55,912 bases of DNA from a virus, in IMG/VR virus record IMGVR_UViG_3300042691_008709, positions 1-55,912 of that record. The stretch is one strand, 5' to 3'. The notes below the pieces were generated by a model. The model was given only the letters and a program-made list of their open reading frames with translations, ran no database searches and was not told where the DNA came from. This document shows, piece by piece, positions 1-55,912 of this stretch. A program made the translations under genes and the position numbers. Position 1 is the stretch's first letter; each line of letters starts with the position of its first letter.

Positions 1-25
1 ACAGTAGTAATAAAAGATTTTAGTA

Positions 26-262
26 ATGAGAAGTAGAAGTAAAGTAAAGGAAGTAGTAGGTTCAGATTATGTTCTGACGTTTGGTAAACATAAGGGTAAG
101 GCTATATGGTGGGTTCTTATGAATGATTGTGGATATGTGGTGTGGTTAGTAGATAACGATGTATTAAGTTTATCTGAGGGGATATATGAAGAAGCTAAGG
201 CTTTTTATAGTGAGATGGATGATATGAATGATATGTTAGTGAATAAGTTTGATTTTTATTAA
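26..262 (+). CDS. Small 'FGKHKGK' domain protein
   Basis: This 78-aa protein carries the core pattern LTFGKHKGKAIWWV, a Tyr/Trp segment (YVVWLVDND) and a trailing EGIYEEA helix. That pattern is typical of the short domain found alone in many phages and at the C terminus of some DEDD exonucleases (exonuclease X-like, DUF3820-like). It is likely a small nucleic-acid-associated protein, but no catalytic site is visible and the exact function is unknown. The upstream frame is closed by a stop a few codons before this ATG, which supports the start. It is the first gene of the rightward accessory block. Confidence 0.7.
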   Translation: MRSRSKVKEVVGSDYVLTFGKHKGKAIWWVLMNDCGYVVWLVDNDVLSLSEGIYEEAKAFYSEMDDMNDMLVNKFDFY

Positions 263-269
263 TAATAAA

Positions 270-300
270 TTGTAACCTTTTAAAAGGATAATAAGTATAA
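270..300 (+). promoter_or_regulatory. Extended promoter, TTGTAACCTTTT class
   Basis: TTGTAACCTTTT at 270-281 is followed about 19 bp later by TAAGTATA, just before the 63-aa gene at 307. The same -33-like block recurs at six other intergenic sites on both strands. The -7 part here is a poorer match than at 30591, 12454 or 52713. Confidence 0.5.
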
Positions 301-306
301 GTGTGT

Positions 307-498
307 ATGGAAGAATGGAAAGAAGTAATAGTGGCAATAATTAATTTAATAACAGCGGTATTGAAGCTTGTTATAAGGAGTGGATTTGCTTATGGTTGTG
401 TATTATTGTTTATGGATAGTTATGATCCTATGGAGTGGAGTACTTCAGGTAAGGTTTGGTTAATAGTATTAATGTTAATGTTTAATAATGGAGAATAA
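307..498 (+). CDS. Small membrane protein
   Basis: A 63-aa protein starting MEEWKEV. I prefer ATG 307 over the in-frame GTG at 301. It has two hydrophobic stretches (VAIINLITAVLKLVI near residues 10-24 and VWLIVLMLMF near 50-59) separated by a short polar loop, so it is probably an inner-membrane protein with two helices. The end overlaps the start of the next gene by 11 bp, suggesting coupled translation. It sits behind an extended promoter at 270. No family recognised; early host-takeover or superinfection roles are possible but unsupported. Confidence 0.55.
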   Translation: MEEWKEVIVAIINLITAVLKLVIRSGFAYGCVLLFMDSYDPMEWSTSGKVWLIVLMLMFNNGE

Positions 499-718
499 TA
501 AAGGTGCCGCCGAAGTTGGCGAATGGAAATTTAAAACAATGGCTGAGACGGATAATGATAGAAAGCCTTGGTCTGGAAATAACGTTCCTGGAAAATGTAT
601 TTGCGGAGGTAATACTGGAATTATAAGATTTTTCGGTAAAAACGGAACTATGATTTATTGTTGCGGAGACGTTTGTTATCATAAGATTGATTTACTTTAT
701 TTTAAGAAAGATGAATAA
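488..718 (+). CDS. Small cysteine-rich (zinc-binding?) protein
   Basis: A 76-aa protein with clustered cysteines: CICGG at residues 37-41 and CCGDVCYHK at 58-66. The arrangement suggests one small zinc ribbon in the C-terminal half, while the N-terminal half is charged and probably disordered. Family not recognised. It overlaps both neighbours by a few bases, so it belongs to a tightly packed early operon. Confidence 0.55.
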   Translation: MENNKGAAEVGEWKFKTMAETDNDRKPWSGNNVPGKCICGGNTGIIRFFGKNGTMIYCCGDVCYHKIDLLYFKKDE

Positions 719-899
719 GTTAACCTTAATAGAAGATATGATGCCACATGAGTTAGTGTTGTATTACTTCCCAACGGCGGATGACGAAGAGATAGATTGG
801 ATATTATGGAATAAAACTACCTTTCCATTTGAAACAATTAAAGGAATGAATGATGATATTTATGAATGGTATTTAAAAACTAATGCAAACTTGCATTAA
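711..899 (+). CDS. Hypothetical protein, 62 aa
   Basis: Starts MNKLTLIEDMMPHEL at ATG 711, which overlaps the previous stop (ATGAATAA). A longer in-frame start at 687 would need a larger overlap. The protein is acidic, with no recognised domain. Its last codons, NANLH and TAA, are written by the palindromic operator at 882-897, so the gene end and a DNA-level signal share the same bases. Confidence 0.5.
   Translation: MNKLTLIEDMMPHELVLYYFPTADDEEIDWILWNKTTFPFETIKGMNDDIYEWYLKTNANLH
882..897. promoter_or_regulatory. Palindromic operator-like site 1
   Basis: AATGCAAACTTGCATT, nearly a perfect palindrome, followed by AAAAA. It lies 38 bp before the ATG at 936 and is the closest match to the consensus of the seven copies in this window (3703, 12488, 20286, 26803, 48093, 54973). 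Probably a binding site for a dimeric regulator. Confidence 0.6.
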
Positions 900-935
900 A
901 AATTAGATAATTAATAAAAAAGTAATTAATTTAGC

Positions 936-1280
936 ATGGTGTCAACTAATAAGATAAAGCCTTACGCAACATATAGTATAACTTACAATTTACAGCACAT
1001 GGAATTGTTTAGTGACGGAGAATATGATCCGATGGTGGATGCTAAGATATACGCTATGGATAATTTAGCTTATGACTCGGCAGGATATAGACTTCCATTT
1101 AGTTTACAATTAGGCTTATCGGCGCAATACGTGGATAGAAATAAGCAATTACTAGAAGATAAGAATAGAAAAACCATGAGATTATCTCAACTAATAACTG
1201 TAACTGTTATAGTTTGGCAGACGATAGAAGATTATCTATTTTTTGAAAGTGATGAAACAGGATGGTCGGAGTTAATGTAA
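936..1280 (+). CDS. Hypothetical protein, 114 aa
   Basis: Starts MVSTNKIKPYATYSITYN. The predicted protein is mixed alpha/beta with many tyrosines and a C-terminal segment (LSQLITVTVIVWQTIEDYLFFES) that could be a buried amphipathic helix rather than a true membrane span. No family recognised. It follows palindromic site 1 and has no clear terminator after it, so it probably heads the 936-3697 transcription unit. Confidence 0.5.
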   Translation: MVSTNKIKPYATYSITYNLQHMELFSDGEYDPMVDAKIYAMDNLAYDSAGYRLPFSLQLGLSAQYVDRNKQLLEDKNRKTMRLSQLITVTVIVWQTIEDYLFFESDETGWSELM

Positions 1281-1294
1281 ATAATAATAATAAT

Positions 1295-1591
1295 ATGGAA
1301 AAAGAACAATGGGAAATAGATTTAAGGGCTAAACTAGAATTAGAACTTGAAGATGGATATTATCAATTTGGTGGAGAGAAAAAAGGAGATTTATGTTTTG
1401 CTACTGGAAAACAAGGCGCAATAGAATTTTATGTGAAGTGGGAAAAAACAGTAAGAAATATTAAACACGGTATTGAGCCGATAATTAAAGAATGTGAGGA
1501 AGGAAAGTATGATTATTTAGGTCCCGCAACCGAGGATGATTTTTTAGAAGCAATGAAATTATTAACTAAAAGAAATGAATCAAACATATAG
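1295..1591 (+). CDS. Small protein with capsid-like C-terminal motif
   Basis: A 98-aa acidic protein starting MEKEQWEIDLRAKLELEL. An in-frame ATG at 1262 overlaps the upstream gene and is less likely. Near the C terminus it carries ATEDDFLEAMKLLTK, which matches ATEDDFIDAMKLLTK inside the major capsid protein (DNA 10949-10993). The match is 13 of 15 residues, and about 37 of 45 bases agree. I recognise no family for the rest. The shared segment could be a duplicated piece of the capsid gene, a capsid-mimicking peptide or a common binding helix. It overlaps the next small reading frame. Confidence 0.55.
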   Translation: MEKEQWEIDLRAKLELELEDGYYQFGGEKKGDLCFATGKQGAIEFYVKWEKTVRNIKHGIEPIIKECEEGKYDYLGPATEDDFLEAMKLLTKRNESNI

Positions 1592-1694
1592 TTATAGTAC
1601 TCATAGAAATTACTTTATGAATAGTACAGGACATTTATTTATAAATGAAGAAGGAGATTTATTAATTTATTACAGATTTGAATATGGCAAGTAG
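1575..1694 (+). CDS. Possible 39-aa protein
   Basis: Reads MNQTYSYSTHRNYFMNSTGH onward and ends YYRFEYGK. It overlaps the end of the gene before (to 1591) and the start of the gene after (from 1684), and so fills what would otherwise be a 92-bp gap. Composition is protein-like, with many Tyr/Asn. No family; supported only by context. Confidence 0.35.
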   Translation: MNQTYSYSTHRNYFMNSTGHLFINEEGDLLIYYRFEYGK

Positions 1695-1881
1695 CGATGA
1701 GTATCAGCAAAGAAGAAGTTTTGATAATAAGGAACTTAAAAGAATTGACGGCGGAGTTGATGGAAGAAAAACTTGGAAAGTAGCTGGTACTAAAAACAGT
1801 GATACCATTAATTTTATGCCACATATTTTTTTTAATGCAGTAAAAGACTTAAATATAGAAGAAAAATTAAAAACAAAATAA
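1684..1881 (+). CDS. Hypothetical basic protein, 65 aa
   Basis: Starts MASSDEYQQRRSFDNKELKR at ATG 1684; an in-frame TTG at 1678 is less likely. It is Lys/Arg-rich in the middle, with a C-terminal amphipathic helix. No domain recognised. It ends 4 bp before the next ATG, so the two are probably co-translated. Confidence 0.45.
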   Translation: MASSDEYQQRRSFDNKELKRIDGGVDGRKTWKVAGTKNSDTINFMPHIFFNAVKDLNIEEKLKTK

Positions 1882-1885
1882 ATAT

Positions 1886-2698
1886 ATGAAAAGAACAATT
1901 AGTAAAATCACTGTAAGCGCAGGAGGTTTAAAAGGATTAATCCTAGAAGGAACTAGAGAATCCGCAAAAGAAAACAAAATCGTAACCAATACCTTTAAAG
2001 ATGGGATTAAACACCCAGTAAATCGTGAATTGGAAGACAAAATCAAAGAATTTCGTTTTTTTGCTTTAGATATTTGCGGATTAATCACAGATGACACTAA
2101 AAAAGCAGAGAAAGTAACTTTACTTGAAGGTTGCGATGTATTAGCGGTTGAGTTCGAGAAAGGAGTGTCTGGCTACTTTAAAATTAAGGTAGCAAGCCGA
2201 GTATTCGATACTAAGACTATTGCTCTAACTACTCCTAAAGTAGATTCTAGTGACGATTATCAGTATTTTGACACAGTAATGAATGTATTAGAGTCATTAT
2301 TAGAAGAAGTGGAGCAATACGAGAAAGGATTAAAGAAAATCAGTGATGAAGATTTAATGATCAGCTATATCCGTCATGGTAAAGACAAGAGTATGGATAT
2401 GGATAAATTAAGTGAGATGTCGGCGGAAGAGAAAGCGGATTACTGCCAATCTATCCTTGAAAAACTAGGGTGTTTAGTTATTAGACCTGATGAAGTATAT
2501 GAAGAAGGAGAAGTGGAAGAAGTGTCTTTAGAAACTAATACAGAAACATTAATGTTAGAGATGGAAATGGGAGAAGAAAAAGAAGAAACTTTATCGGAAG
2601 AGGTTATGCAAGAAAAACTTAAACAAGTAGAATTAGATACTTTACGAGTAATGAATCCTGAATTAAAAATAGCAGAACCAATTAAACTTAAAAAATAA
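1886..2698 (+). CDS. Conserved phage protein of unknown function, 270 aa
   Basis: The N-terminal part (MKRTISKITVSAGGLKGL) looks like a beta-rich domain, followed by a helical region with the DICG segment around residues 60-65. The C-terminal third is very acidic (EEGEVEEVSLE, EMGEEKEETLSEE) and ends with a basic tail IKLKK. I recognise no named family. It lies two genes before a PD-(D/E)XK nuclease, so a role in phage DNA metabolism is a reasonable guess, though nothing in the sequence proves it. Confidence 0.6.
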   Translation: MKRTISKITVSAGGLKGLILEGTRESAKENKIVTNTFKDGIKHPVNRELEDKIKEFRFFALDICGLITDDTKKAEKVTLLEGCDVLAVEFEKGVSGYFKIKVASRVFDTKTIALTTPKVDSSDDYQYFDTVMNVLESLLEEVEQYEKGLKKISDEDLMISYIRHGKDKSMDMDKLSEMSAEEKADYCQSILEKLGCLVIRPDEVYEEGEVEEVSLETNTETLMLEMEMGEEKEETLSEEVMQEKLKQVELDTLRVMNPELKIAEPIKLKK

Positions 2699-2703
2699 AA
2701 ACA

Positions 2704-2880
2704 ATGAAGAGATTTAATATAGAATTAATAGAGTCTTTTTATCAAGAAGGAAACTGCTTTGCATTAAAAATATTGCAAATTGGAATTGAAGCAAACGAAA
2801 GAAGTTTGTTTAAGTTTTATATAACTAATAATTATATAGAAATTAATTTATGTTTTTTTAAAAAAATTTTTTTTAACTAA
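2704..2880 (+). CDS. Hypothetical protein, 58 aa
   Basis: Reads MKRFNIELIESFYQEGNCFA onward and ends in a Phe/Lys-rich tail (CFFKKIFFN) encoded by long T and A runs. It fits exactly between its neighbours, starting 5 bp after one stop and ending 1 bp before the next ATG, which supports it as a real gene. No family recognised. The homopolymer-rich 3' end is a place where slippage or sequencing error could alter the frame. Confidence 0.45.
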   Translation: MKRFNIELIESFYQEGNCFALKILQIGIEANERSLFKFYITNNYIEINLCFFKKIFFN

Positions 2881-2881
2881 T

Positions 2882-3697
2882 ATGATTCATAATCTATTTC
2901 CAAATGAGGTGTATTTAGAACCTAACGAACACAAATATTTTGATTCTGAAGGTAATCAATACATCTCATTTTCGGCATTATATAGTAAACTTGTAAAAAA
3001 GTTTGATGCAGTAGGTATCAGTAAGCTGGTAAGTAAGTCTAATGGCAAGTCGGCGGATGAAGTAAGGCAAGGTTGGGAACAAACAGCCACTAACGGAACT
3101 CGTATAGACAAAGCTTTAGAAACTTATGCTCAAACAGCTACAATTCTACCAGAAGACGATGACTTAAAAGAACTTGTGCCACACGTATTATCTAAATACA
3201 AGGATTATAACAAAACATTCGAGCAAGGAGTTCCTTATTCTAAGCAATACAGAGTGGCTGGTAGTTGGGATAAGCTAAGTCTAACTTCTAACAGAAAGGA
3301 TAGTAAATTTCACTTATCTGACTTTAAATGCTTCGAGAAAGGATATGATTCTTTATTTACGGTTAGTGGCCAACCTTGGTTAAACCCTCCTTTTAATCAC
3401 TTGCCTAATACGAAGTTTGTTAAAATCAGTTTTCAGCTATCTTTCTACGCTCATTTATTCGAGGAGTTGACAGGGCGTGGATGTGAAAGATTATTTATTG
3501 ATTTAATTACTCCTGTATTTGACAAGGATCATAGATTAGTAAGTTATAAGAACGAGGTTATTAACACTATGTATTTAAAGAATGATGTAAAGATATTCTT
3601 AGAAACATTCAAAGAAGATATAAAGGATATGTTAGATAACACTGTAAAAGCAGAATTTGTGGATATAACCGCCGATGATGATGAAGAAATATTTTAA
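2882..3697 (+). CDS. PD-(D/E)XK nuclease (RecB/Cas4-like)
   Basis: 271 aa. The catalytic signature of the PD-(D/E)XK superfamily is visible in order: GSWDKL with Asp130, SDFKC with Asp147-x-Lys149, and the RecB-type QxxxY motif at Gln185-Tyr189 (QLSFYAHLF). The upstream GTRIDKALETYA helix fits the usual first glutamate helix. The expected activity is Mg-dependent DNA exonuclease or endonuclease; phage members act in recombination, end processing or host DNA breakdown. No iron-sulphur cysteine cluster of the Cas4 type is evident. The C terminus is acidic (DDDEEIF). Family well supported; substrate unknown. Confidence 0.8.
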   Translation: MIHNLFPNEVYLEPNEHKYFDSEGNQYISFSALYSKLVKKFDAVGISKLVSKSNGKSADEVRQGWEQTATNGTRIDKALETYAQTATILPEDDDLKELVPHVLSKYKDYNKTFEQGVPYSKQYRVAGSWDKLSLTSNRKDSKFHLSDFKCFEKGYDSLFTVSGQPWLNPPFNHLPNTKFVKISFQLSFYAHLFEELTGRGCERLFIDLITPVFDKDHRLVSYKNEVINTMYLKNDVKIFLETFKEDIKDMLDNTVKAEFVDITADDDEEIF

Positions 3698-3702
3698 AAA
3701 AT

Positions 3703-3718
3703 AATGCAACTTTGAATT
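3703..3718. promoter_or_regulatory. Palindromic operator-like site 2
   Basis: AATGCAACTTTGAATT followed by AAAAAA, only 7 bp before the ATG at 3726. At this position it would overlap the ribosome-binding region as well as any promoter. The same close placement is seen at 54973 on the other strand. Confidence 0.55.
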
Positions 3719-3725
3719 AAAAAAT

Positions 3726-3911
3726 ATGAAATTTATAGCAACCTTAGTTTTAATTTTCTGTATCGGCGGATGTATAGTAGTAGCAGTTGTAGCTAATGAA
3801 AAGAAAAAACCTCTTATAAAAGACTACAATAAACAGTTTCAAGATACTCCTTTATATTACAAGAGATACATGAATACAAGTGTAGTTTATAAAAGTAAAC
3901 ACAAACATTAA
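3726..3911 (+). CDS. Small lipoprotein
   Basis: 61 aa with a typical lipoprotein signal: MKFIAT, a hydrophobic core, then CIGGC with the probable lipidated Cys at residue 16. The remaining 45 residues are basic, soluble and Tyr-rich. It should be exported and anchored in a host membrane. Lipoproteins of this size in phages often act in superinfection exclusion or lysis, but no family is recognised. It is a single-gene unit between palindromic site 2 and the terminator at 3931, set apart from the packaging genes, which suggests a moron. Confidence 0.6.
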   Translation: MKFIATLVLIFCIGGCIVVAVVANEKKKPLIKDYNKQFQDTPLYYKRYMNTSVVYKSKHKH

Positions 3912-3930
3912 TAAAAATTTACTAAATTAG

Positions 3931-3961
3931 AGCCGTGAGATGAGATGTTTCACGGCTTTTT
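3931..3961 (+). terminator. Rho-independent terminator
   Basis: AGCCGTGA pairs with TCACGGCT across a loop of about 11 bases, followed by a short T run. It closes the early block just before the packaging genes. Confidence 0.8.
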
Positions 3962-3980
3962 AGCATAAAAACAATTTATT

Positions 3981-4526
3981 ATGAGTTATTTATTTTACAT
4001 TGATCAAAAGAACAATAAAGTTCTTCATCCAGACGTAGTTCGTTTGGAGCCACAACTAGCCTTATTAACAGATAAGGAAGTTTTATTCATTATACTCGCA
4101 TACGATTACAACTCTATTTACAGACAGTTTCCTGAAAGACAGCGCGTATCAAAAGCTATATGGCACGTATGGAATGATAATAAACCCGAATTACTAAATG
4201 AAGAGAAGCGCCCAAAACGCATATCGGCGGCTATTGAAGCATATAAATCATTGCAATACAATAGAAATATTGAATTAGTAGAGATGTATAATAAGAAGAT
4301 AGATGACTTACTTAGAATACTAGACACAGATACTTCTACAACAGGCATTAAAAACGCCATGGACTCCATAGACAAGTTCAGAAAAGCAATCCAAGCAATA
4401 GAGAGAGAAGTGGTGGAGGAGAAGTTGTTAGACGGAGAACTTAAAGGTAAAACAGAACTTAGTTTCCTTGAGAAAATGAAGTCTAATCAAAAGATGTTTA
4501 AATCAGTAACCGCTAAACGAGGATAA
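3981..4526 (+). CDS. Candidate small terminase subunit
   Basis: 181 aa, almost entirely helical and charged. It ends 1 bp before the large terminase gene, the usual position of the small subunit, which recognises phage DNA and feeds it to the motor. A QRVSKAIWHVW helix and a later coiled-coil-like region (DDLLRILD ... DKFRKAIQAIEREVVEEK) would fit an oligomerising packaging protein. I see no clear helix-turn-helix, so the assignment rests mainly on gene order. Confidence 0.5.
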   Translation: MSYLFYIDQKNNKVLHPDVVRLEPQLALLTDKEVLFIILAYDYNSIYRQFPERQRVSKAIWHVWNDNKPELLNEEKRPKRISAAIEAYKSLQYNRNIELVEMYNKKIDDLLRILDTDTSTTGIKNAMDSIDKFRKAIQAIEREVVEEKLLDGELKGKTELSFLEKMKSNQKMFKSVTAKRG

Positions 4527-4527
4527 G

Positions 4528-6543
4528 ATGGACTATAAAGAGCTGCCTATATTACTCGCGCCATACGTTAAGGGAAAAGGATTCGATCCGGCTCCATTAG
4601 TTACAAATGGCATTCCTGATTATGCGGATGGAGCAAAGAATCCTAAAGTAATAGGAACTCCTGAATACGAAACTTTTTGGACAGAGCAACTTTACAGATG
4701 TATTAATGGATATAATACAGGAGGAATATTTATACCAGGAAGGTTCTACTACTATATGAATTTCAATAACATGAATACGGTTCATGGTATTATTACTCCT
4801 GACTTCTGCGATATGCACTTAGAATTATGCTATATAATAGAGTGGTGTAAAGCAAATGGAAAGAATTTAATCATAGGTAAGAAACGAAGGGCGGGTATAT
4901 CAGAGTTTACACAAAAGGCGGTAATTGACTACGGATATAGATTTAGTGAGTCGTATCAAGCAGGTATCGCGGCTGGCCAAAAGAAATATGCAGAGGATTT
5001 TATGACAAAGTGGGAGGATTCTGAAGCTTTGTTGCAGAATGAATTTAGAGTAAACTCTCTATTAAACAACCCTGATGAAGTGGTTTCAGGATACGAGTTA
5101 ATGGAGAATGGTAAAACAACTCTAAAGAATAATGCTTGTAAGATATTTGTAAGAACCATGCACAACAACCCAAATATGTTTAAGGGTTTATTCTTAAATG
5201 ATGTTGTGGCGGAGGAATCAGGAGAGTTCGAGAACCTTTGTGAATTTATTAGTGCTACAAATGACTGTTTAATGGATGGAGATACTCAGGTAGGTACATT
5301 TATGATTTACGGAACAGGCGGTAATATTAATAAAGGCTCTAAAGATTTTAAGAAAGTATGGGAGAATCCTAATGATTATAACGCGGTTAAATACCTAATA
5401 ACAGGAGATAGATTTAAGAAACCTTTTTACGGAGGTGCAACCCGTTTCGGAAAAGACGTATCGGTAACACCTAGTCTTTTAAAGAAATATAAGCCATACC
5501 AAATTATAGGAATGGAAGATACGGAAGCGGCTATGGAGAATATCATGGCTGAGAGAGAGAGGTTGAAAAAAGGAGAGTTGAAGAAATACATGGAGCATTT
5601 ACAAAATAATCCTATAAACGAGGCAGAGATTTTCAGAAAGATGTTTAGCAATAACTTTGATATTCAAAAGATAAATGCTCAACAAGACGAAATAACAGTA
5701 AATAAAAACAAGTATTCAAAGTGGAAATTAGAATGGGTAACGAAAGAAGGTGCTTTAGAAAGAGTAAATCCATTAAGAGTAAAAGCTATTCCTGCAAAAG
5801 ATACTGATGATGAAGGAGATTGTATATTAATACTTGATGAATACCATCCTGATAAGAAGTATAAAAATTTACACGTTGGAGGAATTGACCCTTACGATCA
5901 AGATAAAGGTGTGTCTAAATCTTTAGGAGCCATGTGTGTAATGACTCGTCCTAATACTTTTGGTATTCCATTTAATATGCCAGTGGCAGTTATATGTACT
6001 CGTCCGAAAAGAAAAGAGATATTTTTCGATATGTGTTTAAAGCTATCTGTTTATTATGATTTAGTAGGTAATACATTAGGTGACAAGGCAGGAAGTTCAG
6101 GTATTATAAAATGGTACGAGAATCATAATTGCATGAGATACTTAGCGCCAAGGCCTAAGAAATTTGAGAGTATGAATAGTGAGCAATCTCATGAGTTTTG
6201 GGTTTCATTAAACTCTTATAGTCGGCCATTAATGGTGGGCGCTATGCAGACATCTATACATGATTACTGTCAAAATATTTGGTTCCCTGAATTAATTAAT
6301 CAATTAGGCAACTTCGATGAAGTAGAGATAGGAAGTGATAATGACTTGGCAGATGCTTATGGAATTGCTTTAATGCAATCTATTAGTGTAGTAGCCGCTC
6401 CAAGAGATGATAATACTAAAGAATCAGAAGATCCATTTAGTTTAGGAAATTGGATAACGGATAAAAATGGCAACGTAGTTCCTGCGGGAGATTTTAAACG
6501 TCCAACTAATCCAGAAGAGGACTATGAATATTTTGGTAGTTAG
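4528..6543 (+). CDS. terL: Terminase large subunit (packaging ATPase/nuclease)
   Basis: 671 aa. ATPase half: a deviant Walker A IIGKKRRAGIS at about residues 115-125 and a Walker B-type stretch NDVVAEES with Glu229/Glu230. Nuclease half (RNase H fold): GGIDPYDQD with Asp454, GDKAGSS near residue 520, and DLADAYG with Asp606 and Asp609, giving the expected acidic triad. Such proteins form the packaging motor on the portal, pump DNA into the capsid and cut it. The K-K-R-R-A-G Walker A resembles crAss-like phages rather than the classical GKS/T. It overlaps nothing and starts 1 bp after the small-subunit candidate. Confidence 0.93.
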   Translation: MDYKELPILLAPYVKGKGFDPAPLVTNGIPDYADGAKNPKVIGTPEYETFWTEQLYRCINGYNTGGIFIPGRFYYYMNFNNMNTVHGIITPDFCDMHLELCYIIEWCKANGKNLIIGKKRRAGISEFTQKAVIDYGYRFSESYQAGIAAGQKKYAEDFMTKWEDSEALLQNEFRVNSLLNNPDEVVSGYELMENGKTTLKNNACKIFVRTMHNNPNMFKGLFLNDVVAEESGEFENLCEFISATNDCLMDGDTQVGTFMIYGTGGNINKGSKDFKKVWENPNDYNAVKYLITGDRFKKPFYGGATRFGKDVSVTPSLLKKYKPYQIIGMEDTEAAMENIMAERERLKKGELKKYMEHLQNNPINEAEIFRKMFSNNFDIQKINAQQDEITVNKNKYSKWKLEWVTKEGALERVNPLRVKAIPAKDTDDEGDCILILDEYHPDKKYKNLHVGGIDPYDQDKGVSKSLGAMCVMTRPNTFGIPFNMPVAVICTRPKRKEIFFDMCLKLSVYYDLVGNTLGDKAGSSGIIKWYENHNCMRYLAPRPKKFESMNSEQSHEFWVSLNSYSRPLMVGAMQTSIHDYCQNIWFPELINQLGNFDEVEIGSDNDLADAYGIALMQSISVVAAPRDDNTKESEDPFSLGNWITDKNGNVVPAGDFKRPTNPEEDYEYFGS

Positions 6544-6558
6544 TTACTTAATTTTTAC

Positions 6559-6566
6559 TATTTTTG
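6559..6566 (+). promoter_or_regulatory. Bacteroidetes -7 box
   Basis: TATTTTTG fits TAnnTTTG and lies 16 bp before the portal start, followed by an A-rich leader. No clear -33 partner is identified. Confidence 0.35.
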
Positions 6567-6582
6567 AGTAAAAATACATTCA

Positions 6583-8802
6583 ATGCGTTCATATCCACAA
6601 ACAAATGTTTTAGAGAAAGAAAAAACACCTGAGTGGTGTAAACTATTCCTAAATTATTCTCAAGATTTACTAAGAAGCAATGATTATAATAGGTCATTAA
6701 TGGATGAATCTTTTAAATCATACAATGGAATAAAAACTCCTGAGAGTATATTATATCTTACAAAAACTTACGGAATACAGAATAGAGCTAAGTTTATACC
6801 TTATAGAGCGCATTCAACTAAGATTAAATTAATGGTTGGAGAGTTTCTTACAAGACCATTAAATGCAACTGTAACCACTATAAATAGAGATGCTAAATCA
6901 GCAAAGATGGAGCAACTTGATTTTATGTATGGCGCAATGGAAGCTAAGAAAGAACTTCTTGATTTAAAAAACAAGGCAGGAGTTGATGTAATGGAAGGCG
7001 CACCTATACCTGATGGAGAGGAAGATCCTATTTTTCAAAAGATGTCTCCAAAAGACAAGGAAGAGAGTATCATGCAGATTATCTTAAACGAGCAAATACC
7101 TTCATTAGATTTAAAACAAAAATTTTCAAATGACTTATTAAATTGCTCAATCACTTCAATGATTTTCGGAAAGGTAGAGAGAGATGAAGAAGGTGAAACA
7201 AGATATATTAGTATTGACCCGCGCGATGCTATTTACGAAGAGATTGATGGAGATGCTTTCTTAGAGAAAAGTCCTATCATGGGATGCAGACAATGGATGT
7301 CAGTGCAAGATGTAATGCGTAGATATAATTTCAACACTACTCAATTACAGATGTTAAAAGATATAGCTAACAATCCACAAAGCTACGCTAACTCATCTAA
7401 TAATAGAATCAGATATAGTCCTAACGGCGGATTAGTTGTAGAGGTTATTCATATAGAGTGGAAATCAGTAACAGCTTCTTACTTCAAGAAAATGCCTAAA
7501 ACTGCTACTCAATTAGCATTTGACCCATCAGAAAAGTTTATTTATACAGAAATTGACGCTAAATCTTACGAGGATAATAAAGAGTGGCATGATATACAAG
7601 TACAAAAAGGAAAGTATGAAATAGAAGTAAGATATGCAGAAGACTTATGGGAAGCAACACGTATCGGCGGAATGGAGAAATTAGACGTTAACATGAGACG
7701 TTCTTACTTCATTATGAGAAGCGTGGATGAACCAGGAAAAGTATTAAGTTCATCTTATACAGGATTCTTATGTGGTACCGTTGACGGTAAACGTATCTCT
7801 TTAATGAATGAGATGGAGAATTGGTCCAACATATTTGATATTGTAATGTATCAGATATTAAAAGACATTAATAAGCACAAAGGAACAATTTTAGGATTCA
7901 ACGCGGCGGCGCTAGGAGCAAAAAATACAGTAAAGAAAATCAACTACGATATAGTAAACGATGGATTTGTAACTTATGATACTTCAGCAAGTGGTAACTT
8001 TCATGGAAGAGATGTGAGTTTAAATAATATCTTGCAAACACATGACTTAGGATTAAGTAGTTCTTTCGGAGCATTAGTTCAATTTAAAAACGACATTCTA
8101 GTTATGATGGATAGAATGACAGGTATAAACAATGATAGAGAAGGTCAAATATCGGCTAGTGCAACTGCAACTAATACTAATTCAGCTATTCAAGCTTCTA
8201 GGACAATGACAGAGCCGTTTTTTTACGGTGTTTATATGTATATAAATAAAACTTTAACTAAGATTGTGGAGAGTACTAAGATCACTTGGGCTTTCTATAA
8301 ATTAGAAAAAGGCGAGCAAATATTAGGAATAAGTAAGTTTAAGTTTTTAAAAGTATCTCAAGAGATAGGATTTAAGGATTACGGTGTTCATTTAGAAGAC
8401 TCAGGTAAATATGCAGAAGTCAAACAATTTATGCGTGATCAATTAAATGCTTCTTTAAACGCTAAAGAAATACGTCCAGAAGACGCTTTAGCTTTTGTAT
8501 GGTCGGATATTGCATCAGAACAAAAAGCTATATTAAAAGAAGGGTGGGCTAAAGTAAAAGAACTTGAAGGACAAGGACAACAAGCTCAAATGCAAAATCA
8601 ACAAAAAATGCAACAGGCGCAGCTTGAACAGCAATTACAATTAGCTAGAGAAGACCGTGAAGATAGACAAATGAATGAAAAAGATAATATTATTTTACAA
8701 GGTGACACTGATATACGCGTAGCAAACGCTACCGCAAGTAATAAAATTATCGAACAAGACCATAAATCTTCACTGGAAAATCTAAACAATACAAATATTT
8801 AA
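6583..8802 (+). CDS. Portal protein
   Basis: 739 aa, directly downstream of terL. The long N-terminal helical part, the loop segment with MTGINNDREGQISASATATNTN near residues 510-530 followed by ASRTMTEPF, and a Gln-rich C-terminal coiled coil (QAQMQNQQKMQQAQLEQQ) match the crAss-like portal type. Portals form a dodecameric ring at one capsid vertex that serves as DNA channel and head-tail joint. The Gln-rich tail could be the barrel extending into the capsid. The start follows an A-rich leader with a TATTTTTG box. Confidence 0.85.
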   Translation: MRSYPQTNVLEKEKTPEWCKLFLNYSQDLLRSNDYNRSLMDESFKSYNGIKTPESILYLTKTYGIQNRAKFIPYRAHSTKIKLMVGEFLTRPLNATVTTINRDAKSAKMEQLDFMYGAMEAKKELLDLKNKAGVDVMEGAPIPDGEEDPIFQKMSPKDKEESIMQIILNEQIPSLDLKQKFSNDLLNCSITSMIFGKVERDEEGETRYISIDPRDAIYEEIDGDAFLEKSPIMGCRQWMSVQDVMRRYNFNTTQLQMLKDIANNPQSYANSSNNRIRYSPNGGLVVEVIHIEWKSVTASYFKKMPKTATQLAFDPSEKFIYTEIDAKSYEDNKEWHDIQVQKGKYEIEVRYAEDLWEATRIGGMEKLDVNMRRSYFIMRSVDEPGKVLSSSYTGFLCGTVDGKRISLMNEMENWSNIFDIVMYQILKDINKHKGTILGFNAAALGAKNTVKKINYDIVNDGFVTYDTSASGNFHGRDVSLNNILQTHDLGLSSSFGALVQFKNDILVMMDRMTGINNDREGQISASATATNTNSAIQASRTMTEPFFYGVYMYINKTLTKIVESTKITWAFYKLEKGEQILGISKFKFLKVSQEIGFKDYGVHLEDSGKYAEVKQFMRDQLNASLNAKEIRPEDALAFVWSDIASEQKAILKEGWAKVKELEGQGQQAQMQNQQKMQQAQLEQQLQLAREDREDRQMNEKDNIILQGDTDIRVANATASNKIIEQDHKSSLENLNNTNI

Positions 8803-8810
8803 TATATTTG
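8803..8810 (+). promoter_or_regulatory. Bacteroidetes -7 box
   Basis: TATATTTG immediately after the portal stop and 17 bp before the scaffold start. It exactly fits TAnnTTTG and probably adds transcription of scaffold and capsid genes. Confidence 0.45.
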
Positions 8811-8827
8811 ACTAAAAATACAACAAA

Positions 8828-9979
8828 ATGGAAAACCAAGCTGAAATAAAAGCAGAAACTACTCAACGAGAGGTTGAGACTGCTGTAAAGCCTAATTTCG
8901 ATTTGTTGTCAACTGACTCATACATTAATGGTGAAGTTCCAGTAGCAACAAAAGAAGAGGTAAAAGAAGAAGTTAAATCTGAAAAGCCAGAGGAAGTTAT
9001 TGAATCTGAAATTAAATTAGATGAAGAAAAGCCATCTGAAGAAGTTAAAGAGGAAGTAAAAGAAGAGGTTAAAGAAGAAGTAATTGATGAGAACGAGCCG
9101 TTAACATTAGACGATGAATCTACTCAAGAAGAAGAAGGAGATTGGATTGTATATGCTAAATCAGAAGGTTTAGAAATTGCAGAAAATACAGTTGAGGCTT
9201 ATATTGAAGCTAAAACAGCACCTTTAAAAGAAGAGATTGAAAAAGCTAAGTCATTAACTAAAGAGTCTTTATTTGCAGAACTAGCTCCTGAGCAAAGAAT
9301 GTATATGGAGTTGGCAGAAGCAGGATATACACACGAAGAAATTGTTAATCCTCTTAAAAATATAGAGAAATACAAATCAATGGACTCTGTAGCTTTGTAT
9401 AGAGAAGATTTAACGATTAAAATTGAACAAATAAGACCACTTACTGATACGGATAGAGCTTGGATTGACCAAGAGATTGAAAGAAAAGTTGAAAGTGGAG
9501 AAGTAGAACACGAAGCTACTAGAATTAGGTTAGAATTAGATGCGGCGGAGAAACAAATAGTTTCACAACGCTCAGAGATAATTGAAAAGTATAAAGCGAA
9601 TAGAGAAAATAATTTACTACAAGCGCGCAAAGCAGAATCTGAATCAGTAACAAAAGCACTGAATGAATTGTCAGTCTTTATGAATCAACCACTTGCGCCA
9701 GAAGTAAAGAAAGGCTTAACAGAAAGGTTTAATAATGGTAAGTACGACCAATTAATGAAAGACCCTAATGAGATAGCTAAATTTATCGCTTATAAAGAGC
9801 TAGGAGAGAAAGCTGTAAAAAGTATTGAAGCTAAGAGCTACAATAAAGGCAAACTTGAATACGCAAATAAGATGCACAACACGCCGCCTTTAGAAAAAGG
9901 AGGAGCATCAAGGAACCAAACAATACAAACAACAGGAAATTTTGAGAAATTAGAAAACGACCCACATTTGAATAGTTAA
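8828..9979 (+). CDS. Capsid scaffold-like acidic protein
   Basis: 383 aa. The first 110 residues are Glu/Lys-rich with repeated EEVKEEVK units and are likely disordered. The remainder is predicted as long helices and coiled coil (LRPLTDTDRAWIDQEIERK, LELDAAEKQIVSQRSEI). Position between portal and major capsid genes and this composition fit the scaffolding protein that guides procapsid assembly. No protease site or protease domain is obvious. The repeat tract (DNA about 8960-9090) is low complexity and may vary in length between relatives. Confidence 0.7.
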   Translation: MENQAEIKAETTQREVETAVKPNFDLLSTDSYINGEVPVATKEEVKEEVKSEKPEEVIESEIKLDEEKPSEEVKEEVKEEVKEEVIDENEPLTLDDESTQEEEGDWIVYAKSEGLEIAENTVEAYIEAKTAPLKEEIEKAKSLTKESLFAELAPEQRMYMELAEAGYTHEEIVNPLKNIEKYKSMDSVALYREDLTIKIEQIRPLTDTDRAWIDQEIERKVESGEVEHEATRIRLELDAAEKQIVSQRSEIIEKYKANRENNLLQARKAESESVTKALNELSVFMNQPLAPEVKKGLTERFNNGKYDQLMKDPNEIAKFIAYKELGEKAVKSIEAKSYNKGKLEYANKMHNTPPLEKGGASRNQTIQTTGNFEKLENDPHLNS

Positions 9980-10020
9980 CAAATTAAAAAACAATTAACC
10001 TTAAAATAAAAAAAACAATT

Positions 10021-11496
10021 ATGCCAACTTTAAATCCAGGTCAAACAAACCTAGTAAGAGGTACATTCTCAGCAGACTGTACTTTAGAGTCTGATTTAAT
10101 CAGAAATCAGCAAAAATTCCCTGCTATCCGTCAAATGTTAGAACGTGTGGATCAAAGACAATTAACTACTTTATTAACATCTGGAGCAGTAGGCCCTTAT
10201 GGTATTAATTTAAGTAAACCAACTAAGTTTGGTAAAGTAAAAGAAAGCCAAGCTATTGGAGATAACTCTTACCGTTTCAACGTTATGGGTCGTATTCAAA
10301 AAGCTGCAACTATCATCTCTCAAGTAGGTAGTTCAAACGCTGACGGTTCTTTCCAATTAATCGCTAAAGATAACTACGCGTACAAAGGACAAATGTGTGT
10401 TTTTTACGGAAATCGTTATTCTGCAATGGTTATGTCTGAGCCTACTAAGGTAGCATCAGGATGGTTATATAACTTCCAACACCCACAAAAAGAAGTATTC
10501 TCTTGGGCTACTCACGTTGCTGCTCAAGGTACAGGTACTTATACTTTCTTCCCATCTACAACAGGTTATGGTGAGAAATCTTTAAAAGGATATGGTCGTG
10601 ACCAATTCCCTGATACTTTCATCGTAGATATGACTACTCAACGTAAGACAGTTGCTATCTCTGGAGATGCTGCAACAGATGTATTATGGTATGAGTATAT
10701 GTCTTCTAACGGTCCAGTTAAAGGATGGAAATTCGAGAAAGTTCGTCAAGCAGAAGCTCAATGGGCTATGGAAAATGAATATGCTAAAATCTTCGGTATC
10801 TCTACTATGAAAAACACAGATGGCTCTCGTGCTGCTGTGGCTAACTTAGTTGATAACGAAACAGGTAATGGTATTATCATGGGTGACGGTATCGAAGAGC
10901 AAATCTCTGGCGGTAACGAATTATATGGTTCAGGTGTAAACGGTGAAGCTACAGAAGATGATTTTATTGATGCAATGAAATTGTTAACTAAGCAATCTGA
11001 TTCATCTACGTCAGGAGTTAATATCGTGTTTATGACAGGTATTGACGGATACTACAATGCTCAACGTAAAATGGCTCGTTTCGTATTAGCGCAAAACGCT
11101 CAATTAATGCAACAAGTACAAGGTGGAGCAGAAATCGAAGTAGGATACCACATTACAAAAATGAATTTCGCAGGAAGTTCAGTATGTTTTGTACAACATC
11201 CTTTATTTGATGATGAGTTACGTTTCCCTGAGAGAGGCAATGATGGTCAATTAATCATGTCAAGTACTTATATTGGTGGAGATTTAGGTTCATTTATGGA
11301 TTCTAACATCGAAATTATACCTAAAGGTGCTTACGGTGTTAATCGTTCTGACGTTAAAACTACTATTAATGGTATGACAGGTTTACCTGGAGATGCTATT
11401 TCGGAAGAGGATGCTTGGAAAATGGCGATGTTAAAACAAGATTTAATTGTTATTTACAACACTAAACGCTGGTGTATCATCCGTAAATCAGCTTAA
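10021..11496 (+). CDS. Major capsid protein (HK97-type, crAss-like)
   Basis: 491 aa, starting MPTLNPGQTNLVRGTFSADC. It sits directly after the scaffold, is followed by a strong terminator, and uses noticeably more C-ending codons than its neighbours (AAC, TTC, ATC), as expected for a highly expressed gene. The fold should be HK97-like, with an N-terminal arm, an E-loop region and an insertion around residues 290-330. That region contains ATEDDFIDAMKLLTK (about residues 310-324), a motif also found in the small protein at 1295-1591. No separate protease gene is visible nearby. Assignment rests on context, size and the crAss-like neighbours. Confidence 0.85.
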   Translation: MPTLNPGQTNLVRGTFSADCTLESDLIRNQQKFPAIRQMLERVDQRQLTTLLTSGAVGPYGINLSKPTKFGKVKESQAIGDNSYRFNVMGRIQKAATIISQVGSSNADGSFQLIAKDNYAYKGQMCVFYGNRYSAMVMSEPTKVASGWLYNFQHPQKEVFSWATHVAAQGTGTYTFFPSTTGYGEKSLKGYGRDQFPDTFIVDMTTQRKTVAISGDAATDVLWYEYMSSNGPVKGWKFEKVRQAEAQWAMENEYAKIFGISTMKNTDGSRAAVANLVDNETGNGIIMGDGIEEQISGGNELYGSGVNGEATEDDFIDAMKLLTKQSDSSTSGVNIVFMTGIDGYYNAQRKMARFVLAQNAQLMQQVQGGAEIEVGYHITKMNFAGSSVCFVQHPLFDDELRFPERGNDGQLIMSSTYIGGDLGSFMDSNIEIIPKGAYGVNRSDVKTTINGMTGLPGDAISEEDAWKMAMLKQDLIVIYNTKRWCIIRKSA

Positions 11497-11512
11497 TTAG
11501 ATTTATAATAAT

Positions 11513-11548
11513 AAAAACCCCATAGCATTAATTTGTTAGGGGTTTTTT
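11513..11548. terminator. Bidirectional terminator after capsid gene
   Basis: AAAACCCC pairs with GGGGTTTT around a loop of about 17 bases, with T runs available on both strands. It ends the capsid transcript from the left and the reverse-strand cassette from the right; the last codons of the 11536 gene lie inside the hairpin. Confidence 0.8.
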
Positions 11549-11910
11549 AGTTTAGTTAACATTCCGTTAAATAATGATTGCGCTGTAATAATATCAACTT
11601 TTTCTCCTTTTTGATTTTGTAATATACCTATACTGTCCACGCTAAAGAAAAGTTTAATAAGTACTTCAAGATATATTTTTTCATAAATACTTTCATCTCT
11701 AGCGTCAAAATCAGCAGCATAAATAACGTATCCGTATCCGTTTTCAAAAAAATCAACTCTAGCGTGAATCATAGTGTCATTTAATTTCTTTAATAGCCAT
11801 AAGCTTATCTGCCTATTTGGAGAGTTCGGAAATACAACTTGATTATTACTTAGTTTAGATAAACTGTCTATAAATGTTTGTAAAAACTCTTTAGTTATTT
11901 TATTTTCCAT
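11536..11910 (-). CDS. Reverse-strand cassette protein, 124 aa
   Basis: Reads MENKITKEFLQTFIDSLSKL. Predicted alpha/beta, with an amphipathic N-terminal helix and a segment VDFFENGYGYVIYAADFDARD that looks like a beta hairpin. No known family. It is the last gene of a four-gene leftward cassette inserted between the capsid gene and the next head gene, all of which are on the other strand. That placement is typical of morons carrying defence, exclusion or host-fitness functions, but its role is unknown. Confidence 0.6.
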   Translation of the reverse strand: MENKITKEFLQTFIDSLSKLSNNQVVFPNSPNRQISLWLLKKLNDTMIHARVDFFENGYGYVIYAADFDARDESIYEKIYLEVLIKLFFSVDSIGILQNQKGEKVDIITAQSLFNGMLTKLKNP

Positions 11911-11951
11911 ATTTGTTGATTTTTTTGTAATTGTAAACTATTTTTAAAAAT

Positions 11952-12056
11952 TTAATTACTTCTGGTAAGTTTTCTAATTCTATATTTTTTTATAAAATCA
12001 TATCCAACTGTTTCCCTGATAATTGTATGCTCGTCTATTAATTCTAATGGATTCAT
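11952..12056 (-). CDS. Possible 34-aa cassette protein
   Basis: Reads MNPLELIDEHTIIRETVGYD onward, ending RIRKLTRSN: an acidic-then-basic helical peptide. Its ATG overlaps the stop of the 28-aa frame upstream (ATGA), a sign of coupled translation. With its partner it fills most of the 280-bp space between the two larger cassette genes. Function unknown. Confidence 0.4.
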   Translation of the reverse strand: MNPLELIDEHTIIRETVGYDFIKKYRIRKLTRSN

Positions 12057-12139
12057 TTAAGTATAGCTATTAAATCGTTTTCAGTAAATATTATTACTCC
12101 TTGAGTTTGAGGGTATTTTATTTTAATTGTTATCTGCAT
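12053..12139 (-). CDS. Possible 28-aa cassette protein
   Basis: Reads MQITIKIKYPQTQGVIIFTE onward, ending NDLIAILK: a beta-strand-like start and a short helix. It is coupled to the next small frame through an ATGA overlap. Its very short length makes the call tentative; the coupling and protein-like composition are the support. Confidence 0.35.
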   Translation of the reverse strand: MQITIKIKYPQTQGVIIFTENDLIAILK

Positions 12140-12191
12140 TTGATAATCTATTTCTTTTGATAGTCATTTTTCGGTTTATTTGATATACAAG

Positions 12192-12434
12192 TTATTTTAA
12201 TAGCTTAATTAAAGCGTCATATTTATCAGCTTTTATCTTTAGTTTGTCTAAGTATTGATTATCAATAGTTGTGGCGTAAAAAGCATAGTCTTTTAATATT
12301 TTGGATAATACGTATGCTTCTGGAGTAGATAGTTTTTTTAATTTTCCATCGTTAAAAAGTTTTGTTATTTTAATAATGGTTGGAGTTAAACTGTTTTGAT
12401 GCGGTCTAAATTTCTCAGCGCCTTTTGTTTTCAT
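12192..12434 (-). CDS. Reverse-strand cassette protein, 80 aa
   Basis: Reads MKTKGAEKFRPHQNSLTPTI; basic and helical, with a Lys-rich middle (LFNDGKLKKLSTPEAYVLSKILKDY). It could bind nucleic acid, although no helix-turn-helix is convincing. It is the first gene of the leftward cassette, directly behind the extended promoter at 12454-12484 and palindromic site 3. If any cassette gene is regulatory, this one is the best candidate. Confidence 0.6.
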   Translation of the reverse strand: MKTKGAEKFRPHQNSLTPTIIKITKLFNDGKLKKLSTPEAYVLSKILKDYAFYATTIDNQYLDKLKIKADKYDALIKLLK

Positions 12435-12453
12435 AATTTCTTAGTTTTAATAC

Positions 12454-12484
12454 TTAAACGTAGATAATTTAAAAAGGTTACATT
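12454..12484 (-). promoter_or_regulatory. Extended promoter for reverse cassette
   Basis: On the minus strand, ATGTAACCTTTT is followed 18 bp later by TACGTTTAA, ahead of the 80-aa gene. It is one of the best copies of this promoter class; palindromic site 3 ends 4 bp upstream. Confidence 0.6.
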
Positions 12485-12487
12485 TTT

Positions 12488-12503
12488 AATTCAAGTTTGC
12501 ATT
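12488..12503. promoter_or_regulatory. Palindromic operator-like site 3
   Basis: AATTCAAGTTTGCATT (minus strand AATGCAAACTTGAATT followed by AAAAA). It lies between the leftward cassette promoter and the rightward -7 box at 12511, so one bound regulator could control both directions. Confidence 0.6.
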
Positions 12504-12510
12504 ATTTTTA

Positions 12511-12518
12511 TATATTTG
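12511..12518 (+). promoter_or_regulatory. Bacteroidetes -7 box
   Basis: TATATTTG, 23 bp before the ATG at 12542, separated from palindromic site 3 by a short A/T stretch. It probably drives the rightward head gene and places the start of that gene at 12542. Confidence 0.5.
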
Positions 12519-12541
12519 TCTTAAATTTAAAACAAATAAAA

Positions 12542-13672
12542 ATGAATGTATTTAATTTAACAGCCAACAACAACGTAAGCGAGATGCTTAAAGAAGGCGT
12601 AGATTACATCATTGTAAAAGACGGCAATGGTGCGGAAACAAAAATCGTCAATTTAGCTAATGAGAAATATTGTCCTCGCAAGGGATTTATTGAAATCGAA
12701 GCTATGCGAAAATCTAACAAGCATGAGAATGTGAAAATGGTTAGAAAGATTCGTGACAAGAAAACTAACTTATTCTATGGTATTCCTGTAGGGATTAATC
12801 CTGAGACTAAAGAGTTACAGTTTAAAGCAATTTGGATAGACAATAAGATGTTATTCGATTTGTCAATTCCTGATCAAGCGATGGCTTGTGCTATCATTTT
12901 AAACAGTCAATACATAGAAGGAAGTCCAAATCAACAAGGTAGAAGCTTATGGAAAGTAATTGACAAGGAAGTATTAGCTCATAAAGAGATTAATAAACGT
13001 ACTTTAAGAAGACAAGCGGAGGCTATTATTGAGTCATTAAGCGGAAGTGCTTTAGAAGAAGCTGCAATTAATTTAGGTGTTAATGTAGATGCTAACAGAA
13101 GTGTATTTATGATGACTAATGAGATTTACCGAGTAATGGAATTAGATCCTAAGAAGTTTATCGAGTTACATAATAATCCTGAGAGAGAATATATTTCAGT
13201 ATTCAATAAGGCGGTTGCTAAAGGATTCATTACACACGATGTATTAACAGGTAATTATATCTATGGTAATATTCCATTAGGACATAATAAAGAAATGGCT
13301 ATTAAGTTCTTAGTAGATAATACAGGAATGGCTACTACTTTAAATGCTAAATGCGATATGCAAGATGCTGAGTCAAGAAAATCTATGGAAGTTCAGCAAG
13401 AGTCAGTACAGTCGCAATCTAAAGAAGCAGAAATGCAGAGAAAGATTATGGAATTAGAAGCTGAGTTAGCTAAGAATAAACCTGTAGAAGAGTTTAAAGA
13501 CCCATTTGCAGGTATGGCATCGGCGGATACTGATAAAGAAGACGCTGAAACAAGACTAGTTAATTTAAAAGCAAGAGCTAAAGAATTAGGAGTTAAAGGA
13601 TTTGCTTTACCTCACATGACAGAAGCTAAATTAGTAGCTGCCATAGAAGAAGCGGAGAGTAAACTAGCATAA
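12542..13672 (+). CDS. Head-associated protein with C-terminal SAP/HeH-like helix pair
   Basis: 376 aa from ATG 12542 (MNVFNLTANNNVSEML). A longer in-frame start at 12497 would overlap the promoter region and read through its own -7 box. The N-terminal 270 residues form a compact alpha/beta domain. Then comes a Gln/Glu-rich coiled coil (EVQQESVQSQSKEAEMQRKI). The last 40 residues (LVNLKARAKELGVKGFALPHMTEAKLVAAIEEAE) resemble the SAP/HeH helix-extended-helix fold that binds DNA or marks phage assembly proteins. Its place just after the capsid gene suggests a head or internal protein; exact function unknown. Confidence 0.65.
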   Translation: MNVFNLTANNNVSEMLKEGVDYIIVKDGNGAETKIVNLANEKYCPRKGFIEIEAMRKSNKHENVKMVRKIRDKKTNLFYGIPVGINPETKELQFKAIWIDNKMLFDLSIPDQAMACAIILNSQYIEGSPNQQGRSLWKVIDKEVLAHKEINKRTLRRQAEAIIESLSGSALEEAAINLGVNVDANRSVFMMTNEIYRVMELDPKKFIELHNNPEREYISVFNKAVAKGFITHDVLTGNYIYGNIPLGHNKEMAIKFLVDNTGMATTLNAKCDMQDAESRKSMEVQQESVQSQSKEAEMQRKIMELEAELAKNKPVEEFKDPFAGMASADTDKEDAETRLVNLKARAKELGVKGFALPHMTEAKLVAAIEEAESKLA

Positions 13673-13695
13673 TTATAACTAAACACAAAACGAAG

Positions 13696-13725
13696 AAGAG
13701 CAGGCTAAAAACTTGCTCTTTTTTT
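13696..13725 (+). terminator. Rho-independent terminator
   Basis: AAGAGCA pairs with TGCTCTT across 11 bases and is followed by a run of T. It ends the 12542 transcript. Confidence 0.85.
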
Positions 13726-13752
13726 ATTTACTTTTATTAAAAATTTAACACA

Positions 13753-14562
13753 ATGAATGCTATACAAATAGGTTACGCAATAGACTTTTATACAAATCTT
13801 ACCCACGCGTCAAGATTTTACAACATAGAAAAGAATAAAGCTATGAATGATGCTATTATGAAAAAGATAGATAGCATAACGGATACAATAAATTCTAATC
13901 AATTAACAGGTATAGATAGACTTCAAAAGTACAGAGATGAGTTATATACTTTGCTTAAAACGAGTTCAACCGCGCCGACAAATATAGGTGCTTATAATAC
14001 AGATGTTTATATTAACCATGTAAACTATCCAACAGATTACCAAACATTTGCGGCATTAACGTTAACTGTAAACGGAAACACTACTTATGGAAGAGAAACT
14101 ACTTACAACAAGCGTGGGCCATTATTAGAATGTTCATTTAGAAAGCCTACTAATAAGAAACCTTATTTCTTAGAAGATTCAACAGGACTACTTATTTATA
14201 AAGGAGATTCTACTACTATCTCATCATGCAAACTAGACTACATTAAACAGCCAGCAGTATTCAATATGGGAGATGAGAGTCAATATATTAATGCAGGAGC
14301 AGGTGTAGTAGTCATAGGTCAATCTTATATAGCTACTGAGTTAAGTGTTCAGAATGGTGTCACTTATCAGATAGGAACTCAGTTCACGGCGGCGGTTACA
14401 ACAACACTAGCAAGCGGACAAGTAATATTAGCATCTAATACAACTACTACTGATATGCCAGAAAAGTGTCAAGATGAATTAGCTAAGTTGGCGGCAAGTA
14501 TCTTATTAGGAGTAACAAGTGCTTTTGAAAATTCGGCTTTTGCAGAAAAAGAAACTAAGTAA
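13753..14562 (+). CDS. Putative head-tail connector / head completion protein
   Basis: 269 aa, beginning MNAIQIGYAIDFYTNLTHAS with a helical N terminus (LQKYRDELYTLL). A small beta-rich module follows around residues 175-235 (VVVIGQSYIATELSVQNGVTY ...), then a short helical end. A similar beta module seems to recur in the ring protein at 20351 and the muzzle at 22357. The position after capsid genes fits a connector, but I recognise no named family. Confidence 0.55.
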   Translation: MNAIQIGYAIDFYTNLTHASRFYNIEKNKAMNDAIMKKIDSITDTINSNQLTGIDRLQKYRDELYTLLKTSSTAPTNIGAYNTDVYINHVNYPTDYQTFAALTLTVNGNTTYGRETTYNKRGPLLECSFRKPTNKKPYFLEDSTGLLIYKGDSTTISSCKLDYIKQPAVFNMGDESQYINAGAGVVVIGQSYIATELSVQNGVTYQIGTQFTAAVTTTLASGQVILASNTTTTDMPEKCQDELAKLAASILLGVTSAFENSAFAEKETK

Positions 14563-14625
14563 AATAGTATTGAAATAATATTTACATTTACATCATTATA
14601 AACCAATAAAAAAAATAAAAAAACC

Positions 14626-16218
14626 ATGTCACAGAAAAACAAATCAGTATTGTTTAATGCATCAGCAGGAAGCGATGTACAATACAGTGGCGGTGAAATC
14701 TTAATCGCAGGATTAGACGCTGTCAAATTATCAAGAGTGATTAATTTCTCTCAAATCAATTATCGTGCTGAAGTAGCACAAGTAATCACAATCGGCTCAG
14801 TAGCTTATACTCCAACTGCTTCAACGCCTTACGCAGTTGAAATTGGAGATGTAAACGTAAGAGACCATGGGTACACTTCTGCTTTAAAGAAGTTTTCTTA
14901 CACTACTCCAGATGATATTACTACATTAGGAGCTTCTGCTGCCTTACAACGTGAGGCTATTACTTTAAAATTAGTAGCTGAAATCAACGCAGGTTCTCCA
15001 TTCGTAACTGCTGCTACTTTAACAGGTGGTAACGGATTTACAGTAACAGACAAAGCAGGATACTATCCTTATAACCGTCAAGGTAATAATGGTCGTCAAG
15101 GTGCTTCTGTAGTTCGTCCGGTAACTAATTCTGATGCAACAGGATTCGCAGCTTCTAACTATGTATTAACAACTGCTGCTGTTTATGAGTTCGGTACAGG
15201 ATTAAACTTATTGAACAATGCTCCTGTTTACGATTATATGACAGGAAACTTAATTTCAGGTGAAATTGAAACTCCAGTTACAGCTTCAGGTGCGGTTGCA
15301 GTAAGTGGACAAAAATACAATATGTTCAACATTTCTTACTTAGATTTAGTTGCTTTACCAACTGCATTTAACGGAACATCAAGAGTATTTTTAATTAAAA
15401 ACCAAACTGCTTATGTAGATAATGGAGCTGGTTCTTCTACTGCAAACTTAGCTGGTTATATTGCTTTTGAACGTGCTATGCACAGAGGTTTAGCTACTCA
15501 GTACGCTACTGACCCATCTGCTCAAATCGACTTCTTAGATAACGTTATTTTATTCCAAGGGCCTGCTGGAGCTGTTCCTGCAACAACTGGAGAAACTAAA
15601 ATGTTATCTGATGCTAAGTGGGTGTATAACAACATTGGAACTAACACTATTACTGTACCAACTCCAAGTAATACAGGTTTAATTTTAGATCAAGATTTAA
15701 CTGCAACTGAAGGTGCTGAGTATACTCCAAGTTTATTAACATTATCTCCAAAAGAGTTTGTTGTTGGTAAAGCTGATTATTCTGTATTCGCTCGTATTGT
15801 TGCTGCGGATTGGACTGATGCTGCTTGGTTAGTAGGTGTTCGTAGAAAAGCTGCTCATACTGCTGATTTTAATGATTATACTGATTTGGCTGCTGTAGGT
15901 ACATTAGCTGCAAATGGAGATTTAGTAACTACTCAAGGTATTTTAAATAATGCTGCTACAGTATCTACTTCAACTGCTATTGTTCCGTCTGACGCTGCTT
16001 ACTTAACAGTAGAAGTATTAGTTAACAAAGCAGGTGTTGTTACTTGTAAATTAAATGACGTTGTTTATCCTGTATATTCTGCTGGTACAACTGCTTTAGT
16101 TTTAGATGCAGGTGATATTATGATTCCATTTGTACGTGCGGTAAATATCGGTGGTGGAGATCCTGATTTAGTGTTAAATGAAGTTATTGCAATTCCTAGT
16201 GTAAGCTGGAAAGCATAA
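14626..16218 (+). CDS. Large beta-rich virion protein (capsid decoration or fibre candidate)
   Basis: 530 aa, starting MSQKNKSVLFNASAGSDVQY. The first 300 residues are beta-rich with many Thr/Ala/Val; a second domain at about residues 350-530 (SLLTLSPKEFVVGKADYSVF ... CKLNDVVYPV) looks like a jelly roll or Ig-like fold. Codon use is capsid-like (many GCT/ACT/GTT) and a strong terminator follows, both signs of high expression. Podoviruses of this type carry abundant head fibre or decoration proteins near the capsid gene. A tail role cannot be excluded. Confidence 0.55.
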   Translation: MSQKNKSVLFNASAGSDVQYSGGEILIAGLDAVKLSRVINFSQINYRAEVAQVITIGSVAYTPTASTPYAVEIGDVNVRDHGYTSALKKFSYTTPDDITTLGASAALQREAITLKLVAEINAGSPFVTAATLTGGNGFTVTDKAGYYPYNRQGNNGRQGASVVRPVTNSDATGFAASNYVLTTAAVYEFGTGLNLLNNAPVYDYMTGNLISGEIETPVTASGAVAVSGQKYNMFNISYLDLVALPTAFNGTSRVFLIKNQTAYVDNGAGSSTANLAGYIAFERAMHRGLATQYATDPSAQIDFLDNVILFQGPAGAVPATTGETKMLSDAKWVYNNIGTNTITVPTPSNTGLILDQDLTATEGAEYTPSLLTLSPKEFVVGKADYSVFARIVAADWTDAAWLVGVRRKAAHTADFNDYTDLAAVGTLAANGDLVTTQGILNNAATVSTSTAIVPSDAAYLTVEVLVNKAGVVTCKLNDVVYPVYSAGTTALVLDAGDIMIPFVRAVNIGGGDPDLVLNEVIAIPSVSWKA

Positions 16219-16242
16219 TTTAATTAAAATTATAATTTAAAG

Positions 16243-16270
16243 AGGGTAGGTGAAAACTTACCCTTTTTTT
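16243..16270 (+). terminator. Rho-independent terminator with GAAA tetraloop
   Basis: GGGTAGGT pairs with ACTTACCC (one G-T wobble) around a GAAA loop, followed by seven T. This is a very stable hairpin at the end of the 530-aa virion gene. Confidence 0.88.
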
Positions 16271-16273
16271 ATT

Positions 16274-16281
16274 TATTTTTG
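16274..16281 (+). promoter_or_regulatory. Bacteroidetes -7 box
   Basis: TATTTTTG, 20 bp before the ATG at 16302 and right after a terminator, so the downstream gene needs its own promoter. Confidence 0.45.
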
Positions 16282-16301
16282 ATACATAAAAAATTAATAA
16301 G

Positions 16302-16808
16302 ATGGATAGTCAATCAATAGTTAATGCAATAAAAAATTCAAAAGGAGGGTTTACTACATTATCTTCAAGTACAGTTGTAATGAGTGTAGCTGGAGCTTAT
16401 GCTACAGGAGATTACATTGGAACATCTACTACTCCTCAGTATTTTCAAGATGCTGTAAGAGATGGAGCTAAAACTGGAGTTGTTAAGAGTATTGTAATAT
16501 CAGATAAAATAACTACTACTAATGTAGCTATGGAATTATGGTTATTTTCTACAACATTTGTAGCACCTTCGGATAACGGAGCGTGGTCTATTTCAGATAC
16601 AGAAGCATTAACTTGTTTAGGGGTTATTCCTATTGCAACTACAGGATGGTATGCTAGTGGAGCTAATCAGGTATATTCTGACAGTACACTATCTACTGTT
16701 ATTAAATGCGGTAATAATAACTTATATTACGCATTAGTAGCAAGAGGTACAACGCCTGCTTTTACATCTTTAGATTTAACAATTAGTTTAGGTATTTTAC
16801 AGGATTAA
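16302..16808 (+). CDS. Small virion surface protein (decoration-like)
   Basis: 168 aa, starting MDSQSIVNAIKNSKGGFTTL. The sequence is almost wholly beta-strand with many Thr/Ser, no Lys/Arg clusters and no coiled coil. The pattern VKSIVISDKITTTNVAMELWLF followed by a C-terminal FTSLDLTISLGIL strand fits a single jelly-roll or beta-sandwich domain seen in phage surface proteins. It lies 3 bp before the SGNH hydrolase gene, so the two may form one appendage. Function not proven. Confidence 0.5.
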   Translation: MDSQSIVNAIKNSKGGFTTLSSSTVVMSVAGAYATGDYIGTSTTPQYFQDAVRDGAKTGVVKSIVISDKITTTNVAMELWLFSTTFVAPSDNGAWSISDTEALTCLGVIPIATTGWYASGANQVYSDSTLSTVIKCGNNNLYYALVARGTTPAFTSLDLTISLGILQD

Positions 16809-16811
16809 TAT

Positions 16812-18260
16812 ATGCCGAATATAAATATAAATAGACGTGTTTCATCAAGTTCGTCATTAGTATTTTCACCAGAAGCTAATGCTTTATTCGCTAAATGGGA
16901 AACAATAGGAACGCCATGCCCAAGCTCTGACAAAATAAAAATTAACGAAGCAATAGTTTACTTGAAATCTACTTCGCAATGGGATTTATTAGATTGCTTA
17001 TATAAATTTGATGTTCATTCTAAATTAGCAGCAACAGTTGATTGGAAAAACCCTATAACTAGAACGGCTACAATAATAAACGATTACGCTGGTAGTTTTA
17101 CTCCTTATGTTGGTTTTAATGGTAATGGCACAGATTTCAGAATTGAAACAAATTTTAACCCAAGTACTGCAACAAATTATACTTTAAATAGTGCTATACA
17201 TGGAGTTCAAATAAATACAAAAGACGCATCAAGTTCAAAAATAGATATGTCTGCAGAAGTATCGGCTTATAGCGGTTTAGCAACTGCTATATTTGGTGGT
17301 TCTAGTCCTTTAACAAATAGAGTTGTTATAAATAATGCAAGTGATTCTACTAATCAATCTAGTACACAAATGAAAGGTTGGCAAATTGCTAAAAGAACGG
17401 CAAGTAATTTATTTTCAAATATTAAAAACGGGCAAAACACAACAAATACAGTATGGCCAACGGTTAGCACGTCAAGCCCTAATTTAAATGTAAATTTGTT
17501 TTGTAGAAATTTAAATAATGTTTATTCTCTTTTTTCTAATAGAACAATAACATCATGTTTTTTTGGTAGTGGTTCAACTAATGAAAAATATATTGTTAAT
17601 GGTTGCAATATCCATTCATTATCAGTATCATCTATTTTAAATAAAGCTGTTTTAATTCATGGTAATAGTTTTACAGCAGCAGGATTTTATCCTTATAGAG
17701 TTTTCGATAACATATCCTCTCCTGCAATAGACTATATAGATGGATTAAGTGGTATATCTACTACAACAATGACATCAAACTACCCTAGCGGATTAGGATT
17801 ATTAAAAACAGATTTGTTTTATAAAAAAGTTCTATTTATGTGGGAGTTAACAAATGATATGGTATCAAATGCAAGTAACGCAACAACTTGTTATAACAAT
17901 CTAGTTTCATATTGCTCACAAGTAAGAGCATTACAGCCAGATTTAAAAATAATTGTAGCTACTACGATGCCTAGAAATGCAGCTCAAATAACTAATGCGA
18001 ATAGACAAAATGATGCTAATTTATTAGACGACACAACATTAAATGGTAAAATTAGAAACCATTTAGTTCAAGATGGATTTGCAGATGCTATATGTGATAC
18101 CGCAAGTGATCTAATTATGGGTATATATTCAAACGGGGTTGCTGGAGTTGGTGAAAAAAATACTACTTATTATAATGTAGACGAGGTACATCCAAATGCA
18201 ACAGGTTATAATTACTTAGCAGATAATTACATAACAGCATCAATTAACGCATTTTTATAA
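16812..18260 (+). CDS. SGNH-type hydrolase on a virion appendage
   Basis: 482 aa. Residues 40-260 form a beta-rich module (LLDCLYKFDVHSKLAATVDW ... RIETNFNP) similar to carbohydrate-binding or jelly-roll domains of Bacteroidetes phages. The C-terminal domain carries SGNH blocks: HGNSFT with Ser286, WELTND with Asn348, and DEVHPNATGY with Asp457 and His460. These enzymes remove acyl groups, often acetyl, from polysaccharides. On a phage particle this would fit deacetylation of host capsule or O-antigen. Block I reads GNS rather than GDS, a tolerated change. The binding target is unknown. Confidence 0.75.
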   Translation: MPNININRRVSSSSSLVFSPEANALFAKWETIGTPCPSSDKIKINEAIVYLKSTSQWDLLDCLYKFDVHSKLAATVDWKNPITRTATIINDYAGSFTPYVGFNGNGTDFRIETNFNPSTATNYTLNSAIHGVQINTKDASSSKIDMSAEVSAYSGLATAIFGGSSPLTNRVVINNASDSTNQSSTQMKGWQIAKRTASNLFSNIKNGQNTTNTVWPTVSTSSPNLNVNLFCRNLNNVYSLFSNRTITSCFFGSGSTNEKYIVNGCNIHSLSVSSILNKAVLIHGNSFTAAGFYPYRVFDNISSPAIDYIDGLSGISTTTMTSNYPSGLGLLKTDLFYKKVLFMWELTNDMVSNASNATTCYNNLVSYCSQVRALQPDLKIIVATTMPRNAAQITNANRQNDANLLDDTTLNGKIRNHLVQDGFADAICDTASDLIMGIYSNGVAGVGEKNTTYYNVDEVHPNATGYNYLADNYITASINAFL

Positions 18261-18271
18261 AACAATATTAT

Positions 18272-18682
18272 ATGGCACTCGTAGATTTAGATAAAACAAG
18301 TTATAAATTCAAAGATGTATTATGGTTTTTGTCAGGAGCATTAATAGTTGCTGGTGGAATGTGGAGGGTTGAACTAAACTCTACAAAAACTAACGATAAG
18401 ATAGATGCTTTAGAATCTAAAATAATGTACAAGTACGAACTTGAGATTTTGAAGATTAATAATAGAATAGATTTACTAGAAGCTAAGAAATTTGCTTTAA
18501 GAAAAGAGTTTAAAAGTGATACATTAAGTGTTAATGATACTAGAATGGTTCAGAATACAAGAACTAATAACGGTAAAGAAAAACAAGAAAAATATCCTCA
18601 AGTGTGTATGGTTATGCCTAGAGTGCCAGAGTGTAAAAGATTAAAATTGCCTAATATTAAAAAATTAAAACAATTAGCATAG
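18272..18682 (+). CDS. Membrane-anchored coiled-coil protein of the lysis block
   Basis: 136 aa. One N-terminal transmembrane segment (VLWFLSGALIVAGGMW, about residues 16-31) is followed by a charged coiled coil (KTNDKIDALESKIMYKYEL) and a basic tail with two Cys (VCMVMPRVPECKRLK). It sits 1 bp before the amidase gene. It could be an accessory holin or inner-membrane spanin-like part, with the tail in the periplasm. No family recognised. Confidence 0.5.
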   Translation: MALVDLDKTSYKFKDVLWFLSGALIVAGGMWRVELNSTKTNDKIDALESKIMYKYELEILKINNRIDLLEAKKFALRKEFKSDTLSVNDTRMVQNTRTNNGKEKQEKYPQVCMVMPRVPECKRLKLPNIKKLKQLA

Positions 18683-18683
18683 T

Positions 18684-19310
18684 ATGAGTAAATATACTTT
18701 TGTCCTAGATGCGGGACACGGTGGAATGTTAAATAAAACATATCAAACGGCAGGCAAACGCTCTCCTAAATTTGATGATGGAACTGTTTTATACGAAGGA
18801 GTAAATAACAGAGAGATAGTTAAGATGCTTATTAAAGCTATGGAAGCAGAAGATATTAAGTGTATTGATATTGTAGCTTCAGAACAAGATGTATCTCTTC
18901 CTATACGTGTAGATAGAGCTAATAATTTAAGTAGAACTAAACCTTGTATTTACATATCTATTCATTCAGATGCTGCGGGTGATGGGATTAGTTGGCATCC
19001 TGCAAGTGGAATAAGTGCTTATACATCAAAAGGTCAAACTAAGAGTGATGAGTTTGCTCAATTAGTTATAGATGAATTACAAGAAAACTTTGGAAATGAG
19101 GTTAAATGGAGAACAGATAATACTGACAAAGACGAGGATAAGGAAGAAAATTTTTATGTACTCAAGAATACGGTTTGTCCTTCGGTATTACTTGAACTAG
19201 GGTTCCATACAAATAAAGAAGAGGCTGCTAAGATGTTAACCGCCGAGTGGAAAAATAAGATTGTAGTATCAATCATTTACGCTATTAAAAAATTTGAACT
19301 TAAAAACTAA
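18684..19310 (+). CDS. N-acetylmuramoyl-L-alanine amidase (endolysin)
   Basis: 208 aa, matching the Amidase_3 fold over its full length. Zinc ligands are visible: His12 in DAGHGG, Glu38 in LYEGVNN and His94 in SIHSDA; the catalytic glutamate is Glu171 in LLELGFHTN. The enzyme cuts the bond between MurNAc and the peptide stem, breaking host peptidoglycan at the end of infection. There is no signal peptide, so release probably depends on the holin at 19316. The gene is closely packed with membrane and spanin-like genes. Confidence 0.9.
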   Translation: MSKYTFVLDAGHGGMLNKTYQTAGKRSPKFDDGTVLYEGVNNREIVKMLIKAMEAEDIKCIDIVASEQDVSLPIRVDRANNLSRTKPCIYISIHSDAAGDGISWHPASGISAYTSKGQTKSDEFAQLVIDELQENFGNEVKWRTDNTDKDEDKEENFYVLKNTVCPSVLLELGFHTNKEEAAKMLTAEWKNKIVVSIIYAIKKFELKN

Positions 19311-19315
19311 GCATT

Positions 19316-19588
19316 ATGAAATTTGATATTTTAGATTGGTTAAAAGGAAGCGCTGACAACTCTCCAGGAGGGGCATCAAGTAAAAAATTAAGTGCTTTTT
19401 GGGCATTAGTAATAGTATCAAGTCCGCCAGTATTCTTATGGTCTATTTGGGCGTTTAAGAATGGCGATTGGAGTATGCTTACAAGTGTATTAACCGTTAT
19501 GTTGGCATTTGCCGCAACTTGTTTAGGTATTAATGCTGCTGAAAAAATTAAAGGTAAGGCAGATACATCAGAACCAAAAGATATATAA
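19316..19588 (+). CDS. Holin
   Basis: 90 aa with two transmembrane segments (LSAFWALVIVSSPPVFLWSIWAF about residues 25-47 and MLTSVLTVMLAFAATCLGI about 54-72) and a charged C terminus (KIKGKADTSEPKD). It lies directly after the amidase and its stop overlaps the start of the next gene. It should form pores in the inner membrane that release the amidase. The family cannot be named, but size, topology and context agree. Confidence 0.75.
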   Translation: MKFDILDWLKGSADNSPGGASSKKLSAFWALVIVSSPPVFLWSIWAFKNGDWSMLTSVLTVMLAFAATCLGINAAEKIKGKADTSEPKDI

Positions 19589-20223
19589 TGGAAACTGCTT
19601 TAATAAAACACTCGTTAATAACGATAGGTAAAGGGATAGTAATATTACTTGCTTTAGCATTTATATTCACGAGATTCGGCGGATGTGATAATAAAATTGA
19701 AGTAGTTAAAAATGATAATAGTCAGTATTTTGCTAAGATGAAATCAGATAGTATGACTATTGTTAATTTAATGCAAGAAAGATATAATGATAGTCTTAAA
19801 ACATTAGCTTCAAAACGTTCAGAAGACTCGATTAAAGTGATTGCAGATAAGAATGAAAGATTATATAGAAGTTCATCTAAAAGAGTAAGAGAATTACTTG
19901 CTAGAGGCATTTGTGATACTGTAGTTATTAAGGTAGCTTTAAATAATTGTGATAGTACTATTAAATCAAAAGATGTTTTACTTGCTCAGAAAGACTCTAC
20001 TAATAAAAGTGTTAATGAAGAATTAAGTACAGTAAAAGAGGAGTTAGGAGTAAGTAAAGGAATGGTGGCAACAGCGCAAACGATAATTAAAAATCAAGCA
20101 GAAGACTATAAAACTCTTGAGAAAGAATCTAAGAAAGCATTAAGAAAGCAAAAATTCAAAACAGTAGGAGTAATTATTTTAGCTACACTTACGCAGTTTT
20201 TAACTATATTTGCATTGAAATAA
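19588..20223 (+). CDS. Spanin-like protein with two terminal hydrophobic segments
   Basis: 211 aa. N-terminal hydrophobic segment (GIVILLALAFIFTRFGGC) ends in a Cys near residue 33. The middle 130 residues are charged helices and coiled coil (KSKDVLLAQKDSTNKSVNEE). A second hydrophobic segment (VGVIILATLTQFLTIFAL) lies at the very C terminus. An N-terminal lipid-type Cys with a C-terminal membrane span is the layout of a unimolecular spanin, which fuses inner and outer membranes in the last step of lysis. The residues before Cys (FGG) are not a standard lipobox, so an ordinary inner-membrane spanin is also possible. Confidence 0.55.
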   Translation: METALIKHSLITIGKGIVILLALAFIFTRFGGCDNKIEVVKNDNSQYFAKMKSDSMTIVNLMQERYNDSLKTLASKRSEDSIKVIADKNERLYRSSSKRVRELLARGICDTVVIKVALNNCDSTIKSKDVLLAQKDSTNKSVNEELSTVKEELGVSKGMVATAQTIIKNQAEDYKTLEKESKKALRKQKFKTVGVIILATLTQFLTIFALK

Positions 20224-20257
20224 AAATTAGGGTCTCAATCTTGAATTTAATTACAAC

Positions 20258-20286
20258 TAGCCTTTCAGAAATGTGAGGCTTTTTTA
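20258..20286 (+). terminator. Rho-independent terminator after lysis genes
   Basis: AGCCT pairs with AGGCT, extended by an internal TCA/TGA match, and is followed by six T. The 20224-20257 stretch before it holds no gene. Confidence 0.75.
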
Positions 20287-20301
20287 ATTCAACTTTGCAT
20301 T
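20286..20301. promoter_or_regulatory. Palindromic operator-like site 4
   Basis: AATTCAACTTTGCATT followed by AAAAA, directly after the lysis terminator and 50 bp before the tail operon start. Confidence 0.55.
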
Positions 20302-20323
20302 AAAAACCGATAATTATTTTCGT

Positions 20324-20331
20324 TACATTTG
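20324..20331 (+). promoter_or_regulatory. Bacteroidetes -7 box for tail operon
   Basis: TACATTTG, 19 bp before the ATG at 20351. With palindromic site 4 upstream it likely forms a regulated promoter for the ring and muzzle genes. Confidence 0.5.
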
Positions 20332-20350
20332 GAGTATAAATAAGTAGAAT

Positions 20351-21196
20351 ATGCCAACTAAAAAACAAATCATAGACGATATTTTAATTTTAGCTGAAAG
20401 ATTTTCTCGCACTGATGAGAGCCGTGTGGATGAGACATGGATAGGTTTTAAAGTTGAGCAAGCAAGAGTTTCAGAAATACTTAAAGAATACAACATAACC
20501 AAGGTTATTGACCAAAATTGGTTAGTTGACTTTGGTATTCACTCGTTAACTAAAGTAAATTTCTCGGATGATCCGAATATTGACTTCTGCGCTTGTGATA
20601 TTATGAAGGCAGAAATACCTGAAGTAATCAATTTAACTTACTTAGGAGACGGCAACTTAGACTTAGGATTAAATGTTATATCAGCTTGTGGCAAGACTTC
20701 TTACACTTTTTATCCAATGGATACTTGGAGAATGATACCTAAAGAACACGTAAGAAGTATGTTTCATTACTATCAAAGATTTGGAACTACTATTTATGTG
20801 AATAAGTTAGTTAATAACTTGAGATTTTTTGGAATACCTGCTACTACAGAAGGCTTAATGATTAAGAAAACATTACCCGTTATTAGTGGTGGAATCAAGA
20901 GTGGTTACTCATATACAGTAAAAGGAACAACAGGATTAGTAGTTTATAATGGAGTTAATTACTTGCCTAATTCTACATTCACAGGAACGGCTACAACTAC
21001 ATTTACAGCTAGTGGTAACTCGCAAGTATTCTACACTAACTATGAAGTAGAAATGACTGAGAATGACCCGTATCCTGTATCGGCGCACTTGGCTAGACAA
21101 ATTGTAATATCTATTTTAACTACTGAGTTTCAAATAGAGAAACAGCAAGTAGTGGATGTATTAAATGATTCGGCGGATGATGTAGTAGCTAAATGA
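20351..21196 (+). CDS. Ring / tail connector protein 1 (crAss-like)
   Basis: 281 aa, starting MPTKKQIIDDILILAERFSR. The N-terminal 180 residues are alpha/beta, with a conserved-looking LVDFGIHSLTKVNFSDDPN segment. A small beta module is inserted at about residues 190-240 (KSGYSYTVKGTTGLVVYNGV), followed by a helical end. Order and size match the first ring/collar protein between the portal and the muzzle in crAss-like podoviruses. The last 4 bp overlap the next gene. Confidence 0.6.
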   Translation: MPTKKQIIDDILILAERFSRTDESRVDETWIGFKVEQARVSEILKEYNITKVIDQNWLVDFGIHSLTKVNFSDDPNIDFCACDIMKAEIPEVINLTYLGDGNLDLGLNVISACGKTSYTFYPMDTWRMIPKEHVRSMFHYYQRFGTTIYVNKLVNNLRFFGIPATTEGLMIKKTLPVISGGIKSGYSYTVKGTTGLVVYNGVNYLPNSTFTGTATTTFTASGNSQVFYTNYEVEMTENDPYPVSAHLARQIVISILTTEFQIEKQQVVDVLNDSADDVVAK

Positions 21197-21654
21197 GAAA
21201 GTTAGCTGATAAGAAAATGGGAGAGTGGTCAACTCCACGAGTACACGGGTTGATTAAGAGGGACTTTAAAAGAAGATTTAAACAAAAAATAACTACTCCT
21301 GAGATTAACGATATTTGGAATAGTTACATAGAAGAAGAGTTATTGAATAACTTAAAAATAGGAGCGATTATAAACTTAGATAATCAAACTAAAATTTGGG
21401 TTAAAGCAACAAAGACAACAGACAGTAAAAGAATGATGTCGTTACTAGAGAAAGGATTAATGTATGTTGGCGGACGAGTAACAAAAGCGAAGTTGAATTT
21501 GAATAGTTCTAAGTATATTTACAAGATAGTACTAGAAACTAAAAGATATAAAAAGAACAAACAGATATTTTTTAAGCCACATCAAGATTTAAGAGATGCT
21601 GTTACAGAAGGAATTAAAAAAGGAACATTAATAACTAGATTACAATGTCAATAA
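21193..21654 (+). CDS. IHF/HU-like protein of the tail block
   Basis: 153 aa, very basic. A segment TTPEINDIWNSYIEEELLNN followed by KIGAIINL and TKIWVKA has the helix-helix-strand pattern of the HU/IHF family; the rest (LMYVGGRVTKAKLNLNSSKY) is an extension not seen in classical HU. In crAss-like genomes an IHF-like gene lies among the tail/ring genes, and this one sits exactly between the two ring-protein candidates. It may bend DNA or be a structural part that kept the fold. Coupled to both neighbours by overlaps. Confidence 0.45.
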   Translation: MRKLADKKMGEWSTPRVHGLIKRDFKRRFKQKITTPEINDIWNSYIEEELLNNLKIGAIINLDNQTKIWVKATKTTDSKRMMSLLEKGLMYVGGRVTKAKLNLNSSKYIYKIVLETKRYKKNKQIFFKPHQDLRDAVTEGIKKGTLITRLQCQ

Positions 21655-22376
21655 ACAAACTAAAATCAATAAACAATCCTATAATTAATGCAATGGATTT
21701 GGCGGCGGTTGACCACGCTAAACATCGACCATTATTTATGACTTGGGCTTACCAAGCAGAGAAAGAAATAGGAAGTTACTATCAATACGAAAGGCAATGG
21801 GCTGTAATTGATGTTTGCGGATGTACGGCACAATTACCTGATAATGCTATTAAAGTAGAAGGCGCTATCTTAGGAAGTCACGATGTTAACTGTGGAAGTA
21901 TATTTGCTAGAACATTTAGTAATCCAATAGTTAATGCTTCATTAACAACTCCAAACACTTTCTTAGTAGTTGATACAGGAACATCTGAAACTACAAGTGG
22001 ATGCGGAATAGTGCCGTATCACTACCAAAACAATAAACTGATATTTGATGTAGAATTACATAATGATAAAGTGACTATTCAATACATAGGATACAAGGTG
22101 GATTGTGATGGATTTATGGAAATAGGTGAAAATCATGTAGAAGCAATTACTCAATTTATATTGTATAATTGGTGCATGAGAAGAAAAGACACTAAAATGA
22201 TGCAATGGCACTATACACAATGGGATAGGCTATGCGCTCACGCTAGAGCTTTAGATGCTCAATTATCTGAAACAGATAGAGAAGAAATAGCAAGATTATA
22301 CCATGACCCTTATTCAGGTCGCGGATTATGGGTAGGAATGAATATAAATAATACTTATGGCAGGTTCAGTTATTAA
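21645..22376 (+). CDS. Ring / tail connector protein 2 (crAss-like)
   Basis: 243 aa, starting MSINKLKSINNPIINAMDLA. Pattern: an N-terminal helix, HRPLFMTWAYQAEKEIGSYY, a beta-rich middle with several Cys (DVCGCTAQ, SGCGIVPYH), and a helical C terminus with WCMRRKDTKMMQWHYTQW. The latter resembles P22 gp4-type tail accessory/ring proteins described for crAss-like phages. It should form the second ring below the portal. The end overlaps the muzzle start by 20 bp. Confidence 0.6.
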   Translation: MSINKLKSINNPIINAMDLAAVDHAKHRPLFMTWAYQAEKEIGSYYQYERQWAVIDVCGCTAQLPDNAIKVEGAILGSHDVNCGSIFARTFSNPIVNASLTTPNTFLVVDTGTSETTSGCGIVPYHYQNNKLIFDVELHNDKVTIQYIGYKVDCDGFMEIGENHVEAITQFILYNWCMRRKDTKMMQWHYTQWDRLCAHARALDAQLSETDREEIARLYHDPYSGRGLWVGMNINNTYGRFSY

Positions 22377-25300
22377 TACGTTTGACAAAGGGCTTCATCA
22401 AGACAGCTCGTTTATTTTACAGCCTGACGGCACTTATCGTAACATGAAAAACGGAATGTTGATTTCGTATGACGGAAATCATTATACTGTTGAAATGCCA
22501 CAAGGTAACAATATTACACTTGAATTACCTAGTAGGTATTTGCCTGAAAACGATAGTAGCGGTGAATTAAAAGATACAATATCATCACCTATAGGATTCA
22601 TTTCTTTTATTGATAAATTGGTTGTATTTACAACTAACAATGAATCGAGCGGTGGTTATGGAGAAATTGGGGTTATAGAATTTAGAAAAGATACTGATTT
22701 AATAGAATCGTATTATACTCCATATTACCATCATCCTAGTCTGAATTTTAGTAAATTACATAAAATAGAAGGGTTTTCTTTTAAAGAAAATAATAGTATA
22801 GAAAGAATTTATTGGACAGATAATAATAACGAGCCTAGGGTATTCGATATAGCTAATCCAATATTCACAACATATTTAGCAACTGGAGATTTAGTGCCAG
22901 GAACTACTTATATGGTTATGGGTGGAGTTATTGCCAATGGAGGTAATTGGTACGGTCCAAGTGGAGGAACTAATATTCCGACAGCTCCAAATTATGTAAA
23001 TGGAAATATATTTGAGGCTACAAATGCTAACTTTACAATAGTATCAGGAAGTCCATTAGTAATTGAATATTTCCCATTATCTCTTTTAGATTGGACTCCA
23101 ACTAGAACTATGGGGAATATTAATTTTGTAGAATACGGAACGGGTAATAAGAATTGCGGAAATTCTATTTATTTTTATAGATTATCTTCGTCTTTAGATG
23201 GAGTACAGACATCTTGGAGTTACGGAAGCAATCCTATTCATGTAGGAATGAATAACGAGACTTCTTATTTAACAGGAGTGCCTTACCATGACTTTGTGGG
23301 TAATGGAAGTGCTACAACTATAGTAAACAGTAATAAGTCTATTAAAGTAAGAGTTCAAAATATTGATACTGATTTCGATACAATAGAATTATGTTGCGCG
23401 GAGTTCGATCAAAAAACTGAAATACCTTATCAAATAACAATAGTAGCTAAAGTTCCTATTTCAAGTTCTGATATGACTATTGAAGACGGCGGAGGAACTA
23501 ACTTAGGAACTGTAACAATTTCTGATTTAACATTGTTTCCTGCTAGTATTTTAAAATGTAAAACTTTATCTACAAATAAGAATTATAATGTAATTGGAAA
23601 TATTACAGAAAGAGAAGAATTTGATATTGATTTAACGGAAGTTACTTTAACTTCTTTTGAATACCCTTTAATAGCACATGGCGATTTAGATAATTGCGTT
23701 AATAAAAATGTTCCATCTGACCAAAGCCCAGTTTTAGGGGCAAATCCAGGAGCAACTACTATTAAGCCATGGAGTAGGTATTTAGTTTCCGCTGCGCCTG
23801 ATGCTGCAAATAGAGTAGAATATCCTGTAGCTTCTGCAACGTATTATTATACAGGAGATGTGTTTGTTGGCGTTTCTGGCAGTTCTACAGCTACATTTAC
23901 AGGAACGGCAGCGGCAAGACCATGTGTCACTAGAAATAGATATACTAAAATAAATTCATCTGCTTTTTCTGGTAATAGAGTAGAAGATGCTATTGAGCTA
24001 AATACTGGGTCTGGTTTTTGGGATTTTAAAGACCCTGCTGTTGCCAGTCATGTAAAAGGATATTGGAGTAATGAGAAATACAGAATAGGTATATTATTCT
24101 ATGACTTAAAGGGAAATCCATACTATGTTAGGTGGCTTAGCGATATAGATATGCCTGATATTTCTACTAAAGGTGGTTTGATAAGAGAAGATGCTTTTGG
24201 AGCAGAAAAGGTTTATTCTTTAAACAATACTGGTATAAACGTTTCGGGATTAGAAATACCAAAAAGTATCGTTGAGCAAATAAGTGGATTTAGTATAGTA
24301 AGAGCTGAAAGAGATGCTAGGATAATAACTCAAGGCTTAGTTTCACAAATAATTTTAGACCAAACTGGTTCTCCAGATATAGCTTATCCAGTTGGCCCAT
24401 TTGTTGGAGGCTTTAATTTGGCTGGACCTACTTTATTAGATAAAACATATTCTTATTTGTGTCCAGATTTATTAGTTTCTACTCCATTAAAACATCCAGT
24501 TGGTAACATAAATGATAAAATGGAGGAAGCTGGATGGCTAGGAGCATATCCTTTTACTGGAAATCTAAAAGTGGACTCTGATAGAAGGGCTATGTATGCT
24601 AAAATGTTTGTTCCTTTAACCAGTGACGTAACACCGTTAAGAACATTCAATATAGCTTCATTAAATGGATATGGATTTAAAACATTTAATGAAAATGGGG
24701 CAGAGGTTAACTTTAATGGGTTATCTGCTACATTTGAAAACAGGTCTAAGTCAAACCCAGCTTTAAAAGACCCTGGATATGTAGACGAATCTTGTTCAGG
24801 AGGAGCTGCTCCAGTTAATGGATTTGACATAATTAATTATGGTTGTAAGAAATATGTATTCAAATTAGATTCCGACTTTTTAGATTATGGACAAGTTTAT
24901 AATTATAGTAATCCTTCAGCAGAGCCAAATTCTAATAGAATATTAGTTAATTGTTTATCGGGTATAGATAAGGCTAATCAATACGGAGGCACTAGCGAGC
25001 AAGCAATAGCTGATACTTTGTATATGTCAACAGGTCATTTTCAGCCAATTACATCACAAGTTATTATTGATAATAATGATACTAATAATGTAAACACATA
25101 CACTAAACTTACTTTTAACAATATAGAAATATTTGGTGGGGATTGCTTTACTAATTTAATTGATTTAGGATATAGTTTATGGTCTGAAACTTATGAGACA
25201 ATAGCTAATACAGCGTCAATTGCAGTATTCTTTCCATGTGAGTGTAATTCTAATTATAATTTAAGAAGAGGAAGAAAAGTAAGTAACGTTAATATGTTCC

Positions 25301-26796
25301 CGGCATCTAGTGGAGATGAGGCAATGGCTTATGATGAAACTGGCACGAGTGGTTCTACAACGGTTAGATTAGAAAGCTATTCATATAATACAGGATACAG
25401 CACAGAGGGATTATTTATTAAATATCCAGCACTTCCTGTTAATTATAGATTCGTTGGCGACTTTAAATATAGAGTAAGATGGTCTGGATTGAAGTTTCCT
25501 AGCGAATTAATTGATTCTTTTAGAACTTTTGCTATTCCTGATTACAGAGATGTGGATGGCCAACGCGGACAAATCAATAACTTAAAAGCTAGAGACTCTA
25601 AACTATTCTATTGGCAAGACCACTCAGTAGGTTACACTCCAATATTAGAACGTCAATTAGTCGGAGGAAGTGCTTTAGGAGACGCTACTGCATTAGGAGT
25701 AACGGGAGTTATTGATAGATATGAGGATATAGACACTTATTTTGGTAATCAGCACCAACACGGATTAACAGAAACGGAATATGGGTTTGCGTGGTTTGAT
25801 ATGCGAAGAAGAGCGTTTATGGTAATGGGCATAGGAGGCAAGCCAGAAGAAGTATCTATGATTAAAGGATTGCAAGTGTTTTTTAATAATACATTTAACG
25901 AAGGCACCGCTACGGATAAATCAAAATCTATCTATAGTACTAATAATATTAATTTTGTAGAAGCTCCTTTAATGGGATACGGAATAGTTGGATGCTATGA
26001 CAATAGATATAAAATGACGTACATTACTTTTAAATACACGGAAATAAAAGAAAGGTTTGGCAAAAGCGTTTTAAATAAAGATTTTACTATTGGATACAGT
26101 CATATATTAAATGCTTTTGTGTCTTTCTTCGATAATTGTCCAGCTATATGGCATAGTCATAATGATTTAGTTCTATCTGCTAATAATCCTAAAAATACAA
26201 AGGCTTATAACATAGATATGCCGTCTACAAGCTATGTAATTGAAGATACTATATTATTAGATAATGTAGAATATATTTGCATATCTCCAGTAACTATATC
26301 ATCTTATCCTGGAACGTTGACGGCAGGAGGAACTAATCCAAAAGCAGCAGGTGTAAGTGGATCGCTTAATGATTTTTGGAGACCAATAAATAATACATCT
26401 ACCATTTACTTAAACGGTATTCAATCTTCTATATGTGAATTTTATGGTAAAATATGGCCACATGAAATAGATATTATAGTAAATGCCAAAACCAATAATG
26501 CTGTAACTCCTCAAAATTATCAATTCAAAGGAATGGGCCCAAATTGGACAAATGTAGAAGCCTCTACTGATAACCAAACTGCTAGTGATATGAATATTTC
26601 TGTTACCAATAGAAATTATAGATGGATAGATAAATCATGGTTTGCTAGTTTGCCTTTACCTACTAATGGAAGATTAACAGATTACTATGTAAGAATTAAA
26701 TTTACATTTAAGAATTACGTGTCAGACCCTACTATATCTAAGAATGTACAGAAAATTAGCCAGTGGCTCAAGACTACGTTTGTGAGTAAAAGATAA
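22357..26796 (+). CDS. Muzzle-like tail protein
   Basis: 1479 aa. The N terminus, MAGSVINTFDKGLHQDSS then PDGTYRNMKNGMLISYDGN, is the hallmark of the large tail 'muzzle' proteins of crAss-like podoviruses, which form the distal tail tube and hold fibres. The chain is beta-rich throughout and suggests beta-propeller and sandwich domains. At least two small beta modules (near residues 170-240 and 480-530) resemble the insert in ring protein 1. The C-terminal region includes RIKFTFKNYVSDPTISKNVQ. It overlaps the ring protein 2 gene, which supports co-assembly. Confidence 0.8.
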   Translation: MAGSVINTFDKGLHQDSSFILQPDGTYRNMKNGMLISYDGNHYTVEMPQGNNITLELPSRYLPENDSSGELKDTISSPIGFISFIDKLVVFTTNNESSGGYGEIGVIEFRKDTDLIESYYTPYYHHPSLNFSKLHKIEGFSFKENNSIERIYWTDNNNEPRVFDIANPIFTTYLATGDLVPGTTYMVMGGVIANGGNWYGPSGGTNIPTAPNYVNGNIFEATNANFTIVSGSPLVIEYFPLSLLDWTPTRTMGNINFVEYGTGNKNCGNSIYFYRLSSSLDGVQTSWSYGSNPIHVGMNNETSYLTGVPYHDFVGNGSATTIVNSNKSIKVRVQNIDTDFDTIELCCAEFDQKTEIPYQITIVAKVPISSSDMTIEDGGGTNLGTVTISDLTLFPASILKCKTLSTNKNYNVIGNITEREEFDIDLTEVTLTSFEYPLIAHGDLDNCVNKNVPSDQSPVLGANPGATTIKPWSRYLVSAAPDAANRVEYPVASATYYYTGDVFVGVSGSSTATFTGTAAARPCVTRNRYTKINSSAFSGNRVEDAIELNTGSGFWDFKDPAVASHVKGYWSNEKYRIGILFYDLKGNPYYVRWLSDIDMPDISTKGGLIREDAFGAEKVYSLNNTGINVSGLEIPKSIVEQISGFSIVRAERDARIITQGLVSQIILDQTGSPDIAYPVGPFVGGFNLAGPTLLDKTYSYLCPDLLVSTPLKHPVGNINDKMEEAGWLGAYPFTGNLKVDSDRRAMYAKMFVPLTSDVTPLRTFNIASLNGYGFKTFNENGAEVNFNGLSATFENRSKSNPALKDPGYVDESCSGGAAPVNGFDIINYGCKKYVFKLDSDFLDYGQVYNYSNPSAEPNSNRILVNCLSGIDKANQYGGTSEQAIADTLYMSTGHFQPITSQVIIDNNDTNNVNTYTKLTFNNIEIFGGDCFTNLIDLGYSLWSETYETIANTASIAVFFPCECNSNYNLRRGRKVSNVNMFPASSGDEAMAYDETGTSGSTTVRLESYSYNTGYSTEGLFIKYPALPVNYRFVGDFKYRVRWSGLKFPSELIDSFRTFAIPDYRDVDGQRGQINNLKARDSKLFYWQDHSVGYTPILERQLVGGSALGDATALGVTGVIDRYEDIDTYFGNQHQHGLTETEYGFAWFDMRRRAFMVMGIGGKPEEVSMIKGLQVFFNNTFNEGTATDKSKSIYSTNNINFVEAPLMGYGIVGCYDNRYKMTYITFKYTEIKERFGKSVLNKDFTIGYSHILNAFVSFFDNCPAIWHSHNDLVLSANNPKNTKAYNIDMPSTSYVIEDTILLDNVEYICISPVTISSYPGTLTAGGTNPKAAGVSGSLNDFWRPINNTSTIYLNGIQSSICEFYGKIWPHEIDIIVNAKTNNAVTPQNYQFKGMGPNWTNVEASTDNQTASDMNISVTNRNYRWIDKSWFASLPLPTNGRLTDYYVRIKFTFKNYVSDPTISKNVQKISQWLKTTFVSKR

Positions 26797-26802
26797 ATTT
26801 TT

Positions 26803-26818
26803 AATGCAAAGTTGAATT
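26803..26818. promoter_or_regulatory. Palindromic operator-like site 5
   Basis: AATGCAAAGTTGAATT, ending 3 bp before the TTGTAACC block at 26822. This is the clearest case of the palindrome joined to the extended promoter on the plus strand. Confidence 0.6.
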
Positions 26819-26821
26819 ATT

Positions 26822-26850
26822 TTGTAACCTTTTATAGATAGCTACCGTAC
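26822..26850 (+). promoter_or_regulatory. Extended promoter for lipoprotein gene
   Basis: TTGTAACCTTTT is followed 18 bp later by TACCGTAC. The leader up to the ATG at 26894 ends with ATTATTAAC, TTAGAAA and TCATG segments that closely match the leader at 30600-30632. Confidence 0.55.
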
Positions 26851-26893
26851 AAGGATATTAATAAAGATTATTAACCATTTAAACTTAGAAATC

Positions 26894-27391
26894 ATGGAAA
26901 TTGTAAAAAGCAAAAAAATCAATTTAATTGTATTATTATTTTCTGTTTTATTTTTATTTATCGGCGGATGTGCATTTGCTCAAGTAGAAAGAGAAGCTTC
27001 TTACCATCCAATCTTTAAGAAAAATGTAACTACTAGATATAATGCTTATGCTTTAGAGTTTGAGTCTCCATTAAATAAGAAGGATAGGATTTTATTAAAC
27101 ATTAAGTCTGATAGCCTTAGCACTACTGAGATTACTTTTGATATTTTCGTTTATTTTCCTTCTAATATTAATCCTAAAGGTTCAAATATTGTAATTGGAT
27201 ATGAAGATGGAACTACGGATATATTTCATCAGCAAAGATGTGATACTGAAGATAATTATACTGAATATTCTGCTATAGGAGGAATTAACAATATCTCTAA
27301 AAAGAAAGTAGCTTATGTAGTGTTTAGAGGTATCGCTAAGTGTGTAAATAAGGACAAAACTTACTTTACCAACTTTTTTAAGTATATATAG
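26894..27391 (+). CDS. Exported protein or lipoprotein, moron candidate
   Basis: 165 aa. An N-terminal signal (KKINLIVLLFSVLFLFIGGC, then AFAQ) can be read as a lipobox with Cys26 or as a signal peptidase I site AFA-Q. The mature part is beta-rich with two Cys (QRCDTED, AKCVNKD) that could form a disulphide, which points to an envelope location. It has its own operator and promoter inside the virion operon, so it is probably expressed separately, for example in lysogeny. Superinfection exclusion is a fair guess; no family recognised. Confidence 0.6.
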   Translation: MEIVKSKKINLIVLLFSVLFLFIGGCAFAQVEREASYHPIFKKNVTTRYNAYALEFESPLNKKDRILLNIKSDSLSTTEITFDIFVYFPSNINPKGSNIVIGYEDGTTDIFHQQRCDTEDNYTEYSAIGGINNISKKKVAYVVFRGIAKCVNKDKTYFTNFFKYI

Positions 27392-27406
27392 TGTTATTTT
27401 TTTTAA

Positions 27407-27414
27407 TACATTTG
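27407..27414 (+). promoter_or_regulatory. Bacteroidetes -7 box
   Basis: TACATTTG, 21 bp before the ATG at 27436. It likely restarts transcription of the internal virion genes after the lipoprotein gene. Confidence 0.45.
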
Positions 27415-27435
27415 TTTATATAAAATAAGTGTATT

Positions 27436-30400
27436 ATGGCTAAACAAGATGAACCTAAGAAGAATTTAAAAGCTCCATCTATTAAAGATAAAGCTAAAGT
27501 TGTAAATGAGGCTCCTACAGGTGCGGATTGGGAGAAAATAACTGTTGATGGAGAGGAAGTTTATAGAAAAAAATCTTCAAGTTCAACTCCTAGAAGTGGA
27601 GGAGAAAAACCTTATCCTGTAAAACCTAAGCCGAGTAATGGAAACAAAGGGACTTCAACTAAACCAAAACCACGTAAAGAAATTACAGAAAGGAATCCTA
27701 CAGAAATAAATTCAGAGGAATATGTAAGAGTAGTTCCTAAAATTAAAACTGAGCCTAAGCCCTTAGAAACTCCTTTATATGGAGAAGTAAAAACATATAG
27801 AAGAGAAGTTCCAGGATTATCAACTGATTATAAAATGTATGAGTTCCCTGACGAAACAGGAGTTTATACAAATAAAGCTATAAGAAAACCTGCTATTGGA
27901 GATGATATTATTGACTTATCTAAATCTTATGACGCTAATGGTAATTTCGTTCCTTTTAAAACAGGTGAGAAGTTATCTACAGGTACGGTTCAACAAATTA
28001 ATACTCCATTAGAAAGCGATGTAAATACGGCTACTAAAGGAGTTACTACATTCTCTTTACCTGGAACTAAGTTCACTTCTAATCAACAAGGTGGGGCAGG
28101 ACTAATAACTCCTAGTACAACTGATACTTATGTGGAGAAAAAATATGATAGTTTAGGTAATGAATTGCCTAATATTAATTCAGGTTTAAAACCATTGGGA
28201 ACTTCAGGAACAGCTAAAGAAACAGGTAAGATGTATGAAACGCCTCCTATAAAGAAAGAAGATGAAAAGCCTGCTTATATCACATCACAACCATTTGCTA
28301 AAGGAGGAGTAGTTAAGAAGATTAAAGGGTATGTAAAAGGTGGAGGCGTAGTTGGTCAAAACGACCCATACGCAGCTAAAAGAGCAGAGGATGAAGAAAA
28401 AAAGAAAAAAGAAAAAGAATTAAGGGAACAGGAAAAGCAAGATGCTTCTGCTAAAACATCTAAACAATTAGGGGCGTCTGCAATGATTATAGGCAATCAA
28501 TTATATAAAAAACCTACTGATTATACTGCCACTGAAAAAGAAAGACAAAATGCAGAGTCGTTAAATGCAACGGTAGACCAAACGGCTTCATCCGTAACTC
28601 CTTGGTACGGAATGGCCATGGGTGCTTCAGATACAGGTAGATCAATGGTGGCTACAGATAAATATGGCGAGCCAATATCAGGAACAGATGCTGCGTTGAA
28701 TGAATTAATGACTGCTTCACACGAAAGTGCGTTAGATTCTGCCTCAAAAGGAGATGCTGCTGGTGCAATTAGAGAAATAACAGGGTTTGGAAAGATGTCT
28801 AGAGCAATAACTCAATTTGCGGGAGAAGGCGATACGACTACTGGATTTTGGGGAGATGTAAATAAATTAACTGGACAAACAGCTAAAACTGATGCTCAGA
28901 AAAAATATATGTCAGACCAACTAGATAAAGCTAAAAAAGAAAATAGTACATACGTACAAAATCAAGCGGTATCAGCTAGAGAGTCTGGGGACTTGAATTA
29001 TAATGTTAAAGACATGTATGATTTAAAAAATCCTGATTATGATGAAAATAGGAATTTGATTTTAAAACAAGGTTACGCTAAAGGTGGAATTGTTAGTAAA
29101 GTGAAACAAATGTGTTCTGAAGGTGGAGAAATTAAAGGTAAAGGAACTGCTAAATCAGATAGTATCAAGGCGGAGGTAAAAGAAGGTTCTTTTGTAGTTC
29201 CTGCCGAGAATGCAGAATTAGCAAAAGGTATTCGTAAACTATATTTAAAAGCTCCTAACAAGAAAGCTAATCTTAAACAAGAAGAAGGTGAGCCAGTTAA
29301 ATTATCTAATGGAGAACACTTATTTACTCCTGAAGAGAATGAATATTTAGAATCTATTGGTATTGAATTAGAAAACTTAGCTCCTAATGCAGAAGAAGGT
29401 AATGAGAAATCTGAGGGTGGGCCTATAAAAGGAACTAAGATTGACGGCGCGACTTGGGATGGTAAAAATTGGATTTCTGAAAACGGAAGCAAATATTCTA
29501 CTGAAGGCGGAAAGAAGTTTACAAATAAGTATAATCAATCAGTAGCTAAAGAAAAGGCCAATGAAGAGCAAAAAAACGCATCTCAGATTAATGTTTATAG
29601 TAGAAAGTTAAAAGAAGCTACTGATGTAGGAAACACAGAAGAAGCTAAAAGGTTACAAGCTAAAATAAATGAGTTGTCTGGAACTAAGAAAGTAGAAGTT
29701 AAAACAACTACTACAGAAGCTCCTACACAAACAACTACTACTAAACCATCTTTAAAAGCTCCTGTAGTTAAAAAGAAAGAAGTTGTTGAGGATTTACCTA
29801 GCAAGGATATTGCTACTCAAGGATTAAAGCAAGACGCAGAATTAAAAACTGCTAATACTATTGTTAATGAAGATAAGGTTATAAATAATACTGTTGCTAG
29901 ACAAGAGGCTATTGATGCTGATTTAGAAAAGAAAAACGTTGACTATGTTGCTAAATCAACTCCTAGAAAAAAAGGATTATCTGATTACATTGGAAACGTT
30001 GATCCTACATCTGTAGTGGGTATTGGGCAAATGATTGCAGGAAAGAATATGTTATCTGGCGAAGTTCGTCCTGTAGATAAAGCAGTGATTGACCCTACTT
30101 ATAATGCTAGTGTGGATAAGGCTTTAAAAGAAGCTTCATTTGGATTAACTCCTGAGCAAAAGTTTATGGCTCAACAAGACATAGAGAATGCTAGACGAGA
30201 TGCCGATAAAGCTGGAGTTAATTTTTCAGGAGGAAGTGGAACTAATGCTTACAATTTTAGTAGAGCTTCTGCTAATGATATGTGGAAAGCTAAATTAGGA
30301 TTAAGTGTTGCTGACCAAGATGCTAGAATGGCTAAACAAAAATACGCTGATGTAATGGCAGCAGATAGAGCTAATATTTTAGCCGCTAATAGAAGACAAG

Positions 30401-30564
30401 CTTTCAATGATGCCATGAGTACATTCCAGCAAAAGCAAAAGGCAGGAAGTGAATTAGTAGGAGCAGGATTACAAAATATTATCGGTGCATACAGATTCAA
30501 CCAAGATCAAAAAGCTATGGATAAAGCTAATGCTGAGAGAAACGCATGGACTAGAAATATTTAA
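27436..30564 (+). CDS. Large internal virion protein with SDSI/GSFVVP module
   Basis: 1042 aa. Residues 1-280 are Pro/Lys/Thr-rich and disordered. Two Gly-rich stretches (AKGGVVKKIKGYVKGGGVV near 287 and AKGGIVSKVKQMCSEGGEI near 546) precede GKGTAKSDSIKAEVKEGSFV and then VPAENAEL. That pattern (GxGTxxSDSI ... GxFVVPA) is common in phage tape-measure and internal virion proteins and resembles a folded autoprocessing or capsid-cargo module. A second copy-like segment GEPVKLSNGEHLFTPEE follows. The C-terminal 200 residues are long helices (MAQQDIENARRDADKAGVN). It is likely packaged with and ejected along with the DNA; exact role unknown. Confidence 0.6.
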   Translation: MAKQDEPKKNLKAPSIKDKAKVVNEAPTGADWEKITVDGEEVYRKKSSSSTPRSGGEKPYPVKPKPSNGNKGTSTKPKPRKEITERNPTEINSEEYVRVVPKIKTEPKPLETPLYGEVKTYRREVPGLSTDYKMYEFPDETGVYTNKAIRKPAIGDDIIDLSKSYDANGNFVPFKTGEKLSTGTVQQINTPLESDVNTATKGVTTFSLPGTKFTSNQQGGAGLITPSTTDTYVEKKYDSLGNELPNINSGLKPLGTSGTAKETGKMYETPPIKKEDEKPAYITSQPFAKGGVVKKIKGYVKGGGVVGQNDPYAAKRAEDEEKKKKEKELREQEKQDASAKTSKQLGASAMIIGNQLYKKPTDYTATEKERQNAESLNATVDQTASSVTPWYGMAMGASDTGRSMVATDKYGEPISGTDAALNELMTASHESALDSASKGDAAGAIREITGFGKMSRAITQFAGEGDTTTGFWGDVNKLTGQTAKTDAQKKYMSDQLDKAKKENSTYVQNQAVSARESGDLNYNVKDMYDLKNPDYDENRNLILKQGYAKGGIVSKVKQMCSEGGEIKGKGTAKSDSIKAEVKEGSFVVPAENAELAKGIRKLYLKAPNKKANLKQEEGEPVKLSNGEHLFTPEENEYLESIGIELENLAPNAEEGNEKSEGGPIKGTKIDGATWDGKNWISENGSKYSTEGGKKFTNKYNQSVAKEKANEEQKNASQINVYSRKLKEATDVGNTEEAKRLQAKINELSGTKKVEVKTTTTEAPTQTTTTKPSLKAPVVKKKEVVEDLPSKDIATQGLKQDAELKTANTIVNEDKVINNTVARQEAIDADLEKKNVDYVAKSTPRKKGLSDYIGNVDPTSVVGIGQMIAGKNMLSGEVRPVDKAVIDPTYNASVDKALKEASFGLTPEQKFMAQQDIENARRDADKAGVNFSGGSGTNAYNFSRASANDMWKAKLGLSVADQDARMAKQKYADVMAADRANILAANRRQAFNDAMSTFQQKQKAGSELVGAGLQNIIGAYRFNQDQKAMDKANAERNAWTRNI

Positions 30565-30569
30565 AATAA

Positions 30570-30599
30570 TTGTAACCTTTTAAAATTATATACGTTAAA
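30570..30599 (+). promoter_or_regulatory. Extended promoter for small lipoprotein
   Basis: TTGTAACCTTTT is followed 18 bp later by TACGTTAAA, just after the 1042-aa gene. It matches the minus-strand copy at 52713-52743 closely over the -7 region. No palindrome lies upstream here. Confidence 0.65.
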
Positions 30600-30631
30600 C
30601 AAGTATTATTAACAACTTAAAAATAGAAACC

Positions 30632-30877
30632 ATGAAAAAAATAATCTTAATATTAGCAGTAGTTACAATATTTATTTCTTGTGATAAGAATAGTAAATTA
30701 AACAACTCTACAAAACCAATAGTTTACTGTATGTTCACTAAAGATAATGGAACTAATATCTACAGAGGTTGCGCTGAAGGAAAAGAAGCTATGCAGCAAA
30801 AAACGGTAGAATTAAGAGACCAAGGATATGCTGTAATCACTAATACTGAAAAAAGTGACTGTTCAGAGTGTCAATGA
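30632..30877 (+). CDS. Small lipoprotein, moron candidate
   Basis: 81 aa. MKKIILILAVVTIFISCDKN is a clear lipoprotein signal with Cys17 as the lipid site. The mature part has four further Cys (VYCMF, RGCAEG, DCSEC) and is short, probably disulphide-bonded outside the inner membrane. Its own promoter lies before it and a terminator after it, so the gene is a self-contained unit set into the virion operon. Likely an envelope protein acting on host surface or phage entry; family unknown. Confidence 0.65.
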   Translation: MKKIILILAVVTIFISCDKNSKLNNSTKPIVYCMFTKDNGTNIYRGCAEGKEAMQQKTVELRDQGYAVITNTEKSDCSECQ

Positions 30878-30905
30878 TTAAAATAATCAACTAATGTATA
30901 AAAAG

Positions 30906-30932
30906 TAGGAGTAGAAGTATTCCTATTTTTTA
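30906..30932 (+). terminator. Rho-independent terminator
   Basis: TAGGAGTA pairs with TATTCCTA (one wobble) around GAAG and is followed by a T run. It closes the small lipoprotein unit. Confidence 0.7.
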
Positions 30933-30984
30933 TTTACGAGTAGTTGTAATATTTTGTACTTTTAAAGCATAATAATTTATAAAA

Positions 30985-32409
30985 ATGGAAGTAGGTTTAG
31001 CCACGGGATTAGCACAATCAATGCAATATGACCAGCGTATTCAGGATGCTAGGTATCAGAATGAACAATTTAAAAGAGCACAAGCTGAAAACCTTGCGTC
31101 TTTAAAGGTATTTGAGGATGATATGGATTACATGAATGCAGCAAATTCATTTGACCATGATTTAATTAAAGGAGAGGCGGATAAGACAATTAGAGAGATA
31201 GGAGCTATTATTAGAGATAATCCTGATTACCAATACGATCCAAACGTAAGAAGAATTATTAACGAGAAGAAGAAATATTTAAAAGATAACCAACACGTTA
31301 TTAGAGGTATGGCTTCTGATGAGTCATTTAAGAAATTGAATGAAGATTTAGCTAAAGTTGCCAAGAATCCTAATCAGTACGATGCAGGAGCTTACCAAGA
31401 GTTATTAGCTAAGAAGAATAATTACTTACAATTCGGACACCAAGATGGAAAAGAGGCTGCTGATAAATTTGGTCCACAAGCATTTGTTTATGATAAGCCT
31501 GAAGACTTTGTTCCTTTAAATGAAGAAGCTCTTAAAACAGCTCAAATGATTAAAGCTAGAAAATATAAGCAACACGGTAATGGCGGATGGGAAGAGTTAA
31601 TAGATGAGAATGCTTTAACTCCTGCTGCTATGGATTTCTATAACAGACACAAGCGTCAAATACAAGTAACATACAATCCTAAAGATGATGCAGAAGGAAT
31701 AGCTTATGCTGCTGAATTAATTAAACCAGGTATTGATTTAAAACGTAAGTTTGGAGAGCCTCACTATAATGATGCCTTGGCAGTAGCTAAATGGAAAGCA
31801 GCGCATGATGAAGCAAAGGTTAATGGTAATTATCAATTAGACCCTTATATGTATGATATTAAAACAGCTAAAGGGAATAGATTAAATACTGATTTAGTAC
31901 AAGCTACATTAGGAACTACGCCACAAGCTAAGATTTACAATAAAGATGGCTCATTCTTAAAAGCTACAGAAGGCTTAAAGTTTATTCCAACAGGAGCATT
32001 CCAACAAGCCGCGCAAGTAGAAAAGAAAGTGAATCCTAAGACAGGAGCTTATGAAGGTTACGGACGTTCATCAAGTAAAAACACGGGAGTATTCCATGGT
32101 TATGTAGAGATGACAGAATATGAATTAGATAACTCAGGAGTTTTAAATGATAAGACTATGAATGATTTAATTGTGCCATTTGAAGGAAAAGATGTTAAAG
32201 GTAAGCCTGTAACTTTATACAGAGTGCCAGCGCAAGTAGAAGCAGATTTAAGTAATGAAGGATTTAGGACTAGATACAATAGTGCTGCTAAATTAACTAA
32301 TCAACAAATGAATGCTTTAAATCCTATGAGTCAAATGGATAAACCAGCTCAAGTGATACAAAACGGAATAACTTACACCTTAAATCCTGCAACAGGAAAT
32401 TACGAATAG
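30985..32409 (+). CDS. Helical internal virion (cargo-like) protein
   Basis: 474 aa, starting MEVGLATGLAQSMQYDQRIQ. It is Gln/Asn/Lys-rich and helical in the first 200 residues, with a more mixed C-terminal half (RSSSKNTGVFHGYVEMTEYE). There is no signal peptide or membrane span. It lies 1 bp before the giant 2409-aa gene, and in crAss-like phages this region encodes proteins stored in the capsid or tail and ejected into the cell. I see no enzyme motif. Function inferred from context only. Confidence 0.55.
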   Translation: MEVGLATGLAQSMQYDQRIQDARYQNEQFKRAQAENLASLKVFEDDMDYMNAANSFDHDLIKGEADKTIREIGAIIRDNPDYQYDPNVRRIINEKKKYLKDNQHVIRGMASDESFKKLNEDLAKVAKNPNQYDAGAYQELLAKKNNYLQFGHQDGKEAADKFGPQAFVYDKPEDFVPLNEEALKTAQMIKARKYKQHGNGGWEELIDENALTPAAMDFYNRHKRQIQVTYNPKDDAEGIAYAAELIKPGIDLKRKFGEPHYNDALAVAKWKAAHDEAKVNGNYQLDPYMYDIKTAKGNRLNTDLVQATLGTTPQAKIYNKDGSFLKATEGLKFIPTGAFQQAAQVEKKVNPKTGAYEGYGRSSSKNTGVFHGYVEMTEYELDNSGVLNDKTMNDLIVPFEGKDVKGKPVTLYRVPAQVEADLSNEGFRTRYNSAAKLTNQQMNALNPMSQMDKPAQVIQNGITYTLNPATGNYE

Positions 32410-32410
32410 T

Positions 32411-35400
32411 ATGCCAGAAAAACCAAAATTTAACCCTAATGTTCCTTATCAAGAAGCAACGGGAAGTGTGCCATCTGCTAAAAAACCTGCATTTGACCCT
32501 AATAAGAAATTTGAATACACTTCTCCTGAATTAAGAGAAGGAGATAATACTATCATAACTCCTAAATATAAAACTCCTAAAGATATAGAAGTTGAATCTG
32601 CTGTGAATTTTATTAAAGAGAAAGGCGGACGTAACGGCTCAACTATTATGGATTCAGAGATAGATGTTTTAAGAGATGTATTGAAAGACCCAAGAGTTAC
32701 AGAAGAACAGCGCAAGAAAGCTATATTAACTATCCAAGGTTACGATGATAAGCATGATGATGATAATACTATGTATTATCTTAAACAAGAAGATAATGGT
32801 GTTTATATACCTCAAGCATTAGCTTATGGAGAGAAACCACCAAAAGGATATAAAGTAGCAAGCGTTTGGGGTAATCAAAAAGAAGCTGAAAATGATAGTT
32901 GGTATACAGATTTAGGTAAGAGTTTAGCTAATGGTGTATTAGGTGCCGCACAAGGAGTAGTAGATGTTGCTCAAGTAGGAACTACATTAGTAACAGGAGA
33001 AGAAAGTAAATACTTGAATAAATTAGGTAACACTGCCGAAGCATTAAAGTTTAAGAAAGACGAGGAGTTAAATGCACCTATTTTAAATACCGAAGGTATA
33101 AAAGAATGGTCCGACTTATTAGACAAAGATAGATTTGATTTAAGCGCTAAGTCTTTATGGGGAACTTTAAATATGGCGGCTGAATCATTTACTGAATTTG
33201 GATTAGGTGCAAAAGGAGCAGGTTCATTAATACAAGGCGCAAAAGGTTTTAGAGCAGGATTAAAAGGAGTTGATGAAGTTGCTCAATTAGGTAAGGTAGG
33301 CAGAAACGCAGCTATATTTACAGGTTCTTTTGCTTCAATGTTAGGAGATAATTTAGAATCGGCTGAAGCGGCAGGATTAAAAGGAAGAGATAAAGCTGCT
33401 GTTGCAACTGCTATTACAGCTCCAATGGCTGCTATTGATGCTGCATTTGGTTTAGAAGGTAAAGTTATGGACGCTTTATTTAGAAAAACAAAAAGAGAGT
33501 TGTTTCAAAATTTAGTAAGTTCTGTCGAAAGAGACGCTGCTGGAAATATAACAGAAGAAGGTTTTAGAAATTTAACAAGGGAAATGACTGTTCAATATAG
33601 TCAACTTGCAAAGAATGGATTAAAAAATGTAGTTAAAGATGCTGTAAAAGAAGGTAGTCAAGAAGCTTCTCAAGACTTTGTACAGAAGTCAGGTGAACAG
33701 TTATGGGATAAAATGACTCCTGATGAAAGAGGACAATTTGGTTCAGATGCACTTACACCTAAAGCATTTGGAGATTATATCAATAGCTTTGCAATGGGAT
33801 TAGTAAGTGGAGCGCCTTTATCTTTAGGTACTCAAGTATTAAGAAGTAAACATGATGAGCAATCCATTAATGCTTATGAAAGAGTTAAACAAGGTCCAGA
33901 AGCAGTTAAAGCTTTAAAGGTTGACTTAGATAATGCTCTTAAAAATAATGACATTAATCAGTCGGAATACGAACAAGCAATATTTAAACTAGATTCTTAT
34001 GACAAATATCATCAAGAAACTAAAGATGTTAATTTAAAACCTGAAGATGAAAAGAAGGCATTTGAACTATCATTCCAAATACAAGGGCTTAAAACTGAGA
34101 TACCAACTAACGAGAATGAAATCTCTAAGCTGGACCCAATCGCTAGGGCTAAAGTTGAGAGTAAACAGAAGCAAGCTAAAGAGCTTCAATCTGAATTAAA
34201 TGATATTATCCGCCAAGGAGAAATCAAAGGTGAGCCAGTAGTTCCTAAGAAGGAAGAAGAGCGTGTGCAAAAGGAGAAAGAGAAGGAAGCTAAGGCTAAT
34301 GAAAAAGAAACTAAACCAACTGAGCCACGTAAACCTAAGCCGAAAGAGACTAAGGCTAAATCTAATTATGAGCCAATCAAATCAGAAGATGATAAAAGAA
34401 GTTATTCTGAAGTAACGCCTGATGAATTTAACGAAAATAGATTCCCTTCACGTAGTAGGCATAGAATGCTTAGAAAAGAACTTTCTAATAAAGAGAAGTA
34501 TCCTAGTGGAGAAATATCGGGAAAGTTAATTCCAAGAGAATATACTTACAAAGGAGAGATTAAGAATACTTATGAAGTCCAAATGGCTGATGGCAAGAAA
34601 ATAAGGCTTTCGAGTTCAATGATGCGTCCCGAAGGTTTCCGTGGACACATGAGGACAGAAAGATTAAAAGGTAATGCAGAGGGTATGCCAGTTGGCGTTA
34701 AGGTTATTGACTTAAATAATCCTACAGGAGAAACAATGCCTGAAGATTATAAGCCAGGTAAAAAAGTATTAAAGATTTATGACAAGGTAACGGGAAAGTT
34801 CTTGTCGTGGGCCAAAGAAACGCACCAAGGAAGCGTAGAGTCTTTAGATAAAGAGGGAAACGCTTTATATACACCTGAGCAAATAGAACAGATTAAGGAT
34901 TTAGAATTAGTTGATGAATCTCCTGCAAGTGAAGAAGAGTTAACTGAGATAAGAAAACCTATTATTCCAGTTGAACAACGCGCCGCTAATGCTACTGAGA
35001 AAATAGTAGAAGAAGGTAAAGAAAGAATATCTGAAGCTAATAAAAAAGAAGCTGAGACACTTTTAGATAAGGGTATTCAAAATAATAGAGTTAGAAGAGA
35101 AGAGCTTATTAAAGAAGGTAAAACTTCTGATGAAGCAAGCGAAATAACTTATAAAGAGTTCTTGCAAACTAAAGAAGGTAAAAGATATACTGAATTAATT
35201 AAGAAAGTTGAAGCTAAACCTACTGAAAAAGAGTTTACGTCTAAACCTATTAAATCAGTAGATGAAGTTTCTATTGGGGATACTGTAACGGATGTTAATG
35301 GTAAAAAAGGAACTGTAATTGAAATAAAAGAAGGTAGAATAACAATGAAAATGGAAAGTGGCTCTAAGTATAGCGCTAATCCTAAAGTAGTTGAATTGTT

Positions 35401-38400
35401 TAAAGAAGTAGAAAAAGAAACTAAAACAAAACAAAATGGAAAACAAGAAAGTACCGTTAACGGAGAGAAATCTATCGGAGGAAACAATGAAGAAGTTAGT
35501 GGAGAGGATAAAGGAAATATCAAAGAAACAAAGCTTAAAGGAAGTAAAAGTAGAATCCAAAGAAAAGTAAAGGAGCCTAATAGATTAAAAGCATCTAAGA
35601 TAGCTGTAGATACTGCTTATGACTTAGTTATGCAACACTTCATAGGTGGCGGATATATAGATAGAGATTCACTTAAATCATTCTTTAAAGGTAAAGAGTC
35701 AGAGGCGTTTGCTAGACAAAACTTAACTTTAAAGCTTGATAAGTACAATCCTAGATTTGCTCCTAATATGAAAGACTTAGCTCATTCATTATGGGAAGAT
35801 AATCAAGAGCAGTTTCCGCAACTTACCACTGAGGATTATTTTAATGCTTTAGAACAAGTATTACTTGAAAATACTTCTCCTATCCAAATGGCCAAGGATT
35901 TAATTAAAAAAACAAGTACTGAATCTATTAATAGACAAGAGGAATTATTAGCAGGTATTTATGAAGATGAGAATGTTGATCAGGAGGTTGCGAATAATGT
36001 AATTGATTATTTAGAAGGTAAAACTGATGAAGAATTAAAGGTGTTGGCCGAGAAAGATAAATGGGAAGAAGGAACTGATATTGTAATTAATGAGAATCCC
36101 GATGATGTATTTCAAAAAGTTAAAAATGGTAATGGATTAACTATTACTAATACAAATAAACATAATTTATCATTAAAGGAAAGTGGAATAAATGGAAGAT
36201 TACTGAATGACAAACAAGTTGCTGAGCTACAAAAAGAAATAGAAAATAATTACGTTTCTGAGGCGTCTGATTTATTTAATAATAGAAAAGATGATTTAAG
36301 GCAAAAAGCTTATAACTATAACAATCCTATTGCAGAAAAAGATTCAAATGGAGTTAATGTAAGAATAGCAGAAGGCTTAATTAGAGATAATAAAAAAACT
36401 TACCTATTGTATGCTAATGGAAAAATTGTTGGAGAATTTGGTTCGGTTCAAGATGCTAAAAATGTAGTTAAGTATATAGAGGATAATCTAATAAAACAAA
36501 TTGGAGATAAACCTTTACAAAAAGAATCAGGTAAACCATCTGTCTATTCACAAAAAGTAATAGATAAATTACAAAAGGCTATGCCTAAAGTAAAGATAGT
36601 ATTTGATGCTAATTTAAAAGCAGCAGGTAAATGGAGTCCATCTACTAATACTATTACTATTAACCCTGAATACGCAGGTAAAGATACAGCTATCCACGAG
36701 GTAGGCCACATCTTAATTGATGCTATGGGATATGAGAATAAAATCATTCAACAGGCAGTAAAACAATTAAGAGGTACTGATTTATACATTGAAACTAAAC
36801 AACGCTATCCTGAGTTAAACGAGGAGCAATTAGATAAAGAGGTATTAGCAGAAGCGATCGGGCGAGAAGGTGCAGATATATTCGATAAAGAAGCGGATAG
36901 AAGTAAGTTTAAAGCTTACTTAGACTACATCTTTGATTGGTTAAAGCAGAAGTTAGGTTTAGATAAAAACGTAGCTAAGAGTCTTGCTAAACAAATAATC
37001 GGAGGTGTTAAAACTAAAGATTTAAAAGGAACTGAAAAAGGTACAGAGCAATTACAAAAGGAGAAGAAAAAAAATCCGATCGGAGTAAGAGCCTTATCAT
37101 TTGCTCAATATGCTGCCGAACATGGATTTAGTTACGAATCTGAAACTGATAAAATGGACGAAGCTAAAGTAATTCTACAAGAAGCCACAGAAGAAATGGA
37201 ATTAGCTAAAGAAGATGCTGATAACGCCATGACTGATGCGGAAGTGGAAGTGGCGGAGAAAGTATTATCTGAGAAAGAAGCTGCTTATAAAGAGGCAAGA
37301 AAAGCTTATGCTATTGCAGGTAAACGTACTTTTGAATACAAACAATACAAGAAAGACTTTAATGCTATCCAAGAGATACTTAAAGAAAAAGACTTGAGTA
37401 AATATTCTGTTGAAGAGTTACAAGACTTGATTAGTAGAATACACGCTTTTGATAATAAGGCCGCCAAAGTAGTTAAAGAAGAAGCTATGCTTAAACTTGC
37501 TTTCTTAGTAAGAAAAGAAATACAAGCGGTACACGCTAAACGAGATAATTATATTGAATCAGTGGCAAATAGTAAGGATATTACTTCTTTACAAAAGATG
37601 CTATTACATATATCCCACTTTACAGAGAACCAACCTGAGATGCAAAAATTATCTTTAGAGTTTGGCAAGGCTGTAATGGATAAGATTTCAGATGCTAGTA
37701 CTCGTAAAGATATACATGAGAAGTTAGCTAGAAAGTTAATCACTGAAGAGAATAAAAGATTAGGTATTGTCGGCGCTGCATCAAATAGATTTAGTTCTGA
37801 CTCTGCTAAGTACTTTGAATGGATGGATAATGGAAAAGGTGAATTATTAACAGTAGATGAAGCAAAAGCTAAAGGCTACTCAGAAGCTAGGATCAATTAC
37901 TTGAAATTCACTCGTGAAACTATTGCTGACTTCAAAGATGAATTGACTAAAGATAACTACGAAAACGTTGTTATGGATGCTATTAAAGTGGATAAAGGTT
38001 TTATGGAAGCTTTCAAATCAGAGGGCTTACTTGAGGCGTTTAGTTACTATTTAGGTGGTGGCGGATACAACTTAGGTAAAGTTAGAATCGAACATAACGG
38101 AACCATTAAATCTTATGCTGAAATAGAAAAAGAGATATTAGCTAACACTGATAAAAAAAGTATCACAAGTATTCTAAGTGGATTATGGGAGCTATTAAAA
38201 GCAAACGTAAAAGCTAGAAGACAATTAAAGAAAGGTTACAATGTAGATGAATCAGTTAATCCATTAGAAGTAAGAGGAGAGTCGGAGTATTCATTAAATA
38301 GTAAAGGACAATTAGTATCTAAGTTTGATAAACCTAGAAGTAAAGACAGAGGTTATTCTAAAGACTTCTACCGAGCAATGAATCAGTTTATTGACGAGTC

Positions 38401-39640
38401 GGCACACACTAAACACATGAGTAAAATCATGCCTTTAGTAGAGTCTGTAGAATACTTAAACAAGAAAGGTTACACCGAGAAAGGTATTATGCCTAAAAAG
38501 AACGTGGCCAAGTGGATAGAAGATTGGAAAGCACTTCATATCTTCAAAGAGCCTTACGTAAACGACCCTGTATTAGATGCTAGTATTAAGTTCATGCGTA
38601 AGTTAGTAGCAAGTACAACTATGTGGTTTAACTTACCTGCAAACATGATCAACGTTGCAGTAGGTAACTATAACTCTTGGAGACAAGAAAATGGTAAAAC
38701 TTTAGCTATTGGCAACAAGCGTTTATTTGGAGGTAAAGGAGATAGAGCAGCAGGTGGAATAGTAAACGAATACGCCTTAGATATTATCAAGAAATACAAT
38801 ATAGTTAACCAGGATTATGACTCACAACCTACACTAAGAGCTACTAACATATTCTCTAAAATGGCTACTATAGGTACTCAATTAGGTGAATATCAAATAC
38901 AAGGTTCATTAGCATTAGGATTAATGTCTGAGAATGTTTATAATTCATTTGAATACACTAAAGATAAGTATGGTAACGATGTTTTAACTGTTAAAGAAGG
39001 TGTTAATGAAGATGATATTAAGAAAGAAATCCTTAAAGTAAAGAATAGAGTAACTGATATTCAAGGTAAGTATCCTGATGAAGACCGCCGAAACATCATG
39101 CGTGGTGAAATAGGTAAAGCTGTATTCCAATTTAAGGTCTGGATGCCAGATTGGTTCCGTGAGAGATTTGCACCTGAATATTATAATGCTTTTGGTGATA
39201 AAAAAGAAGGTACTTTAAGAAGTTTTTACATGAATGGATTTAAAGAACTTAAAAAAGAGATAAAAGAAAACGGATACAAGAAAGCGTTTTGGAGTGGAGA
39301 TTCTACTGTTAGTAAAAACTTTAGGTCAAATATTAAAGGTTTAATGGTTTTAACGGCATTGTTAGCTTATAAATATCAAGACGATGATGATGAAGAAGTG
39401 AGAGGAAAGGCTACGTTAGCTAGTAATCTTTTAGGGCAAGTATTGTTTGTATTGGACCCTGAACAAGATAAATACATGGTAAGTAATCCCGTTGCAGCAT
39501 TAGGTAAAACAAAAGACTTTATTAATGCGGCGGAGGCATTAATTACATTAGATGAGAAAGCTTGGGAGAAAACTAAGAGAGTATTACCTGCTAACAAAAT
39601 AGAAAAGATAGTAGATTTTGGTAAAAAGGTAGTAGAATAA
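32411..39640 (+). CDS. Giant internal virion protein with zincin-like metallopeptidase domain
   Basis: 2409 aa. An N-terminal disordered region is followed by hydrophobic/amphipathic helices (residues 170-360, for example AAVATAITAPMAAIDAAFG) that may enter membranes. A long charged region (600-950) precedes an SH3/KOW-like segment (DEVSIGDTVTDVNGKKGTVI, about 948-967). The zincin-type peptidase has HEVGH at 1429-1433 and a third-ligand candidate Glu1481 in VLAEAIGRE. More helical domains follow, with FNLPANMINVAVGNY and RGEIGKAVFQFKVWMPDWFR near 2080-2260. The layout is like 'large polyvalent' or ejected internal proteins of podoviruses. No RNA polymerase DxDGD motif was found, although giant polymerases occupy this place in many crAss-like genomes. 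Confidence 0.65.
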   Translation: MPEKPKFNPNVPYQEATGSVPSAKKPAFDPNKKFEYTSPELREGDNTIITPKYKTPKDIEVESAVNFIKEKGGRNGSTIMDSEIDVLRDVLKDPRVTEEQRKKAILTIQGYDDKHDDDNTMYYLKQEDNGVYIPQALAYGEKPPKGYKVASVWGNQKEAENDSWYTDLGKSLANGVLGAAQGVVDVAQVGTTLVTGEESKYLNKLGNTAEALKFKKDEELNAPILNTEGIKEWSDLLDKDRFDLSAKSLWGTLNMAAESFTEFGLGAKGAGSLIQGAKGFRAGLKGVDEVAQLGKVGRNAAIFTGSFASMLGDNLESAEAAGLKGRDKAAVATAITAPMAAIDAAFGLEGKVMDALFRKTKRELFQNLVSSVERDAAGNITEEGFRNLTREMTVQYSQLAKNGLKNVVKDAVKEGSQEASQDFVQKSGEQLWDKMTPDERGQFGSDALTPKAFGDYINSFAMGLVSGAPLSLGTQVLRSKHDEQSINAYERVKQGPEAVKALKVDLDNALKNNDINQSEYEQAIFKLDSYDKYHQETKDVNLKPEDEKKAFELSFQIQGLKTEIPTNENEISKLDPIARAKVESKQKQAKELQSELNDIIRQGEIKGEPVVPKKEEERVQKEKEKEAKANEKETKPTEPRKPKPKETKAKSNYEPIKSEDDKRSYSEVTPDEFNENRFPSRSRHRMLRKELSNKEKYPSGEISGKLIPREYTYKGEIKNTYEVQMADGKKIRLSSSMMRPEGFRGHMRTERLKGNAEGMPVGVKVIDLNNPTGETMPEDYKPGKKVLKIYDKVTGKFLSWAKETHQGSVESLDKEGNALYTPEQIEQIKDLELVDESPASEEELTEIRKPIIPVEQRAANATEKIVEEGKERISEANKKEAETLLDKGIQNNRVRREELIKEGKTSDEASEITYKEFLQTKEGKRYTELIKKVEAKPTEKEFTSKPIKSVDEVSIGDTVTDVNGKKGTVIEIKEGRITMKMESGSKYSANPKVVELFKEVEKETKTKQNGKQESTVNGEKSIGGNNEEVSGEDKGNIKETKLKGSKSRIQRKVKEPNRLKASKIAVDTAYDLVMQHFIGGGYIDRDSLKSFFKGKESEAFARQNLTLKLDKYNPRFAPNMKDLAHSLWEDNQEQFPQLTTEDYFNALEQVLLENTSPIQMAKDLIKKTSTESINRQEELLAGIYEDENVDQEVANNVIDYLEGKTDEELKVLAEKDKWEEGTDIVINENPDDVFQKVKNGNGLTITNTNKHNLSLKESGINGRLLNDKQVAELQKEIENNYVSEASDLFNNRKDDLRQKAYNYNNPIAEKDSNGVNVRIAEGLIRDNKKTYLLYANGKIVGEFGSVQDAKNVVKYIEDNLIKQIGDKPLQKESGKPSVYSQKVIDKLQKAMPKVKIVFDANLKAAGKWSPSTNTITINPEYAGKDTAIHEVGHILIDAMGYENKIIQQAVKQLRGTDLYIETKQRYPELNEEQLDKEVLAEAIGREGADIFDKEADRSKFKAYLDYIFDWLKQKLGLDKNVAKSLAKQIIGGVKTKDLKGTEKGTEQLQKEKKKNPIGVRALSFAQYAAEHGFSYESETDKMDEAKVILQEATEEMELAKEDADNAMTDAEVEVAEKVLSEKEAAYKEARKAYAIAGKRTFEYKQYKKDFNAIQEILKEKDLSKYSVEELQDLISRIHAFDNKAAKVVKEEAMLKLAFLVRKEIQAVHAKRDNYIESVANSKDITSLQKMLLHISHFTENQPEMQKLSLEFGKAVMDKISDASTRKDIHEKLARKLITEENKRLGIVGAASNRFSSDSAKYFEWMDNGKGELLTVDEAKAKGYSEARINYLKFTRETIADFKDELTKDNYENVVMDAIKVDKGFMEAFKSEGLLEAFSYYLGGGGYNLGKVRIEHNGTIKSYAEIEKEILANTDKKSITSILSGLWELLKANVKARRQLKKGYNVDESVNPLEVRGESEYSLNSKGQLVSKFDKPRSKDRGYSKDFYRAMNQFIDESAHTKHMSKIMPLVESVEYLNKKGYTEKGIMPKKNVAKWIEDWKALHIFKEPYVNDPVLDASIKFMRKLVASTTMWFNLPANMINVAVGNYNSWRQENGKTLAIGNKRLFGGKGDRAAGGIVNEYALDIIKKYNIVNQDYDSQPTLRATNIFSKMATIGTQLGEYQIQGSLALGLMSENVYNSFEYTKDKYGNDVLTVKEGVNEDDIKKEILKVKNRVTDIQGKYPDEDRRNIMRGEIGKAVFQFKVWMPDWFRERFAPEYYNAFGDKKEGTLRSFYMNGFKELKKEIKENGYKKAFWSGDSTVSKNFRSNIKGLMVLTALLAYKYQDDDDEEVRGKATLASNLLGQVLFVLDPEQDKYMVSNPVAALGKTKDFINAAEALITLDEKAWEKTKRVLPANKIEKIVDFGKKVVE

Positions 39641-39670
39641 TTTATATATTTACACTATAAAAGTAATAAA

Positions 39671-40342
39671 ATGGCTTTAGAAAGAATAGATTTAACAGGT
39701 TGTATCGAAATAGAGAAAGGTTGTACACAACTTTTATTCTCTGATACCACTGGTTTCATTGTTACAGTATGTAACGATGAATATAATGAATTTGGATATG
39801 GATTAGTAGATGGAATAGCATTAGATGATGTTACGTCCGCGCAATTAAATATCTATTACCCTTCGATGACTACTCCTGTTACTTTTGATTTCATTATCGC
39901 TAGTCACGTTATTACAGAGTGTTTATTCACTGATTTAAACGGAACCGTAACTGATATTACTGCTTTATTAGAAAACACCACATTCCCTTTAACTGACTTT
40001 GATGTTACGTTGGCTGCTTATGATGTAGAACTTCCTGAAATGGCTGATGGCATCTTTAAATTGGATTACACTATCAGTGGAGTAAGTGGAGGATTATCTT
40101 TCTCTTATACTACTTCTGATGAAGCATTGTCTACTTGCTCGATAAATTGTTGCATAGAGAATGAATATGTAGACATGGATTTATCTTACGGATGTTTTGA
40201 TGCTAAATTAAAAGACTTAATTCTATCAGAAGTATTATTACAAGGTGCTAAATACGCTATGAATGTAGGACAAGATAGTAAAGCACAAGGAATGTTAGAT
40301 AAGGCTACTGAGATTTGTGATAGTAATTGTACAGATTGTTAA
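39671..40342 (+). CDS. Cysteine-rich appendage protein
   Basis: 223 aa. The first 150 residues are beta-rich (TGFIVTVCNDEYNEFGYGL). The C-terminal part is helical with CSINCCIENEY, KYAMNVGQDSKAQGMLDKA and a Cys-pair ending (CDSNCTDC). It is the first gene of a run of closely spaced structural genes after the giant protein. The helical Cys-tipped tail resembles that of the 193-aa protein at 40753. Likely a fibre or baseplate-like part; no named family. Confidence 0.5.
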   Translation: MALERIDLTGCIEIEKGCTQLLFSDTTGFIVTVCNDEYNEFGYGLVDGIALDDVTSAQLNIYYPSMTTPVTFDFIIASHVITECLFTDLNGTVTDITALLENTTFPLTDFDVTLAAYDVELPEMADGIFKLDYTISGVSGGLSFSYTTSDEALSTCSINCCIENEYVDMDLSYGCFDAKLKDLILSEVLLQGAKYAMNVGQDSKAQGMLDKATEICDSNCTDC

Positions 40343-40360
40343 AAATTAAAAATATTAAAT

Positions 40361-40753
40361 ATGTGTAAATGTTCAGGTAAATGTGGTTGTAATATCACAT
40401 CAACAACAAAAGGAGAAAAAGGCGATGCTAGTCCAGAGGCTACGTTAGGATATAAGGTTTATAAGGCTTTAATCTCTCAAGTAGGAACGGCAGCTCCAAC
40501 AGTTAAGGTATTGCAAAATACAATAGGCACAATAGTTTGGACGAGATTTGACGTTGGAGAGTATTATGGAACTTTGGCTGGAGCTTTTACTGTAGATAAA
40601 ACTTATTTTGATGTTGGTCAACGTTTTCCTGAAGGAATAGTTTATCAGCCAAATGGTGTAGATGCGGTTTATATAGCTACATTAGATTCATCAAACATTC
40701 CAAGTGATACAATATTATCCGATATAACTGTTTTAATAGAAGTTTACCCATAA
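40361..40753 (+). CDS. Small fibre protein with Cys-rich head and collagen-like triplets
   Basis: 130 aa. The N terminus MCKCSGKCGCNITSTTKGEK continues GDASPEA: five Cys, then a short collagen-like Gly-x-y stretch (GEKGDA). The rest is one beta domain. Such short triplet stretches trimerise fibre proteins. The stop and the next start overlap (TAATG), so it is coupled to the following gene. Confidence 0.55.
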   Translation: MCKCSGKCGCNITSTTKGEKGDASPEATLGYKVYKALISQVGTAAPTVKVLQNTIGTIVWTRFDVGEYYGTLAGAFTVDKTYFDVGQRFPEGIVYQPNGVDAVYIATLDSSNIPSDTILSDITVLIEVYP

Positions 40754-41334
40754 TGGAAATACAGGAGAAACATAGATTAGAGATACTTAATGCAAAATGT
40801 AATTATGTTTGCGCTGTAGATATTTTACAAAAGAAAATGTCTTATGGTGAAGATGTATCATGTTGTGTTAATAAGCTTTACTTGGCTCAAAAACTTATAG
40901 GAAGGCTTGAGTGTTTTTGCTTTGAAACTCCTGTATTTGAAGATGCTGTTTCGGCAGAGTTTACTTATACAGTAGCTAATAACTATTACTTAGAAGGTAC
41001 TATACTGCAATTAATTGTTAATAGAGTGCAAGTAGCAACTAAAACAATAGAAGTGGACCCGCCGACAAAGCCTGAATCTTGGTCTGAATTATTAGATAGT
41101 ATTAATTATGAATATGAGTTGGTGGATAATGGTTCTGATAGTACATTTACTTTAAATATGGCTTGTAATATAACAGAAATTACAGCATTGATTACTAAAG
41201 CCTCAACTAATTCGTTTCATTTAACAAACACTATTGCTGGAGTATGCGAAGTATCTACACCTCCTTGCTATAACTGTATAGAGGGCTCTGATTTACCTAA
41301 AATGTATGAAGTATTACATAAATTATTACAATGA
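40753..41334 (+). CDS. Cysteine-rich structural protein, 193 aa
   Basis: N-terminal helix with Cys pairs (NAKCNYVCAVDIL, DVSCCVNK, LECFCFE), a central beta domain (AEFTYTVANNYYLEGTILQL), and a helical end after PPCYNCIEGSDLP. Twelve Cys in a cytoplasm-expressed phage protein is unusual and suggests metal binding or disulphides in the mature particle. It is coupled to both neighbours by overlapping stop/start codons. Function unknown; position implies a virion appendage. Confidence 0.5.
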   Translation: MEIQEKHRLEILNAKCNYVCAVDILQKKMSYGEDVSCCVNKLYLAQKLIGRLECFCFETPVFEDAVSAEFTYTVANNYYLEGTILQLIVNRVQVATKTIEVDPPTKPESWSELLDSINYEYELVDNGSDSTFTLNMACNITEITALITKASTNSFHLTNTIAGVCEVSTPPCYNCIEGSDLPKMYEVLHKLLQ

Positions 41335-41819
41335 GTGTTTTAACATCCGCGCAAATAAATTCTATATGGATAAGTAAAAATTCATTATTAGATTATGTTT
41401 ATGTTTGTGAGGATGGTAATTTATATAAAGGAGTAAAGGGAGGCGCTCTTCAGAAAGTACTTAATTCAAATTATGATACTTGGCTTACTCAAAAGAAATT
41501 AAACGCAAGTGATGGAGTTCCGACATCTAATTCAATTACAACCTCACAATCAAATACTTCTAATAATCAATTCCCTACAATAGTTACAACTGTAATTGAA
41601 GATTCTGATTCTAACACATCTTCTTTAACATACGATGATAATGGAAACTTAATTAAAAAAGTATTATCTTTGAATGGTTCTGTTGTTGAAACTAAAACTT
41701 TCAGTTACGATTCTAGTGGAGGATTAACTAAATTAGTTAAATCAGATTCTAATGGAGTAGAGGAAAAGACTTTTAATTTCAATGACAACGGAGATTTAAC
41801 ATCTATAAATATAACTTAA
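41331..41819 (+). CDS. Fibre-like protein with YD-type repeats
   Basis: 162 aa. The N-terminal part is globular (DYVYVCEDGNLYKGVKGGAL). After a Ser/Thr/Asn linker there are three short repeats: LTYDDNGNLIKKVLSLNGS, FSYDSSGGLTKLVKSDSNG and FNFNDNGDLTSINIT. These resemble the YD repeats of RHS-type proteins and probably form an extended beta shaft. Coupled to the previous gene by ATGA. Likely receptor-facing. Confidence 0.5.
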   Translation: MSVLTSAQINSIWISKNSLLDYVYVCEDGNLYKGVKGGALQKVLNSNYDTWLTQKKLNASDGVPTSNSITTSQSNTSNNQFPTIVTTVIEDSDSNTSSLTYDDNGNLIKKVLSLNGSVVETKTFSYDSSGGLTKLVKSDSNGVEEKTFNFNDNGDLTSINIT

Positions 41820-41830
41820 AATAAAATAAT

Positions 41831-42241
41831 ATGCCAAAGTCAACAGCGTCATCTAATGACGCATTAAACGCAAATTTAAGAGCAGTAGATCCTGCTTGGA
41901 GAGCAAATGTTAGCAGATGGGTTGCTTTATATACAATTACTCCAGGTGTAGGAGGTTCAGCTAACACAAATGAAGCTACAGATGCTTCTTATGCTAGAGT
42001 ATTAGTTACAGCCGCAACAGGATTTACTGCTGCTTCAGGTGGTTCATCTAGTAATGTTGCTGCAATTACATTTCCTGAGTACACAACGGCAACAGAGTCT
42101 ATTACTTTTTGTGGTATTGTTACAACTGCTTCTGGAGCAGGTACAATTATTTATTTTGGAGCATTAACAACGCCTCGTTCATTAAGTCCAGGTATTACTC
42201 CTAACTTTGCAATCGGAGCATTAGTAGCGACAGAAGCGTAA
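41831..42241 (+). CDS. Phage fibre domain protein, 136 aa
   Basis: Starts MPKSTASSNDALNANLRAVD and consists of one beta-rich domain (VALYTITPG ... ATESITFCGIVTTASGAGTI). It matches a small stand-alone domain often seen in tail fibre clusters, where it caps or trimerises fibres. Its stop overlaps the next start (TAATG). No catalytic motif. Confidence 0.55.
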   Translation: MPKSTASSNDALNANLRAVDPAWRANVSRWVALYTITPGVGGSANTNEATDASYARVLVTAATGFTAASGGSSSNVAAITFPEYTTATESITFCGIVTTASGAGTIIYFGALTTPRSLSPGITPNFAIGALVATEA

Positions 42242-42693
42242 TGGTATTACCTATATTTAATAAAAAAGATGTAGTAGTTAAACTTTTCAATGGAGAAGTT
42301 GAAACTGACTATGAAGGTTATGAAGCTCAGAATTGTGAGTTTTCATTAACTGGTAATGGTAAAATATTTAATACTACAGAAGTAGTTTTCCATAAATGTA
42401 TTGGTAAATCTGATAAGATTAACGGAATGAAGGTTTACTATAAAGATAATCTTGTTTTAGAAGGAGGATTACCTGAGATAGAAATTAATGCTATTTTTCA
42501 GCCTGTTTTTGAAATAGGAAGTATTACAAATCAACTCGTAGATACGAATGAGATTTATAATTGTAGTATTTGTGGAACTCAAGTTTCGGTGGACCATGTT
42601 AATCCACCTGTATTTAATTGTAATTGTGAAGGAGCTAAAGTTATTGCAGAAATGGAAGCTGTAGCTAAAGGTAAAAGTAGTTTAGCAATGTAA
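42241..42693 (+). CDS. Small structural protein with zinc-ribbon-like end
   Basis: 150 aa. The first 110 residues are beta-rich (VVKLFNGEVETDYEGYEAQN). Near the C terminus NCSICGTQ ... FNCNC gives a CxxC ... CxC group that could bind one zinc. It ends with a helix (KVIAEMEAVAKGKSSLAM). It is coupled to the fibre domain gene before it and lies 3 bp before the first of two paralogous appendage genes. Confidence 0.45.
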   Translation: MVLPIFNKKDVVVKLFNGEVETDYEGYEAQNCEFSLTGNGKIFNTTEVVFHKCIGKSDKINGMKVYYKDNLVLEGGLPEIEINAIFQPVFEIGSITNQLVDTNEIYNCSICGTQVSVDHVNPPVFNCNCEGAKVIAEMEAVAKGKSSLAM

Positions 42694-42696
42694 GAT

Positions 42697-43830
42697 ATGC
42701 CAGGATTCAACGGAATAAAATCAGTAGTAGATGCGGAACTTGAAGGAAGGGTTCGCAATTATCAGTTTAGGAAAAATCCTACTCAGGCTACTACTGCTGG
42801 AATTTGGTTTGATTTTGCTAATGCTGCTGGTAATCCTAAAGCTAAACAATGGTTTGACGCGTCACCATTAACTGCTACTCAAATATATCAATCAACAGAT
42901 TTAGGTTTATATCACGGACCAAATGTATTACCTGCTCAAAAGCATATTAGAACAACAACCGTATGGAATCCAACAGTAACAGCTTTGCCAATGCAGATGT
43001 TATTATTAGATTATTTAATGTATTACCCAACATTTGATGATTCAGAAACATCCGCACAAGCAACTATAAATACACCGCCGTCATCCGCCGAGTTTACAGC
43101 ATCTTATACAAACGATTTACTTACATATACCACTACTACATTTATTCCTGCAAATTTATTGACAGGAACTAAAGTAAGTGTATCAACTACAGGCACTTTA
43201 CCATTAGGATTAAGTGCTACTGATTATTTTTTAATTAGAGTAGATGATTCTACCTGTAGACTAGCAACAACTTTAGACAATGCTAGAAATGGAGTTTATG
43301 TAAATATTTTAAACAACGGAAGTGGAACTCATAAAATAAATTGGCTATTACCAAGATGGACTAATGGAGATGGCGTTCAAATGATGGCTATTACAACTGG
43401 AGCTAGAACAGGCGGACAAACTTTTACTGTTTCTTATACGAATAGTGATGGTGTAGCTGGTAGGACTTCTAGTATTATCACTCAAAATACATCAAGTGTA
43501 TTAGGAACTATAACAAACTCTGCATTAGCTGTAGGACAAAATACAGCAGGGCCATTCATAAGTTTACAATCAGGAGATAGAGGCGTTAGAAGCATAGAGT
43601 CGGTTCAAATGAACGGAGTTGATACAGGATTCTTTACAATAGTATTAGTAAAACAATTAACAGAAACTCAAATTAGAGGTATAGATTCACCTGTAGAAAA
43701 AGACCATTTATTACATGGCGCAGAACTGCCAAGAGTATATGATGATGCTTTTTTAGGATTTATAGGCTTACCAAATGGGACACTAGCAACTGCTGTTGTT
43801 ACAGGTAATCTAAAAGTAATATGGAATTAA
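42697..43830 (+). CDS. Appendage protein, paralogue A
   Basis: 377 aa, starting MPGFNGIKSVVDAELEGRVR. Pairs with the next gene: both contain an inserted beta domain with a shared LTGTxVxxxTTxTLP pattern and end that domain with SGTHKINWLLPRWTNGDGVQ (here) or IGTHTITWLLPRYTNGAGVQ (next gene). Outside the insert the two share a similar fold: N-terminal FANAAGNPKAKQWFD and a C-terminal strand ending VIWN. Likely two copies of a surface or tip protein that diverged after duplication. Confidence 0.55.
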   Translation: MPGFNGIKSVVDAELEGRVRNYQFRKNPTQATTAGIWFDFANAAGNPKAKQWFDASPLTATQIYQSTDLGLYHGPNVLPAQKHIRTTTVWNPTVTALPMQMLLLDYLMYYPTFDDSETSAQATINTPPSSAEFTASYTNDLLTYTTTTFIPANLLTGTKVSVSTTGTLPLGLSATDYFLIRVDDSTCRLATTLDNARNGVYVNILNNGSGTHKINWLLPRWTNGDGVQMMAITTGARTGGQTFTVSYTNSDGVAGRTSSIITQNTSSVLGTITNSALAVGQNTAGPFISLQSGDRGVRSIESVQMNGVDTGFFTIVLVKQLTETQIRGIDSPVEKDHLLHGAELPRVYDDAFLGFIGLPNGTLATAVVTGNLKVIWN

Positions 43831-43849
43831 TAATTAAAAAATAAATACA

Positions 43850-45034
43850 ATGGCTGGAATAGCATCACACGATCAATTAATAAACGCATTAAGTAATGGT
43901 CAAACGTTTAAGAATAATTATGGTAAAAACTTTAATCCTACATCGCCAGCCGTAGCTAATGAGTTTCACACTCTTTTTAGAGGTGCTGGTAATCCTCCTG
44001 CTGATGCTTTATTTGATACAGGTACTACAAGAACATTTGTTCCTGTATTAGATAATACAGCAAGCGCTTCTACCATTCAACATGGAGGAAATGTTCAAGC
44101 GTCAAACTATTATAAGTATTTATTGAACATGACTGCTGTTAGTGCTGCTGCTACTGTTGTCCCTGGCGTTGTAAAACTAATTGATGTAATTGGATATTAC
44201 AGAATGGCTACTGCTGATTTGCCAACATTAACAGCTCAAGCATGTACTAATACATTAGGCAGAAGTGATACATTCACTGCAAATGCAGGCACAGATGTAT
44301 GTACTTACACTTCAACGGCTTCAATACCAAGTAATTTATTAACAGGAACAAGAGTTCGTTTTACAACAACCACCACGTTACCTGCTCCTTTAGCTACCTT
44401 AACTGATTATTATTTAATTAGAATGAGCGATGGTACATTTGAAGTGGCTTCATCTTATGCTAATGCTATTGCAGGAACTCAAATTGATATTACAGATGCG
44501 GGAATAGGAACGCACACTATTACGTGGTTACTCCCAAGATATACAAACGGCGCTGGAGTACAAGCTATTATTTTTAATCCTGCCGCGACAGCATTAGGAG
44601 CTGTTACTCCCAATTTATCATTTCCTGATTACACTAACGCAGCACAAGCTACAGGTAGGGCTACACCTACTGTATTACCTGTAGGTAAATCAGCAGCTTC
44701 AAACTCTCATATACTTTATACAGGTGCTACTGGTACAGGTAAATATAATTACACGGTACCTTTAATGTCTGGAGATAATGGTATAGCTCAAATTAATTCA
44801 CTTCAGCATTCAGCTAACTATTCAACAGGAATGTACACGGTAGCTTTAATTAAAGAAATTACTGAAATTCCTTTGTCTACTTTAGGATTAGCTGCTGAAA
44901 GGAACTTATTAACTGAGATGCCATCATTACCTAGAATTTACGATAGTGCGGCTTTATATTTATTATACGGTAGTGGTGTTAATACTCCTGCTTCATCAGC
45001 AATAAGCGGTACAATTACAACGGTTTGGAATTAA
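43850..45034 (+). CDS. Appendage protein, paralogue B
   Basis: 394 aa, starting MAGIASHDQLINALSNGQTF. The insert (residues about 135-230, with NLLTGTRVRFTTTTTLPAPL and IGTHTITWLLPRYTNGAGVQ) and the final TTVWN strand match paralogue A. The N-terminal segment differs, as expected for two parts of one complex. It ends 1 bp before the next gene. Virion surface location inferred from the cluster. Confidence 0.55.
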   Translation: MAGIASHDQLINALSNGQTFKNNYGKNFNPTSPAVANEFHTLFRGAGNPPADALFDTGTTRTFVPVLDNTASASTIQHGGNVQASNYYKYLLNMTAVSAAATVVPGVVKLIDVIGYYRMATADLPTLTAQACTNTLGRSDTFTANAGTDVCTYTSTASIPSNLLTGTRVRFTTTTTLPAPLATLTDYYLIRMSDGTFEVASSYANAIAGTQIDITDAGIGTHTITWLLPRYTNGAGVQAIIFNPAATALGAVTPNLSFPDYTNAAQATGRATPTVLPVGKSAASNSHILYTGATGTGKYNYTVPLMSGDNGIAQINSLQHSANYSTGMYTVALIKEITEIPLSTLGLAAERNLLTEMPSLPRIYDSAALYLLYGSGVNTPASSAISGTITTVWN

Positions 45035-45035
45035 A

Positions 45036-45893
45036 ATGAGTTTACTTAATAATTATAGCGTCTTAAATAGTTCCCCTGGAAGAGCCATCGGGAACTTTAA
45101 TAACTTGTATTCAAAATACAAGCCTAGTAGTTGGTATAGTTATTATATTCCTGATACAGATACAGTAAGTTTATTAAAAAGAGCTTCTATATTTACAGGT
45201 ACAGAACCTCCTTACGCTTGGATATTAGCAATAAAGGGCGGAGAAATGTCTTGTTCTAATACAATGAATGGAAGTAGTACGCTTACATCAGGAATGATTA
45301 GTGGTGCATTTATGACTACAACTTTAGATGGTGTTGGCACTTTAACCGCCGGATTGTCAATTAGGATTCAATTAGCAGCTACATTAACAGGAACAGCAAC
45401 TTTAGTAGGAAATGTATCTGCAAGGATAGCGATGTCTGCAACTTTAGCGGGAACCAGCGTATTAACATCGGGACTGTCTTTAACTGTTAGGATGGCTTCT
45501 ACAATGGATGGTTCATCTTCTTTAGTAGCTAACTTAAAAGGTATTGCTAGAATGGAAGCTCAAATATTTGTTAATCAATCAGAAGCCACGGTACAAGAAA
45601 TTGTATCAGGTGTTTGGAATGCTGTAACCGCTAATTATGACGAAGCTGGAACTATGGGAGAAGTAATGAATAACATGGGAGCCGTAGCTGACCCTTGGAG
45701 TACATTATTACCAGGTTCTTATACTACAGGACAAGCAGGAAAAATATTAGGAGACTTACTTTCGAATATTCCTGATAGTGTTTGGGATGAATTAAAAACA
45801 TCACATACAACAACAGATAGCTTTGGTAAGTTAGTTCAAGATATAGATAAACTTGCTAAACAAATCAAAGCATTAACAGCGGCAGGATTATAA
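45036..45893 (+). CDS. Repeat-bearing distal appendage protein
   Basis: 285 aa. After a short N-terminal domain (RAIGNFNNLYSKYKPSSWYS), residues about 72-175 hold five imperfect 20-21-aa repeats of the type TLxGxxxLTxGLSxRIxMxA, likely a stacked beta solenoid or coiled shaft. The C-terminal part (VQEIVSGVWNAVTANYDEAG then MGEVMN) is the helical module often found at the end of phage fibre proteins. The last gene before the convergent terminator. Probably a receptor-contact or shaft protein. Confidence 0.5.
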   Translation: MSLLNNYSVLNSSPGRAIGNFNNLYSKYKPSSWYSYYIPDTDTVSLLKRASIFTGTEPPYAWILAIKGGEMSCSNTMNGSSTLTSGMISGAFMTTTLDGVGTLTAGLSIRIQLAATLTGTATLVGNVSARIAMSATLAGTSVLTSGLSLTVRMASTMDGSSSLVANLKGIARMEAQIFVNQSEATVQEIVSGVWNAVTANYDEAGTMGEVMNNMGAVADPWSTLLPGSYTTGQAGKILGDLLSNIPDSVWDELKTSHTTTDSFGKLVQDIDKLAKQIKALTAAGL

Positions 45894-45895
45894 CA

Positions 45896-45922
45896 AAAAA
45901 CCCTCTTTTTTAAGGAGGGTTA
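45896..45922. terminator. Convergent terminator
   Basis: AACCCTC pairs with GAGGGTT. The plus-strand 3' side has only a weak T run, but on the minus strand the hairpin is followed by TTTTTTG, so it mainly stops leftward transcripts and also separates the two genome arms. Confidence 0.7.
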
Positions 45923-46019
45923 ATTACCGACTTACGATTCGGATGATTAGTGTGCCTTAAAAGATTGGAATAGATTAAGAGCCTATCATTGTTACGATTC
46001 CTGCGCGAGGGACGAGTAT
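45923..46019. other. Non-coding spacer with paired TTACGATTC words
   Basis: The only stretch between the convergent arms. It has no plausible gene and is less AT-rich than other gaps. The word TTACGATTC appears twice, at 45932-45940 and 45992-46000, exactly 60 bp apart, and a small CCTGCGCGAGG hairpin follows. It could be part of a transcript 3' end, an attachment or packaging site, or a remnant; I cannot decide. Confidence 0.3.
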
Positions 46020-46415
46020 TTAAACATCATTTAGATTAAAGATGATTCCTTTGCAAAAACTCTTACCGTCTTTTTTTAGATCATAAGTAACGTGTTTGAT
46101 AAGAGTTAAGAATTTCCATTTAAAAATACTATGCTTATCCCAAAATACTTCTATTACCTTTCTTGATTTATCTTGGCTTTGTTTCTTGTAAGGGATGTAT
46201 TCACCTCCTTCTTTAGCCATGAATATTTGTCCGCCGTGAAGTAAATCAAACTCGTCTTTTAAAGAACCACTGAATATTATAGTATCATCACCTATGGCAG
46301 ATACTATAACTAGATTACTATTTTTAGCAAGATTAACAACGCCTTTTGTAAAGCTATCATTTACATCGAAACCATTTAACTGTTTTGCTAGTTCTTCAGC
46401 AGATATTTTGCTCAT
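46020..46415 (-). CDS. Conserved phage protein of unknown function, 131 aa
   Basis: Starts MSKISAEELAKQLNGFDVND. The core NLVIVSAIGDDTIIFSGSLKDE resembles a small alpha/beta protein common in Bacteroidetes phages. The ending is Lys/Trp-rich (WDKHSIFKWKFLTLIKHVTY) and could contact nucleic acid. It is the last gene of the leftward operon and directly adjoins the GroES-like gene. No function is known to me. Confidence 0.5.
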   Translation of the reverse strand: MSKISAEELAKQLNGFDVNDSFTKGVVNLAKNSNLVIVSAIGDDTIIFSGSLKDEFDLLHGGQIFMAKEGGEYIPYKKQSQDKSRKVIEVFWDKHSIFKWKFLTLIKHVTYDLKKDGKSFCKGIIFNLNDV

Positions 46416-46949
46416 TTACTTCTTTTTAGAGGGTTTAGTAACTGCGAAAATTGTCTTTTTTCTAGCTTTCAACTTCTCTTCATACTCATCTTCTTGGTTA
46501 GCTTGAACTTTATCTACACGTTTTAATGTAGCTGCTTGAGTTTGTATTTTAGCGTTTCTACGTTTCTGTTCCGCCGACTCTGGAGCTGCTTTTACTTGAG
46601 CTTCTTCATCTAATACAATATAATAAATAGAACTCTCGTGCGTCATTAAATAATTCTTTCCGTTGATAATAGACTCTAGGTTAGCCATTGAATTATAGAT
46701 GACTAATAAACCTACTTTAAGGTAATCAGAACACTCAGGACCTAATGCTACAATGCGAGCAGTGAACTCTTGAGTGCTAACTGCATCAGGAATAATTAAA
46801 CCTGTTTCAGACTTTCTTTCTCCGCCTTTAACGCGTTGCAATAAAACTGATTTACCTAATGGAATAACGTTTACATTACTTTTAATTAAATCCTCTGGCA
46901 CTTTGATTGCTTGGATTCTTTTTGCTAATTGCTGATTGATAATTTCCAT
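46416..46949 (-). CDS. GroES-like co-chaperonin
   Basis: 177 aa. Residues about 25-115 follow the GroES fold: NVIPLGKSVLLQRVKGG, a mobile-loop region KSETGLIIPDAVSTQEFTAR with the Gly-Leu-Ile-Ile-Pro contact, IVALGPECSDYLKVGLLVIY, and the final strand THESSIYYIVLD. The loop's GLII motif is the expected GroEL-binding site. Residues 115-177 are a Lys/Gln/Glu-rich tail not present in host GroES. Like T4 gp31 it may replace host GroES to help fold capsid proteins with the host GroEL. No GroEL gene is visible in the window. Confidence 0.8.
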   Translation of the reverse strand: MEIINQQLAKRIQAIKVPEDLIKSNVNVIPLGKSVLLQRVKGGERKSETGLIIPDAVSTQEFTARIVALGPECSDYLKVGLLVIYNSMANLESIINGKNYLMTHESSIYYIVLDEEAQVKAAPESAEQKRRNAKIQTQAATLKRVDKVQANQEDEYEEKLKARKKTIFAVTKPSKKK

Positions 46950-46951
46950 GT

Positions 46952-47092
46952 TTAGTCTAGTTTGTGTTTAGTTTTAAATTCAATTATTTGTAACTCGCAT
47001 TTGTTGTAGTCATCCCATCTTTGGTTCTTTGAATACAATTCAGACCAACTAAATAACTCTTGCAATTTCTTGATCACTTCTTCTTTGTTCAT
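46952..47092 (-). CDS. Small helical protein, 46 aa
   Basis: Reads MNKEEVIKKLQELFSWSELY onward and ends FKTKHKLD. It has a charged amphipathic helix pattern throughout and sits 2 bp before the GroES-like ATG, with an A-rich leader before its own ATG. Too short for domain assignment, but codon use and spacing fit a real gene. Confidence 0.5.
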   Translation of the reverse strand: MNKEEVIKKLQELFSWSELYSKNQRWDDYNKCELQIIEFKTKHKLD

Positions 47093-47113
47093 TTTTTTTG
47101 TTTTTTTAAATTA

Positions 47114-47431
47114 TTATTCTCCTTTTGATAATTTCTCTAAAACACCCGCGTAACCTGCTATATCAACTAAATTATCTCTTTTTGATTTATTCATCTCTCT
47201 AGCCATTTTAAGAGCTATCATACATAATCCTACGTCTTTAGGAGATACTTTATGACCCAATATAATAGTCCAAAAGTCTGCTATTAGATTAAAATTACTT
47301 GTTGCGCTGCCATAATCAGCTTGTCTATCTCCGTAAATTACATTTTGTGCTTCTTGAAGTATAGTAGGATTCTCTAATACTTCTATTTCTCCTATTCCAG
47401 GAAGGTACTTTTTTACTTTTTTATCTTTCAT
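47114..47431 (-). CDS. DUF6378-like phage protein
   Basis: 105 aa. The motif set YGDRQADYGSATSNFNLIAD, WTIILG, KDVGLCMIALKMARE and DNLVDIAGYAGVLEKL is typical of the short helical proteins annotated as DUF6378 in many phages. These resemble parts of the MazG/nucleotide-pyrophosphatase-type all-alpha fold, and the gene here sits two genes from a MazG homologue. The biochemical role is not established. Confidence 0.6.
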   Translation of the reverse strand: MKDKKVKKYLPGIGEIEVLENPTILQEAQNVIYGDRQADYGSATSNFNLIADFWTIILGHKVSPKDVGLCMIALKMAREMNKSKRDNLVDIAGYAGVLEKLSKGE

Positions 47432-47472
47432 TTGTATGTAAAAATAAGTTATTTGTATTTATTATCAAAATA

Positions 47473-47736
47473 TTATTCTGAGAATTTGTTTAAAAATTCA
47501 ATAGTTCTTTTAAGTTCTAAATCAAAAGTTACTTGTCTATCAGTTCCTTTGTATTTATCTCTTAATTCAGCTAATTTATTTTTCCAATCTCTTACTACTT
47601 GAATATCCTCTTGAGTAACTTCTGTTTGGAAGTGAAATGATGAGAATGGTTTTTCTCCAGGAAGTAAAGGTTCTGTTAAGTATCCTCCTTTAATCTCAGG
47701 TGTTAGTTTTATAGTTTCTTTTATAGGGATTTTCAT
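47473..47736 (-). CDS. Hypothetical protein, 87 aa
   Basis: Starts MKIPIKETIKLTPEIKGGYL. A proline-rich beta start (LTEPLLPGEKPFSSFHFQTE) is followed by a helical end (VVRDWKNKLAELRDKYKGTD). It directly abuts the MazG gene, so the pair is translated together. No family recognised. Confidence 0.5.
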   Translation of the reverse strand: MKIPIKETIKLTPEIKGGYLTEPLLPGEKPFSSFHFQTEVTQEDIQVVRDWKNKLAELRDKYKGTDRQVTFDLELKRTIEFLNKFSE

Positions 47737-48033
47737 CTAAGCCTCCTTTCTAAAGACACCGCCTTCAGTTTTACCTTTACGTTCAGAAATCTCTAACCAA
47801 GCAGCTTCTAAACATCCTTCTAATCCAAGTCCGTTTTGTTCTGCTAAGATAATAAGAGTGACTACTACATCTCCTATTCCATCAATTAGTTTAGCTTCAT
47901 CGCCTTTAAGTAATGCTGATGCTACTTCTCCTACTTCTTCTGTTACTTTAGCCATTTGAGCGTAAGAGTTTTCTTTTTTCAATAAGTCTTTGTCGGCAGC
48001 CCATTGAACTACGTTTTTGATTGTTTTTTGCAT
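47737..48033 (-). CDS. mazG: MazG-like NTP pyrophosphohydrolase
   Basis: 98 aa. The all-alpha NTPase signature is complete: AKVTEEVGEVASALL (Glu32, Glu33, Glu36) and DGIGDVVVTL (Asp51, Asp55), which together bind Mg2+. Enzymes of this family split nucleoside triphosphates to the monophosphate and pyrophosphate. Phage copies may adjust nucleotide pools, remove modified nucleotides or lower ppGpp. It is the first gene after the extended promoter at 48056-48087. Confidence 0.82.
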   Translation of the reverse strand: MQKTIKNVVQWAADKDLLKKENSYAQMAKVTEEVGEVASALLKGDEAKLIDGIGDVVVTLIILAEQNGLGLEGCLEAAWLEISERKGKTEGGVFRKEA

Positions 48034-48055
48034 GATTATTTATTTTTGATTTAAA

Positions 48056-48087
48056 GTTTATACGATACTTAATGTAAAAGGTTACAC
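48056..48087 (-). promoter_or_regulatory. Extended promoter for mazG-groES operon
   Basis: On the minus strand, GTGTAACCTTTT is followed 17 bp later by TATCGTAT. The leader is A/T-rich. The palindromic site 6 lies 5 bp upstream. Confidence 0.55.
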
Positions 48088-48090
48088 TTT

Positions 48091-48750
48091 TTAATGCAAG
48101 TCTGCATTAGATTTATAGATACCTATTTTCTCGTTGTAATATCCGCGCCAATACAATCTATCTTCCGCAGATAATGGAAACTCTAACTTAGCAACTTCTT
48201 TCTTATAAGCTACTACTTGAGCCTTCCATAATATAAGTTCGTTTTTAGTCCATTTAAGAAGAGGGAACTCTAATGGTAACTTATACTCAACATAATCCTG
48301 ATATTCTTTACTATACCATTTAATTAATCCTAGGTTATAGTTTATGATGTTTGCAGACATTGGCCCATTACAGTGAAAGCATTGCTGATGAAGATTGTTT
48401 AAATTGAATCTAAGAGTGGTATTTTTTCCGCGCGAATGATAATGTCCCGCCGACATCTTTCCTGTTTTAGAACCACATGATATACATCCTAATGGACCAT
48501 CTATCATTCTACATAGGATATTAATTTCAGTTTGTAAGTCAGCTTCGTAGTCACCCATGGTTTTAAGTTTCTCTAGGATAACTTTCTTCTCTTCATTCCA
48601 CTTATCTTTCTCTTTTTTCTCAGCTAACTTTCGATTTTTCTCCAATACAGTTTTAATAGCATGGTCTCTACATTCCTCAGTTTGTTCGCAATTCTTTTGT
48701 AGAAAGCGAGTAGGTTTAAATTTTATTAAACAGTGTGGGCATTTTGCCAT
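48091..48750 (-). CDS. ninG: NinG/Rap-like recombination protein
   Basis: 219 aa. The N-terminal zinc-ribbon-like part (MAKCPHCLIKFKP, ... NCEQTEECRDHA) is followed by a long charged helix. The diagnostic core then reads GCISCGSKTGKMSAGHYHSR, RFNLNNLHQQCFHCN and MSANIINYNLGLI, the Cys/His pattern of lambda NinG (Rap), which acts on recombination intermediates such as D-loops and Holliday junctions. It overlaps the gene upstream by 1 bp. Its end is shared with palindromic site 6. Confidence 0.8.
   Translation of the reverse strand: MAKCPHCLIKFKPTRFLQKNCEQTEECRDHAIKTVLEKNRKLAEKKEKDKWNEEKKVILEKLKTMGDYEADLQTEINILCRMIDGPLGCISCGSKTGKMSAGHYHSRGKNTTLRFNLNNLHQQCFHCNGPMSANIINYNLGLIKWYSKEYQDYVEYKLPLEFPLLKWTKNELILWKAQVVAYKKEVAKLEFPLSAEDRLYWRGYYNEKIGIYKSNADLH
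48093..48108. promoter_or_regulatory. Palindromic operator-like site 6
   Basis: Plus AATGCAAGTCTGCATT; minus AATGCAGACTTGCATT followed by AAAAA and then the extended promoter. It also writes the last codons (NADLH, stop) of the ninG-like gene, exactly as site 1 does for the 62-aa gene at 711. Confidence 0.6.
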
Positions 48751-49061
48751 TATCCAAATATTAATTTAAGTTTTTTAAGAGCCTCTGCTTCATCAAATTT
48801 AGGAGAAGTAACAAGTAATTGTATATTAATACCATATCTTACTGCTAACCATATAATCTGAGCTTCACTTAGTGTGTTCTTTTGAGGCTTATCACTAAAG
48901 TATCTTGATAACTGCTCTGGAGCTATCTTGAATCGTCTTTCAGAAGCATCTTGAACAACCGCCGAGTTCTTAAATCCAAATCCTACATTTGACGGATATA
49001 ACTCTTTAAGTCTGTCGTGGATATGCCTCTTTAAGACTTTACTATCCTTTACTAATGACAT
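48750..49061 (-). CDS. Possible XRE-like DNA-binding protein
   Basis: 103 aa. The middle contains a helix-turn-helix-like pattern (FKIAPEQLSRYFSDKPQKN then TLSEAQIIWLAVRYGINI) reminiscent of Cro/C1-type repressors. If so it may regulate the phage promoters or bind the palindromic sites, but the match is loose. It overlaps the next gene upstream by 20 bp. An alternative is a small recombination accessory protein. Confidence 0.4.
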   Translation of the reverse strand: MSLVKDSKVLKRHIHDRLKELYPSNVGFGFKNSAVVQDASERRFKIAPEQLSRYFSDKPQKNTLSEAQIIWLAVRYGINIQLLVTSPKFDEAEALKKLKLIFG

Positions 49062-49305
49062 CTAAGTATTCATCTATATTGTTAATAGCTATGTCTAATT
49101 GTTTCTCTAGTAAATCATCTGTAGCTTTAGGGAAAGTAAGTCTTCCGATTTCTACTTTAGTTTTTCGATCAACAAATGTTTGGAGGTTAAAAAATTCTCC
49201 ATCTGCGGTTTTACCTATTGGTTCTTTGAAAGTATCAATAGTAACAATAATGTTTCTTCCGTCTTTTGTTTTTGCTTCTTTAGCGATTGATGCTGTTGGG
49301 TTCAT
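49042..49305 (-). CDS. Hypothetical protein, 87 aa
   Basis: From ATG 49305 it reads MNPTASIAKEAKTKDGRNII. An earlier in-frame ATG at 49341 is also possible but would overlap the 41-aa frame upstream; the A-rich run just before 49305 favours the later start. Alpha/beta, ending in helices (DDLLEKQLDIAINNIDEYLD). It overlaps the following gene by 20 bp. No family recognised. Confidence 0.5.
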   Translation of the reverse strand: MNPTASIAKEAKTKDGRNIIVTIDTFKEPIGKTADGEFFNLQTFVDRKTKVEIGRLTFPKATDDLLEKQLDIAINNIDEYLDVISKG

Positions 49306-49318
49306 ATATGTTTTTGTT

Positions 49319-49444
49319 TTAAATTCTGTAACTATACCCATCGTAGGTAAAATATTGCATTGGTGCTATTGTGTGGTAATTATTTATGTAATAAATATTA
49401 CAAATAGCAAATACCATAACTCTTAATCTTCCTTCGTTTGTCAT
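49319..49444 (-). CDS. Possible 41-aa protein
   Basis: Reads MTNEGRLRVMVFAICNIYYI onward and ends TYDGYSYRI. The hydrophobic middle (VMVFAICNIYYI) might be a membrane or amphipathic segment. It fills the gap between two larger genes. Low support beyond protein-like composition. Confidence 0.35.
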   Translation of the reverse strand: MTNEGRLRVMVFAICNIYYINNYHTIAPMQYFTYDGYSYRI

Positions 49445-49446
49445 AT

Positions 49447-49914
49447 CTATTCTTTTACGTGTATTTCTCGATAATATTTATCTGTATAAGACTCAGGAGA
49501 TAATACTATCACTCCTTCTTGAGCCACAAAATTCAGTACATTGTCGATAAATTCAGATGTTTCTTTCTTATTCAACTCTGTTAAACTCTTTACCATGTGT
49601 TTATCGTATTTCTTTTTACCTACTACTACTCTTATTTGATAGCATAGGAACATTGGAGCCATTACTTCTTTATGTAGTTCTTCAACTGTTGTATAGTGAC
49701 TAAAAGATTCATTTTGTAAACAAGTCTTTAGTATAGCTCCCCAGTAATATCCAAATTGAGATACGCTAGGACGTTTATGACGCTCTTTAATAGTTAACTC
49801 GAACTCTTTTCCTGCTAAAGATTCTCTTTGTTCTTGCCAAAGTTCTACATTGTAGAATGATATGTTTCCGTTTGGTAGAACTCTCCCGAAGTGACGGATT
49901 TGAATGTTTGCCAT
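49447..49914 (-). CDS. NinB-like recombination protein
   Basis: 155 aa. The pattern KRPSVSQFGYYWGAILKTC, TTVEELHKEVMAPMFLC and a C-terminal ETSEFIDNVLNFVA helix fits the NinB/Orf-type family, which binds ssDNA and supports RecA-style or annealing recombination in lambda-like phages. The first 40 residues form a beta barrel-like part (IQIRHFGRVLPNGNISFYNV). It lies three genes from the NinG homologue. Similarity is by eye; confidence moderate. Confidence 0.55.
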   Translation of the reverse strand: MANIQIRHFGRVLPNGNISFYNVELWQEQRESLAGKEFELTIKERHKRPSVSQFGYYWGAILKTCLQNESFSHYTTVEELHKEVMAPMFLCYQIRVVVGKKKYDKHMVKSLTELNKKETSEFIDNVLNFVAQEGVIVLSPESYTDKYYREIHVKE

Positions 49915-49930
49915 TTATTATTCTTGTTTT

Positions 49931-50016
49931 GGTACACATACAGGACTCGAACCTGTGACCTTCATGAGTTCTAGTTTGGGATCATGGCGCTCTGAACCAA
50001 CTGAGCTAATGTGTAC
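49931..50016 (-). tRNA. tRNA-like gene with enlarged anticodon loop
   Basis: Read on the minus strand it has an 8-bp acceptor (GTACACAT/ATGTGTAC, like the G-1:C73 pair of tRNA-His), T8-A9, a D arm GCTC/GAGC, a T arm ACAGG-TTCGAGT-CCTGT and a 5-6-nt variable loop. The anticodon arm is abnormal: the stem CATGA/TCATG encloses 14 bases (TCCCAAACTAGAAC) instead of 7, so about 9 nt are extra between D and T arms. No GTG anticodon is present although the acceptor looks like tRNA-His. CCA is not encoded. It may be a decayed tRNA, a special decoy or an unusual functional RNA. Confidence 0.6.
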
Positions 50017-50029
50017 TGTTAATTGTTAA

Positions 50030-50818
50030 TTAGAACATATCTCCTTCTTCATCTCCTGGATTAAAGATAATCTCCTTCTCTTCTTCCTCCATTTTAACTT
50101 CTGATTTAGGAGTTGATTTAGATTTAGAGTTTAACCCATTATCTTGATTAGAATCTACTTTAGGAGCAGGATTACTAGCTCTATTCTTAGCATAGTATTC
50201 TTTTAAGTAAGTTTCAATCTCTGTTTGTAATTTACCCGCTTCAATATCATCTTCATCGCTAATAGAAGATAATTCATAAACAGGAGCCTTGTATTTAACC
50301 GCGCCATTCTTTTCATCAGTATCTTTTTCTACTTTGATAGCGTTTGACCAAATATCATTCTTTTTAGCAAACTCGAACCAATGAAATAAAGCTGCGCCAT
50401 TCAACTGTAAATTCACTAGAGTCATTTCACCTTTCTTAGATTTAATAGCAGCGTACAGAGAGATCGTGTACTTGATATTATCATCCATTACCTCTTTTAA
50501 ATCTTTGAATACTCCCGTCCACTCTGTGTTAGGTTTTTTAGTAACATCATAAGAGCGAATAGTTAAAATATCTGTTTCGATATTCTCAATCTCATTTGCA
50601 ATGTAAGACTTTTGTTTCTTTTGATTGTATCCTTTAAGCGTGTACGCCATTGATAAAGGAATGAATACGAAAGGTTTAGGCATCTTTACATCTACTTTTT
50701 TATCTTTGTTATAATAGATAAAAGCTTCATCTTTAGACTTCCATTGAATAAAGAATTTTGCAGGGTTTGTCAACACTTGGTTGTCTGGTTTTCTGCGACC
50801 TTGTTGGTTATTTTCCAT
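50030..50818 (-). CDS. Candidate single-stranded DNA-binding protein
   Basis: 262 aa. An N-terminal beta-rich region (AKFFIQWKSKDEAFIYYNKD, PKPFVFIPLSMAYTLKGYNQ) suggests an OB-like fold. A disordered linker (NPAPKVDSNQDNGLNSKSKS) follows, and the chain ends with an acidic tail NPGDEEGDMF, similar to the acidic tip ending in Phe used by SSB proteins to recruit partners. It lies among recombination and replication genes. I recognise the architecture rather than a named family. Confidence 0.5.
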   Translation of the reverse strand: MENNQQGRRKPDNQVLTNPAKFFIQWKSKDEAFIYYNKDKKVDVKMPKPFVFIPLSMAYTLKGYNQKKQKSYIANEIENIETDILTIRSYDVTKKPNTEWTGVFKDLKEVMDDNIKYTISLYAAIKSKKGEMTLVNLQLNGAALFHWFEFAKKNDIWSNAIKVEKDTDEKNGAVKYKAPVYELSSISDEDDIEAGKLQTEIETYLKEYYAKNRASNPAPKVDSNQDNGLNSKSKSTPKSEVKMEEEEKEIIFNPGDEEGDMF

Positions 50819-50850
50819 TTGACTTGTTGTTTTAGATTTATACTTTGGAC

Positions 50851-50883
50851 TTTTATACGTTTAATTTTGATATAAAGTTACAT
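50851..50883 (-). promoter_or_regulatory. Extended promoter for candidate SSB gene
   Basis: On the minus strand ATGTAACTTTAT is followed by a TAAACGTATAAAAG stretch. One base of the TAACC core differs. A degraded copy of the palindrome (GATTAAAATATGCAAT at 50889-50904, 11 of 16 positions) lies upstream. Confidence 0.4.
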
Positions 50884-50909
50884 CTTTTGATTAAAATATG
50901 CAATAAATT

Positions 50910-51131
50910 TTATAAATATCCTTTATTTCCTTCTCTATATTCTTCTTTCGTTATTGCTATTACTGGCAGTCCTTTTAGTTTGGTGTTACATGGATGATAT
51001 TTTGTTATAAGTTTTCCGTCAACCTCTTCAATTTCAATACTCCATTGTCCTGCTGGCCTATAGTATTTTTTCACACTAGGCTTCCAAATCATTTCTGTAA
51101 TGCCTATTCTTGCGTATTTTGGTGGTTCCAT
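50910..51131 (-). CDS. Hypothetical protein, 73 aa
   Basis: Reads MEPPKYARIGITEMIWKPSV. It is beta-rich (RPAGQWSIEIEEVDGKLITK) with a basic C terminus. No family recognised. It starts 3 bp after the stop of the HU-like gene, so the two are cotranscribed. Confidence 0.45.
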   Translation of the reverse strand: MEPPKYARIGITEMIWKPSVKKYYRPAGQWSIEIEEVDGKLITKYHPCNTKLKGLPVIAITKEEYREGNKGYL

Positions 51132-51133
51132 AT

Positions 51134-51400
51134 TTAAAATAATAATGCTTTATCTGTGTATAGGTTAACTCTATTCATATTCTTCTTGTGATACTTTCTG
51201 ATAGCTATTTTACGTTCACTTACTGCATTGCCGTGGGTGTGGATAGTTCCTAACTTATTAATAGTTAGTTTGAATGTTTCTGCTTTAGAAAACATGATAT
51301 TCATCGCGCCGATGTGTCGCATGATAACACACTTTATCTGCTCTTCCGTGTACTCAGGATGCTTCTCTTTTAGTTTATGTAGTAGTTGAGCGTTTAGCAT
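51134..51400 (-). CDS. Possible HU/IHF-like DNA-binding protein
   Basis: 88 aa. The pattern NAQLLHKLKEKHPEYTEEQI, a hydrophobic helix (VIMRHIGAMNIMF), then FKLTINKLGTIHTHGNAVSE and a basic end (RKIAIRKYHKKNMN) follows the helix-helix-strand-GxGxF layout of HU/IHF proteins, with LGTIHTH in place of the usual GFGTF. It may bend phage DNA during replication or integration. It overlaps the neighbouring gene upstream by 7 bp. Confidence 0.4.
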   Translation of the reverse strand: MLNAQLLHKLKEKHPEYTEEQIKCVIMRHIGAMNIMFSKAETFKLTINKLGTIHTHGNAVSERKIAIRKYHKKNMNRVNLYTDKALLF

Positions 51401-51633
51401 GGCTGTTTATTTAGATTTTCTAAGAAACTCCATCTAATTTCAGCTTCTTCTAAAGAGTGGTGAAGAGTAGTCTTTTTATTTTTTCTTTTAACTGTATAGT
51501 AATCATATTTAGAAGGAATAAAATCTTCAGCACACGAACAATCTTTAAAACATTGACACCCCGTGAATCTCCATGTTCCTGTATGATGACACATGATATT
51601 AAGTTCATTTTCTTTTATCACTTCTTTTGCCAT
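51394..51633 (-). CDS. Small cysteine-rich protein, 79 aa
   Basis: Reads MAKEVIKENELNIMCHHTGT. The CHHTGTWRFTGCQCFKDCSC cluster has Cys and His residues that could bind one zinc. The C-terminal half is a basic helix. It overlaps the 276-aa gene by 1 bp. Family not recognised; a small nucleic-acid or regulator role would fit the operon. Confidence 0.45.
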   Translation of the reverse strand: MAKEVIKENELNIMCHHTGTWRFTGCQCFKDCSCAEDFIPSKYDYYTVKRKNKKTTLHHSLEEAEIRWSFLENLNKQPC

Positions 51634-52463
51634 TATACAGTTACTTTTAAATCTTTGTAATACTTAATACCATTTACTACTTTACCATCTTCTAATGAGT
51701 CAGAATTAGCTTTTAGATACTCTTTTACTTTACTTTCATCTATCATTAAGAACTCTTTAGGCACTAAGTTAATATCTACTACTTCATAAGTCCATGGATT
51801 TCTAGTTTTCTTAAATGATATTGAAATTGCAGGAGTAACATCCGTCGACTCGATTTCTTGTTTTGCTTCTTCTGCGTTTTGTTTAATGGCTTCTGCTTCA
51901 TCAGGCGTGGCATTTTCTAAAGCAGTTAACTCTTCTTTCTTTAATTCAACAAGTTTTTTATATTTCTCAACTTCCGTTTTCACTCTTTCAGTAAATCCTT
52001 TCCATCTTTCCTCTTTTACTTCTTTTTGATATGTTATAAGTAATGAATCACATTGTTCGATATTGCCTATTACATTGTATGTATTACTAGCCCATCTTAA
52101 AAAAGATTCGTATTCATTCGTTAAAATAATAAATCTCTTCTTCTCATCTTTCAAATACTCAATAGGGTCAACTTTAAAATCTAATACATAGTTCTTGGCG
52201 CCGTCATAAGCTCTACACTTATCCAAATATGGTTTCTTCCCGTCTGCGTGCATTTTCTCAACGGCGGATACTAAGTCATTCATTTTCCCTATTTGATTCT
52301 CCATAACCGATAAACTATTCTCATCAGTTACTTTGATTTGTAGGCAGGTTTCCGCCGCCTTATCGAGTTGTAATTTTACATTCTCAAATTTAAGAAGAGA
52401 TGACTTTAACTCAGGAGTTTGTACTATCAATTCTTGTAGTGTTACTTTTTCTTTCTTTGCCAT
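51633..52463 (-). CDS. DUF1351-like phage recombination-associated protein
   Basis: 276 aa, mostly helical. The start (KEKVTLQELIVQTPELKSSL), a middle coiled coil (MNDLVSAVEKMHADGKKPYL) and the end (DESKVKEYLKANSDSLEDGK followed by VVNGIKYYKDLKVTV) resemble the DUF1351-type proteins often encoded beside single-strand annealing or SSB genes. No enzyme motif. The assignment is weak, but the neighbours (candidate SSB, NinB, NinG) support a recombination or DNA metabolism role. Confidence 0.45.
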   Translation of the reverse strand: MAKKEKVTLQELIVQTPELKSSLLKFENVKLQLDKAAETCLQIKVTDENSLSVMENQIGKMNDLVSAVEKMHADGKKPYLDKCRAYDGAKNYVLDFKVDPIEYLKDEKKRFIILTNEYESFLRWASNTYNVIGNIEQCDSLLITYQKEVKEERWKGFTERVKTEVEKYKKLVELKKEELTALENATPDEAEAIKQNAEEAKQEIESTDVTPAISISFKKTRNPWTYEVVDINLVPKEFLMIDESKVKEYLKANSDSLEDGKVVNGIKYYKDLKVTV

Positions 52464-52479
52464 GGTTTATTTTTAGTTG

Positions 52480-52671
52480 CTAGTCTTGTTTTATTTTACT
52501 ATAATAATAATCAATTTCTTTTTGATTCGCAGCATCGTCAATAACCTCTTGCGATTTCCATTCAGATTTTAATCTAGCCACTTTATCATTAGAGCAATAA
52601 GAAGGAAATCTTTTATTTTCTCTTACTGCATTCATGTATTCTTTTTCTTTTCTATAAGCATCTTTTCCCAT
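52480..52671 (-). CDS. Hypothetical protein, 63 aa
   Basis: Reads MGKDAYRKEKEYMNAVRENK; highly charged and helical (SNDKVARLKSEWKSQEVIDD). First gene of the operon started by the promoter at 52713-52743. No family recognised. Confidence 0.5.
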   Translation of the reverse strand: MGKDAYRKEKEYMNAVRENKRFPSYCSNDKVARLKSEWKSQEVIDDAANQKEIDYYYSKIKQD

Positions 52672-52712
52672 GATTTTTAAATTTTATAGTTGTTAATTTT
52701 CTAATTTTAATA

Positions 52713-52743
52713 GTTAAACGTATAAAAATAAATAAGGTTACAA
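52713..52743 (-). promoter_or_regulatory. Extended promoter for replication-accessory operon
   Basis: On the minus strand TTGTAACCTTAT is followed 18 bp later by TACGTTTAAC. It is one of the two best copies and its leader resembles those at 30600 and 26850. Confidence 0.6.
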
Positions 52744-52771
52744 AAAATTGATTATTTATTCAAATTATTTT

Positions 52772-53191
52772 TTATTCTTCTCTATGAAGCCTAAATTTAT
52801 GGTATTGAGCATCTAATTTAGGAATAGGTATTTCATTAGGAAACACTCTTTTATCTACATCAGCTTTAATATTAAGCCATATCTCCGCCATCTTACACTT
52901 ACAATAGTCTTGGTATATCTTCTTATGTTTTTCTTTATCTTTAATACTTCTATCCTGGATGACTAAGTAGTCTGCTTTACAATTCTCTAATACTTCTTTC
53001 TTGATATTTTCATCAATAGTCATATCATTACCTGCCCATTTAAGCAAATCGTATAACATAGCTCCTGAGCGTGTGTTTGTTATTATCCCACAACCTTCAT
53101 TGTCGTAAAGGTTATAGAACTCTTTTAGGCATATAGCGCATAATGCTAATCCTATTGGTGATTTAAAATCTACTTTAGAACTCGTCTCCAT
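52772..53191 (-). CDS. Hypothetical protein, 139 aa
   Basis: Reads METSSKVDFKSPIGLALCAI. Helical, with several Cys (CAICLKEF, EGCGII, ENCKAD, DYCKCKMAEIWL). It overlaps the helicase end by 17 bp, a hint of coupled expression. Family not recognised; a replication accessory role is inferred only from position. Confidence 0.45.
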   Translation of the reverse strand: METSSKVDFKSPIGLALCAICLKEFYNLYDNEGCGIITNTRSGAMLYDLLKWAGNDMTIDENIKKEVLENCKADYLVIQDRSIKDKEKHKKIYQDYCKCKMAEIWLNIKADVDKRVFPNEIPIPKLDAQYHKFRLHREE

Positions 53192-54542
53192 TACTATTTC
53201 CTGTTACTAATCCATCAACTTCATTCATATTAAAATCTTTAAACGCTGAGTATTTACCTTCGAATCTAACGTACTTTCTGCCTGTTTCTCCGTATCTATT
53301 CTTAGCAATATTAATCTCGCAAAGTCCTTTTAAACTCATTCCATTCTCCATAGGGTCTGTTTCAAAGTAGTCGGGCCTGTATAATAGTAATATAATTACA
53401 GCGTTGGCTTCAATAGCTCCTGAACCCTTCAAATCACCCATTACAGGTTTCTTATTCTCTCTTTTTCCAACTTCACGAGATAATTGAGATAATTCTATCA
53501 TACAAAGATTGTATCTTTTAGAAAGCTCCATTAAACCATTACTTCTTAATCCTAATTGTTCCTCGCTGCTAATTCCTCTTGTTTCATCAGGAGTATTTCT
53601 CATAATTTGAATATAATCAACCATAACAACTATTAATTCATTCATTGGAATAGTCTTACGCATCTTCCTGATTCTAGTCTCCATATACTGCCAAGTGATT
53701 CCTGGAGTATCATCTATAACTAAATTATCTTTTAATCTCTGCTTATACTTCTTTACTTTTACTAAATCTTCATCTAATAATCCTCCTCCTCGTATAGCAT
53801 AGGAATTAATTGTAAGATTATTAGCCCACATATTCTTCATTAATTGAGTAGCAGGCATCTCTAAAGAGAATACAGCAACAGGTTTACCTTGTTTAATAGC
53901 TACATTATCAATAATGTTTACCATTAATGAGCTTTTACCAGAACCTGGGGGTGCCCCAACAACAATAACCTCTTGTTTTAATCCTCCGCAAACTTTATCT
54001 AAATCTCTAAGTCCTGTAGAATAACCTACTATTTCTTTTACATTATTCTGAGCTTCCATTAACTCGTTAAATGCTTGATCGAAAATATCAGTTGCTTTTT
54101 TATCTACAGAAAGATTGTTCTTAATACTCTCTATATCATTCACTGCCGTCTTTAAGTCTTCTAAGCAACTATTAACATCTCCTAATTCAGAACTAAGCTC
54201 TGAGTGAACTCTTTGAAGTAATGGAGTTAATTGGCGCTTAGAATACTCGTCGAAAATATCCTTTACATACTCATCTACATTCTTAGCTATTTTGTAGTTA
54301 GGCTCTGATACTTCTAGTCCTATTTCTTTCTTGTTGCACCCTGTTTTAATAAGCATATTGGATAATAGGTAAGTGTCTGATTTCTTACCTTTATCGTGGT
54401 TGTACTTAATAATCTTGTATTTAACCTTATTGAAGTTTGTGGACCATAGCGACTCAAATACTAAGTGTTCACAATTAACAAATAAATCAGCATTATCAGC
54501 GTACAGATTAAGTACTTCTCTTTCTTTTTGTTTTAAGTCCAT
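53175..54542 (-). CDS. dnaB: Replicative DNA helicase (DnaB-like)
   Basis: 455 aa. The N-terminal helical domain covers residues 1-150. The RecA-type ATPase domain shows Walker A GAPPGSGKS (196-204), the FSLEMP motif (225-230), Walker B VVMVDYIQI (305-313), and LSQLSRE ... GDLKGSGAIEANA. This is a complete DnaB-family hexameric 5'-3' helicase. It unwinds phage DNA at the fork and normally works with a loader and primase. The gene next upstream (54545) is the likely loader or initiator. Confidence 0.9.
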   Translation of the reverse strand: MDLKQKEREVLNLYADNADLFVNCEHLVFESLWSTNFNKVKYKIIKYNHDKGKKSDTYLLSNMLIKTGCNKKEIGLEVSEPNYKIAKNVDEYVKDIFDEYSKRQLTPLLQRVHSELSSELGDVNSCLEDLKTAVNDIESIKNNLSVDKKATDIFDQAFNELMEAQNNVKEIVGYSTGLRDLDKVCGGLKQEVIVVGAPPGSGKSSLMVNIIDNVAIKQGKPVAVFSLEMPATQLMKNMWANNLTINSYAIRGGGLLDEDLVKVKKYKQRLKDNLVIDDTPGITWQYMETRIRKMRKTIPMNELIVVMVDYIQIMRNTPDETRGISSEEQLGLRSNGLMELSKRYNLCMIELSQLSREVGKRENKKPVMGDLKGSGAIEANAVIILLLYRPDYFETDPMENGMSLKGLCEINIAKNRYGETGRKYVRFEGKYSAFKDFNMNEVDGLVTGNSNGDEF

Positions 54543-54544
54543 AA

Positions 54545-54967
54545 TTATTGTTCAAAAAATCCTTTTTTAGCAGGTTCTTCTTTCTTAAATTTCTCTTCTT
54601 TTTTAACTACTACATCGTTCCAATATTCCTTTTCAGGATTGAGCCATACATCAAGTCCTTTTAAATAACAGAAGTCATTAGATTTAATGTATGGCTCTAG
54701 TTTCTCTTTCAACTCAGCGAATGATATTTTCTTAACTACTTTAATAAATCTATCTTTAGCCGTCTTCTTATTTCCTTTTGGGTGTAGTTTCCATAATTCA
54801 TCGAACTCAGGAATAGATTTAGAGTCAACTATCTCTTTAGGGCTAAAATACTCTTTAATAGCTTCGTGGGTAGCCTTAGAATACTTTTGTTGTTTCTTAG
54901 TTCCATCCGCCAAAGTGAAATTGTAAATAAATACTTCTCCTTCTTGTGTTACTTCTAGTTTTGTCAT
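54545..54967 (-). CDS. DnaT/replication O-like protein
   Basis: 140 aa. After a beta-rich start (VTQEGEVFIYNFTLADGTKK), the segment IPEFDELWKLHPKGNKKTAK ... YLKGLDVWLNPEKEYWND follows the DnaT/replication-protein-O C-terminal pattern (FW..YP....A ... YLKxxxxWLN...W). Such proteins help load the helicase at the origin. It is 2 bp before the DnaB gene. Palindromic site 7 lies a few bases before its ATG. Confidence 0.65.
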   Translation of the reverse strand: MTKLEVTQEGEVFIYNFTLADGTKKQQKYSKATHEAIKEYFSPKEIVDSKSIPEFDELWKLHPKGNKKTAKDRFIKVVKKISFAELKEKLEPYIKSNDFCYLKGLDVWLNPEKEYWNDVVVKKEEKFKKEEPAKKGFFEQ

Positions 54968-54972
54968 TTTTT

Positions 54973-54988
54973 AATGCAAGTTTGAATT
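54973..54988. promoter_or_regulatory. Palindromic operator-like site 7
   Basis: Plus AATGCAAGTTTGAATT; minus AATTCAAACTTGCATT followed by AAAAAA, 5 bp before the ATG at 54967. It overlaps the integrase stop codon. No TTGTAACC promoter is attached. Confidence 0.55.
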
Positions 54989-55796
54989 ATAATTTAATGT
55001 TTGATAGTGGAGATTTTACTTGACTAATTAAATTAGTAGATACTTTAGCGTAAATCTCAGTGGTTTTAATATTAGAGTGACCAAGCAACTTTTGTATAAT
55101 CGACATATCTGTTCCTGCGTCTAATAAGTGGGTAGCGAATGAGTGTCTTAATAAGTGTGCGTGGATATTCTTTTTAATGCCAGTTTTTAACGTCCAATAC
55201 TTTAGTAATTCATTAACAGACCTTTCTGAGTACTGGTCTTTTTTTTGGCCGTTGAATAAGTAATTTATTGGTTTATACTCTTTAACATAATCTCTTAGTA
55301 ATTCTAAAAGTGATTGATCTAACATTACTTGTCTATCTTTATTATTCTTAGCCGCACGAATATTAATTACCATTCTTGAACTGTCAATATCCGTAATTTT
55401 AAGATTAATCAATTCTCCTACTCTTAATCCTCCGCCATACAGTAAACAAATTATTGCTTGATGTTTTAAGTTTTTAGGTTGTTGTATTATTAAAGATATT
55501 TCACTTTGCGAAAATACTTCAGGAAGAGTTTGTTGTTTTCTAGGATAAGGAATATCTTGTAAATTTAACTTGATGCCTAAAACAAACAGACAATAGTTTC
55601 TAAAAGTTGCTACAATCTGTTTGTGATAGTTTCTGTTTTCAATAGTTAATAGATAATCTTTAATATAATCAATAGTTGGATTTTCTCCGCATTTATCAAA
55701 AATTACTTTCAAACATGAACAATAAGTTTCAATAGTATTGTAGGAATATTTCCTTACCATTAATTCTCTTTTAAATTTGTTAATTTTATCGCTCAT
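54987..55796 (-). CDS. int: Tyrosine recombinase/integrase
   Basis: 269 aa. The N-terminal SAM-like core-binding domain covers about residues 1-90. The catalytic domain shows Arg125 (GGGLRVGELI), Lys150, His214-x-x-Arg217 (HAHLLRHSF), His240 (LLGHSNI) and nucleophile Tyr249 (TEIYA). All catalytic residues are present. The sequence looks XerC/D-like, and its length fits a minimal integrase without an arm-binding domain. It should integrate the phage into the host chromosome or resolve multimers. The attachment site was not found. Confidence 0.88.
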   Translation of the reverse strand: MSDKINKFKRELMVRKYSYNTIETYCSCLKVIFDKCGENPTIDYIKDYLLTIENRNYHKQIVATFRNYCLFVLGIKLNLQDIPYPRKQQTLPEVFSQSEISLIIQQPKNLKHQAIICLLYGGGLRVGELINLKITDIDSSRMVINIRAAKNNKDRQVMLDQSLLELLRDYVKEYKPINYLFNGQKKDQYSERSVNELLKYWTLKTGIKKNIHAHLLRHSFATHLLDAGTDMSIIQKLLGHSNIKTTEIYAKVSTNLISQVKSPLSNIKL

Positions 55797-55843
55797 ATTT
55801 TTGTAACTAATTGATTTTTACACTAGATTCTATTAAATGAATG

Positions 55844-55912
55844 TTAGCGGTAATGCTTTCCGACATACAACGTATCTCCAACATTCCACTCTTCATTTGT
55901 TCTAATTAATAT
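55844..55912 (-). CDS. Truncated gene at right window edge
   Basis: 22 codons and a stop at 55844: ILIRTNEEWNVGDTLYVGKH, YR. The composition (GDTLYVG) looks like a real C terminus. The start lies beyond the right edge. When the window ends are joined the frame runs on as an unlikely protein, so the window is probably a linear cut rather than a closed circle. The 55797-55843 stretch before the integrase holds no gene. Confidence 0.35.
   Translation of the reverse strand: MLIRTNEEWNVGDTLYVGKHYR

Follow-up and report, generated by a model that had tools for sequence, protein, structure and literature searches.

The 98-aa protein encoded near the start of the window (the whole 55.9-kb virus record analysed here, from an environmental, Crassvirales-like crAss-like phage) ends in a predicted helix that matches a segment of the major capsid protein (MCP) of the same phage at 13 of 15 residues, and this match is real and very rare. 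We tentatively propose that the gene is accessory and that its tail is a mimic of the MCP helix, probably captured, which competes for a contact of the MCP. We hold this statement as a whole at somewhat less than even confidence and the function taken alone at less than that; we infer the descent of the tail from an MCP, and the binding partner and the benefit of the helix are speculative. The features on which the argument rests are the following.

1280..1577, + strand: stretch present in the window and missing from the corresponding site of close relatives (alignment with L009, L001 and L003)
1295..1591, + strand: 98-aa accessory protein with an N-terminal domain and a capsid-like C-terminal helix (open reading frame; purifying selection on the N-terminal domain)
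1304..1474, + strand: N-terminal domain, EQWEIDLR..L...DG.Y...TGK.G.IEF.V (alignments and model)
1526..1570, + strand: codons of the capsid-like helix, ATEDDFLEAMKLLTK, residues 78-92, predicted helix 80-96 (alignment and model)
1574..1690, + strand: next short gene (MNQTYSYSTHRNYF...), present in relatives
10021..11496, + strand: major capsid protein of the Crassvirales type, HK97 fold (Pfam, PHROG and structural match)
10948..10992, + strand: codons of the MCP helix, ATEDDFIDAMKLLTK, residues 310-324, predicted helix 312-325, followed by a predicted strand 334-339

The order on the + strand is small ORFs, exonuclease, terminase, portal, a 383-aa protein and the MCP, and the window's terminase is about 25% identical to those of gut crAss-like phages. 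The small gene closely precedes the block that runs from the exonuclease to the MCP and is co-directional with it. The first-pass annotation had described a 98-aa early protein; the ORF (1295-1591, + strand) and its length stand, but the label 'early' was without support for a gene placed directly upstream of the structural block in the same direction and was dropped. At the beginning of the record (26-262), a 78-aa ORF has an ExoX-like C-terminal motif (26.1 bits against a Pfam cut-off of 26.5) and is 98% identical over 68 residues to a sequence in L003.

Extent and rarity of the match

A recount confirmed 13 of 15 identical residues and 37 of 45 identical bases, with the MCP segment at 10948-10992, one base off the previously given 10949-10993. 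The flanks are unrelated, as had been noted: neighbouring 15-base blocks agree at only 4-7 bases. The best ungapped alignment (GPATEDDFLEAMKLLTKRNESN / GEATEDDFIDAMKLLTKQSDSS) covers 22 residues at 68% identity and scores 40.3 bits, with an E of 5e-6 against the window's set of 63 proteins. In 100 locally shuffled copies of this set, the small protein reached at most 30.1 bits and no two 15-mers agreed at more than 11 residues, so that the MCP-like sequence in the 98-aa protein exceeds these decoys, as would be expected if it derives from the MCP. All-against-all decoy scores above 40 bits arose in 19 of the 100 sets, and the top pairs listed among them consisted of extended repetitive sequence and not of short segments with high identity. 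The earlier view that chance hardly explains the match is valid for a single window; as the scan takes in many windows, a look-elsewhere discount applies.

The pair is the sole one of its kind in the all-against-all comparison of window proteins, in which no other small ORF was found to copy a virion protein. A profile of the whole MCP, run against all frames of the loci, recovered the small protein at E 0.02 besides the true MCPs, and the remaining frames gave chance-level matches only (E 3 or more). With a profile of the MCP segment, searched against 6341 stop-to-stop frames taken from the window and the loci, the two best non-MCP matches were the small protein (E 6e-6) and its homologue in the relative L008 (E 0.14).

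An 11-residue motif, EDDF-[hydrophobic]-[DE]-AMK-[hydrophobic]-[L/F], was matched in IMG/VR (2.9 million viral contigs, stretches translated) by six stretches, all of them MCPs of this group, and by none in 257 Gb of genome contigs (GTDB). It is therefore no common low-information helix, a possibility that the first-pass annotation had named as grounds for refutation. The relaxed ten-residue form TE-x-DF-x-[DE]-AM-[KR] was found in eight IMG/VR stretches, including the six MCPs; outside MCPs, it occurred only in the syntenic L008 homologue and at the start of one unrelated 64-aa cysteine-containing protein beginning with MTEDDFLDAMKKLGHRVYYCPTC. Since this last occurrence is independent, such a helix can arise by itself. 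A similar helix with DD--A-KLLT is present in ribosomal protein S2 (E 0.4).

Structure of the two segments

The Pfam match (PF23898 Crass_capsid, 49 bits against a cut-off of 27, E 4e-13) clearly identifies the protein at 10021-11496 as a Crassvirales MCP, the HK97-fold comparison agrees, and the protein also matches PHROG 11589 (major head protein). The best Foldseek matches of its model were 7qof, 7qoh and 7qoi (E 1e-12 to 4e-10); superposition on 7qof_A, the MCP of phiCrAss001, gave a Z of 10.1 over 282 residues but an rmsd of 21.8, the model being of low confidence (mean pLDDT 48.8, poor overall). The matched segment lies in a better-predicted patch (pLDDT 58-76). The aligned stretch of phiCrAss001 gp32 (PDB 7QOF) reads LLEDALYEL and differs from the motif of the window's MCP, which is therefore specific to this phage group. 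In phiCrAss001, the A-domain of the MCP contacts an auxiliary protein, and a pocket at the centre of each hexon holds head-fibre proteins (PMC10172136). From its place in the fold, the predicted helix 312-325 would probably belong to the A-domain.

The model of the small protein (mean pLDDT 75.7, tail 64-68) consists of a helix (5-17), a hairpin (23-26/34-37), a second helix (39-68) and a separate helix (80-96), and its N-terminal domain is thus predicted to comprise a helix, a beta-hairpin and the start of the long helix. The edges of the similarity are those of the helix, and the match covers one helix including its Thr N-cap. Both helix faces are preserved, at buried as well as exposed positions, and the previously suggested readings as a peptide mimic and as a shared docking helix would both be compatible with this. 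While the MCP helix 310-324 has a counterpart in the small protein, the latter is without the HK97 fold and shares this single helix only. Foldseek returned weak matches for the small protein; the top ones, SPP1-like small terminase oligomerization cores and prefoldin subunits in the PDB, have only a helical shape in common with it (E >1, probability <=0.25) and are not relatives.

An optional gene and its family

The gene is optional, since several close relatives have an empty site. The preceding gene runs straight into the NQTYSYS gene in L001, L003, L012, L013 and L015-L018; among these, L012 shares its contig with L003, and L018 with L001. The cleanest empty site is that of L009 (...GTTAATGTA|AATCAGACATATAG...), which lacks about 298 bases that the window carries between AAT triplets (1280-1282 and 1578-1580). 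The C-terminal end of the 98-aa protein is ...GPATEDDFLEAMKLLTKRNESNI, and its last codons (SNI, stop) fall within the sequence of the short gene at 1574..1690, in sequence that the insert-free relatives also have. The difference may have originated either by insertion in the window or by loss in the others.

In L008, whose MCP is 88% identical, a syntenic 110-aa homologue is 53% identical to the window protein over the first 60 residues, and profile searches added homologues in L026, L027 and L039, giving five members in all. They share the N-terminal domain of about 55 residues; in the L039 copy an in-frame TAA precedes it. Between the window and L008 this domain shows a dN of 0.39 and a dS of 1.4 (dN/dS about 0.28) and is thus under purifying selection, which speaks for a real protein. 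The domain is rare and in no library searched: the window protein had no match in Pfam, PHROGs, NCBIfam or PADLOC, and the domain profile only a chance-level one in the PDB (E 0.43). The small protein had no match among phages and reached only E 2-9 among plasmids, and the domain profile had no match in genome contigs; its lack of a match in eight reference phages (seven Crassvirales and one Flavobacterium phage) is a weak result, the search being without a positive control.

The tails vary. That of L026 is short, that of L027 consists of about 115 residues of other sequence and L039 has almost none; none of these three carries the helix. The L008 tail, VTEQDFVDAMREIMW, is identical to the MCP at 7 of 15 residues and to the window's small protein at 6 of 15, and keeps TE-DF--AM without the KLLTK half, so that the full match is restricted to the window protein among the five members. 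The refutation proposed beforehand, loss of the motif from relatives of both proteins, came out divided: homologues of the MCP keep the segment, whereas homologues of the small protein are without the full match.

Origin of the tail and readings weighed

The first-pass annotation had considered a recent segment duplication. Given the residues and the codon usage of the window, independent codon choice would leave 36.2 of 45 bases identical, against the 37 observed (P>=37 = 0.44), and different codons are used at 5 of the 13 identical residues. Identity to the best of six MCPs gave a P of 0.60; the longest uninterrupted identity, 21 bases shared with the L006 MCP, is borderline (P 0.055 over the six MCPs). 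No nucleotide similarity above the codon-usage expectation, as a recent copy would show, was thus found between the 98-aa protein and the MCPs. The bases therefore add no evidence of copying from the phage's own MCP, and a recent duplication of it was rejected as without support from the codon test. The MCP segment itself is identical at 38-41 of 45 bases to those of L005-L008; as MCPs of the genus differ nearly as much, an older capture, or one from a relative's MCP, fits and is possible. At the protein level, the helix of the small protein is closest to the MCPs of its own genus and becomes less similar as MCP distance grows: it agrees with the MCP at 14 of 15 residues in L006, 13 in its own genome, 12 in L005 and 11 in L007, and at 9, 7 and 5 in the farther L019, L022 and L023 (MCPs 55-49% identical). 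Between the small gene and the MCP the helix has a dN of 0.07 against a high dS.

Our tentative proposal is that an optional accessory gene, flanked by two small genes and located ahead of the terminase-portal-capsid block, encodes a C-terminal helix at the end of a linker that would reproduce one complete helix of the C-terminal HK97-fold part of the MCP, with its N-cap Thr, its acidic first turn and both its faces. About 15 codons would most likely have been captured from the MCP gene of a phage of the same genus, not as a recent copy of the phage's own MCP, and the helix would then have been retained. Held by the N-terminal domain, it could offer the surface of the capsid helix to the usual partner of that helix and compete for it; this partner might be an adjacent MCP subunit or precursor, an auxiliary protein, a head-fibre protein or a capsid-sensing host factor.

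Coincidence or simple convergence is nearly as likely as this mimicry: the amphipathic TE-DF--AM tail of the family, an ordinary helix unconnected with the capsid, would have drifted to an MCP-like sequence, and it would have been noticed because many windows were read. The base identity is that expected for independent codons, L008 retains the first half of the helix only, an unrelated protein has MTEDDFLDAMKKLG, and the S2 helix offers a further parallel. Moreover, an all-against-all E of about 3e-4 (5e-6 x 63 proteins) is expected occasionally over thousands of windows. However, an identity of 13 of 15 was absent from 100 decoy proteomes, only MCPs of the phage's own group carry the motif in IMG/VR, the matched MCP is encoded by the same phage, and conservation extends to buried as well as exposed positions. 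It is rather unlikely that the tail is a captured relic, namely an MCP fragment fused by illegitimate recombination and without a role at the capsid. Free drift alongside the synonymous divergence should have altered its residues, whereas 13-14 of 15 are kept; this objection would fall away if the capture were very recent and its source a relative that has not been sampled. In line with a relic, small genes come and go at this locus, the tails within the family are interchangeable, and the last codons of the window protein derive from flanking sequence.

We consider it improbable that the whole tail stems from a longer piece of the MCP (MCP 288-321, GDGIEEQ...TEDDFIDAMK) that has eroded to the helix in the window. 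Such a piece would be better kept in L008 (GDGIIHQI...TEQDFVDAM), where GDGIIHQI precedes the helix in the same order as GDGIEEQI in the MCP, the combined alignment of the tail with its own MCP falls on the same place of the MCP over 39 columns (shuffle P 0.003) and the profile match spans positions 6-39. Taken alone, however, the GDGI part is weak, with a P of 0.04-0.05 against the region selected from the MCP of either the window or L008 and 0.20 against the whole MCP of L008, and the stretch before the helix in the window protein shows no similarity to the MCP (P 0.8). An extension of the window's match to GDGI...EQ (HGIE...) was rejected on this value, and the model predicts a helix there. 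The L008 tail (L008:1444-1608) also fits PHROG 12302, a family of unknown function (E 0.004). Inside the helix, homology to the window protein accounts for most of its resemblance to the MCP; the L008 evidence thus indicates that the TE-DF--AM helix is a feature of some family members and is only modest as independent support for a capsid link.

For a partner shared with the MCP there is a precedent in CapRel-SJ46, one of several bacterial defences that sense capsid proteins, which senses the MCP directly (PMC9712102) and has a second trigger in Gp54, a 66-aa protein of phage Bas11 (PMC11578894). Gp54 is small and non-essential and engages the same host sensor domain as the MCP. It differs from the small protein of the window in being without sequence or structural similarity to the MCP, and no sensor is known for the window phage. 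If the mimic reading is true, phages displaying a piece of their own capsid could titrate or mislead capsid sensors or tune capsid assembly. The wider version, an accessory family that displays one capsid helix on a carrier as a decoy for capsid-sensing defences or as an assembly regulator, with a tail tracking the phage's own capsid, is doubtful. If the match is a coincidence, it usefully cautions about short, nearly identical segments that turn up when many genomes are read.

Some further observations concern other loci. The unrelated protein with an independent capsid-helix motif (L048:141-335) is the 64-aa cysteine-containing one, starting MTEDDFLDAMKKLG. The region directly behind the capsid gene is a second variable site, with about 70 bases in L001-L003 against 0.5-0.9 kb in L004-L006; in the window (11497-12496), it holds antisense ORFs at 11536-11910 and 12192-12434 (- strand) between the MCP and the next + strand gene. 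The two neighbouring genes at 42697-45034 form a pair of diverged tandem paralogues whose aligned blocks are about 36-50% identical.
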